From positions 1 through 41,511 of the forward strand of contig CAIXPF010000058.1 of assembly GCA_903921205.1 (NCBI GenBank): a stretch of DNA of 41,511 nt, written 5' to 3'. Source of the DNA: an uncultured Acidimicrobiia bacterium (lineage in GTDB: Bacteria; Actinomycetota; Acidimicrobiia; Acidimicrobiales; CAIXPF01). Each line of letters starts with the position of its first letter. Positions within the stretch are counted from its first letter, which is position 1. Below, one piece after another: positions 1 to 41,511 of this stretch. The notes beneath the pieces are model-generated. The model was not told the origin of the DNA. It ran no database searches and saw nothing but the letters and a program-made list of their open reading frames with translations. The translations under genes were made by a program, and so were the position numbers.

Positions 1-1
1 C

Positions 2-136
2 GACGACTCCGAGGACGACGAGGAGTACGAGGAAGAAGAGTCCGACGACGACTCCGAGGACGACGAGGAGTACGAGGAAGAAGAGTCCGACGACGACTCC
101 GAGGACGACGAGGAGTACGAGGAAGAAGAGTCCGAG
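2..136 (+). repeat. 45-bp in-frame tandem repeat (about 3 copies)
   Basis: Near-identical 45-bp units follow one another from the window edge to about 136 and encode the acidic 15-residue repeat. The array probably continues upstream of the window. The copies show no synonymous divergence, which indicates recent expansion or slippage. Confidence 0.85.
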
Positions 137-175
137 GAGGAGTACGAGGAAGAGGCCGGCGACGAGGACGAATAG
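2..175 (+). CDS. C-terminal end of a highly acidic repeat protein (partial)
   Basis: Only the last 57 codons and the TAG stop (173-175) lie in the window. The tail is almost entirely Asp and Glu with regularly spaced Ser and Tyr. It is built from a 15-residue unit (DDDSEDDEEYEEEES) repeated about three times from a perfect 45-bp DNA repeat, then ends in a diverged unit and AGDEDE. The 45-bp period keeps the frame, which supports real coding. Such tails occur on nucleic-acid-associated proteins, chaperone-like proteins and secreted cation-binding proteins. The body of the protein is outside the window, so no function is assigned. Confidence 0.75.
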   Translation, partial: DDSEDDEEYEEEESDDDSEDDEEYEEEESDDDSEDDEEYEEEESEEEYEEEAGDEDE

Positions 176-250
176 GTCGGGCAGTGTCCCGGTGCCGGCT
201 TGCCGGTCGGTACCGGGACACTCGCCGCGTCCGGCCGGGTAGCACGGGGG

Positions 251-325
251 GACGACCGTGGTCGAGCATCACGGGAGGGACGACCGTGGTCGAGCATCAC
301 GGGAGGGACGACCGTGGTCGGGCAT
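251..325 (+). repeat. 28-bp direct repeat x3 with internal dyads, upstream of MFS gene
   Basis: Two full 28-bp copies start at 251 and 279, and a partial third starts at 307. Each holds the dyad CGACC-GT-GGTCG (253-264, 281-292, 309-320). The period is not a multiple of three, so the array is unlikely to be coding. It ends 14 nt before the MFS start at 340 and could be a set of operator sites. Confidence 0.7.
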
Positions 326-339
326 GGAAGACTGCGTCG

Positions 340-1521
340 ATGCGAGGCCTGTACCTGGTTGCCGCGGTGACGATGGCCGGCGTGAGCTCGGTGTTCGCCC
401 TGCTCGCCGAACTGCAACAGCGCTACGACCTGCCGACGGCCAGCCTCGGCTGGATCGGCGGGGCGGCGTTCGCCGCCGCCCTGGTCACCCAGCTGTCGAT
501 CGCCCGCTACGCAGACCGGGGCTATGCGCGGCTGGTGCTGCGCATCGGCGTGACCGCCGCCGGGGTCGGGCTTCTGTGGTTCGCCGTGGCCACCGAGCTG
601 TGGCAGTTCGTGGCGGCACGGGCGTTGCTGGGCGCCGGGGTCGGCATGCTGGTACCGCCGGCCCGGCGGGCCATCCTGCTCACCTCGAGCGGGAACCAGG
701 GCGAACGGCTCGGCACGTTCTACGCGGCGTACCTGGCCGGCTTCGTGTTCGGGCCGCCGTTGGCCGGGGCACTCACCGTGCTCACCGATGTCCGGGTGCC
801 CTTCGCCGTGCTCGGCGCTGCGGTGCTGGCCATGCTGATCCCGGTGGCCCGCATCGACATGCCCGAGGCCGACCCGACGGAGCGGCCGGTGGCGAAGTCC
901 GACAAGCGGGTCATGCGCCGGCTGATCGTGGACCGACGGATCATCGCCGCGATCCTGGTCATCGTCTCGTTCCGCTACTCCATCGGCGTGTTCGAGCCGT
1001 TGTGGGCCATCCACCTCGACCGGTTGGGGGCCTCCACCATGGTCGTCACCCTGTCCCTCACCGGCTTCGCCCTGCCGATGCTGCTGGTGGCCCGGCGGGC
1101 CGGCGCGCTGTCGGACCGCTACGGCCCGCGGTTCACCTCGATCGTGTCGGCGCTGGTCACCGTGCCGCTGATGGCGTCCTACGGCTATCTCACGTCGATC
1201 CCGATGATCGTGTTCCTGGTGATCCCGCAGGGACTCGCCGAGGCCGTCCAGTCGCCGGGGACCCAGGCGGCGCTCGCCGACGCCGCCCCGAAACGGGACG
1301 CCGCATCGGCGCAGGGGCTCGGCGAGGCCGCCGGATCGGCCGCTGCGGCACTCGGTGCGCTCACCGCAGCGCCGTTGTACGCCTGGGCCGGTGCCGGCCC
1401 GGCGTGGGCGCTCGCCGGCGCGGTCATGCTCGCCCTGCTGACCACCAGCACGCTGCTCGACCGGCCGGCCCGGCCGCGCCGCAGCGGCCGCGCCGCCCAG
1501 GAGGCCGAGGCGCCGGCCTGA
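340..1521 (+). CDS. MFS transporter (12-TM type)
   Basis: A 393-residue integral membrane protein with the size and hydrophobic pattern of a 12-helix major facilitator. The loop between helices 2 and 3 carries RYADRGYARLVLR, a degenerate motif A. A second similar loop, ALSDRYGPR, lies in the C-terminal half, as expected for the duplicated MFS fold. The reading frame stays open back to 184, but that stretch runs through the 28-bp repeats and looks non-coding. ATG 340 is preceded by GGAAG (326-330) at 9 nt and starts directly with the first helix. The C-terminus is Arg/Ala-rich and cytosolic. The substrate cannot be told; drug or metabolite efflux is the usual role. It converges with the lyase gene at 1559. 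Confidence 0.85.
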   Translation: MRGLYLVAAVTMAGVSSVFALLAELQQRYDLPTASLGWIGGAAFAAALVTQLSIARYADRGYARLVLRIGVTAAGVGLLWFAVATELWQFVAARALLGAGVGMLVPPARRAILLTSSGNQGERLGTFYAAYLAGFVFGPPLAGALTVLTDVRVPFAVLGAAVLAMLIPVARIDMPEADPTERPVAKSDKRVMRRLIVDRRIIAAILVIVSFRYSIGVFEPLWAIHLDRLGASTMVVTLSLTGFALPMLLVARRAGALSDRYGPRFTSIVSALVTVPLMASYGYLTSIPMIVFLVIPQGLAEAVQSPGTQAALADAAPKRDAASAQGLGEAAGSAAAALGALTAAPLYAWAGAGPAWALAGAVMLALLTTSTLLDRPARPRRSGRAAQEAEAPA

Positions 1522-1540
1522 GCCCACGGGGTGACCGGCC

Positions 1541-1571
1541 GGTCAGCCGGTCAGCCGGTCAGCCGGTCAGC
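1541..1571. repeat. 8-bp tandem repeat (GGTCAGCC, 3.9 copies) at convergent gene ends
   Basis: GGTCAGCC repeats from 1541 to 1571 and overlaps the last codons and stop (1559-1561) of the minus-strand lyase gene. Just before it, GACCGGCCGGTC (1532-1543) is a perfect 12-bp palindrome. The 37-bp gap between the two convergent stops consists largely of this sequence, which might serve as a bidirectional terminator. There is no T-run. Confidence 0.75.
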
Positions 1572-2644
1572 GCGCTGCCGGGCTGCCACGGGGCGATCTG
1601 GCCCTCGTACACCGACGGGCCCTTGCGGAAGTGTGCGGCCTCCTCGAGCGTCTCGATGAAGGGCATGTCGACCGGGTAGACCCGATCGGCACGGGGTCGT
1701 GGGCCGGCCTTGGAGACATGGCCCCACAGCGAGTGCCCGACGATCTCCTCCGCGATCCAGGCTGCCTCGATCAGCTTGTCGAGGTCGTAACCGGTCTCGA
1801 TGCCCATCTCGTGGCACAGGTCCACGAAGTCCTCGGTCGGCACGTGACCGGCCGAACGGCCGTTGCCGCAATACGGACAGCCGCCCATGCCACCGATCGA
1901 CGTGTCGAACTCGGTGACCCCGAGCAGCAACGCCTCGTAGTAGCTGGCGATGGTCGCCCCGCGCGAGTTGTGCAGGTGCAGGTGGAACGTCTCGATCTCC
2001 GGCCAACGCTCGCGCACCGACTCGATGGTCTCGCGCACCTGGTGGGGCACGTTCCAGCCCATGGCGTCGGACAACGACAGGCGACCCACCTCGAAACCGG
2101 CGTCGTGCCAGGCGTCCACCATGCGCTCGACGAAGCCGAGCCGTTGCTCCAACGAGAACGGCCCCTCGAAGTTCGACCCGAACGGGCTGCCCAAGGTGAC
2201 CGCCCCGCGCTCGACACCTGCCCGGCGGGCGGCCGTGATGGTGCCCTCCATGGCGGCGAGCTGCTGGGCCTGGGTCCGGTTGTAGTTGCGGCGGGCGAAG
2301 GAGTCGCACACCTCGACGTGGGTGCTGTAGTGCCGGGTACGCACGTCGATCTTCGGATAGAACCGGTCGGCCCGCTCGAAGCCGACCTGGTTGAAGATCG
2401 CCGCGGTGTAGCGGATGCCGGGCTTGGGCACGAAGCGCTCGGCGAGCTCCTCGATCTCGGCCATCGACGGCGTCCACTTCGGGTGCGCGAACGAGCCGAT
2501 CGAGATGACCTTGGCCCCGGTCTCACCGAGGGCGTCGAGCAGGCGCAGCTTGGCCTCGACCGGGATGGTTGCGCTCTCGATCTGCAAGCCCTCCCGCATC
2601 GAGTCGTCGGTGATGGTCACCCGTTGCGGCCATGTCCTGCTCAT
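1559..2644 (-). CDS. HMG-CoA-lyase-like (HMGL/DRE-TIM) aldolase-type enzyme
   Basis: A 361-residue enzyme of the HMGL-like TIM-barrel family, which cleaves or forms C-C bonds next to a CoA thioester or 2-oxo acid using a divalent metal. The N-terminal strand carries TDDSMREGLQ (residues 12-21), the counterpart of the DxxxRDGxQ active-site motif, with Arg17 and Gln21 present. A metal-site motif HLHLHNSRG follows in the second half. Further on, GGMGGCPYCGNG matches the cysteine-containing HMG-CoA lyase signature GGLGGCPYA. The protein is longer than typical lyases (about 300 residues). ATG 2644 has AGGGGG 6 nt upstream. It is transcribed divergently from the MOSC gene. 3-hydroxy-3-methylglutaryl-CoA or a related acyl-CoA is the likely substrate, but the exact one is not determined. 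Confidence 0.82.
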   Translation of the reverse strand: MSRTWPQRVTITDDSMREGLQIESATIPVEAKLRLLDALGETGAKVISIGSFAHPKWTPSMAEIEELAERFVPKPGIRYTAAIFNQVGFERADRFYPKIDVRTRHYSTHVEVCDSFARRNYNRTQAQQLAAMEGTITAARRAGVERGAVTLGSPFGSNFEGPFSLEQRLGFVERMVDAWHDAGFEVGRLSLSDAMGWNVPHQVRETIESVRERWPEIETFHLHLHNSRGATIASYYEALLLGVTEFDTSIGGMGGCPYCGNGRSAGHVPTEDFVDLCHEMGIETGYDLDKLIEAAWIAEEIVGHSLWGHVSKAGPRPRADRVYPVDMPFIETLEEAAHFRKGPSVYEGQIAPWQPGSALTG

Positions 2645-2672
2645 CGCGTACCCCCTGGTTCGTCCGCTGTGC

Positions 2673-2678
2673 AGCGTA
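2673..2678 (-). promoter_or_regulatory. -10 element for HMGL-like gene
   Basis: TACGCT on the minus strand lies about 29 nt before the lyase start, giving a leader of roughly 22 nt that contains the AGGGGG ribosome site. It lies in the 89-bp divergent region shared with the MOSC gene. Confidence 0.4.
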
Positions 2679-2721
2679 GGCCGAACCGCACCGTGGCGGG
2701 ACCGGTGACGCGACCGGCGGG

Positions 2722-2727
2722 TAGGGT
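2722..2727 (+). promoter_or_regulatory. -10 element TAGGGT, leaderless start of MOSC gene
   Basis: TAGGGT ends 6 nt before ATG 2734, so transcription would start at or next to the start codon. No ribosome site precedes the ATG, in agreement with a leaderless mRNA. Confidence 0.6.
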
Positions 2728-2733
2728 TCGGCC

Positions 2734-3600
2734 ATGACGACCGGAGTTCTCAGCGCCCTGCACATCCACCCGGTGAAGTCCTGCCGACGGATCGAGCTCG
2801 CCGAGGCCACCGTGTCCGCCTGCGGGCTCGCCGGCGACCGTGAATGGCAGATCGTCGATGCCGGCGGCGGGGCCGTCACCCAACGCCAGCACCGGGTGCT
2901 GGCCACCATCACCCCGGCACTGATCGAGGGTGGCCTCCGCCTGTCGGCACCCGGGGCGGGCCACGTCGACGTGGCCCGACCCACCGCCAACGACCGCACC
3001 GCGACCGCGCTGCTCGGCGACGAGGTGGCCGTCGGCGATGCCGGCGACGAGGTGGCGGCCTGGCTGAGCGGGGTGATCGGCGAGCCGTGCCGGCTCGTGG
3101 CCCTGACCGACCCCGACACCCGCCACATCCGCCTGGTGCGCACCCAACCGGTCACCTTCGTCGACGCCGCCCCGGTGCTGGTGGCCAACAACGCCTCGCT
3201 GGCCGACCTGCAGCGACGGGCGAGCGAACCATTCGGTATGGAACGGTTCCGGCCCAACCTGGTGCTCGACACCGACCAGCCGTGGGCCGAGGACACCTGG
3301 CAGGCCTTCTCGGTGGGTGCCGCCGAGCTCGAGGCGTTGCTGCCCTGGCCACGTTGCACCGTGCCCCAGATCGACCAGGACAGCGCCGAACGGTCCAAGG
3401 AGCCTGCGCTGGTGCTGCGGGCCCACCGTTGGTGCAGCTCGGCGCCGACGCTGTCCCGCGGCCTGCAGGCCGTGGTGCAGGGCAACGCCCTGTTCGGCAT
3501 GGCCGCCACCATCGGCGCCGCCGGCACGGTGCTGCGCATCGGCGACACGCTGTCGGTGCGACGCAGCGGCGACCCCCTGATCGCCCCGCCCGCACCCTGA
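2734..3600 (+). CDS. MOSC-domain molybdenum-cofactor protein (YcbX/mARC-like)
   Basis: A 288-residue protein with the two-part layout of YcbX and mARC. An N-terminal beta-barrel (about 1-110) begins with LHIHPVKSCR and has GDREWQIVD. A MOSC domain (about 140-288) contains MERFRPNLVLD, AEDTW and PWPRC. Such proteins bind molybdenum cofactor and reduce N-hydroxylated compounds using a separate electron donor. The family usually has C-x-R-C at the cofactor site. Here the first Cys is replaced by Trp (W206), while Cys208, which aligns with the molybdenum ligand of human mARC1, is kept. The next gene starts 14 nt after the stop, so it may share a transcript with the oxidoreductase. Confidence 0.83.
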   Translation: MTTGVLSALHIHPVKSCRRIELAEATVSACGLAGDREWQIVDAGGGAVTQRQHRVLATITPALIEGGLRLSAPGAGHVDVARPTANDRTATALLGDEVAVGDAGDEVAAWLSGVIGEPCRLVALTDPDTRHIRLVRTQPVTFVDAAPVLVANNASLADLQRRASEPFGMERFRPNLVLDTDQPWAEDTWQAFSVGAAELEALLPWPRCTVPQIDQDSAERSKEPALVLRAHRWCSSAPTLSRGLQAVVQGNALFGMAATIGAAGTVLRIGDTLSVRRSGDPLIAPPAP

Positions 3601-3614
3601 ACGGGCCCGTCGCC

Positions 3615-6600
3615 ATGAACCTGCGCAACCCACCGGGGACCGGGCACGAGAACACGATGCGTCCCGGCGCACCGTCCGGCGAGGAACCGACGGGGCGGCC
3701 GGCACCGGCGTCGGTCCGCCTCGAGGACCGCTACACGGTTGACGACCGGCCCGTCTACCTCACCGGCAGCCAGGCGCTGGTCCGCCTCGTCCTCGAGCAG
3801 GCCCGCCGCGACCGCAGCGCCGGGCAGCGGATCGGCAACTTCGTCACCGGGTACCCCGGGTCCCCGCTCGGCGGCTACGACACCGCGTTGAGCGGCGCCC
3901 GCAGCCACCTCGACCGTTACGGCATCGTGCATCGACCGGCCATGAACGAGGAACTCGCCGCCACCTCGCTGTGGGGGACGCAGATGATCGAGTCCTCCGA
4001 GCAACGGACCGTCGACGGGGTCAACGGGTTCTGGTACGGCAAGGGCCCGGGCATGGACCGCGCCGGCGATGCCATCCACCTCGGCGCGTTCGCCGGCACC
4101 TCGACCCTCGGTGCGGTCACGCTGCTGTCCGGCGAGGACCACGAGGCCAAGAGCTCCTCCGCACCGTTCCAGCAAGAATGGGCGTTCGTCCACCACGGCA
4201 TCCCGCTGCTGTACCCGTCATCGGTCGCCGAGTTCGTCACGTTGGGCCTGCACGCGGTGGCCCTGTCGCGCTTCAGCGGCCTGTGGACCGGCCTGAAGCT
4301 GGTCGGACCGCTCTGCGACGGCGGCGAGACCTTCACCGTCGCCGACGTACTGCCCGGTATCTCGCTGCCGGAGGTCACCATCGCCGGCCGGCCCTTCGAG
4401 AAGAAGACCGACTTCCGCTTCTTCCCGGGCCTGAACATCGAGACCGAACGGCAGATCTACGAGGAACGCCACCCCGCCGCAGTCGCCTACCTCGAGGCCA
4501 ACGGACTCAACCGGATCACCGTGTCGGGCGCGCAGGACCGCATCGGCATCGCCGCCGCCGGCAAGAACTACGCCGATCTGGCCCAGGCGCTGGAGAACCT
4601 CGGCCTGCCCGACGACGAGCTGCGCCGGCTGGGGATCCGTCTGTTCAAGGTCGGCGCGCTCTACCCCACCACCCCGGCTGCATTCGCCGCCTTCACCGAG
4701 GGACTGGCGCGGATCGTGGTGGTGGAGGACAAGCGCGGCTTCCTCGAGGGAGTCTGCCGGGAGGCCCTCTCCCGACAGGGCCGGGCCATCCCCGTCGAGG
4801 GCAAGCGGACCCTGGCGGACCGCCCGCTGTTCCCGGTACAGGGTGCCATGGACGCCGACATCGTCAGCACCGTGCTCGGCCCGTGGTTGGCCGAACAGCT
4901 CGCAGCCGGCGATCCGGCACGGGACCGTATCGACGCCGAACTGTCACGCCTGCGCGCTGCGAGCCGCACGAAGATCGAACTGACCCCGAAGCGGACCCCC
5001 AACTTCTGCTCCGGCTGTCCGCACAACACGTCGACCCAGGCGCTGGACGGCCAGACCGTCTGGGGTTCGCCGGGCTGCCACATCATCGCGTCGGTCATCG
5101 AGAACGACCCGCGACACGTCAGCGCCGCCACCCAGTACGGCGGTGAGGGTCTGCCCTGGATCGGTCTGTCACCGTTCACCGGGGAGCGACACCGCACCCA
5201 GAACGTCGGCGACGGATCGTTGTTCCACTCCAGCTACCTCAACATCCGTTACGCCGTGGACGCCGGCGTCGACATCACCTACAAGATCCTCTACAACGGC
5301 GCGATCGCCAACACCGGAGCCCAGGTCCCCGTCGGCCAGCGCAGCGTGCGCGACCTCATGGGCCTGCTCGAGCTCGACGGCGTGGCCCATGTCGCCCTCA
5401 TCACCAAGTCCCCCGAGCACCACGACCGTCGCAGCCTCGGCCCACGGATGTCGGTGCACCCCGTGCAGGACTACGAACGGGTACTGCGCGACCTCGAGTC
5501 GACGCCCGGGGTGACGGTGTTCATCTACGACGAGATGTGCGCCAACGAACGGCGCCGGCAGCGCAAGCGGGGCACGTTCCCCGCAGCCCGGCGGCTGGTG
5601 GTCATCAACCCCGCGGTCTGCGACAACTGCGGCGACTGCGGGAAGGTCTCCAACTGCATGTCGCTGCAGAAGATCGACACCCCGCTCGGACCGAAGACCC
5701 ACGTCCACCAGTCCTCGTGCAACCAGGACGAGTCGTGCCTACGGGGCAACTGTCCCTCGTTCCTCACCGTCGAGGTCGACGACAGCACCGCCCTGCGGCG
5801 GCCCGACCTGCCCGCCATCGCCGCCGACAGCCTGCCCGGCCCGGTCGCCCCGCCCGATCTGTCCACGCCGTTCCGCATCTACGCCCCCGGCGTCGGTGGT
5901 ACCGGGGTGATCACCGCCAACGCCTTGTTGGCGTGGGCGGCACTCATCGACGGCCACCGGGTCAAGAGCTTCGATCTGACCGGCACGGCGCAGAAGTGGG
6001 GGCAGGTCCTCTCCAGCCTCGTCATCCACCGGGCCGGTACCGAGGCGGCTTCGAGCAAGGTGGGCATCGGCGCGGCCGACCTGTACCTGGCGCTCGATCC
6101 GATGGCGGCGTCGGACGAGACGAACCTGCAGCGTTGCAGCCGCACGCGCACCCGGGCGGTGATCAACACCGGCCTGCTGCCCAACGGCGAGATGACCCGC
6201 GACATCACCTACCAGGCACCGCTCGGACAGATGATCGGCAACGTCGAACGGGTCACCGACCCCCGGGCCAGGGTCTGCCTCGATGCCGGTGCACTGGCCG
6301 AGGCGTTCTTCGGCGACCATCTCGCCACCAACATGATCTGCATCGGCGCCGCCTACCAGGCCGGTCACCTGCCACTGTCGGCGGAGGCCGTCGAAGCTGC
6401 GATCGAGCTCAACGCCGTCGCCGTGGAGCAGAACCGCCAGGCCTTCCGCCTGGGCCGGCTGTACGTCGCCGACCCGGCACGCCTTGCGGCGCTGGCGGCA
6501 GCATCGTCGGGTGGGCCCGGCCGGCCGGCGCCGGTCCCGCCCGCCGAGGCGACCCTCGAGGCGCTCGTCGCCTACCGCCACGAGCAGCTCGTCGCCTACC

Positions 6601-7187
6601 AGGACCGGCGCCTGGCCGACCGCTACCGCGACCGGGTCCTGCAGGTGGCCGACGCCGAAGGCCGGGTCGTGCCCGGCCACGACGAGCTCGCCCGCACCGT
6701 GGCCGTCCAACTGCACCGCCTGCTCGCGTACAAGGACGAGTACGAGGTCGCCCGCCTGCACCTCGGCGCCGACGTGGACGATCTGCTCAGCGGTGAGTTC
6801 CGCCGCCACGGCAGCATCTCGTACCACCTCGAACCACCGATCCTCAAGGCCCTCGGCCGTCACGGCAAGATCGAGGTCGGCCCGTGGATGCGACCGGTGT
6901 TCCGCATTCTTGCCAAGGGCAAGGTCCTGCGCGGCAAGGCCGTGGACCCCTTCGGCCACGACGAGGTCCGCCGCAGCGAGCGACGGCTGATCGAGTGGTA
7001 CCAGGCACTGATCGACGAGGCCCTGACCCTGCTGAACCCCGGCAACCATGCCGCCGTGGTCGAGCTGCTCGCCACCGTCGATGCGGTCCGGGGCTTCGAC
7101 CGGGTCAAGCTCGCCAACATCGAGCGCGTCACCGAGCTGGTCGACCAGCGTCTCCACACCCTGCGGGCCGGCACCGGTTCGCCCTGA
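3615..7187 (+). CDS. Fused indolepyruvate:ferredoxin oxidoreductase
   Basis: A 1190-residue single-chain member of the 2-oxoacid:ferredoxin oxidoreductase family. It oxidatively decarboxylates arylpyruvates to arylacetyl-CoA using thiamine diphosphate and iron-sulfur clusters. The N-terminal half is IorA-like, with TGYPGSPLGGYD near residue 80 and CSGCPHN (Cys465, Cys468) before the TPP region around GDGSLFHSS. Around 663-714 a cysteine-rich segment (CDNCGDCGKVSNC, then SCNQDESCLRGNC) can hold Fe-S clusters. The gamma or IorB domain starts near 756 (YAPGVGGTGVITANAL). The last 200 residues are the all-helical C-terminal domain (DUF6537 type) typical of this long form in aerobic bacteria. The start could also be ATG 3657, as neither has a strong ribosome site. 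The DpgC-like gene downstream would use the same class of product. Confidence 0.9.
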   Translation: MNLRNPPGTGHENTMRPGAPSGEEPTGRPAPASVRLEDRYTVDDRPVYLTGSQALVRLVLEQARRDRSAGQRIGNFVTGYPGSPLGGYDTALSGARSHLDRYGIVHRPAMNEELAATSLWGTQMIESSEQRTVDGVNGFWYGKGPGMDRAGDAIHLGAFAGTSTLGAVTLLSGEDHEAKSSSAPFQQEWAFVHHGIPLLYPSSVAEFVTLGLHAVALSRFSGLWTGLKLVGPLCDGGETFTVADVLPGISLPEVTIAGRPFEKKTDFRFFPGLNIETERQIYEERHPAAVAYLEANGLNRITVSGAQDRIGIAAAGKNYADLAQALENLGLPDDELRRLGIRLFKVGALYPTTPAAFAAFTEGLARIVVVEDKRGFLEGVCREALSRQGRAIPVEGKRTLADRPLFPVQGAMDADIVSTVLGPWLAEQLAAGDPARDRIDAELSRLRAASRTKIELTPKRTPNFCSGCPHNTSTQALDGQTVWGSPGCHIIASVIENDPRHVSAATQYGGEGLPWIGLSPFTGERHRTQNVGDGSLFHSSYLNIRYAVDAGVDITYKILYNGAIANTGAQVPVGQRSVRDLMGLLELDGVAHVALITKSPEHHDRRSLGPRMSVHPVQDYERVLRDLESTPGVTVFIYDEMCANERRRQRKRGTFPAARRLVVINPAVCDNCGDCGKVSNCMSLQKIDTPLGPKTHVHQSSCNQDESCLRGNCPSFLTVEVDDSTALRRPDLPAIAADSLPGPVAPPDLSTPFRIYAPGVGGTGVITANALLAWAALIDGHRVKSFDLTGTAQKWGQVLSSLVIHRAGTEAASSKVGIGAADLYLALDPMAASDETNLQRCSRTRTRAVINTGLLPNGEMTRDITYQAPLGQMIGNVERVTDPRARVCLDAGALAEAFFGDHLATNMICIGAAYQAGHLPLSAEAVEAAIELNAVAVEQNRQAFRLGRLYVADPARLAALAAASSGGPGRPAPVPPAEATLEALVAYRHEQLVAYQDRRLADRYRDRVLQVADAEGRVVPGHDELARTVAVQLHRLLAYKDEYEVARLHLGADVDDLLSGEFRRHGSISYHLEPPILKALGRHGKIEVGPWMRPVFRILAKGKVLRGKAVDPFGHDEVRRSERRLIEWYQALIDEALTLLNPGNHAAVVELLATVDAVRGFDRVKLANIERVTELVDQRLHTLRAGTGSP

Positions 7188-7212
7188 GCCGAGGCCGCGC
7201 AGACACCACCGC

Positions 7213-7272
7213 GCCACCCCTTCCCCACTTCCCGCCCCTTCCCCACGCCACCCCTTCCCCACTTCCCGCCCC
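7213..7272 (+). repeat. 26-bp direct repeat, C-rich (G-rich on minus strand)
   Basis: The same 26-bp sequence occurs at 7213-7238 and 7247-7272 with a 34-bp period, inside the 134-bp gap between the oxidoreductase and the DpgC-like gene. The plus strand is almost free of G. The minus strand carries many runs of three or four G and could fold as G-quadruplexes on the template. Confidence 0.75.
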
Positions 7273-7321
7273 ACCCCTGCCCGGCAAGCGCCCGGGCCTG
7301 CGAACCCGACAGGAGCCTTCG

Positions 7322-8716
7322 ATGCCGTCCGATCCGACCTTCGAGCACCTCACCGCCGGCGGCGTCGACGCCGGAACCGCATCGGCATGGATCGCCGATC
7401 TCCCCGAGGTGACCGGTGACTTCGAACGGGACCGCGACACCTGCGGCGCGTTCTGGTCGGCAGGGGTCGACCTGGTGCACACCCTCGGCGAGCCCGCAGA
7501 ACGCAGCCCCGAGGCGTCGGCCGCGGCCCGGGCCGTGCACGAGCTGAGCCGCCGGGCGAAGCGGGCCTTCCTGGCCGAGCACCGCGCCGCCCTCTACCGG
7601 GCCATGACCGATGACTTCCGCCGTTTCGTGCGGGTCGAGGACGCCATCTACGAGAGCGCCGAACTGGTACCGGGGCTGGTCCCGTCCCGTGCCCTGGTGG
7701 CCGAGGACGAGCCGCGACTGCTCAAGCACAAGGAGGGCTGGGAGTACGACCAGGGCGTGCTGTTGTCGTCGTTGTTCGACTGGGAGCCCTCCGGCCGGCA
7801 CCTGCTGCACGCCATGCTGCTGCCCACCGCCGACGCCCTGGCCCGCCTCGACGCCCACCTCGCCACCGGCCTCACCGTGCTCGACAAGGCCACCGTCGAA
7901 CGTCGCGGCCGGGCCTCGGTGGTGACCCTGCGCAACGAACGGTTCCTCAACGCCGAGGACGACACCACCGTTCCCTCGGTCGAGACCGCCATCGACCTGG
8001 CCCTGCTCGACCCGGCCACGGAGATCTGCGTGCTGCAGGGCACCGCCATCGACCACCCCAAGTACGCCGGTAGGCGGGTGTTCTGCAGCGGGGTCAACCT
8101 GACCCACGTGTACCACGGGCAGCTGTCCTACATCTGGTACCTCAAGAAGGATCTCGGCTTCACCAACAAGTTGCTCTACGGCCTCGCCAAGCCCGACCAG
8201 GACCCCGAGTCCTTCGACGGGGCGATCGAGAAGGCCTGGATCGCGGTCATCGAGAGCTTCGCCATCGGTGGGGGCTGCCAGTACACCCTGGTCTGCGACT
8301 TCGTGCTCGCCGCCGACGATGCCTACTTCACCCTGCCCGCCCGCAAGGAGGGGATCGTCCCCGGCTTCGGGAACCTGCGCCTGCCCCGCCAGGTGGGCGA
8401 ACGGCTGGCCCGCCAGATGATCATGTTCGAGCGCCGGGTCGAGTGCGACAGCCCGGCCGGGTCGCTCATCGTCGACCGGGTGGTGCCAGCGGCGGACATC
8501 CCCGCCGCCATCGAGGAGACCGTCGAGTTCCTCACCGGCTCCGGGGTGGTCAGCACGGCGTCGAACCGGCGCAACCTCCGGGTGGCCACCGAGCCGCTCG
8601 ACCTCAACCGCCGTTACGCCGCCACCTACGCCGAGGAACAGGCCCGCTGCCACTTCTCGCCGGCGTTGATCGACAACCTCGAGAAGTTCTGGAACGCCGA
8701 CCAGCGCCGGCCCTGA
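7322..8716 (+). CDS. DpgC-like cofactor-independent dioxygenase (crotonase fold)
   Basis: A 464-residue protein with the long helical N-terminal region (about 1-190) and C-terminal crotonase domain of DpgC. In glycopeptide antibiotic producers, DpgC turns (3,5-dihydroxyphenyl)acetyl-CoA plus O2 into the arylglyoxylate and free CoA, without metal or cofactor. Diagnostic stretches are RRVFCSGVNL (251-260, first oxyanion loop), FAIGGGCQ (313-320, second loop) and LPARKEGIVPG (338-348), followed by NLRLPRQVGERLARQ. ATG 7322 has AGGAG at 6 nt. No other Dpg genes (DpgA, B, D) are in the window, so a role in dihydroxyphenylglycine synthesis is not supported. The neighbouring arylpyruvate oxidoreductase suggests that arylacetyl-CoA is the substrate. 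Homology is strong; substrate is inferred. Confidence 0.87.
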   Translation: MPSDPTFEHLTAGGVDAGTASAWIADLPEVTGDFERDRDTCGAFWSAGVDLVHTLGEPAERSPEASAAARAVHELSRRAKRAFLAEHRAALYRAMTDDFRRFVRVEDAIYESAELVPGLVPSRALVAEDEPRLLKHKEGWEYDQGVLLSSLFDWEPSGRHLLHAMLLPTADALARLDAHLATGLTVLDKATVERRGRASVVTLRNERFLNAEDDTTVPSVETAIDLALLDPATEICVLQGTAIDHPKYAGRRVFCSGVNLTHVYHGQLSYIWYLKKDLGFTNKLLYGLAKPDQDPESFDGAIEKAWIAVIESFAIGGGCQYTLVCDFVLAADDAYFTLPARKEGIVPGFGNLRLPRQVGERLARQMIMFERRVECDSPAGSLIVDRVVPAADIPAAIEETVEFLTGSGVVSTASNRRNLRVATEPLDLNRRYAATYAEEQARCHFSPALIDNLEKFWNADQRRP

Positions 8717-8718
8717 GC

Positions 8719-8733
8719 ACCCCGGCCCGGGGT
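8719..8733. terminator. GC hairpin between convergent dpgC-like and ferric-reductase-like genes
   Basis: ACCCCG and CGGGGT form a 6-bp stem around a 3-nt loop, directly after the DpgC-like stop and touching the stop of the minus-strand gene. There is no T-run. Confidence 0.4.
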
Positions 8734-9329
8734 CAGAGGCGTGCCGTCGGACCGGGTGCCGTCGGACCGGGTGCCGTCGGACCGGGGGTCACCCGGCTGC
8801 GGGCGGGCCGGCGGTTGGTGAGCCGGTACAGCGTGGCCCACGCCACCGCCACGATCGCGGCCACCGCGGTGACGCGATAGATCAGGGTGCTCCGGTCGCT
8901 GCCGGCGAAGGCGGCGTGCATGCTGGTGAGCCAGAACACGGCGTAACTGCTCAGGTGCACGACCCGCCAGGCGGACCGCGGCAGCCGGCGCATGGCCAGC
9001 GAGGTGACCTGCACCGCCGCCAGCAGCCACGCCGCCACCACGCCGTAGGCGACCGCGCCCGGCTTCCAGTCCGAGGCCAGGGGCACTGCGAGATCGACGA
9101 CGTCGAACTCGACATAGCTGTCGGCGACCAACGCCGTCAGGTGCAACGCCACGAACATGACCGTCAGCCCCCCGAGCCAGGTGTGCAGATCACGCAGCCA
9201 CGCCGGTCGACGACGGCTCGGGAACGCCCGGGTCGACAGCACCACCCCCCAGATCACCGACGCGGTCAGCATCAACCAGGCCACCATCCCTGACGAACGG
9301 GCCAGGTACCACCACAGCTGCGGGTTCAT
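8733..9329 (-). CDS. Ferric-reductase-like transmembrane protein
   Basis: A 198-residue membrane protein with about six helices and the heme-ligand layout of the ferric-reductase-like (YedZ/NOX-type) domain. An N-terminal WWYLARSSG leads helix 1. Histidines occur in LHTWLGG, ALHLTAL, VVHLSSY and SMHAAF, placed to hold two b hemes. No flavin or NAD domain is attached, so it would pass electrons across the membrane to or from partners. The C-terminus carries GPTAP three times from a 15-bp DNA repeat. ATG 9329 overlaps the ApbE stop (TGATG); a GTG at 9332 would give GTGA coupling. It is the last gene of a four-gene operon. Extracytoplasmic flavin-linked electron transfer is the likely role. Confidence 0.85.
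   Translation of the reverse strand: MNPQLWWYLARSSGMVAWLMLTASVIWGVVLSTRAFPSRRRPAWLRDLHTWLGGLTVMFVALHLTALVADSYVEFDVVDLAVPLASDWKPGAVAYGVVAAWLLAAVQVTSLAMRRLPRSAWRVVHLSSYAVFWLTSMHAAFAGSDRSTLIYRVTAVAAIVAVAWATLYRLTNRRPARSRVTPGPTAPGPTAPGPTARL
8741..8785. repeat. 15-bp in-frame tandem repeat x3 (C-terminus of ferric-reductase-like gene)
   Basis: Three perfect 15-bp units encode a Gly/Pro/Thr/Ala pentapeptide repeat at the extreme C-terminus of the minus-strand protein. Confidence 0.85.
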
Positions 9330-10396
9330 CACGACCCGTAACGAGCGCTAGGGGGACGACAGGGGCCGGCCGCAGACGGGTCCAGGCCCAGCGCCGCGGC
9401 GAGATCCTCGGTGGCGAGCGGCGCGCCCCCGCCGGCAGGAAAGGCCAGGCCGGTGAGACCGTGGCCCCGCAGGTGGTCGAGCGCGCCCACCCGCCCCAGC
9501 GACAGGGCTGCGGTGGCGTGGGCCTCGGCCTGCCAACCAGTCGGTGCGATCACCGTCACCGCCGCCAGATCGGTGTCCGACGGGAGGCCCGTGACGGGGT
9601 CGATCTGGTGGTGACGGGCCGCTCCCGCCTGCACCCACCGACGGGACCGGGTACTGGAGGTGGCCACCCCACCACCGTCGACCAGCAACGCGATCGCGGA
9701 ACCGTCGGAACCGTTCGGGCGGCCGGGTAGGCCCGGCAGGCCCGGCGGGCCCGGGGCGAGAAACGGGTCTTCCACCACGATCGTCCAACCCCCGGCCGAG
9801 GGCGCTGCACCGCCCACCGACAGGTCACCACCGATACCCACCAGCACCCCGCCACACCCGGCGTCGAGCAGCCGGCGCACCACCAGGTCCGCGGCGAGGC
9901 CCTTGCCGATTCCGCCGGCATCGAGGGCCACACCCTGCGGCAGCCGGGCGGACCCGACCGCCTCGTCGAGCTGCAGCGCCGCAGGCCACCCACCATCGCC
10001 GATGGCGACCGGGGCGAGCGGCGCACCGGGCCGGGCCGACCGGGCCGATGGAGGCAGCGCGGTGCGACGGTTCGGATCGTGCAGGCTGGCGTCGTACCCG
10101 ATCGCCACCAGATCGGGCAGGACCGCAGGCTCGAAGCGACCCGCCGTCATCCTCCAGGCCTCGGCCATGGTCGCCAACAACACCATCGTGCAGCGGTCGA
10201 CGGCCACCGGCCGGCCCTCGGCACGGTTGAGCCGGCTCAGGTCGCTGTCGGCCAGGAAGCGGCTCCAGTGACGCTCGAGCCGGTCGAGTTCGGCGACCGC
10301 ATCGTCGAGCGTTCGCTGTGCCGGGCCGGGCGGGTCGACCACGATCAGGTGCAGCTCGCTGCCCATCACCCGGCCCCGATGTTCCACGACCGCCAT
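9329..10396 (-). CDS. apbE: FAD:protein FMN transferase (ApbE family)
   Basis: A 355-residue member of the ApbE family, which attaches FMN covalently from FAD to Thr or Ser of target proteins in a Mg-dependent reaction. MGSELHL near residue 11 matches the family's MGT start motif. ALDAGGIGKGLAAD (about 158-171) is the FAD/Mg-binding core, and GIGGDLSVGG follows. Near the C-terminus are DPVTGLPSD and AEAHATAALSLG. A Pro/Gly-rich insert (PGPPGLPGLPGRP) lies after the middle. No signal peptide or lipobox is visible, unlike many proteobacterial ApbE proteins. ATG 10396 is used here; a TTG at 10414 overlaps the upstream stop. No classical FMN_bind target is encoded nearby, so the substrate protein is unknown and may be one of the two upstream gene products. 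Confidence 0.88.
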   Translation of the reverse strand: MAVVEHRGRVMGSELHLIVVDPPGPAQRTLDDAVAELDRLERHWSRFLADSDLSRLNRAEGRPVAVDRCTMVLLATMAEAWRMTAGRFEPAVLPDLVAIGYDASLHDPNRRTALPPSARSARPGAPLAPVAIGDGGWPAALQLDEAVGSARLPQGVALDAGGIGKGLAADLVVRRLLDAGCGGVLVGIGGDLSVGGAAPSAGGWTIVVEDPFLAPGPPGLPGLPGRPNGSDGSAIALLVDGGGVATSSTRSRRWVQAGAARHHQIDPVTGLPSDTDLAAVTVIAPTGWQAEAHATAALSLGRVGALDHLRGHGLTGLAFPAGGGAPLATEDLAAALGLDPSAAGPCRPPSARYGS

Positions 10397-10410
10397 CGTC
10401 GGTACCGGGC

Positions 10411-10896
10411 TCAACGACTGCCGTTGGTCCGCGCCCGCGGCGCAGCGGTTGCGGGAGCGGTGCCGGGCGCCGCTGCCGGCCCCGGCGCGGCGGCCACCTG
10501 GGACGCTGCCGGTTCGGCCGCGACGCGGACCACGGGCTGCGCGGTCAGCGCAATCGGCGGGGCCACCGTCGTGGCCGGGGACGCCGTCGCCATCGAGGTT
10601 GCGACAGCCCCGCCGACCGAACCGGCAGCCGCCGGGGCCGAGCCGACCACGACCGGACCCGCTGCAACGGCCGGACCCGTCGGAGCCACCTCGACCGTCT
10701 CGGTGTCCTGGCGGTTGAGCAAGCCCATGACCGCCACCGAACCGAGCATGGCGGCCATCCCGAACCCGGTCGCCACGATGCGGCCACCCTCTGCGGGGTG
10801 GGGGCGCCCGCGACGCACCGGCCGGGATCCCGGCGGACGGGGTCGTGCCGACCGCACCGACGACGGGCCGCCGCTGCCGATGGAGACGTCAGTCAT
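10411..10896 (-). CDS. Single-pass membrane protein with Ala/Pro/Val-rich exported tail
   Basis: A 161-residue protein of unknown family. A basic, Pro/Arg-rich N-terminus of about 45 residues is followed by one membrane helix (IVATGFGMAAMLGSVAVMG) and about 95 residues of Ala/Pro/Val/Thr-rich low-complexity sequence, which would lie outside the membrane (positive-inside rule). The frame is open to 11016, but ATG 10896 has AAGGGGG upstream at 8 nt and overlaps the previous gene by only 8 bp. It is cotranscribed with the beta-domain gene upstream and apbE downstream. No FMN-binding domain is visible. It could be a stalk or linker between the membrane reductase and an outer redox partner; that role is inference from context. 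Confidence 0.65.
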   Translation of the reverse strand: MTDVSIGSGGPSSVRSARPRPPGSRPVRRGRPHPAEGGRIVATGFGMAAMLGSVAVMGLLNRQDTETVEVAPTGPAVAAGPVVVGSAPAAAGSVGGAVATSMATASPATTVAPPIALTAQPVVRVAAEPAASQVAAAPGPAAAPGTAPATAAPRARTNGSR

Positions 10897-11617
10897 CGTC
10901 ATCGCCCCCTTCGAACCGGCCGCTCCCGCTGCTCCCACTCCCCCGGCTCCCACTCCCATTCCTGTTGCTGACGCTGACGCTGCTGCGGTCGTCACCGCCC
11001 TCGTCGTCGTCGTCATCGGAGGGGAACGATGTCGAGGCCGCAGCAGCCGCGGAGGAAACAGCGGACACGGAGGAAACGGGGACCGGTCCGACTGCGGCGC
11101 GACCCGATGACCCGGTCGCCGAGGACCCGAGCTCGCTCACCGTGGCGCTCACCGTGCCGTCGGGCGTCGCCGAGGCGACGAACTCGAGGGTCCGCACGCC
11201 GTCGGTGAAGGTGATCACCAGCACCGTCGCACTCGACTGGCCGGCGGTCCAACGCCACCCGGAGGCCGGTGTCACCGACTCGAGCCGCAGTCCGGCCGTC
11301 GAGCCGCTCACCGTGACGGTGCCTGCGGCGTCCACGGCGAACTGGCGGGCCCCACCACCGGGAGGGACCGCCGCAGACGTGCCCGCCGGGGACGCACCGG
11401 TAGCCGTCGCCGCCCCGCCCGCTCCGGTGAGTTCGCCTGCTGCGGAGAGCTTGCCGGTCGGGGTGTCCGCAGCGCTGCCGAGGATCCCGACGTTGGCGCC
11501 GACCGCCGCCGCTCCGGCGAGCACCACGACGACCACACTGGCCGCGGTGAGCCACCTCGTCCGTCGGAGCCGACCCGAGGACGGTGCCCCACCTGCGCTG
11601 CCCGCTCCACCTGTCAT
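10889..11617 (-). CDS. Membrane-anchored exported beta-domain protein, paralogue of the lipoprotein at 13854
   Basis: A 242-residue protein with a short cytosolic N-terminus, one membrane helix (about 22-46), a Gly/Ala/Ser linker and a compact predicted beta domain (about 89-162). It ends in a Ser/Gly/Asp-rich acidic tail with DDDDD and a final DDDD. The beta domain aligns without gaps to the lipoprotein encoded at 13854-14525: by hand about 34 of 75 residues are identical, including QF, TVSGS, GW.WT and a final SA..E. Residues 153-159 read DGTVSAT, close to the ApbE flavinylation consensus; the paralogue reads SGSISAR there. The start is ATG 11617, with TACCGT 7 nt upstream and no ribosome site. 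First gene of the apbE operon, divergent from the response regulator. Family not recognised. Confidence 0.72.
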   Translation of the reverse strand: MTGGAGSAGGAPSSGRLRRTRWLTAASVVVVVLAGAAAVGANVGILGSAADTPTGKLSAAGELTGAGGAATATGASPAGTSAAVPPGGGARQFAVDAAGTVTVSGSTAGLRLESVTPASGWRWTAGQSSATVLVITFTDGVRTLEFVASATPDGTVSATVSELGSSATGSSGRAAVGPVPVSSVSAVSSAAAAASTSFPSDDDDDEGGDDRSSVSVSNRNGSGSRGSGSSGSGRFEGGDDDD

Positions 11618-11624
11618 GGATCCA

Positions 11625-11630
11625 ACGGTA
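11625..11630 (-). promoter_or_regulatory. -10 element TACCGT, leaderless promoter of the apbE operon
   Basis: TACCGT on the minus strand ends 7 nt before ATG 11617, so the mRNA would begin at the start codon. The same hexamer precedes the paralogous gene at 14525 at almost the same distance. Confidence 0.6.
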
Positions 11631-11662
11631 GGGGCACGCTCACCAGGGTGACGTGTGCAACA

Positions 11663-11681
11663 GGCAAGGAATTGGCAAAGG
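11663..11681. promoter_or_regulatory. Candidate response-regulator direct-repeat box
   Basis: GGCAA occurs at 11663 and 11674 within AGGCAAGGAATTGGCAAAGG-like sequence, an 11-bp spaced direct repeat, the spacing favoured by OmpR-family dimers. It lies between the divergent response-regulator and apbE-operon starts, about 46-64 bp upstream of the expected apbE-operon start site. Suggestive only. Confidence 0.3.
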
Positions 11682-11730
11682 CTCACCGGCGATGCCGGAC
11701 CGGGCCGATCGGTCGTGGGAGGCTGGTCCG

Positions 11731-12405
11731 GTGCGACTGCTGCTCGTCGAGGACGATCCGTCCATCTCCGTGCCGCTGCGGGCCGGCCTCGAGCGCGAAG
11801 GCTTCACCGTCGAGGTGGTGGCGACCGGCGCCGCGGCCCTCGCCGCTGCACCGGCCGACCTCGTCCTGCTCGACCTGGGGTTGCCCGACATCGAGGGCCC
11901 GGTGGTGTGCCGTCGCCTCCGCGAGGCGGGACCGACCCCGATCATCGTGGTCACCGCACGGGGCGACGAGTTCGACCGGGTGATGCTGCTCGAACTCGGG
12001 GCGGACGACTACGTGGTCAAGCCGTTCGGCTTCCGCGAGCTCGTGGCGCGCATCCGGGCGGTGCTGCGCCGCAGCATCACGGCCGAGCGCGGCGGTTCCA
12101 CCGACATCATCGAGATCGGCGGGCTGCACATCGACCGGCGGGTCCATCGGGTGCACTTCGACGGCGCCGCGGTGACGTTGACCCCCAAGGAGTACGACCT
12201 GCTGCTCTACCTCGCTGCCGACCCCGGCACCGTCCGCAGCCGGGACCAGCTCATGCGTGAGGTGTGGGACGAGCACTGGTGGGGTTCGACCAAGACCCTC
12301 GACGTGCACGTCGCCTCGTTGCGCAAGAAGCTGCGCCCGGAGCTCATCGAGACCGTGCGCTCGGTGGGGTATCGCCTCGCCCCCGAAGCGACCCAGCCAC
12401 GGTGA
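11731..12405 (+). CDS. OmpR-family response regulator
   Basis: A 224-residue two-domain regulator. The receiver domain has the acidic pair Asp8/Asp9, the phosphoacceptor Asp48 (LLDLGLPD), Thr75 and Lys97 (VVKPFG). The C-terminal winged-helix domain carries LTPKEYDLLLYLA, the transactivation loop and the ending SVGYRLAPEA. The start is GTG 11731, with GGGAGG 8 nt upstream; earlier ATG codons in frame lack a ribosome site. The stop overlaps the kinase start (GTGA). It is divergent from the apbE operon. The two paralogous exported-protein genes on either side of the pair are its most obvious targets, inferred from position. Confidence 0.93.
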   Translation: MRLLLVEDDPSISVPLRAGLEREGFTVEVVATGAAALAAAPADLVLLDLGLPDIEGPVVCRRLREAGPTPIIVVTARGDEFDRVMLLELGADDYVVKPFGFRELVARIRAVLRRSITAERGGSTDIIEIGGLHIDRRVHRVHFDGAAVTLTPKEYDLLLYLAADPGTVRSRDQLMREVWDEHWWGSTKTLDVHVASLRKKLRPELIETVRSVGYRLAPEATQPR

Positions 12406-13775
12406 CCCGACGACTGCTGCTGAGCTATCTCACCGTCACCGCAGCGGTCCTGCTGCTGCTGGAGATACCGCTCGGTCTGTTCTACGCCGACCGCGAGGTC
12501 GAGCGCCGCACCGCCGAACTGGACCGCGACGCCGGCGTGATCGCCACCATCTACGAGGACGCCCTCGAACGTGGGGCCGCGCTGGTCGCCGAGCCGGCCG
12601 AACGCTACGAGCAGCGGACCGGGGTCCGCGTCGTCGTGGTCGACCGGGATGGCATCTCCCGGGTCGACACCGCCCAGCCCACCCCGCGCGACTTCTCCAC
12701 CCGGCCGGAGATCGCCGTCGCACTCGGCGGTGACCGCACGGCGGGGACCCGGCCCTCGGAGACGTTGGGAACCGACCTGCTGTACGTGGCCGTGCCGTCG
12801 GCCTCCGGAGGCGTGGTCCACGGCGCGGTGCGCCTCACCCTCGACACCGCCGGGACCGATGCCCAGATCCGCCGGTTCCAGGCCGGTCTGGTGGCCGTGG
12901 CAGTGGTGGTGCTGGCCACCATGGCGCTGATCGGCTGGGTACTGGCCCGTAGCGTGACCCGGCCGGTACGACAGTTGCAGCGGGCGGCCGAGCGCTTTGC
13001 CTCGGGCGATCTGCGCCGGGACGATGACGTGACGGTGGGCGGGCCGCCCGAGCTGCAGGCACTCGCCGCCACCCTGACCACGATGGCCACCCGCCTGGCA
13101 CTGGTCCTCGAGGAGCAACGGTCCTTCGTCGCCGACGCCTCACACCAGCTACGCACCCCGCTGACCGCGCTCCGGCTACGCCTGGAGAACCTGCAGTCCA
13201 CCGTGCCCGAGGCCGGTGCGGCCGAGCTCGACGCCGCCATCGACGAGACCGACCGGTTGGGCCGGCTGGTCGGCGATCTCCTGCAGTTGGCCCGAACAGA
13301 CCAGCTCCCCGAACCGGTCGTGGCCGACCTGGCGGCGATCGCCGGCGAGCGGGCGGACACGTGGAGCGCCGTGGCCGACGCCGCAGCGGTGACCCTCGGG
13401 TGGCGGCCACCCGCGCCGGGCGAGCGGACCGTGGTGCAGGCGGTCGCCGGGGCCGTCGAGCAGATCCTCGACAACGTGATCGACAACGCAGTCGCCGCAT
13501 CGGGCCACGGCGGCACCGTCACGGTCACCGTGCGTGTGGTGCCCGGTCCGCGACCGGTCGAACTGGCCGTCATCGATCACGGTCCCGGCCTGTCCGACGA
13601 CGACAAGCTGCGCGCCCTACGGCGTTTCTGGCGCAACGACGCCGGTCGCGACGGTACCGGCCTGGGTCTGCCCATCGCCGTCGCCCTGGCCGAGGCATCG
13701 GGCGCCACCCTGCGGCTCGCGGACACCCCCGGCGGGGGCCTGACCGTCGTCGTGGCCTTCGCCGCGGCGCGCTGA
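12402..13775 (+). CDS. Membrane sensor histidine kinase
   Basis: A 457-residue kinase that pairs with the preceding regulator. Helix 1 (about 5-28) leads into an extracytoplasmic region of about 135 residues with no known domain. Helix 2 follows (about 165-187), then a HAMP segment beginning SVTRPVRQL. The dimerisation box SFVADASHQLRTPLTAL holds phosphoacceptor His248. The catalytic domain has the N box (ILDNVIDNAVAAS), G1 (VIDHGPGLSDDD), an F box (FWRNDAG) and G2 (GTGLGLPIA). All catalytic motifs are intact. It starts with GTG in a GTGA overlap. The gene converges with the lipoprotein gene, so the system is enclosed by paralogues that might report to, or be controlled by, the sensor. Confidence 0.92.
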   Translation: MTRRLLLSYLTVTAAVLLLLEIPLGLFYADREVERRTAELDRDAGVIATIYEDALERGAALVAEPAERYEQRTGVRVVVVDRDGISRVDTAQPTPRDFSTRPEIAVALGGDRTAGTRPSETLGTDLLYVAVPSASGGVVHGAVRLTLDTAGTDAQIRRFQAGLVAVAVVVLATMALIGWVLARSVTRPVRQLQRAAERFASGDLRRDDDVTVGGPPELQALAATLTTMATRLALVLEEQRSFVADASHQLRTPLTALRLRLENLQSTVPEAGAAELDAAIDETDRLGRLVGDLLQLARTDQLPEPVVADLAAIAGERADTWSAVADAAAVTLGWRPPAPGERTVVQAVAGAVEQILDNVIDNAVAASGHGGTVTVTVRVVPGPRPVELAVIDHGPGLSDDDKLRALRRFWRNDAGRDGTGLGLPIAVALAEASGATLRLADTPGGGLTVVVAFAAAR

Positions 13776-13801
13776 CCGGACCCGCCCGAACAAGGGCTCA
13801 C

Positions 13802-13846
13802 GGCCCGATCGGACCCGGCCCGATCGGCAGCGGCCCGGTCAGCCGG
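13802..13846. repeat. 15-bp degenerate tandem repeat x3 between convergent genes
   Basis: GGCCCGATCGG at 13802 and 13817 and a variant at 13832 give a 15-bp period within the 78-bp gap between the kinase stop and the lipoprotein stop. Confidence 0.6.
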
Positions 13847-13853
13847 TGGTCCC

Positions 13854-14525
13854 CTACTCGGCCGTGGTCGTGGTCTCGCCGCCGCCCGGCTCCTCCTCCG
13901 ACGGGTCGACCGTGGTGGTGGTCGAACCCGGGGCGGTGACGGCGGTGGTGGAGGTGCTCCCCGACGGCACGCGCACCGTGGTGGTGGTCGCCAGGACCGT
14001 GGTCGTGGTCGGCGCCGGGACCGTGGTCGAGGTGGTGGTCGTCGTGATCGACTCCACCAGACGGGCACTGATCGAACCGCTCACCGTGGTCGAGAAGGTC
14101 ATCTCGACGTAGCGGGGCCCGTTGACGAAGCGCACCACCATCGTCCCCGGTGCGTTCTGGGTGCGGGTCCAGGTCCAGCCGTCGGCCGGCTCCACCGCGT
14201 GCAGTTCGACCCCCCACGCCGAGCCGCTGACGGTGATGGTGCCGGCGATCCCGGCACGGAACTGCATGGCTCCGCCGGGCAACGAGGTCGCGGTGTTCTC
14301 CTCACCGGACACGGTGGAGGTCGTCACGCCCGGCGGGACGCTCACCTTCACCACCTGTGCGGCCGGCAGGGTCACCCCGCTCTCGGAGGAACCGCCCCCG
14401 GAGCCGGCACCGATCGAGCTGCCGAGGTCGCAACCGGCCAGTGCTGCGGAGGCGCACAACGTCACCAAGGCCGCGGCGAACAGCTGCCGGCGGCCGCGGC
14501 GCACACGACAGGAGGCGGCGGACAT
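13854..14525 (-). CDS. Exported lipoprotein with beta domain, paralogue of the protein at 10889
   Basis: A 223-residue lipoprotein. A basic N-terminus and hydrophobic helix end in the lipobox LAGC, with Cys32 as the lipidated residue. A Gly/Ser linker leads to a beta domain (about 82-159) with QF, TITVSGS, DGWTWT, VVRF and SISARLVE. This is clearly homologous to the membrane-anchored protein on the other side of the two-component system. The last 60 residues are a Thr-rich low-complexity tail with TTTT runs and a short acidic segment. At the site matching DGTVSAT in the paralogue this protein has SGSISAR, so any flavinylated Thr would be absent. ATG 14525 is preceded by TACCGT at 6 nt. Function unknown; a sensor-accessory or redox-partner role would fit. 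Confidence 0.8.
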   Translation of the reverse strand: MSAASCRVRRGRRQLFAAALVTLCASAALAGCDLGSSIGAGSGGGSSESGVTLPAAQVVKVSVPPGVTTSTVSGEENTATSLPGGAMQFRAGIAGTITVSGSAWGVELHAVEPADGWTWTRTQNAPGTMVVRFVNGPRYVEMTFSTTVSGSISARLVESITTTTTSTTVPAPTTTTVLATTTTVRVPSGSTSTTAVTAPGSTTTTVDPSEEEPGGGETTTTAE

Positions 14526-14531
14526 GGTTCC

Positions 14532-14537
14532 ACGGTA
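14532..14537 (-). promoter_or_regulatory. -10 element TACCGT, leaderless start of the lipoprotein gene
   Basis: TACCGT ends 6 nt before ATG 14525 on the minus strand, the same hexamer and nearly the same spacing as at the paralogue's start. Confidence 0.6.
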
Positions 14538-14622
14538 CGGACCCCTCCCTGCGGAACGGTCCAGGTCAAGGCCCCGACGGGCCGAAATCCCACCGATCGG
14601 GGATGGATCGGCGTCGACCTGG

Positions 14623-14628
14623 CAACAT
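14623..14628 (+). promoter_or_regulatory. -10-like CAACAT before the enoyl-CoA hydratase gene
   Basis: CAACAT ends 7 nt before ATG 14636. The only GGAG is one base from the start codon, too close for normal use, so a leaderless mRNA is likely. Confidence 0.4.
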
Positions 14629-14635
14629 GCGGAGC

Positions 14636-15481
14636 ATGGAACTGAGGAACACGCGCTACGAGATCGACGAGTGGGGGGTGGCCACGGTGTGGCTGCACCG
14701 CCCCGAACGGGCCAACGCGTGGACCGGGCACCTGCACCGCGAGTTCCGCTGGATCTTCAGCCAGCTCGAGGCCGACCCCGGGGTCCGCGTCGCGGTGGTC
14801 ACCGGGACCGGGGCCCACTTCAGCGTCGGAGCCGATTCCGGGGCCCTCGATGTCGGCGTCAAGCGCGGCTACTACGACCCGGGCCTCGGTGAGGGCACCG
14901 CCAACCCCGGCTACGGCGTGCGCGACGACTTCGATCACGACCTGGCCTGGCAGTGGGCCCTGCGCTTCCCGGTCATCGCTGCGGTCAACGGTGGCTGCGC
15001 CGGGGTCGCGTTCTCGCTGGCCTGCTTCTGCGACCTGCGTTTCGGCTACGCCGACGCCAAGATCACCACCGCCGCCCCCAAACTCGGCCTGCCCGCCGAG
15101 TACGGCCTGTCGTGGATCCTGCCCCGCCTCGTCGGGGTGACCGCCGCTGCGGACCTGCTGCTGTCGGGGCGCACCTTCACCGCAGCGACCGCCCCATCGG
15201 GGCTGTTCAACGCGGTCTACCCCAGCCGCGAGGAGCTGCTCGAGGCGGTCGGCGTCTACGCCCGGAACCTCGCGACCAACGTCGGCCCCTCCGCCGTGGC
15301 CCAGACCAAGGAGCAGCTGTACCGCGACCTGCTCTGCTTCGACGTCGGCGAGTCGATCGAGGACTCCAAGCGCCGCATCAACGACGCCATGGCCACCGAC
15401 GAGTACCGCGAGGGCGTGGCAGCGTTCCAGGAGCGCCGCCCGCCGCGGTTCCCGACGCCAGGCGCACCGACACCCGGCTGA
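14636..15481 (+). CDS. Enoyl-CoA hydratase/isomerase family protein
   Basis: A 281-residue crotonase-family enzyme. The first oxyanion-hole loop is GTGAHFSVGADSGALD, and the second is NGGCAGVAFSLACFCDLRF. KLGLPAEYGLSWILPRLVG carries the catalytic-type Glu in the position of the second hydratase glutamate. Substrates are usually enoyl-CoA intermediates of fatty-acid or ring degradation; the specific one cannot be read. ATG 14636 is chosen because an alignable crotonase start (VATVWLHRPERANAW) follows it. It stands alone, between the divergent lipoprotein gene and the convergent hydrolase gene. Confidence 0.87.
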   Translation: MELRNTRYEIDEWGVATVWLHRPERANAWTGHLHREFRWIFSQLEADPGVRVAVVTGTGAHFSVGADSGALDVGVKRGYYDPGLGEGTANPGYGVRDDFDHDLAWQWALRFPVIAAVNGGCAGVAFSLACFCDLRFGYADAKITTAAPKLGLPAEYGLSWILPRLVGVTAAADLLLSGRTFTAATAPSGLFNAVYPSREELLEAVGVYARNLATNVGPSAVAQTKEQLYRDLLCFDVGESIEDSKRRINDAMATDEYREGVAAFQERRPPRFPTPGAPTPG

Positions 15482-15512
15482 GCACGCACGCCGGGCCGAC
15501 GGGCGCGCGTGC
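15482..15512. terminator. Hairpin between convergent hydratase and hydrolase genes
   Basis: GCACGC (15482-15487) and GCGTGC (15507-15512) form a 6-bp stem with a 19-nt GC-rich loop in the 39-bp gap between the two stops. Weak evidence, no T-run. Confidence 0.3.
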
Positions 15513-15520
15513 GGCGCCGG

Positions 15521-16552
15521 TCAGGGCCGGGCCGCGGGGTCGACCCGCTCGACCAGCCAGGTCGCCAGCGCCGCGTTGACCTCGAAGGGCTTCTCCTGGG
15601 CCATCCAGTGGCCGCAGTCGAACACCCGCTCCACCAGGTCCGTGCAGTGCCGGCGCATCGGTTCGGCCAGCGACGACTCGAGGGTCTCGCACGTGTAGTC
15701 GTAGCGGGCGTGCAGGAACAGCACCGGCAGGTCGAGGACGCCGCCGTTGACCGCCTCGGCGGCGTAGGCCTCGTTGTCGTCGTGGTTGACGTACCAGGCG
15801 TTCGGCCCGGCGAACCCGTTGCGCTGCAGGGCCGCGCTGTAGGCCGCCAGCTCGGCGTCGGTGACCACGTCGTGGTCGGCCCGGATGTCGGGGGCCGACG
15901 CCGCCCCACCGAACCAGCCCCCGGCCGCCCGCACCGACGCGGTCACCGACGGCTTGCCCGCACCGGCCGGGTTCCCCTTGCGGAACAGCGCCTTGACGGT
16001 GTTGTAGGGGTTGGCGTCCATCACCGCTGTGGCCTGCTCGAAGTCCTCCACGTAATGGACCTGATAGTCCCACTGGCCGTAGGGGTACTGCTCGGCCGGG
16101 TACAGCCGTCGGTCCACGAGCGACACCGTGTGCGCGAAGCCTCGCTCGAGGGTCCAGTACGGCACGCACAGGTTGGCCACCGCCCAGCACCGATCGGGAT
16201 GGTGGCTGGCGAGGTTCCACACCACCGGGCTGCCCCAGTCGTGGCCCACCCACACCGCCCGCTCGTGGCCGAGCGCGTCGAGCAGCTCGATCATGTCGGC
16301 GACGATGTGCCGTTGGGCGTAGGCGTCGTGAGCGGCATGGACGCCGGAACGGCCGTAACCGCGCATGTCCGGGGCGACGACCCGGAATCCCATCCCGGCG
16401 AACACCGGCATCTGGTGCCGCCAGCTGATGGCCAGCTCGGGCCAGCCGTGCACGAAGACCAGCGGCGGGCCGTCGACCGGACCCGCCGCGAGATACGCCG
16501 TGGTATGGCGCGGGGTGCGGACGGTGTGTTCGGTGATCTCGACGGCGACCAT
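15521..16552 (-). CDS. Alpha/beta hydrolase, epoxide-hydrolase-like
   Basis: A 343-residue alpha/beta hydrolase. HGWPELAISWRHQ is the oxyanion motif of epoxide hydrolases and haloalkane dehalogenases. MRGYGRSG follows, and the nucleophile elbow GHDWGSPV carries the Asp expected of epoxide hydrolases. The catalytic His lies in FDCGHWMAQEKP. ATG 16552 has AGGAG about 6 nt upstream. The open frame runs on to 16741 through a 9-bp repeat, but that part reads as an ARTARTART low-complexity stretch overlapping the upstream gene and is left out. Last of a three-gene minus-strand set with the cyclase-family gene, so it may act on the same degradation pathway. Confidence 0.85.
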   Translation of the reverse strand: MVAVEITEHTVRTPRHTTAYLAAGPVDGPPLVFVHGWPELAISWRHQMPVFAGMGFRVVAPDMRGYGRSGVHAAHDAYAQRHIVADMIELLDALGHERAVWVGHDWGSPVVWNLASHHPDRCWAVANLCVPYWTLERGFAHTVSLVDRRLYPAEQYPYGQWDYQVHYVEDFEQATAVMDANPYNTVKALFRKGNPAGAGKPSVTASVRAAGGWFGGAASAPDIRADHDVVTDAELAAYSAALQRNGFAGPNAWYVNHDDNEAYAAEAVNGGVLDLPVLFLHARYDYTCETLESSLAEPMRRHCTDLVERVFDCGHWMAQEKPFEVNAALATWLVERVDPAARP

Positions 16553-16601
16553 GGTGCGCTCCTGTTCCGTCTGGTCTGCGAGTCCGGCTGTTCCGGGGGC
16601 T

Positions 16602-16655
16602 CGTGCGGTGCGTGCTGTGCGTGCGGTGCGTGCGGTGCGTGCGGTGCGTGCGGTG
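16602..16655. repeat. 9-bp tandem repeat x6 (CGTGCGGTG)
   Basis: Six contiguous 9-bp units, one with a single substitution, fill the space between the small Rossmann protein stop (16683) and the hydrolase start (16552). The period keeps the frame, so slippage would be silent for any read-through translation. Confidence 0.85.
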
Positions 16656-16682
16656 GCCGCTTGCCCGGCCGGCACGGTCCGT

Positions 16683-17192
16683 TCAGCCGGCCCGACCGGT
16701 CCGGATCTGCTGCAGCACCGCCACCACCTCGGCTGCGGCACGGTTGATCATGTCCGACAACCCGGGCGGGAACGTGGTGGTGTCGATCATGGCGTCGGCC
16801 GTCAGCGACCAACGACGGCGATGGTCGATGAGCACGCCCCGCACTGCGCCGCTGGTCGGGTCGACGTCGCAGTCCTCGACCTCGAGCCCGTCGTAGACGG
16901 TGACGTTGAAGTCGGCGATGCTGTGCTGCTTGAGCACCTCCTCGAACACCCGCGGCGACAACGTCGGCGGGTCGACGACCGCCAGGTACGGCCGCAGCAC
17001 GTCGAGCACCCCGTGGGGGGTGAGCGCCGCCACCGCGTCGCCGTCGAGCGCGACCGGGAAGTCGGGGTCGGGCCCCGCTCCCGCCACGTGGCCGACCACC
17101 AGGCTGGGCAGGCTGTAACCGCTGGCGATCTCGGCTGCGGCCAGCGCCCCGGGGCCGCCGCCGACGATGAGGAGCGGGGTGTCGACCACCAT
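16683..17192 (-). CDS. Small Rossmann-fold (FAD/NAD-binding) protein
   Basis: A 169-residue protein beginning with the dinucleotide-binding fingerprint LLIVGGGPGALAAAEIAS. The rest has alternating beta/alpha character and ends at LQQIRTGRAG. Only one GxGxxG site is visible, and it is about half the size of usual flavin monooxygenases or thioredoxin-reductase-like enzymes, so a complete oxidoreductase is unlikely. It begins 5 nt after the stop of the cyclase-family gene, so translation is probably coupled. It may be a flavin or nucleotide-binding accessory protein, or a shortened oxidoreductase. I do not recognise the family. Confidence 0.65.
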   Translation of the reverse strand: MVVDTPLLIVGGGPGALAAAEIASGYSLPSLVVGHVAGAGPDPDFPVALDGDAVAALTPHGVLDVLRPYLAVVDPPTLSPRVFEEVLKQHSIADFNVTVYDGLEVEDCDVDPTSGAVRGVLIDHRRRWSLTADAMIDTTTFPPGLSDMINRAAAEVVAVLQQIRTGRAG

Positions 17193-17197
17193 GACGG

Positions 17198-18154
17198 TCA
17201 GAACACCGCGATGGGGTTGGTGGGGCTGCCGGTCACGCCCTGGAAGCGGATGGGGGCCAGGGCGAACTGGAACTCCCAGCGGCCGAGCTTGGCGCAGGTG
17301 TCGGCGAGGTCCTCGAGCTGGCAGTTGTCGATCAGCCACAGGCCCATCGCCACGATGCCGACCATGTGGATCGGCATGTGCACGGTCCGGTAGCCGGCCG
17401 GGCTGCAGTCCTGGGCGACGTCGGAACCGATCATGGCGATACCGCGCTCGTGCAGCCACGGCAGGCAAGCCGCCTGGAAGCCCGAGCGGGGCTTGTTCGG
17501 GTTGTAGTCGCGCTTCTGCTCGCGGCGGGCGCGGCCCTCGCCGGTGCGCATCAGCAGCACGTCGCCCGGTTCGAGCCGGACGCCGGCGGCTTCCTCGGCG
17601 GCCTCGAGGTCCTCGGGGTACACCTGGTCGTCGGCCTCGAGCACGTCGACGCCGCGCAGGCGGGCGATGTCGAGCAGCACGCCCCGGGTGATGACCCCGT
17701 CGGACACCGCCAGCACGTCGTGCTTGAGCGCACCCTGACGGTCCGAGACCAGCGACGCCGGGGCACCGTTGTACATCTTGCCGTCCCAGAACAGGTGGGC
17801 CAGCGAGTCGAGGTGGGTGACGTCGTAGCCGTGGAAGACCATGCCGATGAACTCCTGCGCACCACCGGCACGCCCCTGGCCCATCAGGCCACGGCGACCC
17901 TCGTCGTCGAGGCCGAGCCCGGTCGAGAGCATGTAGCGCTGCGACTCGACCGTGGCGCCGGGCTGTTGGCCGGTGCGGATGTCCCAACTGCAGGACACCG
18001 AGATGCCCTCCTGCACCAGCTTGGCCGCGGACACCCGCTTGGCCGGGGTGAGGTGGTTGAGGGTGCCGAGACGGTCGTCGTCCCCCCAGCGACCCCAGTT
18101 CGACAGATCGTCGAACCAGGACAGCACCTGCTCTTCTGACGGCGGCGTCGGCAT
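17198..18154 (-). CDS. Cyclase-family (kynurenine-formamidase-like) metal hydrolase
   Basis: A 318-residue protein of the cyclase family, whose members hydrolyse amide or ester bonds, including formylkynurenine, or close rings. The metal-binding signature HGYDVTHLDSLAHLFW matches the family's H-x-G-T-H-x-D-x-P-x-H pattern. LRLEPGDVLLMRTGEG and the later GSDVAQD are also typical. ATG 18154 has AGGGGGA about 5 nt upstream, and a TAGCGT -10 lies about 64 nt upstream. First gene of the minus-strand set with the Rossmann protein and the epoxide-hydrolase-like enzyme. Substrate unknown; similar proteins often accompany steroid or aromatic degradation. Confidence 0.85.
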   Translation of the reverse strand: MPTPPSEEQVLSWFDDLSNWGRWGDDDRLGTLNHLTPAKRVSAAKLVQEGISVSCSWDIRTGQQPGATVESQRYMLSTGLGLDDEGRRGLMGQGRAGGAQEFIGMVFHGYDVTHLDSLAHLFWDGKMYNGAPASLVSDRQGALKHDVLAVSDGVITRGVLLDIARLRGVDVLEADDQVYPEDLEAAEEAAGVRLEPGDVLLMRTGEGRARREQKRDYNPNKPRSGFQAACLPWLHERGIAMIGSDVAQDCSPAGYRTVHMPIHMVGIVAMGLWLIDNCQLEDLADTCAKLGRWEFQFALAPIRFQGVTGSPTNPIAVF

Positions 18155-18217
18155 CGTGTTCCCCCTACGGTCGTTCCCCGGCCTCGAACCCGGCAGCTGC
18201 GGGCTGCGGGCAGCGAC

Positions 18218-18223
18218 ACGCTA
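18218..18223 (-). promoter_or_regulatory. -10 element TAGCGT for the cyclase operon
   Basis: TAGCGT on the minus strand would give a leader of about 55-60 nt ending in the AGGGGGA ribosome site. Confidence 0.4.
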
Positions 18224-18267
18224 GGCCCTACGAGGGCGCTCGGCCATCGCAACGACGGGGCGGCCAC

Positions 18268-18273
18268 TACCGT
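18268..18273 (+). promoter_or_regulatory. -10 element TACCGT before the GMC oxidase gene
   Basis: TACCGT ends 8 nt before ATG 18282 with no ribosome site between, consistent with a leaderless or nearly leaderless transcript. Confidence 0.5.
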
Positions 18274-18281
18274 GTTGCGCG

Positions 18282-19985
18282 ATGACCGTCGCAGCCCGGC
18301 CCGGCTCCTCGTTCGACACCGACGTCGCCGTCGTCGGCAGCGGCTTCGGCGGCTCGACCACGGCGATGCGCCTGACCGAGAAGGGCTACCGCGTCACCGT
18401 GTTCGAGGCCGGCCGCCGGTTCCGCTCCGAGGACTACCCGACGACCAACTGGCAGCTGCGCCGGTTCCTGTACGCCCCCCGGATCGGGCTGCGGGGCATC
18501 CAGCGCATGACCCTGCTCCGTAACGTGCTGGTGCTGTCGGGCGCGGGCGTGGGCGGCGGCTCGCTGGTCTACGCCAACACCCTGTACGAGCCGTTGGCCG
18601 GGTTCTGGCAGGACCCCCAGTGGGCTGCCATCACCGACTGGGCGGACGAGCTGGCCCCTCATTACGACCAGGCCCGCCGCATGCTGGGCGCGGCGCGCGC
18701 CCCGGACGACACCGCCTCCGACGACGTGATGCGGGCCGTGGCCGACCGGATGGGCGTTCGCGACACCTACCGGGCCACCGATGTCGCGGTGTTCCTCGGC
18801 CGGCCGGGACAGGAGGTCGCCGACCCGTACTTCGGTGGCCTGGGGCCGAGCCGCACGGGGTGCCTGCAATGCGGGGCGTGCATGGTGGGCTGCCGGCACA
18901 ACGCCAAGAACTCCCTCGACCGCAACTACCTGCACCTGGCCGAGTCCCACGGCGCTCGGGTCGAACCCGAGCGCGAGGTGGTCGACCTCGTCCCGCTGCC
19001 CGGTGGCGGCTACGAGGTGGTCACCGAACGCAGCGGCGCGTGGCTACGCAAGCAGCGGCGCTCGATCACGGCCGAGCAGGTGGTGGTCAGCGCCGGGGTG
19101 TTGGGCACGATGCGGCTGCTGGCGTCGCTGAAGGAACGCGGCCGCCTGCCCGGTCTGAGCGACCGGCTGGGGGTGCGGGTGCGGACCAACTCCGAGGCCA
19201 TCCTCGGGGCCCAGACCAACGGTCCGGTGCGCACCGACTACTCACGGGGCCTGGCGATCACCTCGTCGATCCATCCCGACGAGCGGACCCACATCGAGCC
19301 GGTGCGTTACCCGCGCCGGTCCAACGCCATCGGGCTGTTGTCGACGGTCCTCGTCGACGGCGGCGGACGGCTGCCGCGCCCGGTGCGCTTCGTCGCACAG
19401 GTGGCGCGTCATCCGGTGGCCTTCGCGCGCAGCCTCTCGGTCCGCCGCTGGTCGGAACGGACACTGATCCTGCTGGTGATGCAGAGCCACGACAACAGCC
19501 TGACCCTGCGCTGGCGGGCCCGACGCAACGGCCGGGTGCGGCTCACCAGCGAACAGGGCGAGGGTGCCCCGAACCCGTCGTACCTACCGGTGGCCAACGA
19601 GGCCGCTCGCCTGGCGGCTGACATCATGGGCGGGGTCCCGGCGAGCTCGATCAACGAGGTGCTGCTCGACGTACCGGCCACCGCGCACATCCTCGGCGGG
19701 GCGTGCATCGGCGACTCGCCCCAGACCGGCGTCGTGGACCCGTACCAACGGGTCTTCGGCTGCCCCGGTCTGCACGTGGCCGATGCGTCGACCATCAGCG
19801 CCAACCTCGGGGTGAACCCGTCGCTGACCATCACCGCGCAGACCGAACGGGCCATGTCGCTGTGGCCGCAACGGGGCGAGCCCGACCAGCGACCGCCGTT
19901 GGGGGCGCCCTATCGCCGGGTGGCGCCGATCCGCCCGGCCGACCCGATCGTGCCCGGCGACGCCCCCGCCGCGCTGCACTGGTAG
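18282..19985 (+). CDS. GMC-family oxidoreductase, cholesterol-oxidase-like (ChoD type)
   Basis: A 567-residue flavoenzyme. The N-terminal FAD fingerprint is VAVVGSGFGGSTTAMRL, followed by the GMC segment LSGAGVGGGSLVYANTLYEP. Residues near 190-215 form the cysteine-rich stretch GCLQCGACMVGC-RHNAKNSLD, characteristic of the ChoD branch. The C-terminus has AHILGGACIGDSPQTGVVD and the flavin-closing motif LHVADASTISANLGVNPSLT. Members oxidise secondary alcohols, in the best-known case 3-beta-hydroxysterols. The domain has its normal length and no visible lesion. With the P450 and CoA-transferase genes downstream it suggests sterol or terpenoid use, which is inference. Confidence 0.88.
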   Translation: MTVAARPGSSFDTDVAVVGSGFGGSTTAMRLTEKGYRVTVFEAGRRFRSEDYPTTNWQLRRFLYAPRIGLRGIQRMTLLRNVLVLSGAGVGGGSLVYANTLYEPLAGFWQDPQWAAITDWADELAPHYDQARRMLGAARAPDDTASDDVMRAVADRMGVRDTYRATDVAVFLGRPGQEVADPYFGGLGPSRTGCLQCGACMVGCRHNAKNSLDRNYLHLAESHGARVEPEREVVDLVPLPGGGYEVVTERSGAWLRKQRRSITAEQVVVSAGVLGTMRLLASLKERGRLPGLSDRLGVRVRTNSEAILGAQTNGPVRTDYSRGLAITSSIHPDERTHIEPVRYPRRSNAIGLLSTVLVDGGGRLPRPVRFVAQVARHPVAFARSLSVRRWSERTLILLVMQSHDNSLTLRWRARRNGRVRLTSEQGEGAPNPSYLPVANEAARLAADIMGGVPASSINEVLLDVPATAHILGGACIGDSPQTGVVDPYQRVFGCPGLHVADASTISANLGVNPSLTITAQTERAMSLWPQRGEPDQRPPLGAPYRRVAPIRPADPIVPGDAPAALHW

Positions 19986-20024
19986 GCCCGACTGCCGATC
20001 ATCCGGTAACCGGGCCCGTTGCAG

Positions 20025-20121
20025 CGAATCGACGGCGAATCGGCCCGACGGCGAATCGGCCCGACGGCGAATCGGCCCGACGGCGAATCGGCCCGACGGC
20101 GAATCGACGGCGAATCGGGCC
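20025..20121. repeat. GAATCG array with 11- and 16-bp spacing between convergent genes
   Basis: CGAATCG occurs seven times. Four perfect 16-bp units (CGAATCGGCCCGACGG; 20036, 20052, 20068, 20084) are flanked on each side by a shortened 11-bp unit (20025 and 20100), and a final core follows at 20111. It lies between the GMC oxidase stop and the LLM stop. A related GAATCG array lies at 30747. Confidence 0.85.
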
Positions 20122-20140
20122 GGCGACCCGGCGGGCCGGA

Positions 20141-21046
20141 TCAGCTCTGCAGCGGGAGGACCGTGTCGGCCAGCCAGGCCAGCTCGGCGTCCCAGCCCTG
20201 CTCGAGCCGGACCGGGCGCAGCACGAACTTCGACAGGCCGGCGTCCCGGTGGCGTTCGAGCAGCTCGACCAGCTCGCCGGCGCCGACGGGCAGGATGTCG
20301 CGTACGGGCGGGTCACCGGCGAGCGGGGCGGCACCGGGACGGCGCAGCACGGCAGCCACGGCCCGCTCGTCGAGCGGCTCACGGGAGTACGGGATCGAGA
20401 TCCCGAAGTGCTCCGGGTCCATCACCCGACCGGCGGCCGCGGCCGCCTCCTCGATGACCAGGCGACCGGCCTCGGCCTGTTCGGGCGTGGCCCGTGCCGT
20501 CAACCACCCGTCGGCGAGCCGGCCCACCCGCCGCAACGCCTTGGGCCCGATCCCGCCGAGCCAGATCTCCAGCGGGTCCTGGAGCGGGGTGGGGTCGATG
20601 GCGATCCCGCTGATGGCGAAGCGTGCGGAATGGTGCTCGACGCGCTCGCCGGCCCACCAGCGTCGGCACAACCCGATGACCTCGTCGATGCGCCCGCCGC
20701 GATCCTCGCCGACGGTGGCGAGGGCCTCGCGCTCGGCCGGGCTTTCCTGGCCGGGCACGAAGGACAGCAACAGCCGGCCGCCGGAGAGCCGGTCGAGCTG
20801 GGCGAGCTCCTTGGCCAGCATCAACGGGTTCCGGCCGGGTACCACCACGTTGGCCCCCAGCTTGAGACGTTCGGTGCGACCCGCTGCCAGGGCCAGCCCG
20901 ACCAGGGGGTCGACCACGTTGCCCAGCGGCACGTCCGACAGCCACACCGTGTCGAACCCGTGCTGTTCGAGCCCGTCGACGAACCGGCAGTAGGCGCTGC
21001 GGTCGACCATCGAGGCGCCCGGCGCCAGGGCGATCCGGACCTTCAT
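20141..21046 (-). CDS. LLM-class (F420-type) oxidoreductase
   Basis: A 301-residue luciferase-like TIM-barrel enzyme. These use reduced or oxidised F420, or less often FMN. KVRIALAPGAS opens strand 1. GFDTVWLSDVPLGN, RLKLGANVVVPGRNPLMLAKELAQLDRLSGGRLLLSFVPG and IWLGGIGPKALRRVGRLADGW are standard for the family. The start ATG 21046 is chosen over the upstream in-frame position (21115) because the barrel begins there. An 11-codon leader ORF (21043-21078) ends on this ATG in an ATGA overlap. The substrate is not known. Confidence 0.83.
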   Translation of the reverse strand: MKVRIALAPGASMVDRSAYCRFVDGLEQHGFDTVWLSDVPLGNVVDPLVGLALAAGRTERLKLGANVVVPGRNPLMLAKELAQLDRLSGGRLLLSFVPGQESPAEREALATVGEDRGGRIDEVIGLCRRWWAGERVEHHSARFAISGIAIDPTPLQDPLEIWLGGIGPKALRRVGRLADGWLTARATPEQAEAGRLVIEEAAAAAGRVMDPEHFGISIPYSREPLDERAVAAVLRRPGAAPLAGDPPVRDILPVGAGELVELLERHRDAGLSKFVLRPVRLEQGWDAELAWLADTVLPLQS

Positions 21047-21078
21047 GCTGCACCCACGCAGGCTCCACCCATGTTCAT
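21043..21078 (-). CDS. Leader mini-ORF (11 codons) coupled to the LLM gene
   Basis: ATG 21078 starts an 11-residue peptide, MNMGGACVGAA, whose TGA overlaps the LLM start codon as ATGA. GGGGGAGG (21087-21094) sits 8 nt upstream of it, a far better ribosome site than the LLM ATG has. Ribosomes may load here and re-initiate on the LLM gene. A chance ORF cannot be excluded. Confidence 0.4.
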   Translation of the reverse strand: MNMGGACVGAA

Positions 21079-21110
21079 GCCCGCATCCTCCCCCACACCG
21101 GCAGGTCACC

Positions 21111-21125
21111 GGCAATCCCCTTGCC
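21111..21125. promoter_or_regulatory. Dyad GGCAA-N5-TTGCC overlapping a -35 element
   Basis: Perfect 5-bp arms with a 5-nt centre overlap the TTGCCG -35 hexamer of the plus-strand promoter at 21121, so a bound protein would block it. It also lies upstream of the divergent LLM gene. Confidence 0.4.
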
Positions 21126-21149
21126 GTCGGCCCTCGACCCCTCTATATT
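21121..21149 (+). promoter_or_regulatory. Sigma-70-type promoter TTGCCG-N17-TATATT
   Basis: TTGCCG (21121-21126) and TATATT (21144-21149) are separated by exactly 17 nt inside an unusually AT-rich patch. This is the best housekeeping-type promoter in the window. It would make a 5' leader of about 100 nt for the gene at 21256. A second dyad, AAAGC-GATCG-GCTTT (21157-21171), begins at about the start of transcription. Confidence 0.65.
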
Positions 21150-21204
21150 TCCGACCAAAGCGATCGGCTTTATCGAGATTACTCCCGGGACGTGGCCACC
21201 GAGC

Positions 21205-21231
21205 CCGGCCCGCCGGCGGCGAGCGGGCCGG
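21205..21231 (+). promoter_or_regulatory. Stable 9-bp stem-loop in the 5' leader
   Basis: CCGGCCCGC (21205-21213) pairs perfectly with GCGGGCCGG (21223-21231) around a 9-nt loop, 24 nt before ATG 21256. It could influence translation or act as an attenuator. No known riboswitch class is recognised. Confidence 0.5.
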
Positions 21232-21255
21232 ACCCCCACCCCGAGCAGGACGACG

Positions 21256-21777
21256 ATGCCACCCACCACACCCGGCACCCCCACCGAGCGCCTCTGGCCC
21301 GCCGAACGCGGCCTCCCCGTTGCCGGCTATCTGCCGCAGCTCGCCCTGGCCGACCTGCTGCTCGGCGGCGCACTCGGCCTGGTGCTGGCGGCGGCGCTGT
21401 GGTGGACCGGCCACCCCGTCATCGGCGCCGCCCTGGTCCTGCTCACCGTGGCCGCTGTGTCGGTGGGCTCCTACCAGACCGTCGAGGAGACCTGGGTCGG
21501 CGACGACTGGCTGTCCAACCGCTTCCTGGGCCGCCCGGTCGTGCTCGACGCAGACGACGTGGTCCGCATCGACCTGCCCTGCTCCTCGGTCGGCCTGGAC
21601 TACCTGGTGTTCCGCGGTGCCGGCCGGACCGCCCGCGTCGACCTCGGTGAACTGTTCCGACGCGACGCCCTGGGCCGAGCGGTGCTCGCGTTGTCCGAGC
21701 GCGCGGTGCGGGCCGGTGCCGAGATCACCCCGGGGGCCAGCGACGTCCTGGCCTCGCTGCGCCGGCACCTCGACTGA
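21256..21777 (+). CDS. Two-helix membrane protein with C-terminal soluble domain
   Basis: A 173-residue protein of no recognised family. Two closely spaced membrane helices (LALADLLLGGALGLVLAAALWW and VIGAALVLLTVAAVSVGS) are followed by about 100 residues that look like a small beta-rich domain and a C-terminal helix. The pattern resembles two-helix proteins with bacterial PH-like domains. ATG 21256 is preceded by AGGA. The same frame is open to 21121, but that covers the promoter and hairpin. It has its own promoter and leader, and precedes the DUF4395 gene by 110 bp. Confidence 0.7.
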   Translation: MPPTTPGTPTERLWPAERGLPVAGYLPQLALADLLLGGALGLVLAAALWWTGHPVIGAALVLLTVAAVSVGSYQTVEETWVGDDWLSNRFLGRPVVLDADDVVRIDLPCSSVGLDYLVFRGAGRTARVDLGELFRRDALGRAVLALSERAVRAGAEITPGASDVLASLRRHLD

Positions 21778-21784
21778 CCGGACC

Positions 21785-21857
21785 CCGGCCCGACACCCAC
21801 CGGCCCGACCACACCGGCCCGACACCCACCGGCCCGACCACACCGGCCCGACCACAC
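21785..21857. repeat. 29-bp tandem repeat (2.5 copies) between small membrane protein genes
   Basis: Full 29-bp units start at 21785 and 21814, and a partial one at 21843. The core CCGGCCCGAC recurs five times at 14-15 bp intervals. The array fills most of the gap between the two genes. Confidence 0.8.
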
Positions 21858-21887
21858 CGATTTCCCCAGACGAACAGGACTGCAGCC

Positions 21888-22436
21888 ATGAGCACCGAAG
21901 GATCGGGCACCCTGACCACCCGACAGGCCGGGACGACCTCGCCGCTGACCTCCTGGATGACCTTCCCCGACCCGGTCAACGAGGTCGCGGCCCGCTGCGT
22001 CGCCGGTGGCGTGGCCGTCACCGCGGCGGTGGCGGTCGTCGCCGGGCTGCCGTGGCTGGCCGTCCCCCTGGCCTACGGCTTCGTCGCCCGGGTCCTCGCC
22101 GGGCCGCGGTTCAGCCCGTGGGCCCGCATCGTCACCGAGGTGATCGTTCCCCGGCTCGGCATGGCCGAACGGCCGGTGTCGGGCTCCCCGAAGCGCTTCG
22201 CCCAGGGCATCGGCGCGGTGCTCACCACGATCGCCGCCGTCGCCTACCTGGCCTTCGGCGCGACGACCGTGACGCTGGTCCTGCTGGCCATGGTGGCCGT
22301 CGCGGCCACGCTCGAGGCGGTCTTCGCCTTCTGCATCGGCTGCAAGCTGTTCGCTGCGCTGATCCGGGCCCACGTGCTGCCCGAGCGGGTGTGCGTGGCC
22401 TGCTCCGACCTCACCCTGCGGGCCCCCCGCCGCTGA
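21888..22436 (+). CDS. DUF4395 membrane protein
   Basis: A 182-residue membrane protein with the DUF4395 signature: FPDPVNEVAARCVAGGV before the first helix, ARVLAGPRFSPWARI, SPKRFAQGIGAV and a C-terminal FCIGCKLFAAL with a Cys-x-x-Cys pair. About four helices are visible. DUF4395 genes are often near thioredoxin-like or sulfur-handling genes in actinobacteria; none is adjacent here. The CxxC motif near the membrane edge suggests a thiol-related role, but this is unproved. AGGA precedes the ATG. It converges with the MBL hydrolase gene. Confidence 0.82.
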   Translation: MSTEGSGTLTTRQAGTTSPLTSWMTFPDPVNEVAARCVAGGVAVTAAVAVVAGLPWLAVPLAYGFVARVLAGPRFSPWARIVTEVIVPRLGMAERPVSGSPKRFAQGIGAVLTTIAAVAYLAFGATTVTLVLLAMVAVAATLEAVFAFCIGCKLFAALIRAHVLPERVCVACSDLTLRAPRR

Positions 22437-22469
22437 GCCCCGGCCGGGTCGGGCACCCCGGAGGGAGCC

Positions 22470-23378
22470 TCAGTTCCGGCGCAGGCCGCTGAAGACCTCG
22501 AACCCGTCGAGGTAGCCGGGTTCGGCCAGTTCGGCACGCGGCAACCAGCGGGCCAACTCGGTGCGGATCGGTTCGACGTCGGTGGCGATCGAGAACCCGG
22601 GCAGCCAGTTGTCGTGGTGGGACAGGATCACCCGGGCCGGCTTCAGCAGCGCCGCCTGGCGGGCCACGAACTGGGCGAGGGAACCCTGGATCGGTTCCCC
22701 GTCGACGTTGCCACGCCCGGCCGCGGCGATGATCGCCACGTCGGGCCGCAGGTCCGCCACGATCCCCGACCAGTGCCCCGAGGTGTCCTGGTACAGCAGC
22801 GAGCCCTCGGGGGTGTCGAACAGGAACACCAGGGTGTGGCCGTCCCCGCGGGGGCCCTGAGCCGATGCCCGCAGGTGGTTCCGGGTGTCCTCGCCGAGGG
22901 TGGCGATGTAGGAGAACAACTCGGCCAGGCGGTCCTGACGTTCCTGGTGGGTGACGAAGAGGTCACCGAGGCACACCTCGTCGGCAGGGTGCATCCCCTG
23001 GTGGGACCACACGCAGGAGTGCAGGCTCGGGTACACCGACACGAACACGTCGGGTGCCAGCTCGATGCGCTCACCCCCGGCGACGGGCATCAGCTGGGCC
23101 AGCGGCACCCCGGCGGCCTCCATGACCCGCACCGTCTCGTGCGAGCCGATGATGGTGGCCCCGGTGCGCGCCGCGATGCGCTCGGCCCCCCACAGATGGT
23201 CGAAGTGGGAATGCCCGACCACGATCCAGTCGGCACGGTCGATGTCCTCGGCCCGCACCGGGGGGTTCGGGCCCGCGGCATCCGGCACCCGGTCGATGTA
23301 GGCGTCGAGGAACACCACCACGTCGCCGATGCTCAGCCGATAGGTGGCGCAGCCGTACCAGTCCAGTGTCGCGGTCAT
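22470..23378 (-). CDS. MBL-fold metallo-hydrolase
   Basis: A 302-residue metallo-beta-lactamase-fold protein. VVGHSHFDHLWG (near residue 54) is the HxHxDH zinc motif. A later GSHET, LLYQDTSG and LSHHDNW supply further ligand-like residues. The opening WYGCATYRLSIGDVVVFLDAYIDR matches the UlaG/lactonase-like type (Trp-x-Gly-x-Ala/Ser) in which the enzyme acts on small esters, lactones or phosphodiesters. TAGGGT ends 6 nt before ATG 23378. Single-gene unit; substrate unknown. Confidence 0.85.
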   Translation of the reverse strand: MTATLDWYGCATYRLSIGDVVVFLDAYIDRVPDAAGPNPPVRAEDIDRADWIVVGHSHFDHLWGAERIAARTGATIIGSHETVRVMEAAGVPLAQLMPVAGGERIELAPDVFVSVYPSLHSCVWSHQGMHPADEVCLGDLFVTHQERQDRLAELFSYIATLGEDTRNHLRASAQGPRGDGHTLVFLFDTPEGSLLYQDTSGHWSGIVADLRPDVAIIAAAGRGNVDGEPIQGSLAQFVARQAALLKPARVILSHHDNWLPGFSIATDVEPIRTELARWLPRAELAEPGYLDGFEVFSGLRRN

Positions 23379-23384
23379 GCCCGG

Positions 23385-23390
23385 ACCCTA
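23385..23390 (-). promoter_or_regulatory. -10 element TAGGGT, leaderless start of the MBL hydrolase gene
   Basis: TAGGGT on the minus strand ends 6 nt before ATG 23378, the same arrangement as at the MOSC gene. Confidence 0.6.
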
Positions 23391-23559
23391 CCCATCGCGT
23401 CCCTGCCACGTCCCCACCACGCCGGCGCACGGCCCGGGTCACCACCGCAGCGACGTGAACCGGTAGGGGCGGTGCCGCCGGTGGCGTTGTGCGATAGTCA
23501 CCTCACCGGGCCGGTCGGGACCCGGATCCGGTTGGACGGAACGAAGGGGCGGGGACGTC

Positions 23560-24573
23560 GTGAAGGTTGACGGAGGGCCCGGAACCAAGGCCCCGATCGA
23601 GGCCGTCGCCCCGGCGTCGGCCGCAGCGGAACGTGACGGCTACGACGGCGTGTTCGTGCCGGAGACGATCCACGACCCCTTCGTGGTGCTCACCCTGGCC
23701 GCCGGCGCCACCAGCCGGGTCGAGCTGGGCACCAAGGTGGCGATCGCCTTCGCCCGAAGCCCCATGGCACTGGCCTACACCGCCAACGACCTCCACCAGC
23801 TCTCCGGCGGCCGCCTGGTGCTCGGGTTGGGTACCCAGGTGCGGCCCCACATCGTGCGGCGCTTCTCCATGCCGTGGAGCCGGCCGGCCGCCCGGATGCG
23901 GGAGTACGTGCTGGCCCTCCGGGCCATCTGGGACCACTGGAACGAGGGCACCCCGCTCGAGTTCCGGGGCGAGTTCACCACCCATACCCTGATGAACCCG
24001 TTGTTCTGCCCGCCGCCCAACCCCTACGGCCGCCCGGCGGTGATGCTGGCCGGGGTCGGACCGCGCATGATCGAGGTCGCCGGCGAGGTCGCCGACCGGT
24101 TCGCCTGCCACAGCTTCACCAGCCCCGCCTACCTCGCCGAGGTCATCCGGCCGTCCCTGGCCACCGGGGCGCAGCGGGTGGGCCGCGACCCCGCCGAGCT
24201 CGAGGTGGCCGTCACCTGCTACATCGCCACCGGGAACACCTCGGCCGAGATCGACGAGGCCGCCGCCGCCATGCGACGCCAGATCGCCTTCTACGGCTCG
24301 ACCCCGGCCTACACCTCGGTGCTGGACCATCACGGGTTCGGCGGCCTGCACGAGGGCCTGCTTTCCATGTCCCGCCGCGGCGAATGGGACGCCATGGGCG
24401 AGCTGATCTCCGACGACGTGCTCGAGACCTACTGCGTGGTGGCCCCGCCCGAGCAGGTCGCCGACGAGATCCTGCGCCGCTACGGCACGCTGGCCGATCG
24501 CGTGTCGTTCTACTACCTCGGCGCAGCGGCGATCGACTGGAAGCCCGTCGTCGCCGCACTCCAGGCAGGCTGA
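23560..24573 (+). CDS. LLM-class (F420-type) oxidoreductase
   Basis: A 337-residue luciferase-like monooxygenase-fold protein of the F420-using type. YDGVFVPETIHDPFVVLTLAAGATSRVELGTKVAIAFARSPMALA and LHQLSGGRLVLGLGTQVRPHIVRRF show the usual strand pattern, and MLAGVGPRMIEVAGEVADRF the ligand-site loop. The start is GTG 23560, preceded by GGGGCGGGGAC. It lies 92 bp before the CoA-transferase pair. Members next to such genes often act in cholesterol or terpenoid ring breakdown; that role is inference. Confidence 0.85.
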   Translation: MKVDGGPGTKAPIEAVAPASAAAERDGYDGVFVPETIHDPFVVLTLAAGATSRVELGTKVAIAFARSPMALAYTANDLHQLSGGRLVLGLGTQVRPHIVRRFSMPWSRPAARMREYVLALRAIWDHWNEGTPLEFRGEFTTHTLMNPLFCPPPNPYGRPAVMLAGVGPRMIEVAGEVADRFACHSFTSPAYLAEVIRPSLATGAQRVGRDPAELEVAVTCYIATGNTSAEIDEAAAAMRRQIAFYGSTPAYTSVLDHHGFGGLHEGLLSMSRRGEWDAMGELISDDVLETYCVVAPPEQVADEILRRYGTLADRVSFYYLGAAAIDWKPVVAALQAG

Positions 24574-24629
24574 GCACCCGACGCCGGCGCGACCGTCCAC
24601 CCGGCCGGTCCCCGGGCGGACGCACCCGC

Positions 24630-24635
24630 TAGGTT
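24630..24635 (+). promoter_or_regulatory. -10 element TAGGTT for the CoA-transferase operon
   Basis: TAGGTT lies 31-36 nt before GTG 24666, giving a leader of about 24 nt with GGGGG (24655-24659) 6 nt from the start codon. Confidence 0.45.
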
Positions 24636-24665
24636 GCCCAGCCAGCACGACAACGGGGGCACAAC

Positions 24666-25550
24666 GTGAGTTCACCGGCGCGCCACGAGCGCATCGTCGA
24701 CGAAGCCGACGCCGCGACATGGATCACCGACGGGATGACCATCGCCATCGGCGAGCCGGCCCCCATGGCCATGATCCGCCAGATCATCCGCCGCGGCGTG
24801 AAGGACCTCACCGTCGTCGGCAGTGGCCTGGCCCTCGACCTGCTCATCGCCGCCGGCTGTGTGCGGCGGACCATGGCCTACTACGTGGGCGGCGGCTTCG
24901 GTGGTGCGGTGGCGCCGTCGTTCCGCCGGGCCGCCGAAGCAGGCGAGATCGAGGTCTGGGAGTGCGAGGAGGGCATCCTCACCACCGGCCTGCGGGCCGG
25001 GGCCCAGGGTCTGCCGTTCCTGCCCTGGCGCGGCGGCGTGGGGACCTCGCTGCCCGAGGTGAACCCCGACCTCAAGGTCATCACCGACCCCATCAAGGGC
25101 GAGACCCTCATCGCCGTGCCGGCCATCGAGCCCGACGTGGCCATCCTGCACGCCGCGGTGTCCGACGCCTACGGCAACGTGCAGCACTGCGGAGGTCCGG
25201 GCTGGCTCGACCTGTTCCTGCAACGCGCTGCCGACCGCGTCATCGTGCAGGTCGAGAAGATCATCGCCAACGAGGAGGTCCGTGCCGACCCCTGGGCCAC
25301 CACCATCGCCGGGGCCGACGCCGTGGTCCGCGCCCCCTACGGTGCGCACCCCTTCTACAGCCGCGGGTACTACGTGCAGGACCGGGCCTTCACCCGGCTC
25401 TACGTCGAGGCGGCCACTGCGGCGGCCCAGGCGGGCGACCGCGGACCCCTCGACGCCTTCCTCGCCCGGTACGTCCTCGAGGCGGAGACCCACGGCGACT
25501 ACCTCGAGCGGGTCGGCGTGAAACAACTCATCGCGCTCCACGAGTACTGA
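24666..25550 (+). CDS. CoA-transferase family, subunit alpha (IpdA-like)
   Basis: A 294-residue class I CoA-transferase-fold subunit. DGMTIAIGEPAPMAMIRQIIRRGVKDLTVVGSG is the opening of the alpha fold. EEGILTTGLRAGAQGLPFLPWRGGVGTSLPE and the VAILHAAVSDAYGNVQHCGG stretch are typical of the IpdA branch. In mycobacteria, IpdAB opens the last ring of cholesterol by hydrolysis, not CoA transfer. It is followed after 14 bp by the beta subunit. The start is GTG with a good ribosome site. Whether this pair works on steroid intermediates or another cyclic acyl-CoA cannot be read from the sequence. Confidence 0.83.
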   Translation: MSSPARHERIVDEADAATWITDGMTIAIGEPAPMAMIRQIIRRGVKDLTVVGSGLALDLLIAAGCVRRTMAYYVGGGFGGAVAPSFRRAAEAGEIEVWECEEGILTTGLRAGAQGLPFLPWRGGVGTSLPEVNPDLKVITDPIKGETLIAVPAIEPDVAILHAAVSDAYGNVQHCGGPGWLDLFLQRAADRVIVQVEKIIANEEVRADPWATTIAGADAVVRAPYGAHPFYSRGYYVQDRAFTRLYVEAATAAAQAGDRGPLDAFLARYVLEAETHGDYLERVGVKQLIALHEY

Positions 25551-25564
25551 GAGGGCCGGAGATC

Positions 25565-26413
25565 ATGCCCACCGACGAGCCGACCACCGCCGAGCCGACC
25601 ACCAGCGGCACCGTGACCGGGTTCGACCCGGCGACCGCCACCCGCGAGGAGATCATGGCGACGTTCCTGGCGAACGACCTGCAGGACGGCGAGATCCTGC
25701 AGATCGGCGCGGCCATGCCCGTGGGCGAGGTCGCGGTGCGCCTGGCCCATTTCAGCCACGGCCCCAACATGGAGCTGATCTTCATCGGCGCCCGCATGAA
25801 CGCCGCCCACCTCGACGTGCTGCCCACCCCCGAGTTCGGCTGGGACCGCCGTACGGTGCGCTGGGCCGAGTCCTTCAGCGACACCGGCCACCGCTTCGAC
25901 CGGGTCAAGGACTGGCACCGCCGGGTGTTCTTCATCGGCGGCGTACAGGTCGACCCCTACGGCAACACCAACCTCATCGGCGTCGGCGAGGACCATCGCC
26001 GGCTGCGCTTCCGCGGGCCGGGCTCGGTCGGCACCTCGACGTTGTCGACGCTGGTCGGCCGCTACCACATCGTGTTGAACTCCCACACCGCCCGAACCTT
26101 CGTCGAGCGCTGCGACTTCATCAGCGCCTACGGCTGGGGCAGCGGCGGGGCCGACGCCCGCACCAGGCTGGGCATCCCCGGCGGCGGGCCGAGGTACTGC
26201 GTGACCCCGTTGTGCGTGATGGACTTCGCGCCCGACACCAAGCGGATGCGCCTGCACTCGTTGCATCCCGGGGTCACCGTCGAGGAGGTCCGGGCCAACA
26301 CCGGCTTCGCCCTCGACATCCCCGACGACGTGCCGACCACCCCGCGACCCACCGCCGCCCAACTCGAGATCATCCGCACCCGTGCCGACCGGCGCGGCGC
26401 GCTCCGGCACTGA
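25565..26413 (+). CDS. CoA-transferase family, subunit beta (IpdB-like)
   Basis: A 282-residue partner of the preceding subunit. After a Thr/Glu-rich N-terminal extension of about 25 residues, the fold begins at TREEIMATFLANDLQDGEILQIGAAMPVGEVAVRLA. VFFIGGVQVDPYGNTNLIGVG is the conserved beta-subunit segment. The classical (S)ENG motif with the catalytic glutamate of true CoA-transferases is not visible, as in IpdB, which suggests hydrolytic chemistry. GGAG precedes ATG 25565 closely; GAGAGGG lies further upstream. Cotranscribed with the alpha subunit and probably with the epimerase gene. Confidence 0.83.
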   Translation: MPTDEPTTAEPTTSGTVTGFDPATATREEIMATFLANDLQDGEILQIGAAMPVGEVAVRLAHFSHGPNMELIFIGARMNAAHLDVLPTPEFGWDRRTVRWAESFSDTGHRFDRVKDWHRRVFFIGGVQVDPYGNTNLIGVGEDHRRLRFRGPGSVGTSTLSTLVGRYHIVLNSHTARTFVERCDFISAYGWGSGGADARTRLGIPGGGPRYCVTPLCVMDFAPDTKRMRLHSLHPGVTVEEVRANTGFALDIPDDVPTTPRPTAAQLEIIRTRADRRGALRH

Positions 26414-26461
26414 CCGACCGCGGCCGCGGTCGTGGCCGCGACCGGACCCCCGACCCCCGAC

Positions 26462-26479
26462 GCCCTGCACCTGCAGGGC
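26462..26479. promoter_or_regulatory. 18-bp palindrome upstream of the epimerase gene
   Basis: GCCCTGCA-CC-TGCAGGGC is a perfect inverted repeat with a 2-nt centre, 21 nt before ATG 26501. The short centre suits a protein-bound operator better than an RNA hairpin, though a 6-bp stem with 6-nt loop is possible. Confidence 0.45.
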
Positions 26480-26500
26480 CGACCCACAGACAGGATCCCC

Positions 26501-27610
26501 ATGGCGAAGGCATTGGTCGTCGGCGGCACCGGGCCGACCGGGCCGTACCTGGTCGCCGGGCTGCGCGAGCGCGGCTACGACGTGACCATCTTCCACCGCG
26601 GCACCCACGAGATCCCCGAGATCCCCGCCGACGTCACCCACATCCACGGCGACCCGCACTTCCCCGAGACCATCGAGGCCGCCATCGGCGGGACCACCTG
26701 GGACCTCGCCGTGGTCACCTACGGACGGGTACGGCACCTCGCCAACGCCCTGGTCGGCAAGGTGGGCCGGTTCGTGTCGGTCGGCGGCTTCCCGCTGTAC
26801 AAGGGCTACTGGGACCCCTACGAGCTCAGCCCCCCGGGCATGATCGTGCCGGTTCCCGAGACCGGCACCGTGGCCGGGCCCGACGACAACCGCTTCTCCC
26901 ACCTCATCCGGGCCACCGAGGAAGCGGTGCTCGACGCCCATCCCGAGGCCGCCCACTTCCGCTACCCCTACGTGTACGGGCCGCACCAGGTCGAGCCCAA
27001 GGAATGGTCGATCGTGCGGCGGGTCCTCGACGGACGCCCGTACATGCTGGTGGCCGACGGGGGCCATGCCCTGATCAGCCGGGGCTTCGCCGCCAACCTG
27101 GCCCATGCGGTGCTGCTGGCGGTCGACCTGCCGCAGCGGTCCGCCGGGCAGGTCTACAACTGCGCCGACGAGACCCAGTACAGCATGCGACAGTGGATCG
27201 AGCTGGTGGCCGAGTCGCTCGGTGCGGAGCTGCCGGTGGTGAGCCTGCCCTACGAGCTCGCCGCCCACGCCGACCCGCTGCTGCTCGAGGGCAAGGGCTT
27301 CCATCGCCTGCTGGACCTGCACAAGCTGCGCACCGATCTCGGCTACGAGGACGTGGTGAGCGTGCGCGAAGGGATCCGCATCACCGCCGAGTGGCTGGTG
27401 GCCAACCGCCCCGAGCCGGGCGGGCAGCTCGAGCAGGCCATCGCCGACCGCTTCGACTACGCCGCCGAGGACCGCCTGGTCGACGCCTACCGCGCCGCGG
27501 TCGACCAGCTCCGTCCGCTCGCACCGACCCGGGCCGAGGGCGGCTATGCCCCCCACGCCTACGCCCATCCCAAGGAAGCGGACCGCGACCGCGACCATCG
27601 CAACCGCTGA
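26501..27610 (+). CDS. NAD-dependent epimerase/dehydratase-family protein
   Basis: A 369-residue extended short-chain dehydrogenase. AKALVVGGTGPTGPYLVAGL is the GxxGxxG NAD-binding start. FVSVGGFPLYKGYWDPYE holds the catalytic strand, and FRYPYVYGPHQVEP is the equivalent of the RPxxVYGP motif. Substrate-domain elements follow (YNCADETQYSMRQWIELV). The canonical YxxxK pair is not obvious. The last 40 residues are charged and His/Arg-rich. AGGA lies 7 nt before ATG 26501; upstream in-frame codons from 26432 lack a ribosome site. It follows the CoA-transferase pair by 87 bp with a palindrome between. Such proteins reduce or epimerise hydroxyl groups on sugars, steroids or lactones. Confidence 0.82.
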   Translation: MAKALVVGGTGPTGPYLVAGLRERGYDVTIFHRGTHEIPEIPADVTHIHGDPHFPETIEAAIGGTTWDLAVVTYGRVRHLANALVGKVGRFVSVGGFPLYKGYWDPYELSPPGMIVPVPETGTVAGPDDNRFSHLIRATEEAVLDAHPEAAHFRYPYVYGPHQVEPKEWSIVRRVLDGRPYMLVADGGHALISRGFAANLAHAVLLAVDLPQRSAGQVYNCADETQYSMRQWIELVAESLGAELPVVSLPYELAAHADPLLLEGKGFHRLLDLHKLRTDLGYEDVVSVREGIRITAEWLVANRPEPGGQLEQAIADRFDYAAEDRLVDAYRAAVDQLRPLAPTRAEGGYAPHAYAHPKEADRDRDHRNR

Positions 27611-27618
27611 GCGCGTGA

Positions 27619-27638
27619 CACCCGCCACAGAACGGGTG
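27619..27638 (+). terminator. Hairpin after the epimerase gene
   Basis: CACCCG and CGGGTG form a 6-bp stem with an 8-nt loop 9 bp after the epimerase stop, followed by a weakly T-containing stretch. It may separate this gene from the transporter downstream. Confidence 0.4.
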
Positions 27639-27657
27639 CCTCCGTTGCGTCATGTGC

Positions 27658-27663
27658 CAACCT
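27658..27663 (+). promoter_or_regulatory. -10-like CAACCT before the DHA2 transporter gene
   Basis: CAACCT ends 6 nt before ATG 27670. The intervening CGGGGG is too close to serve as a ribosome site, so a leaderless start is likely. Confidence 0.4.
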
Positions 27664-27669
27664 CGGGGG

Positions 27670-29103
27670 ATGTCCTCCCCGGCCACCGCGCCCGTGACCG
27701 CCATCCCGATCCCGGCGCGCGCCTGGCGGGCCCTGGCGGTGGGAAGCCTCGGCTTCTCGCTGATGTCGTTCAACACCACCGCCACCAACCTGGCCTTCGG
27801 TGACATCTCCGCCGACTTCCCCGGCACCAGCGCCGCCGCCCTGTCGTGGGTGGCCTCGATCTTCTTCATCGGCATGGCCAGCCTGCTGCCCCTGTCGGGA
27901 CGGCTCGCCGACCGGATGGGCCGACGACGCATCTTCCGGGCCGGGCTGGTCACCTTTGCGGTCGGCTCGGTGCTGTCCGCGGTCGCCCCCAGCGTGCTCG
28001 TGCTCATCCTCGCCCGGCTGGTCACCGCAGCCGGCGGCGCGATGATCCTGCCGAGCTCGCTCGCCGTGGTCCTCACCGAGTTCCCCAAGGAGCGGCACTT
28101 CAGCGCCGTGGCGTTCTGGAGCGCCACCGGACCGTTGGCCTCGACGTTGGCCCCCGGTCTGTCGGCGTTGATCCTGGCGGCGTTCAGCTGGCGGATCCTG
28201 TTCCTGCTCAGCGCCCCCATCGCGCTCCTGGCACTGGCCGGCAGCTTCGGTGCGCTGCGCGAGTCCAAGGCCGAGAACCGCGGCGGTTCGCTCGACCTGC
28301 TCGGCGTGGTGCTCGGCACCGGTGCCGTCGCAGCCCTGGTCTTCGGGGCCAGCTTCGGGTCTCAGAAGGGCTGGTCGAGCCCGGCCATCATCGGCGCCTT
28401 CCTGGCCTCCGCGGTGCTGTTCCCGGTCTTCGTGCAACGCTGCCGCACCCAGCCGCAACCGCTGCTGAACATCACGGTGTTCACCCGCCCGCCGGTGGCG
28501 GTGGCCAACGTGGCGAACTTCCTGCTCAACTTCGCCGGGCTGGCCACCTGGCTGGTGTGGCCGCTGTTCTTCAGCCGGATCTGGGGGTTCACCAAGCTGC
28601 AGACCGGCCTGGCGCTGCTGCCCGGGCCGCTCATCAGCGGGTTCGTCACCGCCCTCGGCGGCCGCCTGTCGGAGAAGTTCGGCCACGAACGCATCGTGTC
28701 CACCGGCGCGCTGATCGCCACCGTCGCGGTGATCTGGCCCCTGGTGTTCCTGCAGGAGACCCCGCGCTACGTCCTCGTCGCCCCGGCTCTCGGCCTGTTC
28801 GGCATGGGCTGGTCGCTCACCCATCCACCGCTCAACAGCGGCGTCGTCAGCCGGGTCGAGCCCGACCTCTACGGCGAGGTGAACGCCTCGTTCAACACGG
28901 TGCGCAACATCGCCGGGGCGCTCGGCATCGCCGTGGCGGTGACGATCATCGGCCCGGCCGACCGGCCCGATCCCATCGCCGCCTACCACCGGGTGTTCGT
29001 GGTGTTCGCCGTGGCGGTGTTCCTGTGCTGGGCCGTGCTGCGCTTCTGGTACCGCCGGGTCAGCGCCATCCCCCGTACCCACGGCGGGGAGCAAGCCGGC
29101 TGA
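27670..29103 (+). CDS. MFS transporter, DHA2 (14-TM drug:proton) type
   Basis: A 477-residue transporter. LSWVASIFFIGMASLLPLSGRLADRMGRRRIFRAGL carries motif A between helices 2 and 3. LILARLVTAAGGAMILPSSLAVVLTEFPKERH is the DHA2 hallmark region. About 14 helices can be counted. ATG 27670 is preferred over ATG 27652 because the -10-like hexamer is placed for it. Members export hydrophobic compounds or antibiotics with protons. It lies between the epimerase and P450 genes on the same strand, so it might export an intermediate, but it appears to have its own promoter. Confidence 0.88.
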   Translation: MSSPATAPVTAIPIPARAWRALAVGSLGFSLMSFNTTATNLAFGDISADFPGTSAAALSWVASIFFIGMASLLPLSGRLADRMGRRRIFRAGLVTFAVGSVLSAVAPSVLVLILARLVTAAGGAMILPSSLAVVLTEFPKERHFSAVAFWSATGPLASTLAPGLSALILAAFSWRILFLLSAPIALLALAGSFGALRESKAENRGGSLDLLGVVLGTGAVAALVFGASFGSQKGWSSPAIIGAFLASAVLFPVFVQRCRTQPQPLLNITVFTRPPVAVANVANFLLNFAGLATWLVWPLFFSRIWGFTKLQTGLALLPGPLISGFVTALGGRLSEKFGHERIVSTGALIATVAVIWPLVFLQETPRYVLVAPALGLFGMGWSLTHPPLNSGVVSRVEPDLYGEVNASFNTVRNIAGALGIAVAVTIIGPADRPDPIAAYHRVFVVFAVAVFLCWAVLRFWYRRVSAIPRTHGGEQAG

Positions 29104-29113
29104 CCGGTCGCGG

Positions 29114-29119
29114 TAGCCT
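29114..29119 (+). promoter_or_regulatory. -10 element TAGCCT for the P450 gene
   Basis: TAGCCT lies about 51 nt before ATG 29171, giving a leader of about 45 nt with GGGGG near the start codon. Confidence 0.35.
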
Positions 29120-29170
29120 GCGCCGACGCGAAGGACGGTCCGTCACCGGGCCGCACGGACGGGGGTCGGC

Positions 29171-30415
29171 ATGAGCGACGCGGGAGCACCGACGATCGAG
29201 GGGATCGACTTCAGCGACCACGAGGGATTCTGGGCACGACCGCTGCCCGAACGCTGGGCCGCCTACGAACGGCTGCGCCGCGAGGCGCCGGTCAGCTTCC
29301 ACCCCGAGCCGGCCACCGCCCGCTTCGCCGAGGGACCCGGGTTCTTCGCCGTGGTCCGCCACGCCGACGTGCTCGAGGTCAGCCGCCGGCCCGACCTGTT
29401 CTCCTCCGCCCAGGGGACCTCCATCCGGGACCTGCCGGTGGAGTACAACGAGTTCTTCGGCTCGATGCTGAACATGGACGATCCCCGTCACGCCCGGCTG
29501 CGTGGGCTGGTGTCGGCGGCGTTCACCCCGCGCACCATGGCCCGCATCGAGGCCGACCTGGCGGCGATCGCCTCGGGCCTGGTCGACCGGCTCCTCGAGA
29601 GCGGGCCCTGCGACTTCGTGGAGGTCGTGGCGTCGCGGCTGCCGTTGCAGGCCATCTGCATGATGATGGGCATCCCGCCCGAGCACCACGACCTGGTGGT
29701 GCGGATGTCCGACATCATCCTCGACCCGGGCTCGACCCCCGCCGGGGTGCCCCGGGGACGTGCCGTGCTCGAGGCGGGCCGGACGCTGGCCGCCATGATG
29801 GACGACGTCATCCCCACGCTGCCCGCCGACAGCGACACCCTGCTGGCCGCGCTGGTACGGGCCGAGGTCGACGGCCAGCGGCTGACCCAGCAGGAGATCC
29901 AGTCGTTCTTCGTGGTGCTGACCGCGGCCGGCAACGAGACCACCCGCAACGCCAGTACCTGGGGGCTGCGGTTCATGACCGAGTTCCCCGACCAGCGGGC
30001 GGCGTGGATGGCCCAGCCCGATGCCGTCGCCCCGACCGCCGTCGAGGAGATCGTGCGCTACGCCAGCCCGGTCATCCAGTTCCGGCGGACGGTCACCCGT
30101 GACGGGGTGAGCCTCAGCGGGCACACCTTCGCCGAGGGCGACAAGGTCGTGATGTTCTACGAATCGGCCAACCGTGACCAGACGGTGTTCGCGCAACCCG
30201 ATGTGTTCGACGTCCGGCGGGAGCCGAACCACCACGTCGGCTTCGGCGGGCCGGGGCCCCACTTCTGCATCGGCGCCCACCTGGCCCGCCGGCAGCTGAT
30301 GGTGCTGTTCAAGGAGCTGTTCACCCGCGTGCCCACCCTGGTCGCCGACGGCCCGCCCGAGCGCACCGTGTCGAGCCTGCTCAACGGCATCCGCCACCAG
30401 CCCTGCACCTGGTGA
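29171..30415 (+). CDS. Cytochrome P450 (steroid/fatty-acid hydroxylase-like, CYP125/142 type)
   Basis: A 414-residue soluble bacterial P450. The I-helix oxygen motif is AAGNETTRN, the K-helix is EEIVR, and the heme loop FGGPGPHFCIGAHLAR holds the Cys ligand. The N-terminal DFSDHEGFWARPLPERWAAYERLRREAPVSFH and LNMDDPRHARLRGLVSAAFTPR resemble the CYP125, CYP142 and CYP124 group, which hydroxylates the side chain of cholesterol or methyl-branched lipids. All key residues are intact. The redox partner is not encoded nearby. Subfamily is judged by eye and needs alignment. Confidence 0.88.
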   Translation: MSDAGAPTIEGIDFSDHEGFWARPLPERWAAYERLRREAPVSFHPEPATARFAEGPGFFAVVRHADVLEVSRRPDLFSSAQGTSIRDLPVEYNEFFGSMLNMDDPRHARLRGLVSAAFTPRTMARIEADLAAIASGLVDRLLESGPCDFVEVVASRLPLQAICMMMGIPPEHHDLVVRMSDIILDPGSTPAGVPRGRAVLEAGRTLAAMMDDVIPTLPADSDTLLAALVRAEVDGQRLTQQEIQSFFVVLTAAGNETTRNASTWGLRFMTEFPDQRAAWMAQPDAVAPTAVEEIVRYASPVIQFRRTVTRDGVSLSGHTFAEGDKVVMFYESANRDQTVFAQPDVFDVRREPNHHVGFGGPGPHFCIGAHLARRQLMVLFKELFTRVPTLVADGPPERTVSSLLNGIRHQPCTW

Positions 30416-30427
30416 CCCAAGCCTGAC

Positions 30428-30475
30428 CCGCCCGGGCCGAGCCGGCCGCATCCGCCCGGGCCGAGCCGGCCGCAT
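30428..30475. repeat. 24-bp perfect tandem duplication
   Basis: Identical 24-bp units lie at 30428-30451 and 30452-30475, just after the P450 stop. Confidence 0.85.
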
Positions 30476-30535
30476 CCGGATCGCCGGGCCCGAACTGACC
30501 TGGACATCCGGTTGCGGACCCCGATCGCCCCAGTT

Positions 30536-30646
30536 TGTAGCGAAATGGTTCGCCTGTCCCGGTGACCCCGAACGACCACCCCTCTGACCAGGACTTTTTC
30601 GGCACCGCTCGGTGCGGCCTCGTCCCGACCGAACCATTTCGCTACA
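30536..30646. repeat. 111-bp element with 17-bp perfect inverted repeats
   Basis: TGTAGCGAAATGGTTCG (30536-30552) is the exact reverse complement of CGAACCATTTCGCTACA (30630-30646). The 77-bp interior carries a TTTTT run and a second dyad, GCACCG-CT-CGGTGC (30602-30615). Each arm also contains its own short dyad (GCGAA-N4-TTCGC on the left, CGAA-N4-TTCG on the right), so the arms could be two operator sites as well as a cruciform or RNA stem. No clear target-site duplication flanks it and no ORF is inside. Confidence 0.75.
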
Positions 30647-30746
30647 TCCATGCGCCGGTGCCGTGCCGTCAGCGCTCCACAGGTGCCCGGACGGTGACGT
30701 TTGCCTTCGCACGACCCAGCATCGGCGGCCGGCCCCTCCGACCACC

Positions 30747-30795
30747 CACCGAATCGACGGTTCACCGAATCGACACCGAATCGACACCGAATCGG
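30747..30795. repeat. GAATCG array with 16- and 11-bp spacing
   Basis: CACCGAATCGA occurs at 30747, 30763 and 30774, and with one change at 30785, giving offsets of 16, 11 and 11 bp. Another CGAATCG lies at 30806. The core and both spacings match the array at 20025. Confidence 0.75.
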
Positions 30796-30838
30796 TGCGA
30801 CAGCGGCGAATCGGCCGTGCCGACGTCGGATGGCGGCG

Positions 30839-31795
30839 TCACGCCAGGAGGGCAGCGAGCTCCGACCAGGCGAGCGGAGCTCGGGGCAGGCGGACCACGT
30901 CGAACCGGTCGATCAGACCGTCGAGCTCCCCCGGTTCGACGACCTCGCCGTCATCGAGCACCCCGAGGCTCACGGCCAGGGCCGAGAGGATGGTCGCCAC
31001 CCGTCGGTCCCGTTCGGCTCGCCCGAGCCCCACGGTGAGCTCGGCCAGGGTCACGGCACCGTGGCGCTTGGCCAACCGGGCGCCATCGGGCCCGAGCACC
31101 AACGGGACGTGCAGGTACGACGGGGTGGGCAGTCCCAACAGCCGCTGCAGGTGGACCTGGCGGGGGGTGGAGGACAGGAGGTCGTCGCCACGTACCACCT
31201 GGGTCACGCCCTGCACGGCGTCGTCGACGACCACGGCGAGGTTGTACGCCGGCACCCCGTCGGAGCGGGCGAGCACCACGTCGTCGACCAGGCCCTCGAC
31301 CGTACCGACCAGGTCGTCCCGGAAGACGATCCGCTCCCCCTCGGCCCGCAGGCGCAGGGCCGGCCGCCGCCCCGCTGCGGTGCGCTCGGCCCGCTGCCCC
31401 GCCGACAGGTCCCGGCACGTGCCCGGATAGGCACCGTCGGCCGCCAGCCCGTGCGGCGCACTCGCCGCCGCCTCGATCTCGGACCGGATCTCCCGCCGGG
31501 TGCAGTAACACGGGTAGACCAGACCGGCCTCGTCGAGCCGGGTCAGCGCCGCCCGGTAGCGGTCGAAGCGTTCACTCTGACGGACCACCGGACCGTCCCA
31601 GTCGAGACCCAACTGCGTCAGGTCCTCGAGCTGGGCCTGCTCGTGCAACGGCGACGACGTGACGCGATCGAGATCCTCCATCCGCACCAGGAAGCCCCGA
31701 CCCGAGGACCGGGCGGCGAGCCAGGCAGCGAGGGCGGTACGCAGGTTGCCCAGATGCAGCGGGCCCGTCGGCGAGGGCGCGAAACGACCGGACAT
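30839..31795 (-). CDS. gluQ: Glutamyl-Q tRNA(Asp) synthetase (GluRS-like)
   Basis: A 318-residue protein equal to the catalytic half of glutamyl-tRNA synthetase without an anticodon-binding domain. It attaches glutamate to the queuosine base of tRNA(Asp). The HIGH-type motif is PSPTGPLHLGN near residue 8, and the KMSKS equivalent is LAKRHG. A zinc-site segment YPCYCTRREI is followed by a Cys in GTCRDL. The frame is open well upstream but ATG 31795 directly precedes GRFAPSPTG. CACAAT ends 6 nt before it. It is divergent from the HNH gene, with only 18 bp between the two start codons. Confidence 0.9.
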   Translation of the reverse strand: MSGRFAPSPTGPLHLGNLRTALAAWLAARSSGRGFLVRMEDLDRVTSSPLHEQAQLEDLTQLGLDWDGPVVRQSERFDRYRAALTRLDEAGLVYPCYCTRREIRSEIEAAASAPHGLAADGAYPGTCRDLSAGQRAERTAAGRRPALRLRAEGERIVFRDDLVGTVEGLVDDVVLARSDGVPAYNLAVVVDDAVQGVTQVVRGDDLLSSTPRQVHLQRLLGLPTPSYLHVPLVLGPDGARLAKRHGAVTLAELTVGLGRAERDRRVATILSALAVSLGVLDDGEVVEPGELDGLIDRFDVVRLPRAPLAWSELAALLA

Positions 31796-31801
31796 CGCGC
31801 C

Positions 31802-31807
31802 ATTGTG
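31802..31807 (-). promoter_or_regulatory. -10-like CACAAT, leaderless start of gluQ, overlapping HNH start region
   Basis: CACAAT on the minus strand ends 6 nt before ATG 31795. It also lies directly upstream of the divergent HNH start codon, so the two promoters must overlap or exclude each other. Confidence 0.45.
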
Positions 31808-31813
31808 GTGCCG

Positions 31814-32206
31814 ATGGGTGCCGACAGCACAGCAGGCCGAGCCCTGAACCGGCGGGAACGCCTCGAGGCGATCCTCGAGCGCGACGGCTCGGCCTGTGTG
31901 TGGTGCCGGCGACCGTTGGAGGTCGGGTTGGTACGGGCGACCACCGAGCATCTGATCCCCAGGGTCAAGGGTGGCCCGAGCTGGTTCGAGAACGAGGTCG
32001 CGGCGTGCCGCCGCTGCAACGGCGAGCGAGGCCATCGCACCCCGGCCGAGTGGCTCGAGGAGTGCGAGCGACGCGGCTGGCAGCCCGACCGTCAGGTCGT
32101 GGTGGCTGCGCTGCGGTCCCTCGAGCAGGCCATCGAGGAACGCGGTGGCCGGCGGCGGGCCCGCCCGTACCTCGCCGCCCAGCTCCGCCGGCTCGACCGC
32201 GCCTGA
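31814..32206 (+). CDS. HNH endonuclease family protein
   Basis: A 130-residue protein with a compact HNH domain. CVWCRRPL supplies the first zinc CxxC, and TTEHLIPRVKGG the first His of the metal-binding beta-alpha fold. NEVAACRRCNGERG gives the Asn and second CxxC. The C-terminal half is helical and basic. Such small stand-alone HNH proteins occur widely in actinobacteria as possible nucleases of unknown target. ATG 31814 is used; GTG codons at 31805 and 31808 are alternatives. It does not look toxin- or restriction-associated: no methylase or specificity gene is near. Confidence 0.82.
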   Translation: MGADSTAGRALNRRERLEAILERDGSACVWCRRPLEVGLVRATTEHLIPRVKGGPSWFENEVAACRRCNGERGHRTPAEWLEECERRGWQPDRQVVVAALRSLEQAIEERGGRRRARPYLAAQLRRLDRA

Positions 32207-32446
32207 GGCCGGACGGGCTGCACCCCGACCGGCAGCCGACATCGTCGCCCGCACGCCGGACGACGGCACGGGAAGGCACACGGCTCGATCACCTCGACGT
32301 AGTGTGTCGGCCGATCCTGAAGACGACCGGGCCGGTCGAACCGAGCGGGGCGACACCCGTCACTCGTCACCCGGGAGCCGAGCCCACAACCAGATCGGCG
32401 ACCACATGCTCCAGCGCTCCGGACCGCCCCTGGGACAGGAAGAGAC

Positions 32447-32863
32447 ATGACGCGCCAGACCGCCATCGACCTCGTGAGCCGCTACTACCGCGCCTTCAAT
32501 GCGGGCGATCCGCACGGCATGCTCGACTGCGTGAGCGACGATGTGGAGCATCGCGTCAACGAAGGCGGCATCCGCCGGGGCAAGGTGAACTTCGCCGCCT
32601 TCTGCGCACACATGGGCGAGTCCTACCGGGAGGAACTGAGGGACCTGGTGGTCTTCGCCGACGACACCGGCACGCGTGCGGCGGCGGAGTTCGTCGTGCA
32701 CGGCACCTACCTGAAGACCGATCCGGGCCTGCCCGAAGCCAAGGGCCAGACCTACGTCCTGCCCGCCGGCGGGTTCTTCGACATCCGCGACGACCGGATC
32801 GCCCGCGTGACGACCTTCTACAACCTCAAGGACTGGATCGATCAGGTGCAGCAATGGACGTGA
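32447..32863 (+). CDS. SnoaL-like / nuclear transport factor 2-like protein
   Basis: A 138-residue protein of the NTF2-like superfamily. AIDLVSRYYRAFNAGDPHGMLDCVSDDVEHRVNEGGIRRGKVNFAAF is the usual opening, and the later AAAEFVVHGTYLKTD and GGFFDIRDDRIARVTTFYNLKDW complete the cone-shaped fold. Members isomerise, cyclise or bind small ligands. AGGAAG precedes ATG 32447. Its last 10 bases overlap the GNAT gene. A 14-codon ORF at 32406 ends on this ATG, but it has no initiation signal and is not annotated. Codon use here contains more GAT, CAT and TAT than in neighbours. Confidence 0.83.
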   Translation: MTRQTAIDLVSRYYRAFNAGDPHGMLDCVSDDVEHRVNEGGIRRGKVNFAAFCAHMGESYREELRDLVVFADDTGTRAAAEFVVHGTYLKTDPGLPEAKGQTYVLPAGGFFDIRDDRIARVTTFYNLKDWIDQVQQWT

Positions 32864-33441
32864 GCGTTCGCGCCCTGCGCGGACCCGATCTGGAAGCGGC
32901 ACTCGACGATGTGGCCGCGCTGCGCATGGCCGTCTTCCGCGACTGGCCGTATCTGTACGACGGCTCGCCGGAGTACGAACGCGACTACCTGAACACCTAT
33001 CGCGAGTCGCCGAACGCGCTGCTGGTCGGGGCCTTCGACGGGGACCGCCTGGTCGGGGCCTCGACCTCGACCCCGATGGAAGATCACGCCGAGGAGTTCG
33101 CCGAGCCCTTCGCGGCCCAGGGCATTGCCCTGACCGACATCTACTACGGGGCGGAGTCGGTGCTGCTGCCGGCCTATCGCGGCAACGGCATCGGGCATCG
33201 CTTCTTCGACGTGCGCGAGGCCTTCGCCCGCTCGCTGGGGCGTAGGTGGCTGGCGTTCTGTTCGGTCACGCGCCCCGAGGATCATCCGATGCATCCCGGT
33301 ACCTATCGCACCAACGACGCCTTCTGGCGCGGGCGCGGCTACGCCCCGCTGCCGGGCGTCGAAGCGGCATTCTCGTGGAAGGACGTGGGCGAGGCCGACG
33401 AGACGACCAAGCGTCTGCAGTTCTGGATGCGGGCGCTGTGA
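32854..33441 (+). CDS. GNAT-family N-acetyltransferase
   Basis: A 195-residue acetyltransferase. The acetyl-CoA region is SVLLPAYRGNGIGHRFFDVREAFARSLG, with the R/Q-x-x-G-x-G/A motif as RGNGIG. The N-terminal strand VRALRGPDLEAALDDVAALRMAVFRDWPYLYDG and C-terminal NDAFWRGRGYAPLPG resemble the acetyltransferase parts of GNAT-nitrilase fusion proteins. ATG 32854 lies inside the end of the SnoaL-like gene (10-bp overlap). It is followed by a nitrilase gene, as in many proteobacterial operons. Substrate unknown. Confidence 0.85.
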   Translation: MDVSVRALRGPDLEAALDDVAALRMAVFRDWPYLYDGSPEYERDYLNTYRESPNALLVGAFDGDRLVGASTSTPMEDHAEEFAEPFAAQGIALTDIYYGAESVLLPAYRGNGIGHRFFDVREAFARSLGRRWLAFCSVTRPEDHPMHPGTYRTNDAFWRGRGYAPLPGVEAAFSWKDVGEADETTKRLQFWMRAL

Positions 33442-33469
33442 CCAGGGCGAGCAGGGGCGACGGGCCGTC

Positions 33470-34333
33470 GTGAGGCTCGCGGCATCGGCCTATCCGCTGA
33501 CCTTTTTCACCGATTTCGACGCCTACGCCGCCAAGCTGACCGCCTGGGTCGACGAGGCCGCGGCAGCAGGGGCGGATCTGCTGGTCTTCCCGGAATACGG
33601 CACGATGGAACTGGCCTCGCTCGGCGGGCCGGCGGTAGCAGCGGATCTCGAGCTGTCCCTGCACGAGGTGGCACGCCACCGCCCCGCCGTGGACCGCCTG
33701 CATCTCGACCTGACGGCCCGCCATGGCCTGCACATCCTCGGCGCCTCGGGACCGGTCTTCCTGGCCGAGCGGCCGGTCAATCGCGCCACGCTCTACGGTC
33801 CGGCGGGCATCATCGGCCATCAGGACAAGCAGATGATGACGCGCTTCGAACGCGAGCACTGGTTCGTCACCGCCGGCGAGGGACTGCCGGTCTTCGACAC
33901 GCCTCTGGGCCGGATCGGCATCCTGATCTGCTACGACAGCGAATTCCCGCTGCTGGCCCGCAGCCTGGTCGAGCGCGGCGCCGAGATCCTGCTGGTGCCG
34001 TCGTGCACCGACAGCCATGCGGGCTTCACCCGGGTCCGGGTGGGGGCCATGGCCCGGGCACTGGAAGGCCAGTGCGTGGTCGTGCACGCGGCCACGGTGG
34101 GCGATGCCGCCTGGTCGCCCGCGGTGGACGAGAACTGGGGGGCGGCGGCCATCTACGGCCCGCCGGACCGGGGTTTCCCATCCTCGGGCATGCTGGCGGA
34201 AACTGCGCTCAACGCCCCGGGCTGGGCGTATGCCGATCTGGATCTCGCGGCCGTGCAGCACGTCCGCAGCGACGGAGCGGTCCTGAACCACCGGCACTGG
34301 CCCGAGCAGGCCGACCGCCTGGCGACGCGCTGA
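33470..34333 (+). CDS. Carbon-nitrogen hydrolase (nitrilase superfamily)
   Basis: A 287-residue amidase-type enzyme with the Glu-Lys-Cys triad: Glu in LVFPEYG, Lys in HQDKQMMTRFE and Cys in ILICYDSEFP. The whole single-domain fold is present. Members hydrolyse amides or nitriles. The start is GTG 33470 with AGGGGCG upstream, 28 bp after the GNAT stop. By hand count 6 of 18 Asp codons are GAT and 4 of 12 His codons are CAT, against 3 GAT of 26 in the alpha/beta hydrolase gene nearby. This suggests the three-gene block was acquired from another lineage. Probable pathway unit with the SnoaL-like and GNAT proteins. Confidence 0.88.
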   Translation: MRLAASAYPLTFFTDFDAYAAKLTAWVDEAAAAGADLLVFPEYGTMELASLGGPAVAADLELSLHEVARHRPAVDRLHLDLTARHGLHILGASGPVFLAERPVNRATLYGPAGIIGHQDKQMMTRFEREHWFVTAGEGLPVFDTPLGRIGILICYDSEFPLLARSLVERGAEILLVPSCTDSHAGFTRVRVGAMARALEGQCVVVHAATVGDAAWSPAVDENWGAAAIYGPPDRGFPSSGMLAETALNAPGWAYADLDLAAVQHVRSDGAVLNHRHWPEQADRLATR

Positions 34334-34405
34334 CCCACGGCGACGCGGATTCCTGCCGGGAACCGGCGGCACCGAGGCCCCCGAGCCGCCCCCGGTCCGG
34401 GCGCA

Positions 34406-35332
34406 TCAGGCCGTGAGGGCGGCTCGCTGCTCGAACAGGACGGCGGCGGAGGCCGGCAGATCCCGGCCACCGACCGGCAACGGGGCGAGGTCGACATCGG
34501 TCAGGCCCACGGCGGCGAGATCGGCCAGGCGCTGCCGGCAGTGCTCCACCGGACCGGCCAGCACGACGGCGTCGATCAACGCATCGGGGACCGAGGTGAC
34601 CTCGGTGAAGCCAGAGGCCTCGAACATGGACCGGTAGTGGGGCAACGTCGTGTAGAAGGACAGGAACGAGCGGGCTGCGGCCCGAGCGGTCTCGAGGTCC
34701 TCGTCGAGGAAGGTCGGCAGCAGCAGGCTGAACTCGAGCCGGTCGGGGTCACGGCCGGCTGCTTCGGCGCCACGCCGGAAATGCTCACGCACCACGGCCA
34801 GGCGTGGGGCCGTCGCGAGGTACCCCATCACCCCATCGGCGTGGCGGCCGGCGGCCTCGGCCGAACCCAGCCCGACGGCGGCCCACGGAATCGGGATGGG
34901 GTGCGTCGCCGGGCCGCACCGCCCGGCCTCGCCGGCGAAGATCGCCCGCAACCGCTCGGTGGTCTCCGTCAGCGCCTGTGCCGGCGGACGCCACGCCAGG
35001 CCCAGGCCCTCGACCGCCCGACGGTTGTTGGGCCCGATCCCCAACACCAGCCGCCCGTCGGACACGTCGGCCACCGCAACCGCCGCAGCCGCCAGCATGT
35101 CGGTGCGACGCAGGTAGATGTTGGCGATCCCGGTGCCGATCCCGATCCGGTCGGTGGCCATGGCGATCGCGGCGAGCTGCACCATCGCCTCGTTGGTCTC
35201 GACCGTCTCGACCAACAGGAACCGTTCGAAGCCGGCCTGCTCGGCCTGCCGGGCCAGCTCGACCTTGGTCCGCGTGGGCAGGTCCGCCCCGAAGGAGGTG
35301 ACCCCGACCCGTACCGATCCTGCGATGCTCAT
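34406..35332 (-). CDS. LLM-class (F420-type) oxidoreductase
   Basis: A 308-residue luciferase-like enzyme. VRVGVTSFGADLPTRTKVELARQAEQAGFERFLLVE, DRIGIGTGIANIYLRRTDMLAAAAVAVADVSDGRLVLGIGPNN and VGLGSAEAAGRHADGVMGYLA show the standard barrel strands and cofactor loops. TAGCTT ends 8 nt before ATG 35332. Single-gene unit, divergent from the alpha/beta hydrolase gene. It is the third LLM enzyme in the window and is clearly diverged from the other two. Substrate unknown. Confidence 0.84.
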   Translation of the reverse strand: MSIAGSVRVGVTSFGADLPTRTKVELARQAEQAGFERFLLVETVETNEAMVQLAAIAMATDRIGIGTGIANIYLRRTDMLAAAAVAVADVSDGRLVLGIGPNNRRAVEGLGLAWRPPAQALTETTERLRAIFAGEAGRCGPATHPIPIPWAAVGLGSAEAAGRHADGVMGYLATAPRLAVVREHFRRGAEAAGRDPDRLEFSLLLPTFLDEDLETARAAARSFLSFYTTLPHYRSMFEASGFTEVTSVPDALIDAVVLAGPVEHCRQRLADLAAVGLTDVDLAPLPVGGRDLPASAAVLFEQRAALTA

Positions 35333-35340
35333 GGCCGCCG

Positions 35341-35346
35341 AAGCTA
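35341..35346 (-). promoter_or_regulatory. -10 element TAGCTT for the LLM gene
   Basis: TAGCTT on the minus strand ends 8 nt before ATG 35332 with no ribosome site between. Confidence 0.45.
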
Positions 35347-35425
35347 GCCGCCACCGCCACCGGCGTTCCCCGACCCGGCGGACCCGGCCGGGCGACCCGT
35401 TTCGTGCACCAGGGGGTCGGCCGCG

Positions 35426-35431
35426 CAGAAT
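35426..35431 (+). promoter_or_regulatory. -10-like CAGAAT, leaderless start of the alpha/beta hydrolase gene
   Basis: CAGAAT ends 6 nt before GTG 35438. Confidence 0.45.
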
Positions 35432-35437
35432 GGCCCG

Positions 35438-36307
35438 GTGAGCGAACCGTGTGAGTTCCGTGGAGAGGGCGGGCTGCGGCTCGCCGCCGACGTCTTCGGG
35501 CCTGCCGACGGGCCGCCGGCGCTGTTCTTCCACGGGTCGGGCCAGACCCGCCAGTCCTGGGGGCGCGCCGCGGCCGATCTCGGTGCCGCAGGCTGGCGGG
35601 CCTACACCGTCGACCATCGTGGCCACGGCGACAGCGACTGGCCCGACCACAGCGCGTACGAGCACACCGACATCGCCCAGGACATCATGGCGATCTGCGA
35701 CGCCCTCGACCGGCCCCCGTTGGTCGTCGGCGCCTCGCTCGGTGGCAGCGCCGCGCTGATCGCCCAGGGGTTGCGCCCGACCCAGCTCTACCGGGGCCTG
35801 GTCCTCGTCGACATCACGCCCACCGTCGACATCGACGGAGCCCGGCGCATCCTGACCTTCATGACCGCCAACCCCGACGGGTTCGCCACGCTGGAGGAGG
35901 CGGCCGAGGCCATCGGTGTGTACCGCGGCGACGGCAAGGGCGCGCCGTCGCCCGCCGGGCTCACCCGGGTGCTGCGCCAGCGGGACGGCAGATGGTTCTG
36001 GCACTGGGACCCCCGCCTGCTCGACTCGCGCCGGCCGTGGCTCGACGACCCGGCCGTGGCCGAGGCCGCCCAGGTCCGGCTGCGGGGCTTCATGAGCGCC
36101 GGGGCGGCTGCGCTGCGCTGCGCCGCCCTGCTGGTGCGCGGAGCGAGCAGTGACGTGGTCAGCCCCGAGGCCGCCGCCGAACTGGTGGCGATGATCCCCC
36201 AGGCCACCGCCATCGACATCACCGGGGCCGGGCACATGGTGGCCGGCGATCGCAACGATCCGTTCAGCCGCGCCGTCGTCGAGTTCGCCGCCCCGCTGTT
36301 CGACTGA
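35438..36307 (+). CDS. Alpha/beta hydrolase
   Basis: A 289-residue alpha/beta hydrolase. FFHGSGQTRQSWG is the oxyanion loop, DHRGHGDSDW follows, and the nucleophile elbow is GASLGGS with Ser. The acid is probably Asp in RGASSDVVS, and the catalytic His lies in ITGAGHMVAGD. The Ser nucleophile separates it from the epoxide-hydrolase-like protein at 15521. Substrates may be esters, lactones or ring-cleavage products. The start is GTG 35438. Single-gene unit followed by a transporter. Confidence 0.87.
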   Translation: MSEPCEFRGEGGLRLAADVFGPADGPPALFFHGSGQTRQSWGRAAADLGAAGWRAYTVDHRGHGDSDWPDHSAYEHTDIAQDIMAICDALDRPPLVVGASLGGSAALIAQGLRPTQLYRGLVLVDITPTVDIDGARRILTFMTANPDGFATLEEAAEAIGVYRGDGKGAPSPAGLTRVLRQRDGRWFWHWDPRLLDSRRPWLDDPAVAEAAQVRLRGFMSAGAAALRCAALLVRGASSDVVSPEAAAELVAMIPQATAIDITGAGHMVAGDRNDPFSRAVVEFAAPLFD

Positions 36308-36354
36308 GCGACCGGCGACCGCACTTCGCCGTCGCGACCTGCCGGGTTTGGCGC

Positions 36355-36360
36355 TACGGT
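36355..36360 (+). promoter_or_regulatory. -10 element TACGGT for the leader ORF and DHA2 transporter
   Basis: TACGGT ends 7 nt before ATG 36368, which is out of frame with the transporter and opens the 11-codon leader ORF. Confidence 0.55.
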
Positions 36361-36367
36361 GCGCGTC

Positions 36368-36403
36368 ATGACCGGTACCCGGCACCGCGGCCAGCAGCGA
36401 TGA
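36368..36403 (+). CDS. Leaderless mini-ORF (11 codons) coupled to the DHA2 transporter
   Basis: ATG 36368 opens the peptide MTGTRHRGQQR, whose TGA overlaps the transporter start as ATGA (36400-36403). The -10 element sits exactly where a leaderless mRNA would start at this ATG, and the transporter itself has no ribosome site. Translation of the transporter may therefore depend on the mini-ORF. Confidence 0.45.
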   Translation: MTGTRHRGQQR

Positions 36404-37926
36404 CCACCGTCGAACCGGGAACGACCGGCGACGCCGACGAGCTCGAACAGCTCGAACGAGACCGCTTCGAACGCGCCCAGGCCGACAAGTGGAAGGCGTT
36501 CACCGCCATCGCCATCTCCTTCGTGACGATGGTGTTCAGCATGTCGATGGTGTTCGTCGCCCTGTCGGCCATCGCCGACGACTTCGGCGTGACCCTACGG
36601 GCGGTCAGCTGGGTCGTGATCGTGCAGTCCCTCGTCATCAGCGGGCTGATGATGCCGATGGGCCGTATCGCCGACATCGTCGGACGACGCCGGGTGCACC
36701 TGATCGGCCTGCTGCTGTTCGCCGGTGGTTCGCTCAGTGTGGCCCTGGCCCCGACCTTCGGCCTGATGATCGCCGCCCGGGCGGTCATGTCGGTGGGCAA
36801 CGCCATGGGCCAGTCGGTGGGCACGGCCATGATCGTGGCCATCTTCCCACCGGAGGAACGCGGCAAGGCGTTGGGCAGCCAGACGTCGGTGGTGGCCATC
36901 GGCGCGGCCATGGGACCGATCGGGGCCGGGCTGCTGCTGCAGGTGCTGCCGTGGCAGTGGCTGTTCCTGTTGCTGGTCCCGCCGCTGCTGATCGCCTTCG
37001 CCGCCGGGTACCGCTACCTCGACGAGGCCGTCGTGAGCGGCAGCGGCTTCACCCCCGGCGCAGCAGCCGCAGCGCCCAAGGCCCGCCCACGCTTCGACTG
37101 GGGTGGCGCCGTCCTGTCCAGTATGGCGATCACCGTGATGGTCCTCACCGTCAGCAATCCGCTGGCGCTCGACTGGACCTCGATGACCATGCTCGGCGGT
37201 CTGGTGGCCATGATCGCCCTGTTCGCTGCGTTCATCCTGTGGGAGCTGCGCCAGAGCGCCCCGATGCTGCAGCTGCGCTTCTTCACCCGCCCGGCGTTCA
37301 GCATGTCGGTCACCGCCCGGACCCTCGGCTTCGTGGGCTACACCGCGGTCACGTTCCTGATGCCGGTGTTCCTCATCAGCGTGCGCGGTCTCGGCGAGGG
37401 CCTCACCGGCTCGGTGCTGTTCCTGTCCTCGCTGGGGATGGGCATCGCCGCGAACCAGTCGGGCCGCTACACCGACCGCCTCGGCGAGCGGCCGATCTTC
37501 GTCACCGGGTTCGCGTTGAACGTGGTGGCGGTCATCGGCGCCGCCTTCCTGACCCGTTCGACGCCGCTGTGGCTGGTGATGGTGCTGCTGTTCGCCAACG
37601 GCCTCGCCCTCGGCCTGTGGAACGTGCCCAACAGCAGCGTGATCCTCGCCTCGGTGCCCCGTGAGCACCTCGGTGTGGTGGGTGCGTTCATGAACCTCAC
37701 CCGCAACATCGGCAACGTCGTGGGCCAGGCCGTGGCCTCGGCCATCGTGGTGGGGGTGATGACGGCGAAGGGCTACGACATCGCCCTGTCCAAGATCGCC
37801 GGCACCCCCGGCGCCGATGCCGCGTTCCTGCACGGCAGCATGCTGGCCTACCTGGTGGTCGCCGTGCTGTCCGCCGGCGCCTTCATCCTGGCCATGTTCA
37901 ACCGCCCGGATCCCGCAGTCGACTGA
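36400..37926 (+). CDS. MFS transporter, DHA2 (14-TM) type
   Basis: A 508-residue transporter. A charged N-terminal segment of about 30 residues (Glu/Arg/Asp-rich) precedes helix 1. RAVSWVVIVQSLVISGLMMPMGRIADIVGRRRVHLIG includes motif A, and VGNAMGQSVGTAMIVAIFPPEERGKALG the DHA2 loop. Fourteen helices are plausible. The start ATG follows directly on the leader mini-ORF. It probably exports hydrophobic compounds. It shares class but not close identity with the transporter at 27670. Confidence 0.88.
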   Translation: MTTVEPGTTGDADELEQLERDRFERAQADKWKAFTAIAISFVTMVFSMSMVFVALSAIADDFGVTLRAVSWVVIVQSLVISGLMMPMGRIADIVGRRRVHLIGLLLFAGGSLSVALAPTFGLMIAARAVMSVGNAMGQSVGTAMIVAIFPPEERGKALGSQTSVVAIGAAMGPIGAGLLLQVLPWQWLFLLLVPPLLIAFAAGYRYLDEAVVSGSGFTPGAAAAAPKARPRFDWGGAVLSSMAITVMVLTVSNPLALDWTSMTMLGGLVAMIALFAAFILWELRQSAPMLQLRFFTRPAFSMSVTARTLGFVGYTAVTFLMPVFLISVRGLGEGLTGSVLFLSSLGMGIAANQSGRYTDRLGERPIFVTGFALNVVAVIGAAFLTRSTPLWLVMVLLFANGLALGLWNVPNSSVILASVPREHLGVVGAFMNLTRNIGNVVGQAVASAIVVGVMTAKGYDIALSKIAGTPGADAAFLHGSMLAYLVVAVLSAGAFILAMFNRPDPAVD

Positions 37927-37959
37927 CGGCACCGCCGGACCCGACCGGCCCGACGGCGC

Positions 37960-39609
37960 TCAGGACGAGCAGGACAGCATCGAGCAGCCCACCCGGTGGC
38001 GGGCCCATTCGGGCCGGCGGGCGGCGAAGCGCTCCCGGCCCGGCTGCTCGTCGTAGGGGCGGCGCAGCACGTCCGCCACCTCGTGCAGCACGGACAGGTC
38101 CCCGGCCTCGGCGGCGTCGATGACCTCCTGCGCCAGGTAGTTGCGCAGCACGAACCGCGGGTTGAGACCGTCCATGATCCGGCGCCGTTCGTCGTCGCCG
38201 AGACCGCCGAGCGCGACCCGCCGGGCCCACGAACGCAGCCAGCCGACCATCGCCGTGCCGGCCGGTCCGGTGGCATCCTCGGGCCGGTACCAGACCTGCT
38301 GCAGCGGGGCCAGCAGCTCGTCGTCGGTGCGCCCGTCGGCGTCGGCCGCCGGCACCCGGGCCAGAACCCGGAAGAACAGCACCTGGTCGATCTCGGCTGC
38401 GGTCAGCACCCCGAACAGCTCGGTCAGCCGCTCCTCGTCGCCCTCGGCGAAGCTTCCCCAGCCCAGCCGGGCCGCCATCATGGCGTTGAAGCCCTCCTCG
38501 TAGAGGGTGCCATAGCCGTCGAGCGCGGCCTGCAGCGGCTGCGGATCCTCGACCACGCCGACCAGCGCGTTGGCCAGTTGCCACAGGTTCCAGTGCACGA
38601 TCTGCGGCTGGGCGCCGTAGCGGTAGCGGCGGCCGCCGGCATCGGTGGTGTTCGGCGTCCAGCCCGGATCGAAGTTCTCCAGCCAGCCGTAGGGGCCGTA
38701 GTCGATGGTCAGGCCGAGGATGGACAGGTTGTCGGTGTTGAGCACTCCGTGCACGAAGCCGACCCGCATCCAGTGCACCACCAGCGCTGCGCTGCGGGCA
38801 CAGACCTCGGCGAAGAACGCACCGACCCGCCCGTCGAAGCTGTCGATCCCCACCAGGTGCGGGTAGTCGGCCCGGATCGTGAAGTCGACCAACTGCCGCA
38901 ACAGGTCGCGATCCTGCCGCGACGCCGGCAGCTGGAAGGTCCCGAAGCGCACGAAGCTCGGCGCCACCCGGCAGACCACCGCGCCGGGTTCGGGCCGCGG
39001 ATGGCCGTCGTAGAGCATGTCGCGCACCACGTCGTCGCCGGTGGCGACCAGGCACAACGCCCGGGTGGTGGGGATGCCGAGGTGCGCCATGGCCTCGCTG
39101 CAGAGGAACTCGCGGATCGACGAGCGCAACACCGCCCGGCCGTCGGCCCCGCGGGAGTACGGCGTCGGCCCGGCCCCCTTGAGCTGCAACGTCTGATGGC
39201 TGCCGTCGGGGGCCACCATCTCGCCCAGGGCGATGGCCCGGCCGTCGCCGAGCTGGCCGGCCCAGTTGCCGAACTGGTGGCCGCCGTAACAGGCCGCATA
39301 CGGGTCGGCACCCGCAGGCAGGCGGTTGCCACCGAACACCTCGGCGAAGGCCTGCGAACCCACGGTCGCCGCGTCGAGGCCGAGCAGCCCGGCCACCTCC
39401 GGCGAGTGCGCCAGCAAGCGCGGGGCTGCCACCGGGGTGGGCCGCACCCGGCTGAAGGCCGCCCCGGTCACCTGCCGGACCCGGTTGGCGGGCTCGGGAT
39501 CGGCCGGCAGCTCGGCGGTGAAGCGGTTCACGAACCGCACCCCGTCGAGGACGACCGGGTCGTTCGCGCCCGGTTCCGGCAGGGCCATGGCGAAAGGCTC
39601 GGTGCTCAT
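37960..39609 (-). CDS. selO: Protein adenylyltransferase SelO (YdiU family)
   Basis: A 549-residue pseudokinase-fold enzyme that transfers AMP to Ser, Thr or Tyr of target proteins in redox stress. [23 protein letters not shown] (near residue 105), [24 protein letters not shown] (nucleotide-binding Lys) and [20 protein letters not shown] are the family signature. [21 protein letters not shown] contains the metal-binding Asn and Asp. The C-terminus is SMLSCSS, with Cys where eukaryotic SelO has selenocysteine; the TGA at 37960-37962 lies three codons after it and is a genuine stop. TAGCGT ends 8 nt before ATG 39609. Confidence 0.92.
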
Positions 39610-39617
39610 CGCCGATC

Positions 39618-39623
39618 ACGCTA
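39618..39623 (-). promoter_or_regulatory. -10 element TAGCGT for selO
   Basis: TAGCGT on the minus strand ends 8 nt before ATG 39609, with no ribosome site between. Confidence 0.45.
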
Positions 39624-39678
39624 CCGAACGCCGCGACCGCCGCCCCGACGGCGGGTTGGTGCGTGCCGTGCGGTGTGG

Positions 39679-39684
39679 CAACGT
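39679..39684 (+). promoter_or_regulatory. -10-like CAACGT, leaderless start of the flavin oxidoreductase gene
   Basis: CAACGT ends 6 nt before ATG 39691; only GGGGCC lies between. Confidence 0.45.
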
Positions 39685-39690
39685 GGGGCC

Positions 39691-40785
39691 ATGACTTCGG
39701 GTGTTGCTGGTTCCCTGTTCGATGCCGTCCCGTTCCGCCGGGGGCCGGCCATGCCCAACCGGCTGATGCTGGCCCCGCTGACCAACACGCAGAGCCACCC
39801 CGACGGCCGCTGCTCGCAGGAGGAGCACGACTGGCTGGTCATGCGGGCGGTCGGCGGGTTCGGTTCGACGATGACCGCTGCGGCGCACGTGCAGGCCGTC
39901 GGCCAGGGCTTCCCCGGCCAGATCGGCATCTTCTCCGACGACCACCTCGAGGGCCTCACGAAGCTCGCAGCCGACATCAACGCCGCCGGGTCGGTGTCCA
40001 TCGCCCAGCTGCACCACGCCGGCAACCGGGCCCCGGCCGCGCTGGTCGGCACCACACCGGTGTGCCCCTCCGAGGACCCCGAGTCGGGTGCCCGCGCACT
40101 GACCGGCGACGAGGTCGAGGCCGCCGTCGAGTCCTTCGTGGCGGCGGCGGTGCGGGCCGAGCAGGCCGGCTTCCACGGTGTCGAGCTGCACGGCGCCCAC
40201 GGCTATCTGATCTGCGAGTTCCTCAGCCCCGAGCTCAACCGTCGTGACGACCGCTGGGGCGGCTCGCTGGAGAACCGTTCGCGGTTCCTGCTGGAGATCC
40301 TGGCGGAGATCCGCCGACGTTGCGGCGAGGAGTTCATCGTCGGGGTCCGCCTGTCGCCCGAGCGGTTCGGCATGCGGCTCGACGAGATCACCGAGCTGGC
40401 CACCGAGCTGATGGCCGGCGAGCTCATCGAGTTCCTCGACCTGTCGCTGTGGGACTGCTTCAAGACCCCGATCGACCGACCGGGTGAGGAGAAGCTGCTC
40501 ATCGAGCACTTCACCGAGCTGCCCCGGGGCGACGTCCGCCTCGGCGTGGCCGGCAAGCTGCGCACCCCGGCCGAGACCCGCCGGGCGATCGAGCTCGGCG
40601 CCGACATCGCCCTGTTGGGCCGGGTGGCCATCATCCACCACGACTACCCGAGGCTGATCGAGGCCGACCCCGACTTCGTGCCCGTGCAGCAGCCGGTGCC
40701 GCGGGACCACCTGGCCCGCGAGGGCGTGTCACCGCGCTTCGTCGACTACCTGGCGGCGTCGTTCAAGGGCTTCGTGGCCGACTGA
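39691..40785 (+). CDS. NADH:flavin oxidoreductase, old yellow enzyme family
   Basis: A 364-residue FMN-binding TIM-barrel enzyme. NRLMLAPLTNTQSHPDG is the opening. VSIAQLHHAGNRAP provides the Q-x-x-H-x-G substrate/FMN site. HGAHGYLICEFLSPELNRRDDRWGGSLENRSRFLLEI is the strongest family signature, and IALLGRVAIIHHDY ends the barrel near the FMN phosphate. Members reduce activated C=C bonds of enones, steroids or 2,4-dienoyl-CoA. No Fe-S domain is attached, unlike 2,4-dienoyl-CoA reductase. Divergent from selO. Confidence 0.9.
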   Translation: MTSGVAGSLFDAVPFRRGPAMPNRLMLAPLTNTQSHPDGRCSQEEHDWLVMRAVGGFGSTMTAAAHVQAVGQGFPGQIGIFSDDHLEGLTKLAADINAAGSVSIAQLHHAGNRAPAALVGTTPVCPSEDPESGARALTGDEVEAAVESFVAAAVRAEQAGFHGVELHGAHGYLICEFLSPELNRRDDRWGGSLENRSRFLLEILAEIRRRCGEEFIVGVRLSPERFGMRLDEITELATELMAGELIEFLDLSLWDCFKTPIDRPGEEKLLIEHFTELPRGDVRLGVAGKLRTPAETRRAIELGADIALLGRVAIIHHDYPRLIEADPDFVPVQQPVPRDHLAREGVSPRFVDYLAASFKGFVAD

Positions 40786-40810
40786 CGACGCAAGCCCGAC
40801 CGGGCAGGCG

Positions 40811-40835
40811 GGTCACCGGCTCTCAGCCGGTGACC
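40811..40835. terminator. Perfect 11-bp hairpin overlapping the end of the zinc-ribbon gene
   Basis: GGTCACCGGCT (40811-40821) pairs exactly with AGCCGGTGACC (40825-40835) over a 3-nt loop. It sits between the convergent stops at 40785 and 40823 and includes the last codons of the zinc-ribbon gene. There is no T-run; symmetry suits bidirectional termination. Confidence 0.6.
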
Positions 40836-41083
40836 CTCGTCCAGTTCGAACGACCGAGCGAGGACCGGATGGCGTCGAGCGCCTTGCGGTCGGTCAACCG
40901 GTTCTCGAACGAACCACAGTCGAGGCACAGATACGTGCGCCACTGACCGGTGCCGCTCATGCTCTTGCCATCGGTCATGACCGACAATGCCAGACCGAAC
41001 CCGATTCCGCCGTTGCGTTCACTGGTGCTGACGACGACATCGTGCGACGAGCAGGCCGGGCAGATTCCCTGGGTGAGGCTCAC
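40823..41083 (-). CDS. Small zinc-ribbon protein
   Basis: An 86-residue protein. CPAC near residue 9 and CLDC near residue 53 form a probable zinc ribbon, with a Gly/Ser-rich loop between them. The C-terminal LTDRKALDAIRSSLGRSNW is helical. The start is GTG 41083, with CAGGAT ending 6 nt upstream on the minus strand; AGGA in it could also act as a ribosome site. Longer open frame to 41281 overlaps the monooxygenase gene and is not used. Function unknown; such ribbons bind nucleic acid or protein. Confidence 0.7.
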   Translation of the reverse strand: MSLTQGICPACSSHDVVVSTSERNGGIGFGLALSVMTDGKSMSGTGQWRTYLCLDCGSFENRLTDRKALDAIRSSLGRSNWTRVTG

Positions 41084-41089
41084 CTGACG

Positions 41090-41095
41090 ATCCTG
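41090..41095 (-). promoter_or_regulatory. -10-like CAGGAT for the zinc-ribbon gene
   Basis: CAGGAT on the minus strand ends 6 nt before GTG 41083. It doubles as a possible AGGA ribosome site, so the call is uncertain. Confidence 0.35.
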
Positions 41096-41130
41096 CCACG
41101 CACGGTCGGGCCACGCCCCAGCGCGTCGGA

Positions 41131-41511
41131 TCAGGCGCCGGCACCCACCCCGACCCGGTCGAGGCGGAAACCGCGGTAGCCGTTGGCGGCCACGTCGTCG
41201 CAGGTGTCGACGTAACCGGGGAATCCCGGCAGGGGCATGAACACCCGCGGCTTGCCGGGGATGTTGGCCCCCAGGTACCACGAGTTGCAGCTGGGGAAGA
41301 TGGTCCGGTCGGCGACGGCGTTGACGTGCGCCACCCAGGCCTCGACCGCCGCGGGCTCGGCCTCGATGGTGCCGTGGCCGTTGGCCTGCAGGTAGCTGAT
41401 GCAGTCGGTGATCCAGTCGACGTGCTGCTCGGTGGCGATGATCATGTTGGCCAGCACCGACGGACTGCCCGGCCCGGTGATGGTGAAGAAGTTCGGGAAC
41501 CCGTGCACCCC
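41131..41511 (-). CDS. Flavin monooxygenase, Baeyer-Villiger type (C-terminal part, runs off the window)
   Basis: The last 126 residues of a class B flavoprotein monooxygenase. GVHGFPNFFTITGPGSPSVLANM matches the conserved stretch before the second NADP-side loop. EQHVDWITDCI and SCNSWYLGANIPGKPRVFMPLPGFPGYVDTCDDVAANGYRGF are diagnostic of cyclohexanone or phenylacetone monooxygenase relatives. The N-terminal FAD and NADPH motifs lie beyond the window end. Such enzymes insert oxygen next to ketones, including cyclic and steroid ketones, which fits the nearby oxidoreductases. Confidence 0.88.
   Translation of the reverse strand, partial: GVHGFPNFFTITGPGSPSVLANMIIATEQHVDWITDCISYLQANGHGTIEAEPAAVEAWVAHVNAVADRTIFPSCNSWYLGANIPGKPRVFMPLPGFPGYVDTCDDVAANGYRGFRLDRVGVGAGA

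Follow-up and report, generated by a model that had tools for sequence, protein, structure and literature searches.

Gene organization of the locus

The window, a stretch of 41,511 nucleotides from a contig of an uncultured Acidimicrobiia bacterium (CAIXPF010000058.1), carries between positions 8733 and 14525 the genes compiled in Table 1. The coordinates and gene types given for this region in the preliminary description agree with the Pfam matches of the encoded proteins (PF02424, PF01794, Response_reg plus Trans_reg_C, and HAMP/HisKA/HATPase). The operon proposed there, led by P0001 and continuing with a low-complexity (LC) protein, ApbE and a ferric-reductase-like protein (FerR), also stands; the six helices attributed to the latter do not, since its AF2 model has five long ones (pLDDT 84). 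The start of the low-complexity gene had been placed at 11016 and was moved to the ATG at 10896, which overlaps the stop codon of the beta-domain gene P0001 as ATGA. The ApbE gene starts with the ATG at 10396, 15 nt beyond the LC stop.

Table 1. Genes and sequence features of the cassette region in the window.
Feature	Position	Strand	Basis
FerR, MsrQ/STEAP/NOX-like b-type cytochrome, 198 aa	8733..9329	-	PF01794, four invariant His
ApbE-family FAD:protein FMN transferase, without signal peptide	9329..10396	-	PF02424
LC protein, 161 aa, candidate ApbE substrate	10411..10896	-	conserved position, anchor profile, ATGA overlap
LC C-terminal TNGSR; proposed acceptor Ser codon 10417-10419	10414..10428	-	C-terminal motif
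P0001, anchored beta-domain protein, acidic tail (.EGGDDDD)	10889..11617	-	homologues at same position in 45/67 loci
Beta domain of P0001	11123..11350	-	profile match 1.3e-35; AF2 seven strands, pLDDT 91.9
Direct repeat TTGCC-N6-TTGCC, candidate response-regulator site	11663..11678	-	exact match; divergent-promoter counts
OmpR/PhoB-type response regulator, alternative start 11692	11731..12405	+	PF00072 + PF00486; start from comparison with relatives
Sensor histidine kinase: extracytoplasmic region, HAMP, HisKA, HATPase	12402..13775	+	domains; start from codon model and regulator overlap
P0002, beta-domain lipoprotein, not a fixed cassette part	13854..14525	-	BLASTP to P0001; absent/present comparison
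Beta domain of P0002	14040..14270	-	profile match 7e-39

P0001 and P0002 flank the OmpR-type regulator/kinase pair and, as had been noticed, share a domain, with exactly 34 identities in 75 ungapped residues, far beyond chance (BLASTP E = 9e-18 for the whole proteins). The P0002-type lipoprotein is missing from one genome that has the cassette (G061, locus L015) and present in another without it (G003, locus L017). P0001, P0002 and P0003 match no Pfam or NCBIfam family, and the 62 members of the beta-domain family match no Pfam family consistently. A profile search of the PDB with the beta domain returned only designed proteins and a weak link to YcnI/DUF1775 (E 0.05-0.5), Foldseek gave nothing at E <= 0.001, and the best VIA match (Z 7.4, lmo2686, 4k15_C) lies within the stated background; these failed matches do not show that the fold is new.

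The window FerR matches PF01794 at 3.1e-8, above the gathering cut-off, and its histidines H49, H63, H125 and H138 are invariant across 11 cassettes. Its three best Foldseek matches are STEAP2 and SpNOX, with a probability of 1.00 but E > 0.03. It resembles the transmembrane domain of STEAP and NADPH oxidase in its paired-His heme ligands and differs from these proteins in lacking their cytosolic nucleotide-binding domains.

Conservation and regulation of the cassette

The gene order is maintained among actinobacterial loci. ApbE lies upstream of FerR in all 67 of the named ferric-reductase loci, LC is found between the beta gene and ApbE in 62 of them, a beta protein is encoded in 45 and a divergent regulator in 43, while no FMN_bind protein was found within any of the 67 by phmmer. 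The cassette is one conserved in Actinobacteria, and it appears to move electrons across the membrane through a covalently attached flavin. The initial proposal of a variant flavin-based redox system with its own two-component system holds as regards the ApbE/ferric-reductase operon without FMN_bind, the divergent two-component system and the conserved promoter repeat; it does not hold as regards the beta domain as the acceptor.

The window two-component system is of the OmpR/PhoB type, with a receiver and a winged helix in the regulator, a HisKA/HATPase kinase and a candidate direct-repeat site. A direct repeat with an 11-bp period precedes the operon in 19 of the 43 divergent promoters (null mean 0.1, maximum 1), and TTGCC-N6-TTGCC has one exact match in the window against 0.21 expected. 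This repeat is probably where the response regulator acts to switch the operon. No such repeat, within one mismatch, occurs upstream of the lipoprotein gene P0002, and control of that gene by the same regulator is therefore without sequence support.

A further possibility, in our judgment somewhat unlikely, is that an envelope- or metal-sensing two-component system forms the core of the locus, with the exported acidic-tail and beta proteins as putative sensor partners and the redox genes as only one of several outputs. In about a dozen loci beta proteins bracket unrelated two-component systems without ApbE, and the acidic tail is kept where the beta domain is lost: at least 7 cassettes have at the corresponding position a gene for a protein with the anchor and the acidic tail and no beta domain. 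In 42 of 51 beta-position proteins the C-terminus is acidic, 8 or more of the last 20 residues being D/E/H. Against this arrangement, all lineages seen have the beta/acidic-tail gene of the cassette as the first gene of the LC-ApbE-FerR operon. A sensing core is compatible with the electron-transfer cassette that we favor below.

ApbE and its candidate substrate

The absence of FMN_bind from the locus, already remarked on from the sequence, was confirmed, with no Pfam match to this family among the seven window proteins. The genome encodes a single FMN_bind protein, on contig C104, where it belongs to another cassette, of canonical type, that has an ApbE, a ferric reductase and a two-component system of its own. 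The presence of FMN_bind, ApbE and DUF2271 in whole genomes was scored by family search only. About half of the cassette genomes have an FMN_bind protein elsewhere. The family is absent from 23 of 41 cassette genomes and from 9 genomes of the first set, including the isolate Desertimonas flava (G810), so that FMN_bind is missing from about 30 distinct cassette genomes in all. In 26 of these DUF2271 is missing too, and the cassette ApbEs of these genomes are therefore orphans; in many FMN_bind-less genomes the cassette ApbE is the only one. The literature searched contained no paper joining ApbE and Acidimicrobiia.

The window ApbE matches PF02424 at 4e-46, and its closest solved structure is 4xdt (1.5e-16). 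The Asp of the metal site (AD-x-x-A-T motif), present in the four canonical ApbEs examined, is Glu in 65 of 66 cassette ApbEs, and Thr is replaced by Lys in 17, so the activity of these enzymes may be altered. It is conceivable, if unlikely, that the cassette ApbE does not serve as transferase for a cassette protein and acts instead as an FAD hydrolase or FMN supplier, as Treponema Ftp does, or has FerR or an unlinked protein as its target. The consistent Asp to Glu change and the Lys substitutions would fit such a role, as would the missing signal peptide and the absence of the strict acceptor motif. However, the HHxIDP and GGIGKG motifs are kept, the other known ApbE substrate families searched for, FMN_bind and DUF2271, are missing from many of the genomes, and the conservation of the LC tail would need another cause.

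An extracytoplasmic location of ApbE, assumed at the outset, lacks support, as no signal peptide was seen on the cassette ApbEs. An ApbE without signal peptide and an LC tail predicted outside pose a topological puzzle, which is found likewise in the canonical C104 cassette.

The LC protein, initially taken for filler, has a conserved position, an FMN_bind-like anchor and a C-terminal motif. It consists of an Arg-rich head, one transmembrane anchor and a Pro/Ala/Thr-rich tail, which the positive-inside rule places outside. When 17,089 ORFs were searched with the LC anchor profile, four of six FMN_bind proteins were recovered at E < 1 (best 6e-5), along with only about three other non-LC ORFs. 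Pfam detects no FMN_bind domain in LC, and the membrane anchor is the sole part shared with FMN_bind proteins.

The C-terminus follows the pattern [ST]x[GAP]Sx(0-2)-COOH in 56 of 60 loci, compared with 4% in a null of random cuts, and in 39 of 43 loci of the non-redundant set. The pattern was derived from the same 60 loci, ahead of the test on hold-outs, in which it was found in 23 of 26 (null 7%). It is missed by L122, L152, L174 and L176 among the 60, L176 being a second Desertimonas LC that ends in ...VVTERSR, and by L102, L204 and L205 among the hold-outs; L135 and L170, with wrong or broken ORFs, were excluded from the counts. The other cassette proteins rarely end in it (ApbE 1/68, FerR 1/67, beta 1/51, response regulator 0/43, kinase 0/42). 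Judged from sequence, the pattern is a relaxed form of, and looser than, the [ST]GA[ST] motif of ApbE. The strict form is not in the window LC and occurs only in L202, a distant relative ending in SSGAS, that is, the canonical SGAS. Other strict matches in cassette proteins were two chance occurrences in linkers.

In many loci TSGSR/TNGSR and the ApbE start MAVVE are read from shared bases, and in some the LC tail coincides in part with the start or ribosome site of ApbE. The motif could be kept for translational coupling with apbE, or for recognition or modification by a different partner, an explanation that we rate as unlikely. On the other hand, the motif persists with different codons and with the ApbE start downstream of the LC stop, for example in L130, L131, L134, L120, L164, L177 and the window, where the 15-nt gap leaves it unconstrained by that start. 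The idea that T[NS]GSR is a mere by-product of the overlap was dropped because the motif is also present where LC tail and ApbE start do not overlap.

LC is a better acceptor candidate than the beta domain and is probably the carrier. The beta domain, proposed as a new flavin acceptor, heads the operon in 45 of 67 loci and matches no known domain, and yet this role is very improbable because the domain is missing from several cassettes and most beta-domain loci lack ApbE (of 44 contexts fetched, 14 have ApbE and 28 a two-component system), and it has no conserved [ST]GA[ST] and no invariant Ser/Thr.

Proposed electron route and relation to known systems

MsrQ-like flavinylation systems combine PF01794, ApbE and FMN_bind, typically with FMN_bind in the cluster (Meheust et al. 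2021, PMC8238504). The cassette has PF01794 with heme-ligand His and a clustered apbE, and no clustered FMN_bind. It shares with these systems (PMC8238504) the adjacency of ApbE and a PF01794 heme membrane protein, the occurrence mainly in Actinobacteria, and the prediction that electrons cross the membrane to a flavin outside the cytosol. In contrast to them, an anchored protein with a short Ser-terminated tail takes the place of FMN_bind, an acidic-tail protein and a divergent OmpR-type two-component system are added, and the window FerR has no fused NAD-binding domain. The C104 cassette (L005) of the same genome likewise has a divergent regulator and kinase, an exported anchored protein, a ferric-reductase-like protein, ApbE and a related anchor, but the anchored protein there has an FMN_bind domain at its end, with SGATYTS, the ApbE metal-site Asp is kept, and there is no beta-domain gene. 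In ApbE substrates of the FMN_red group, the motif is found on an extension at the C-terminus (Huang et al. 2024, PMC10979944/PMC11334425). LC resembles them in that the proposed flavin sits on an unstructured C-terminal extension; theirs belongs to a folded flavodoxin-like domain, whereas LC has no recognised folded flavin-binding domain.

Starting from the observed gene order, FMN_bind absence, anchor similarity, C-terminal motif and promoter repeat, we favor, at about even chances or slightly above, a transmembrane electron-transfer cassette regulated by its two-component system, in which the LC tail bears an ApbE-attached FMN. Judging by its family and four His, FerR would carry electrons across the membrane as a two-heme cytochrome, in the direction of flow that we infer. 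The next carrier would be an FMN that ApbE has linked covalently to the Ser tail at the C-terminus of LC. This tether, anchored in the membrane and mostly of low complexity, appears to replace the FMN_bind protein of canonical cassettes. Once reduced, the tether would act outside the membrane, its target being perhaps, and speculatively, a metal on the Asp/Glu/His-rich tail of the neighboring anchored protein. Somewhat more tentatively, the LC family may be a new class of ApbE substrates, without a flavin-binding domain, made of a membrane anchor and a low-complexity tether; the tether, with FMN on its final one to three residues, would be a swinging flavin arm between the heme cytochrome and an extracellular acceptor.

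About 4% of surveyed genomes are left without a known ApbE substrate after DUF2271 and DUF3570 are added (Meheust et al., PMC8238504), and for one such group a candidate substrate family can now be named, with an exact candidate residue. If this is true, the LC family would explain a set of apbE genes that stand as orphans in Acidimicrobiia and in other Actinomycetota, a Ser-terminated tail adjoining apbE would be a searchable signature, and covalent flavin electron carriers would need only an anchor and a tagged tail, with no folded flavin-binding domain. Flavin-based electron transfer in Actinobacteria that are widespread and mostly uncultured would likewise be tied to a two-component system and to a defined promoter element.

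Genes of the cassette and their distribution

Seven genes were confirmed between positions 8733 and 14525 of the window, and the two beta-domain proteins, P0001 and P0002, share 34 identical residues in 75 ungapped positions (BLASTP E = 9e-18); Pfam and BLASTP bear out the gene types and the paralogous domain around the two-component system (TCS) noticed in the preliminary description. P0001, P0002, and the low-complexity anchored protein (LC) have no match in Pfam or NCBIfam.

Features of the locus, with positions in the window
Feature	Position	Strand	Remarks
FerR (ferric-reductase-like b-type cytochrome)	8733-9329	minus	Pfam Ferric_reduct 3e-8
ApbE	9329-10396	minus	Pfam ApbE 4e-46; start ATG 10396
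LC	10411-10896	minus	start ATG 10896, ATGA overlapping P0001 stop
P0001 (beta-domain protein)	10889-11617	minus	
Direct repeat, window copy	11663-11678		unique as an exact match; 0.21 expected in the 41.5 kb
Response regulator	11731-12405 (alternative start 11692)	plus	Pfam Response_reg + Trans_reg_C
Kinase	12402-13775	plus	Pfam HAMP/HisKA/HATPase
P0002 (beta-domain lipoprotein)	13854-14525	minus	

On the minus strand of 10383-10428, the bases of NGSR-stop (AACGGCAGTCGTTGA) recur almost unchanged where ApbE begins (GATGGCGGTCGTGGAA), which would fit a small duplication that shifted the ApbE start.

The named genomes were scanned with a FerR alignment, which yielded 67 loci. Upstream of FerR, ApbE is present in all 67, an LC ORF in 62, a beta protein in 45, and a divergent regulator in 43; in the 46 loci where the upstream sequence exceeds 4.2 kb, these counts are 46, 44, 38, and 36, respectively. 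No FMN_bind was found by phmmer within any of the 67 loci. P0002, the lipoprotein, does not belong to the cassette core: it is missing from the cassette of genome G061 and is found without a cassette in G003. In the latter genome (L017, 6031-6489), the head of an oxidoreductase-like gene and the tail of the enoyl-CoA hydratase-like gene flanking the window cassette are fused in one short ORF; this junction may reflect a deletion or a misassembly.

The beta domain

The beta-domain profile matches 50 of the 395 genomes of the class. The preliminary description took this domain to be a new flavin acceptor of ApbE, a proposal we consider unlikely, because the domain is not detected in some cassettes, occurs mostly without ApbE, and has no conserved flavinylation motif. 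In L120, L141, L142, L152, L164, L172, and L101 (the second locus of G061), the gene at the same place keeps the membrane anchor and a D/E/H-rich tail, and the beta domain is not detectable in it. The suggested co-occurrence test found ApbE in only 14 of the 44 fetched contexts and a TCS in 28, there is no conserved [ST]GA[ST], and over 62 members no Ser/Thr is invariant. The system-level reading is partly supported, with another protein proposed as the acceptor.

AlphaFold2 models the domain confidently with seven strands (pLDDT 91.9), and no significant fold match to this model was found. At least eight of the last 20 residues are D/E/H in 42 of 51 beta proteins. Outside the cassette, exported beta-domain proteins stand on both sides of unrelated TCSs in about a dozen loci without ApbE (L061, L064, L065, L069, L072, L076-L080, L084, L086); many of their tails are Asp/His-rich. 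This association extends beyond the cassette.

The low-complexity protein as candidate acceptor

We reassign the flavin acceptor to LC as a prediction, to which we give roughly an even chance. Its gene is the immediate neighbour of the beta gene on one side and of ApbE on the other. When 17,089 ORFs were searched with a profile built on the LC anchor ([KR]RxHPAxxAR..., TM), LC ORFs were retrieved first and then FMN_bind proteins of canonical cassettes (6e-5, 0.003, 0.014, and 0.63); about three further ORFs that are not LC also matched at E < 1. In most LC proteins, Arg/Lys lie N-terminal to the anchor and not C-terminal to it, so the tail should be outside the membrane.

The C-terminal pattern [ST]x[GAP]Sx(0-2) is present in 56 of 60 LC proteins, compared with 4.0% when those tails are cut at random, and in 39 of 43 once similar proteins are removed. 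As the pattern was derived from these 60 loci, further loci served to test it: L182-L189, L193-L200, and L202 match, the exceptions being L204 and L205 (17/19, null 7%); L190, L191, L207, L100, L101, and the second LC of L068 also match and L102 does not, for a total of 23/26. Elsewhere in the cassette the same pattern ends ApbE in 1/68, FerR in 1/67, beta proteins in 1/51, regulators in 0/43, and kinases in 0/42. Judging from the sequences, the motif is not merely a by-product of overlap with the ApbE start, since that start lies 15 nt beyond the LC stop in the window, and in six loci (L130, L131, L134, L120, L164, L177) ApbE starts downstream and the motif codons differ.

ApbE is known to place flavin on the final residue of DxxSGA[ST], and about half of the flavinylation is retained when Gly is replaced by Ala or Ala by Val (PMC12052999). 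LC matches only a relaxed form, with several C-termini reading TGGS or SGGS; the L202 protein ends in SSGAS, which contains the canonical motif. Folded flavodoxin-like proteins have also been found to bear ApbE sites on extensions of their C-termini (PMC10979944), whereas no recognised folded domain was found in LC. In one genus (L197, L198, L199), the Ser tail of LC is preceded by a conserved segment, RTVEVRIG..SDAEARAALRSWLEGQPDLDRDGSLTVVDS, whereas LC tails elsewhere are of low complexity.

The cassette ApbE and FerR, their genomes and their regulation

In the AD-x-x-A-T motif of ApbE, whose Asp is a metal ligand in ApbE structures, 65 of 66 cassette ApbEs have Glu for Asp and 17 have Lys for Thr; the four canonical ApbEs examined have Asp. 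HHxIDP and GGIGKG are kept. Cassette ApbEs have no signal peptide, and a hydrophobic N-terminal segment occurs in 1/67. FerR has four invariant His and is modelled by AlphaFold2 with five long helices (pLDDT 84); its best three Foldseek matches are STEAP2 and SpNOX (prob 1.00, E 0.04-0.07). Pfam detects no cytosolic nucleotide-binding domain in the window FerR.

The window's genome (4.36 Mb, 100% complete by the tool's estimate), in which the window is contig C58, encodes one FMN_bind protein, on contig C104, adjoining its own ferric-reductase-like gene, ApbE, and TCS. Because it sits in this separate, canonical cassette, it is not obviously the target of the window ApbE, which may nevertheless act across on it. 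In the near-identical genome G001 (L088, C28:40179-40400), the FMN_bind region has an in-frame TAG, while the C104 copy is open.

FMN_bind is absent genome-wide from 23 of 41 cassette genomes and from nine cassette genomes of the first set, or about 30 distinct genomes given that G058/G819 and G426/G821, with identical coordinates, look like the same genome; most are MAGs, which makes this absence weaker evidence. DUF2271 is also absent from 26 of them, and in the others it scores above the cut-off in three and below it in one. In many FMN_bind-less genomes there is just one ApbE, and in those checked it belongs to the cassette, as in IMCC26207 (G824); the two ApbEs of Desertimonas flava (G810) lie in two cassettes (L119, L176). 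Same-genus genomes (L096, L097, L098) also encode another ApbE, grouped with a TCS and with PepSY-like and DUF2271-like genes in an arrangement of a known flavinylation type.

A direct repeat, T[TA][GA]CC-N6-T[TA][GA]CC, occurs in 19 of 43 divergent promoters (23 if a relaxed form is counted), where the null is 0.1 with a maximum of 1 in 200 shuffles. It lies mostly 50-57 nt from the conserved regulator start, is always oriented toward the operon, and in the window is followed by a TACCGT element and the start of P0001. OmpR/PhoB sites typically repeat with an 11-bp period. A 937-aa histidine kinase-ApbE fusion beside its response regulator (L099, G002:C375, 2380-5193, minus) supports a kinase-ApbE link, although its kinase is divergent.

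In one published survey, apbE genes stayed orphan in 4% of the genomes (PMC8238504). Among known systems the closest is the MsrQ-like flavinylation system, which is reported to be broadly conserved in Actinobacteria and usually to include apbE together with a gene for FMN binding (PMC8238504). The cassette would work in a similar way; as FMN_bind was looked for in the cassette and not found there, we class the cassette as a variant of the MsrQ-like system.
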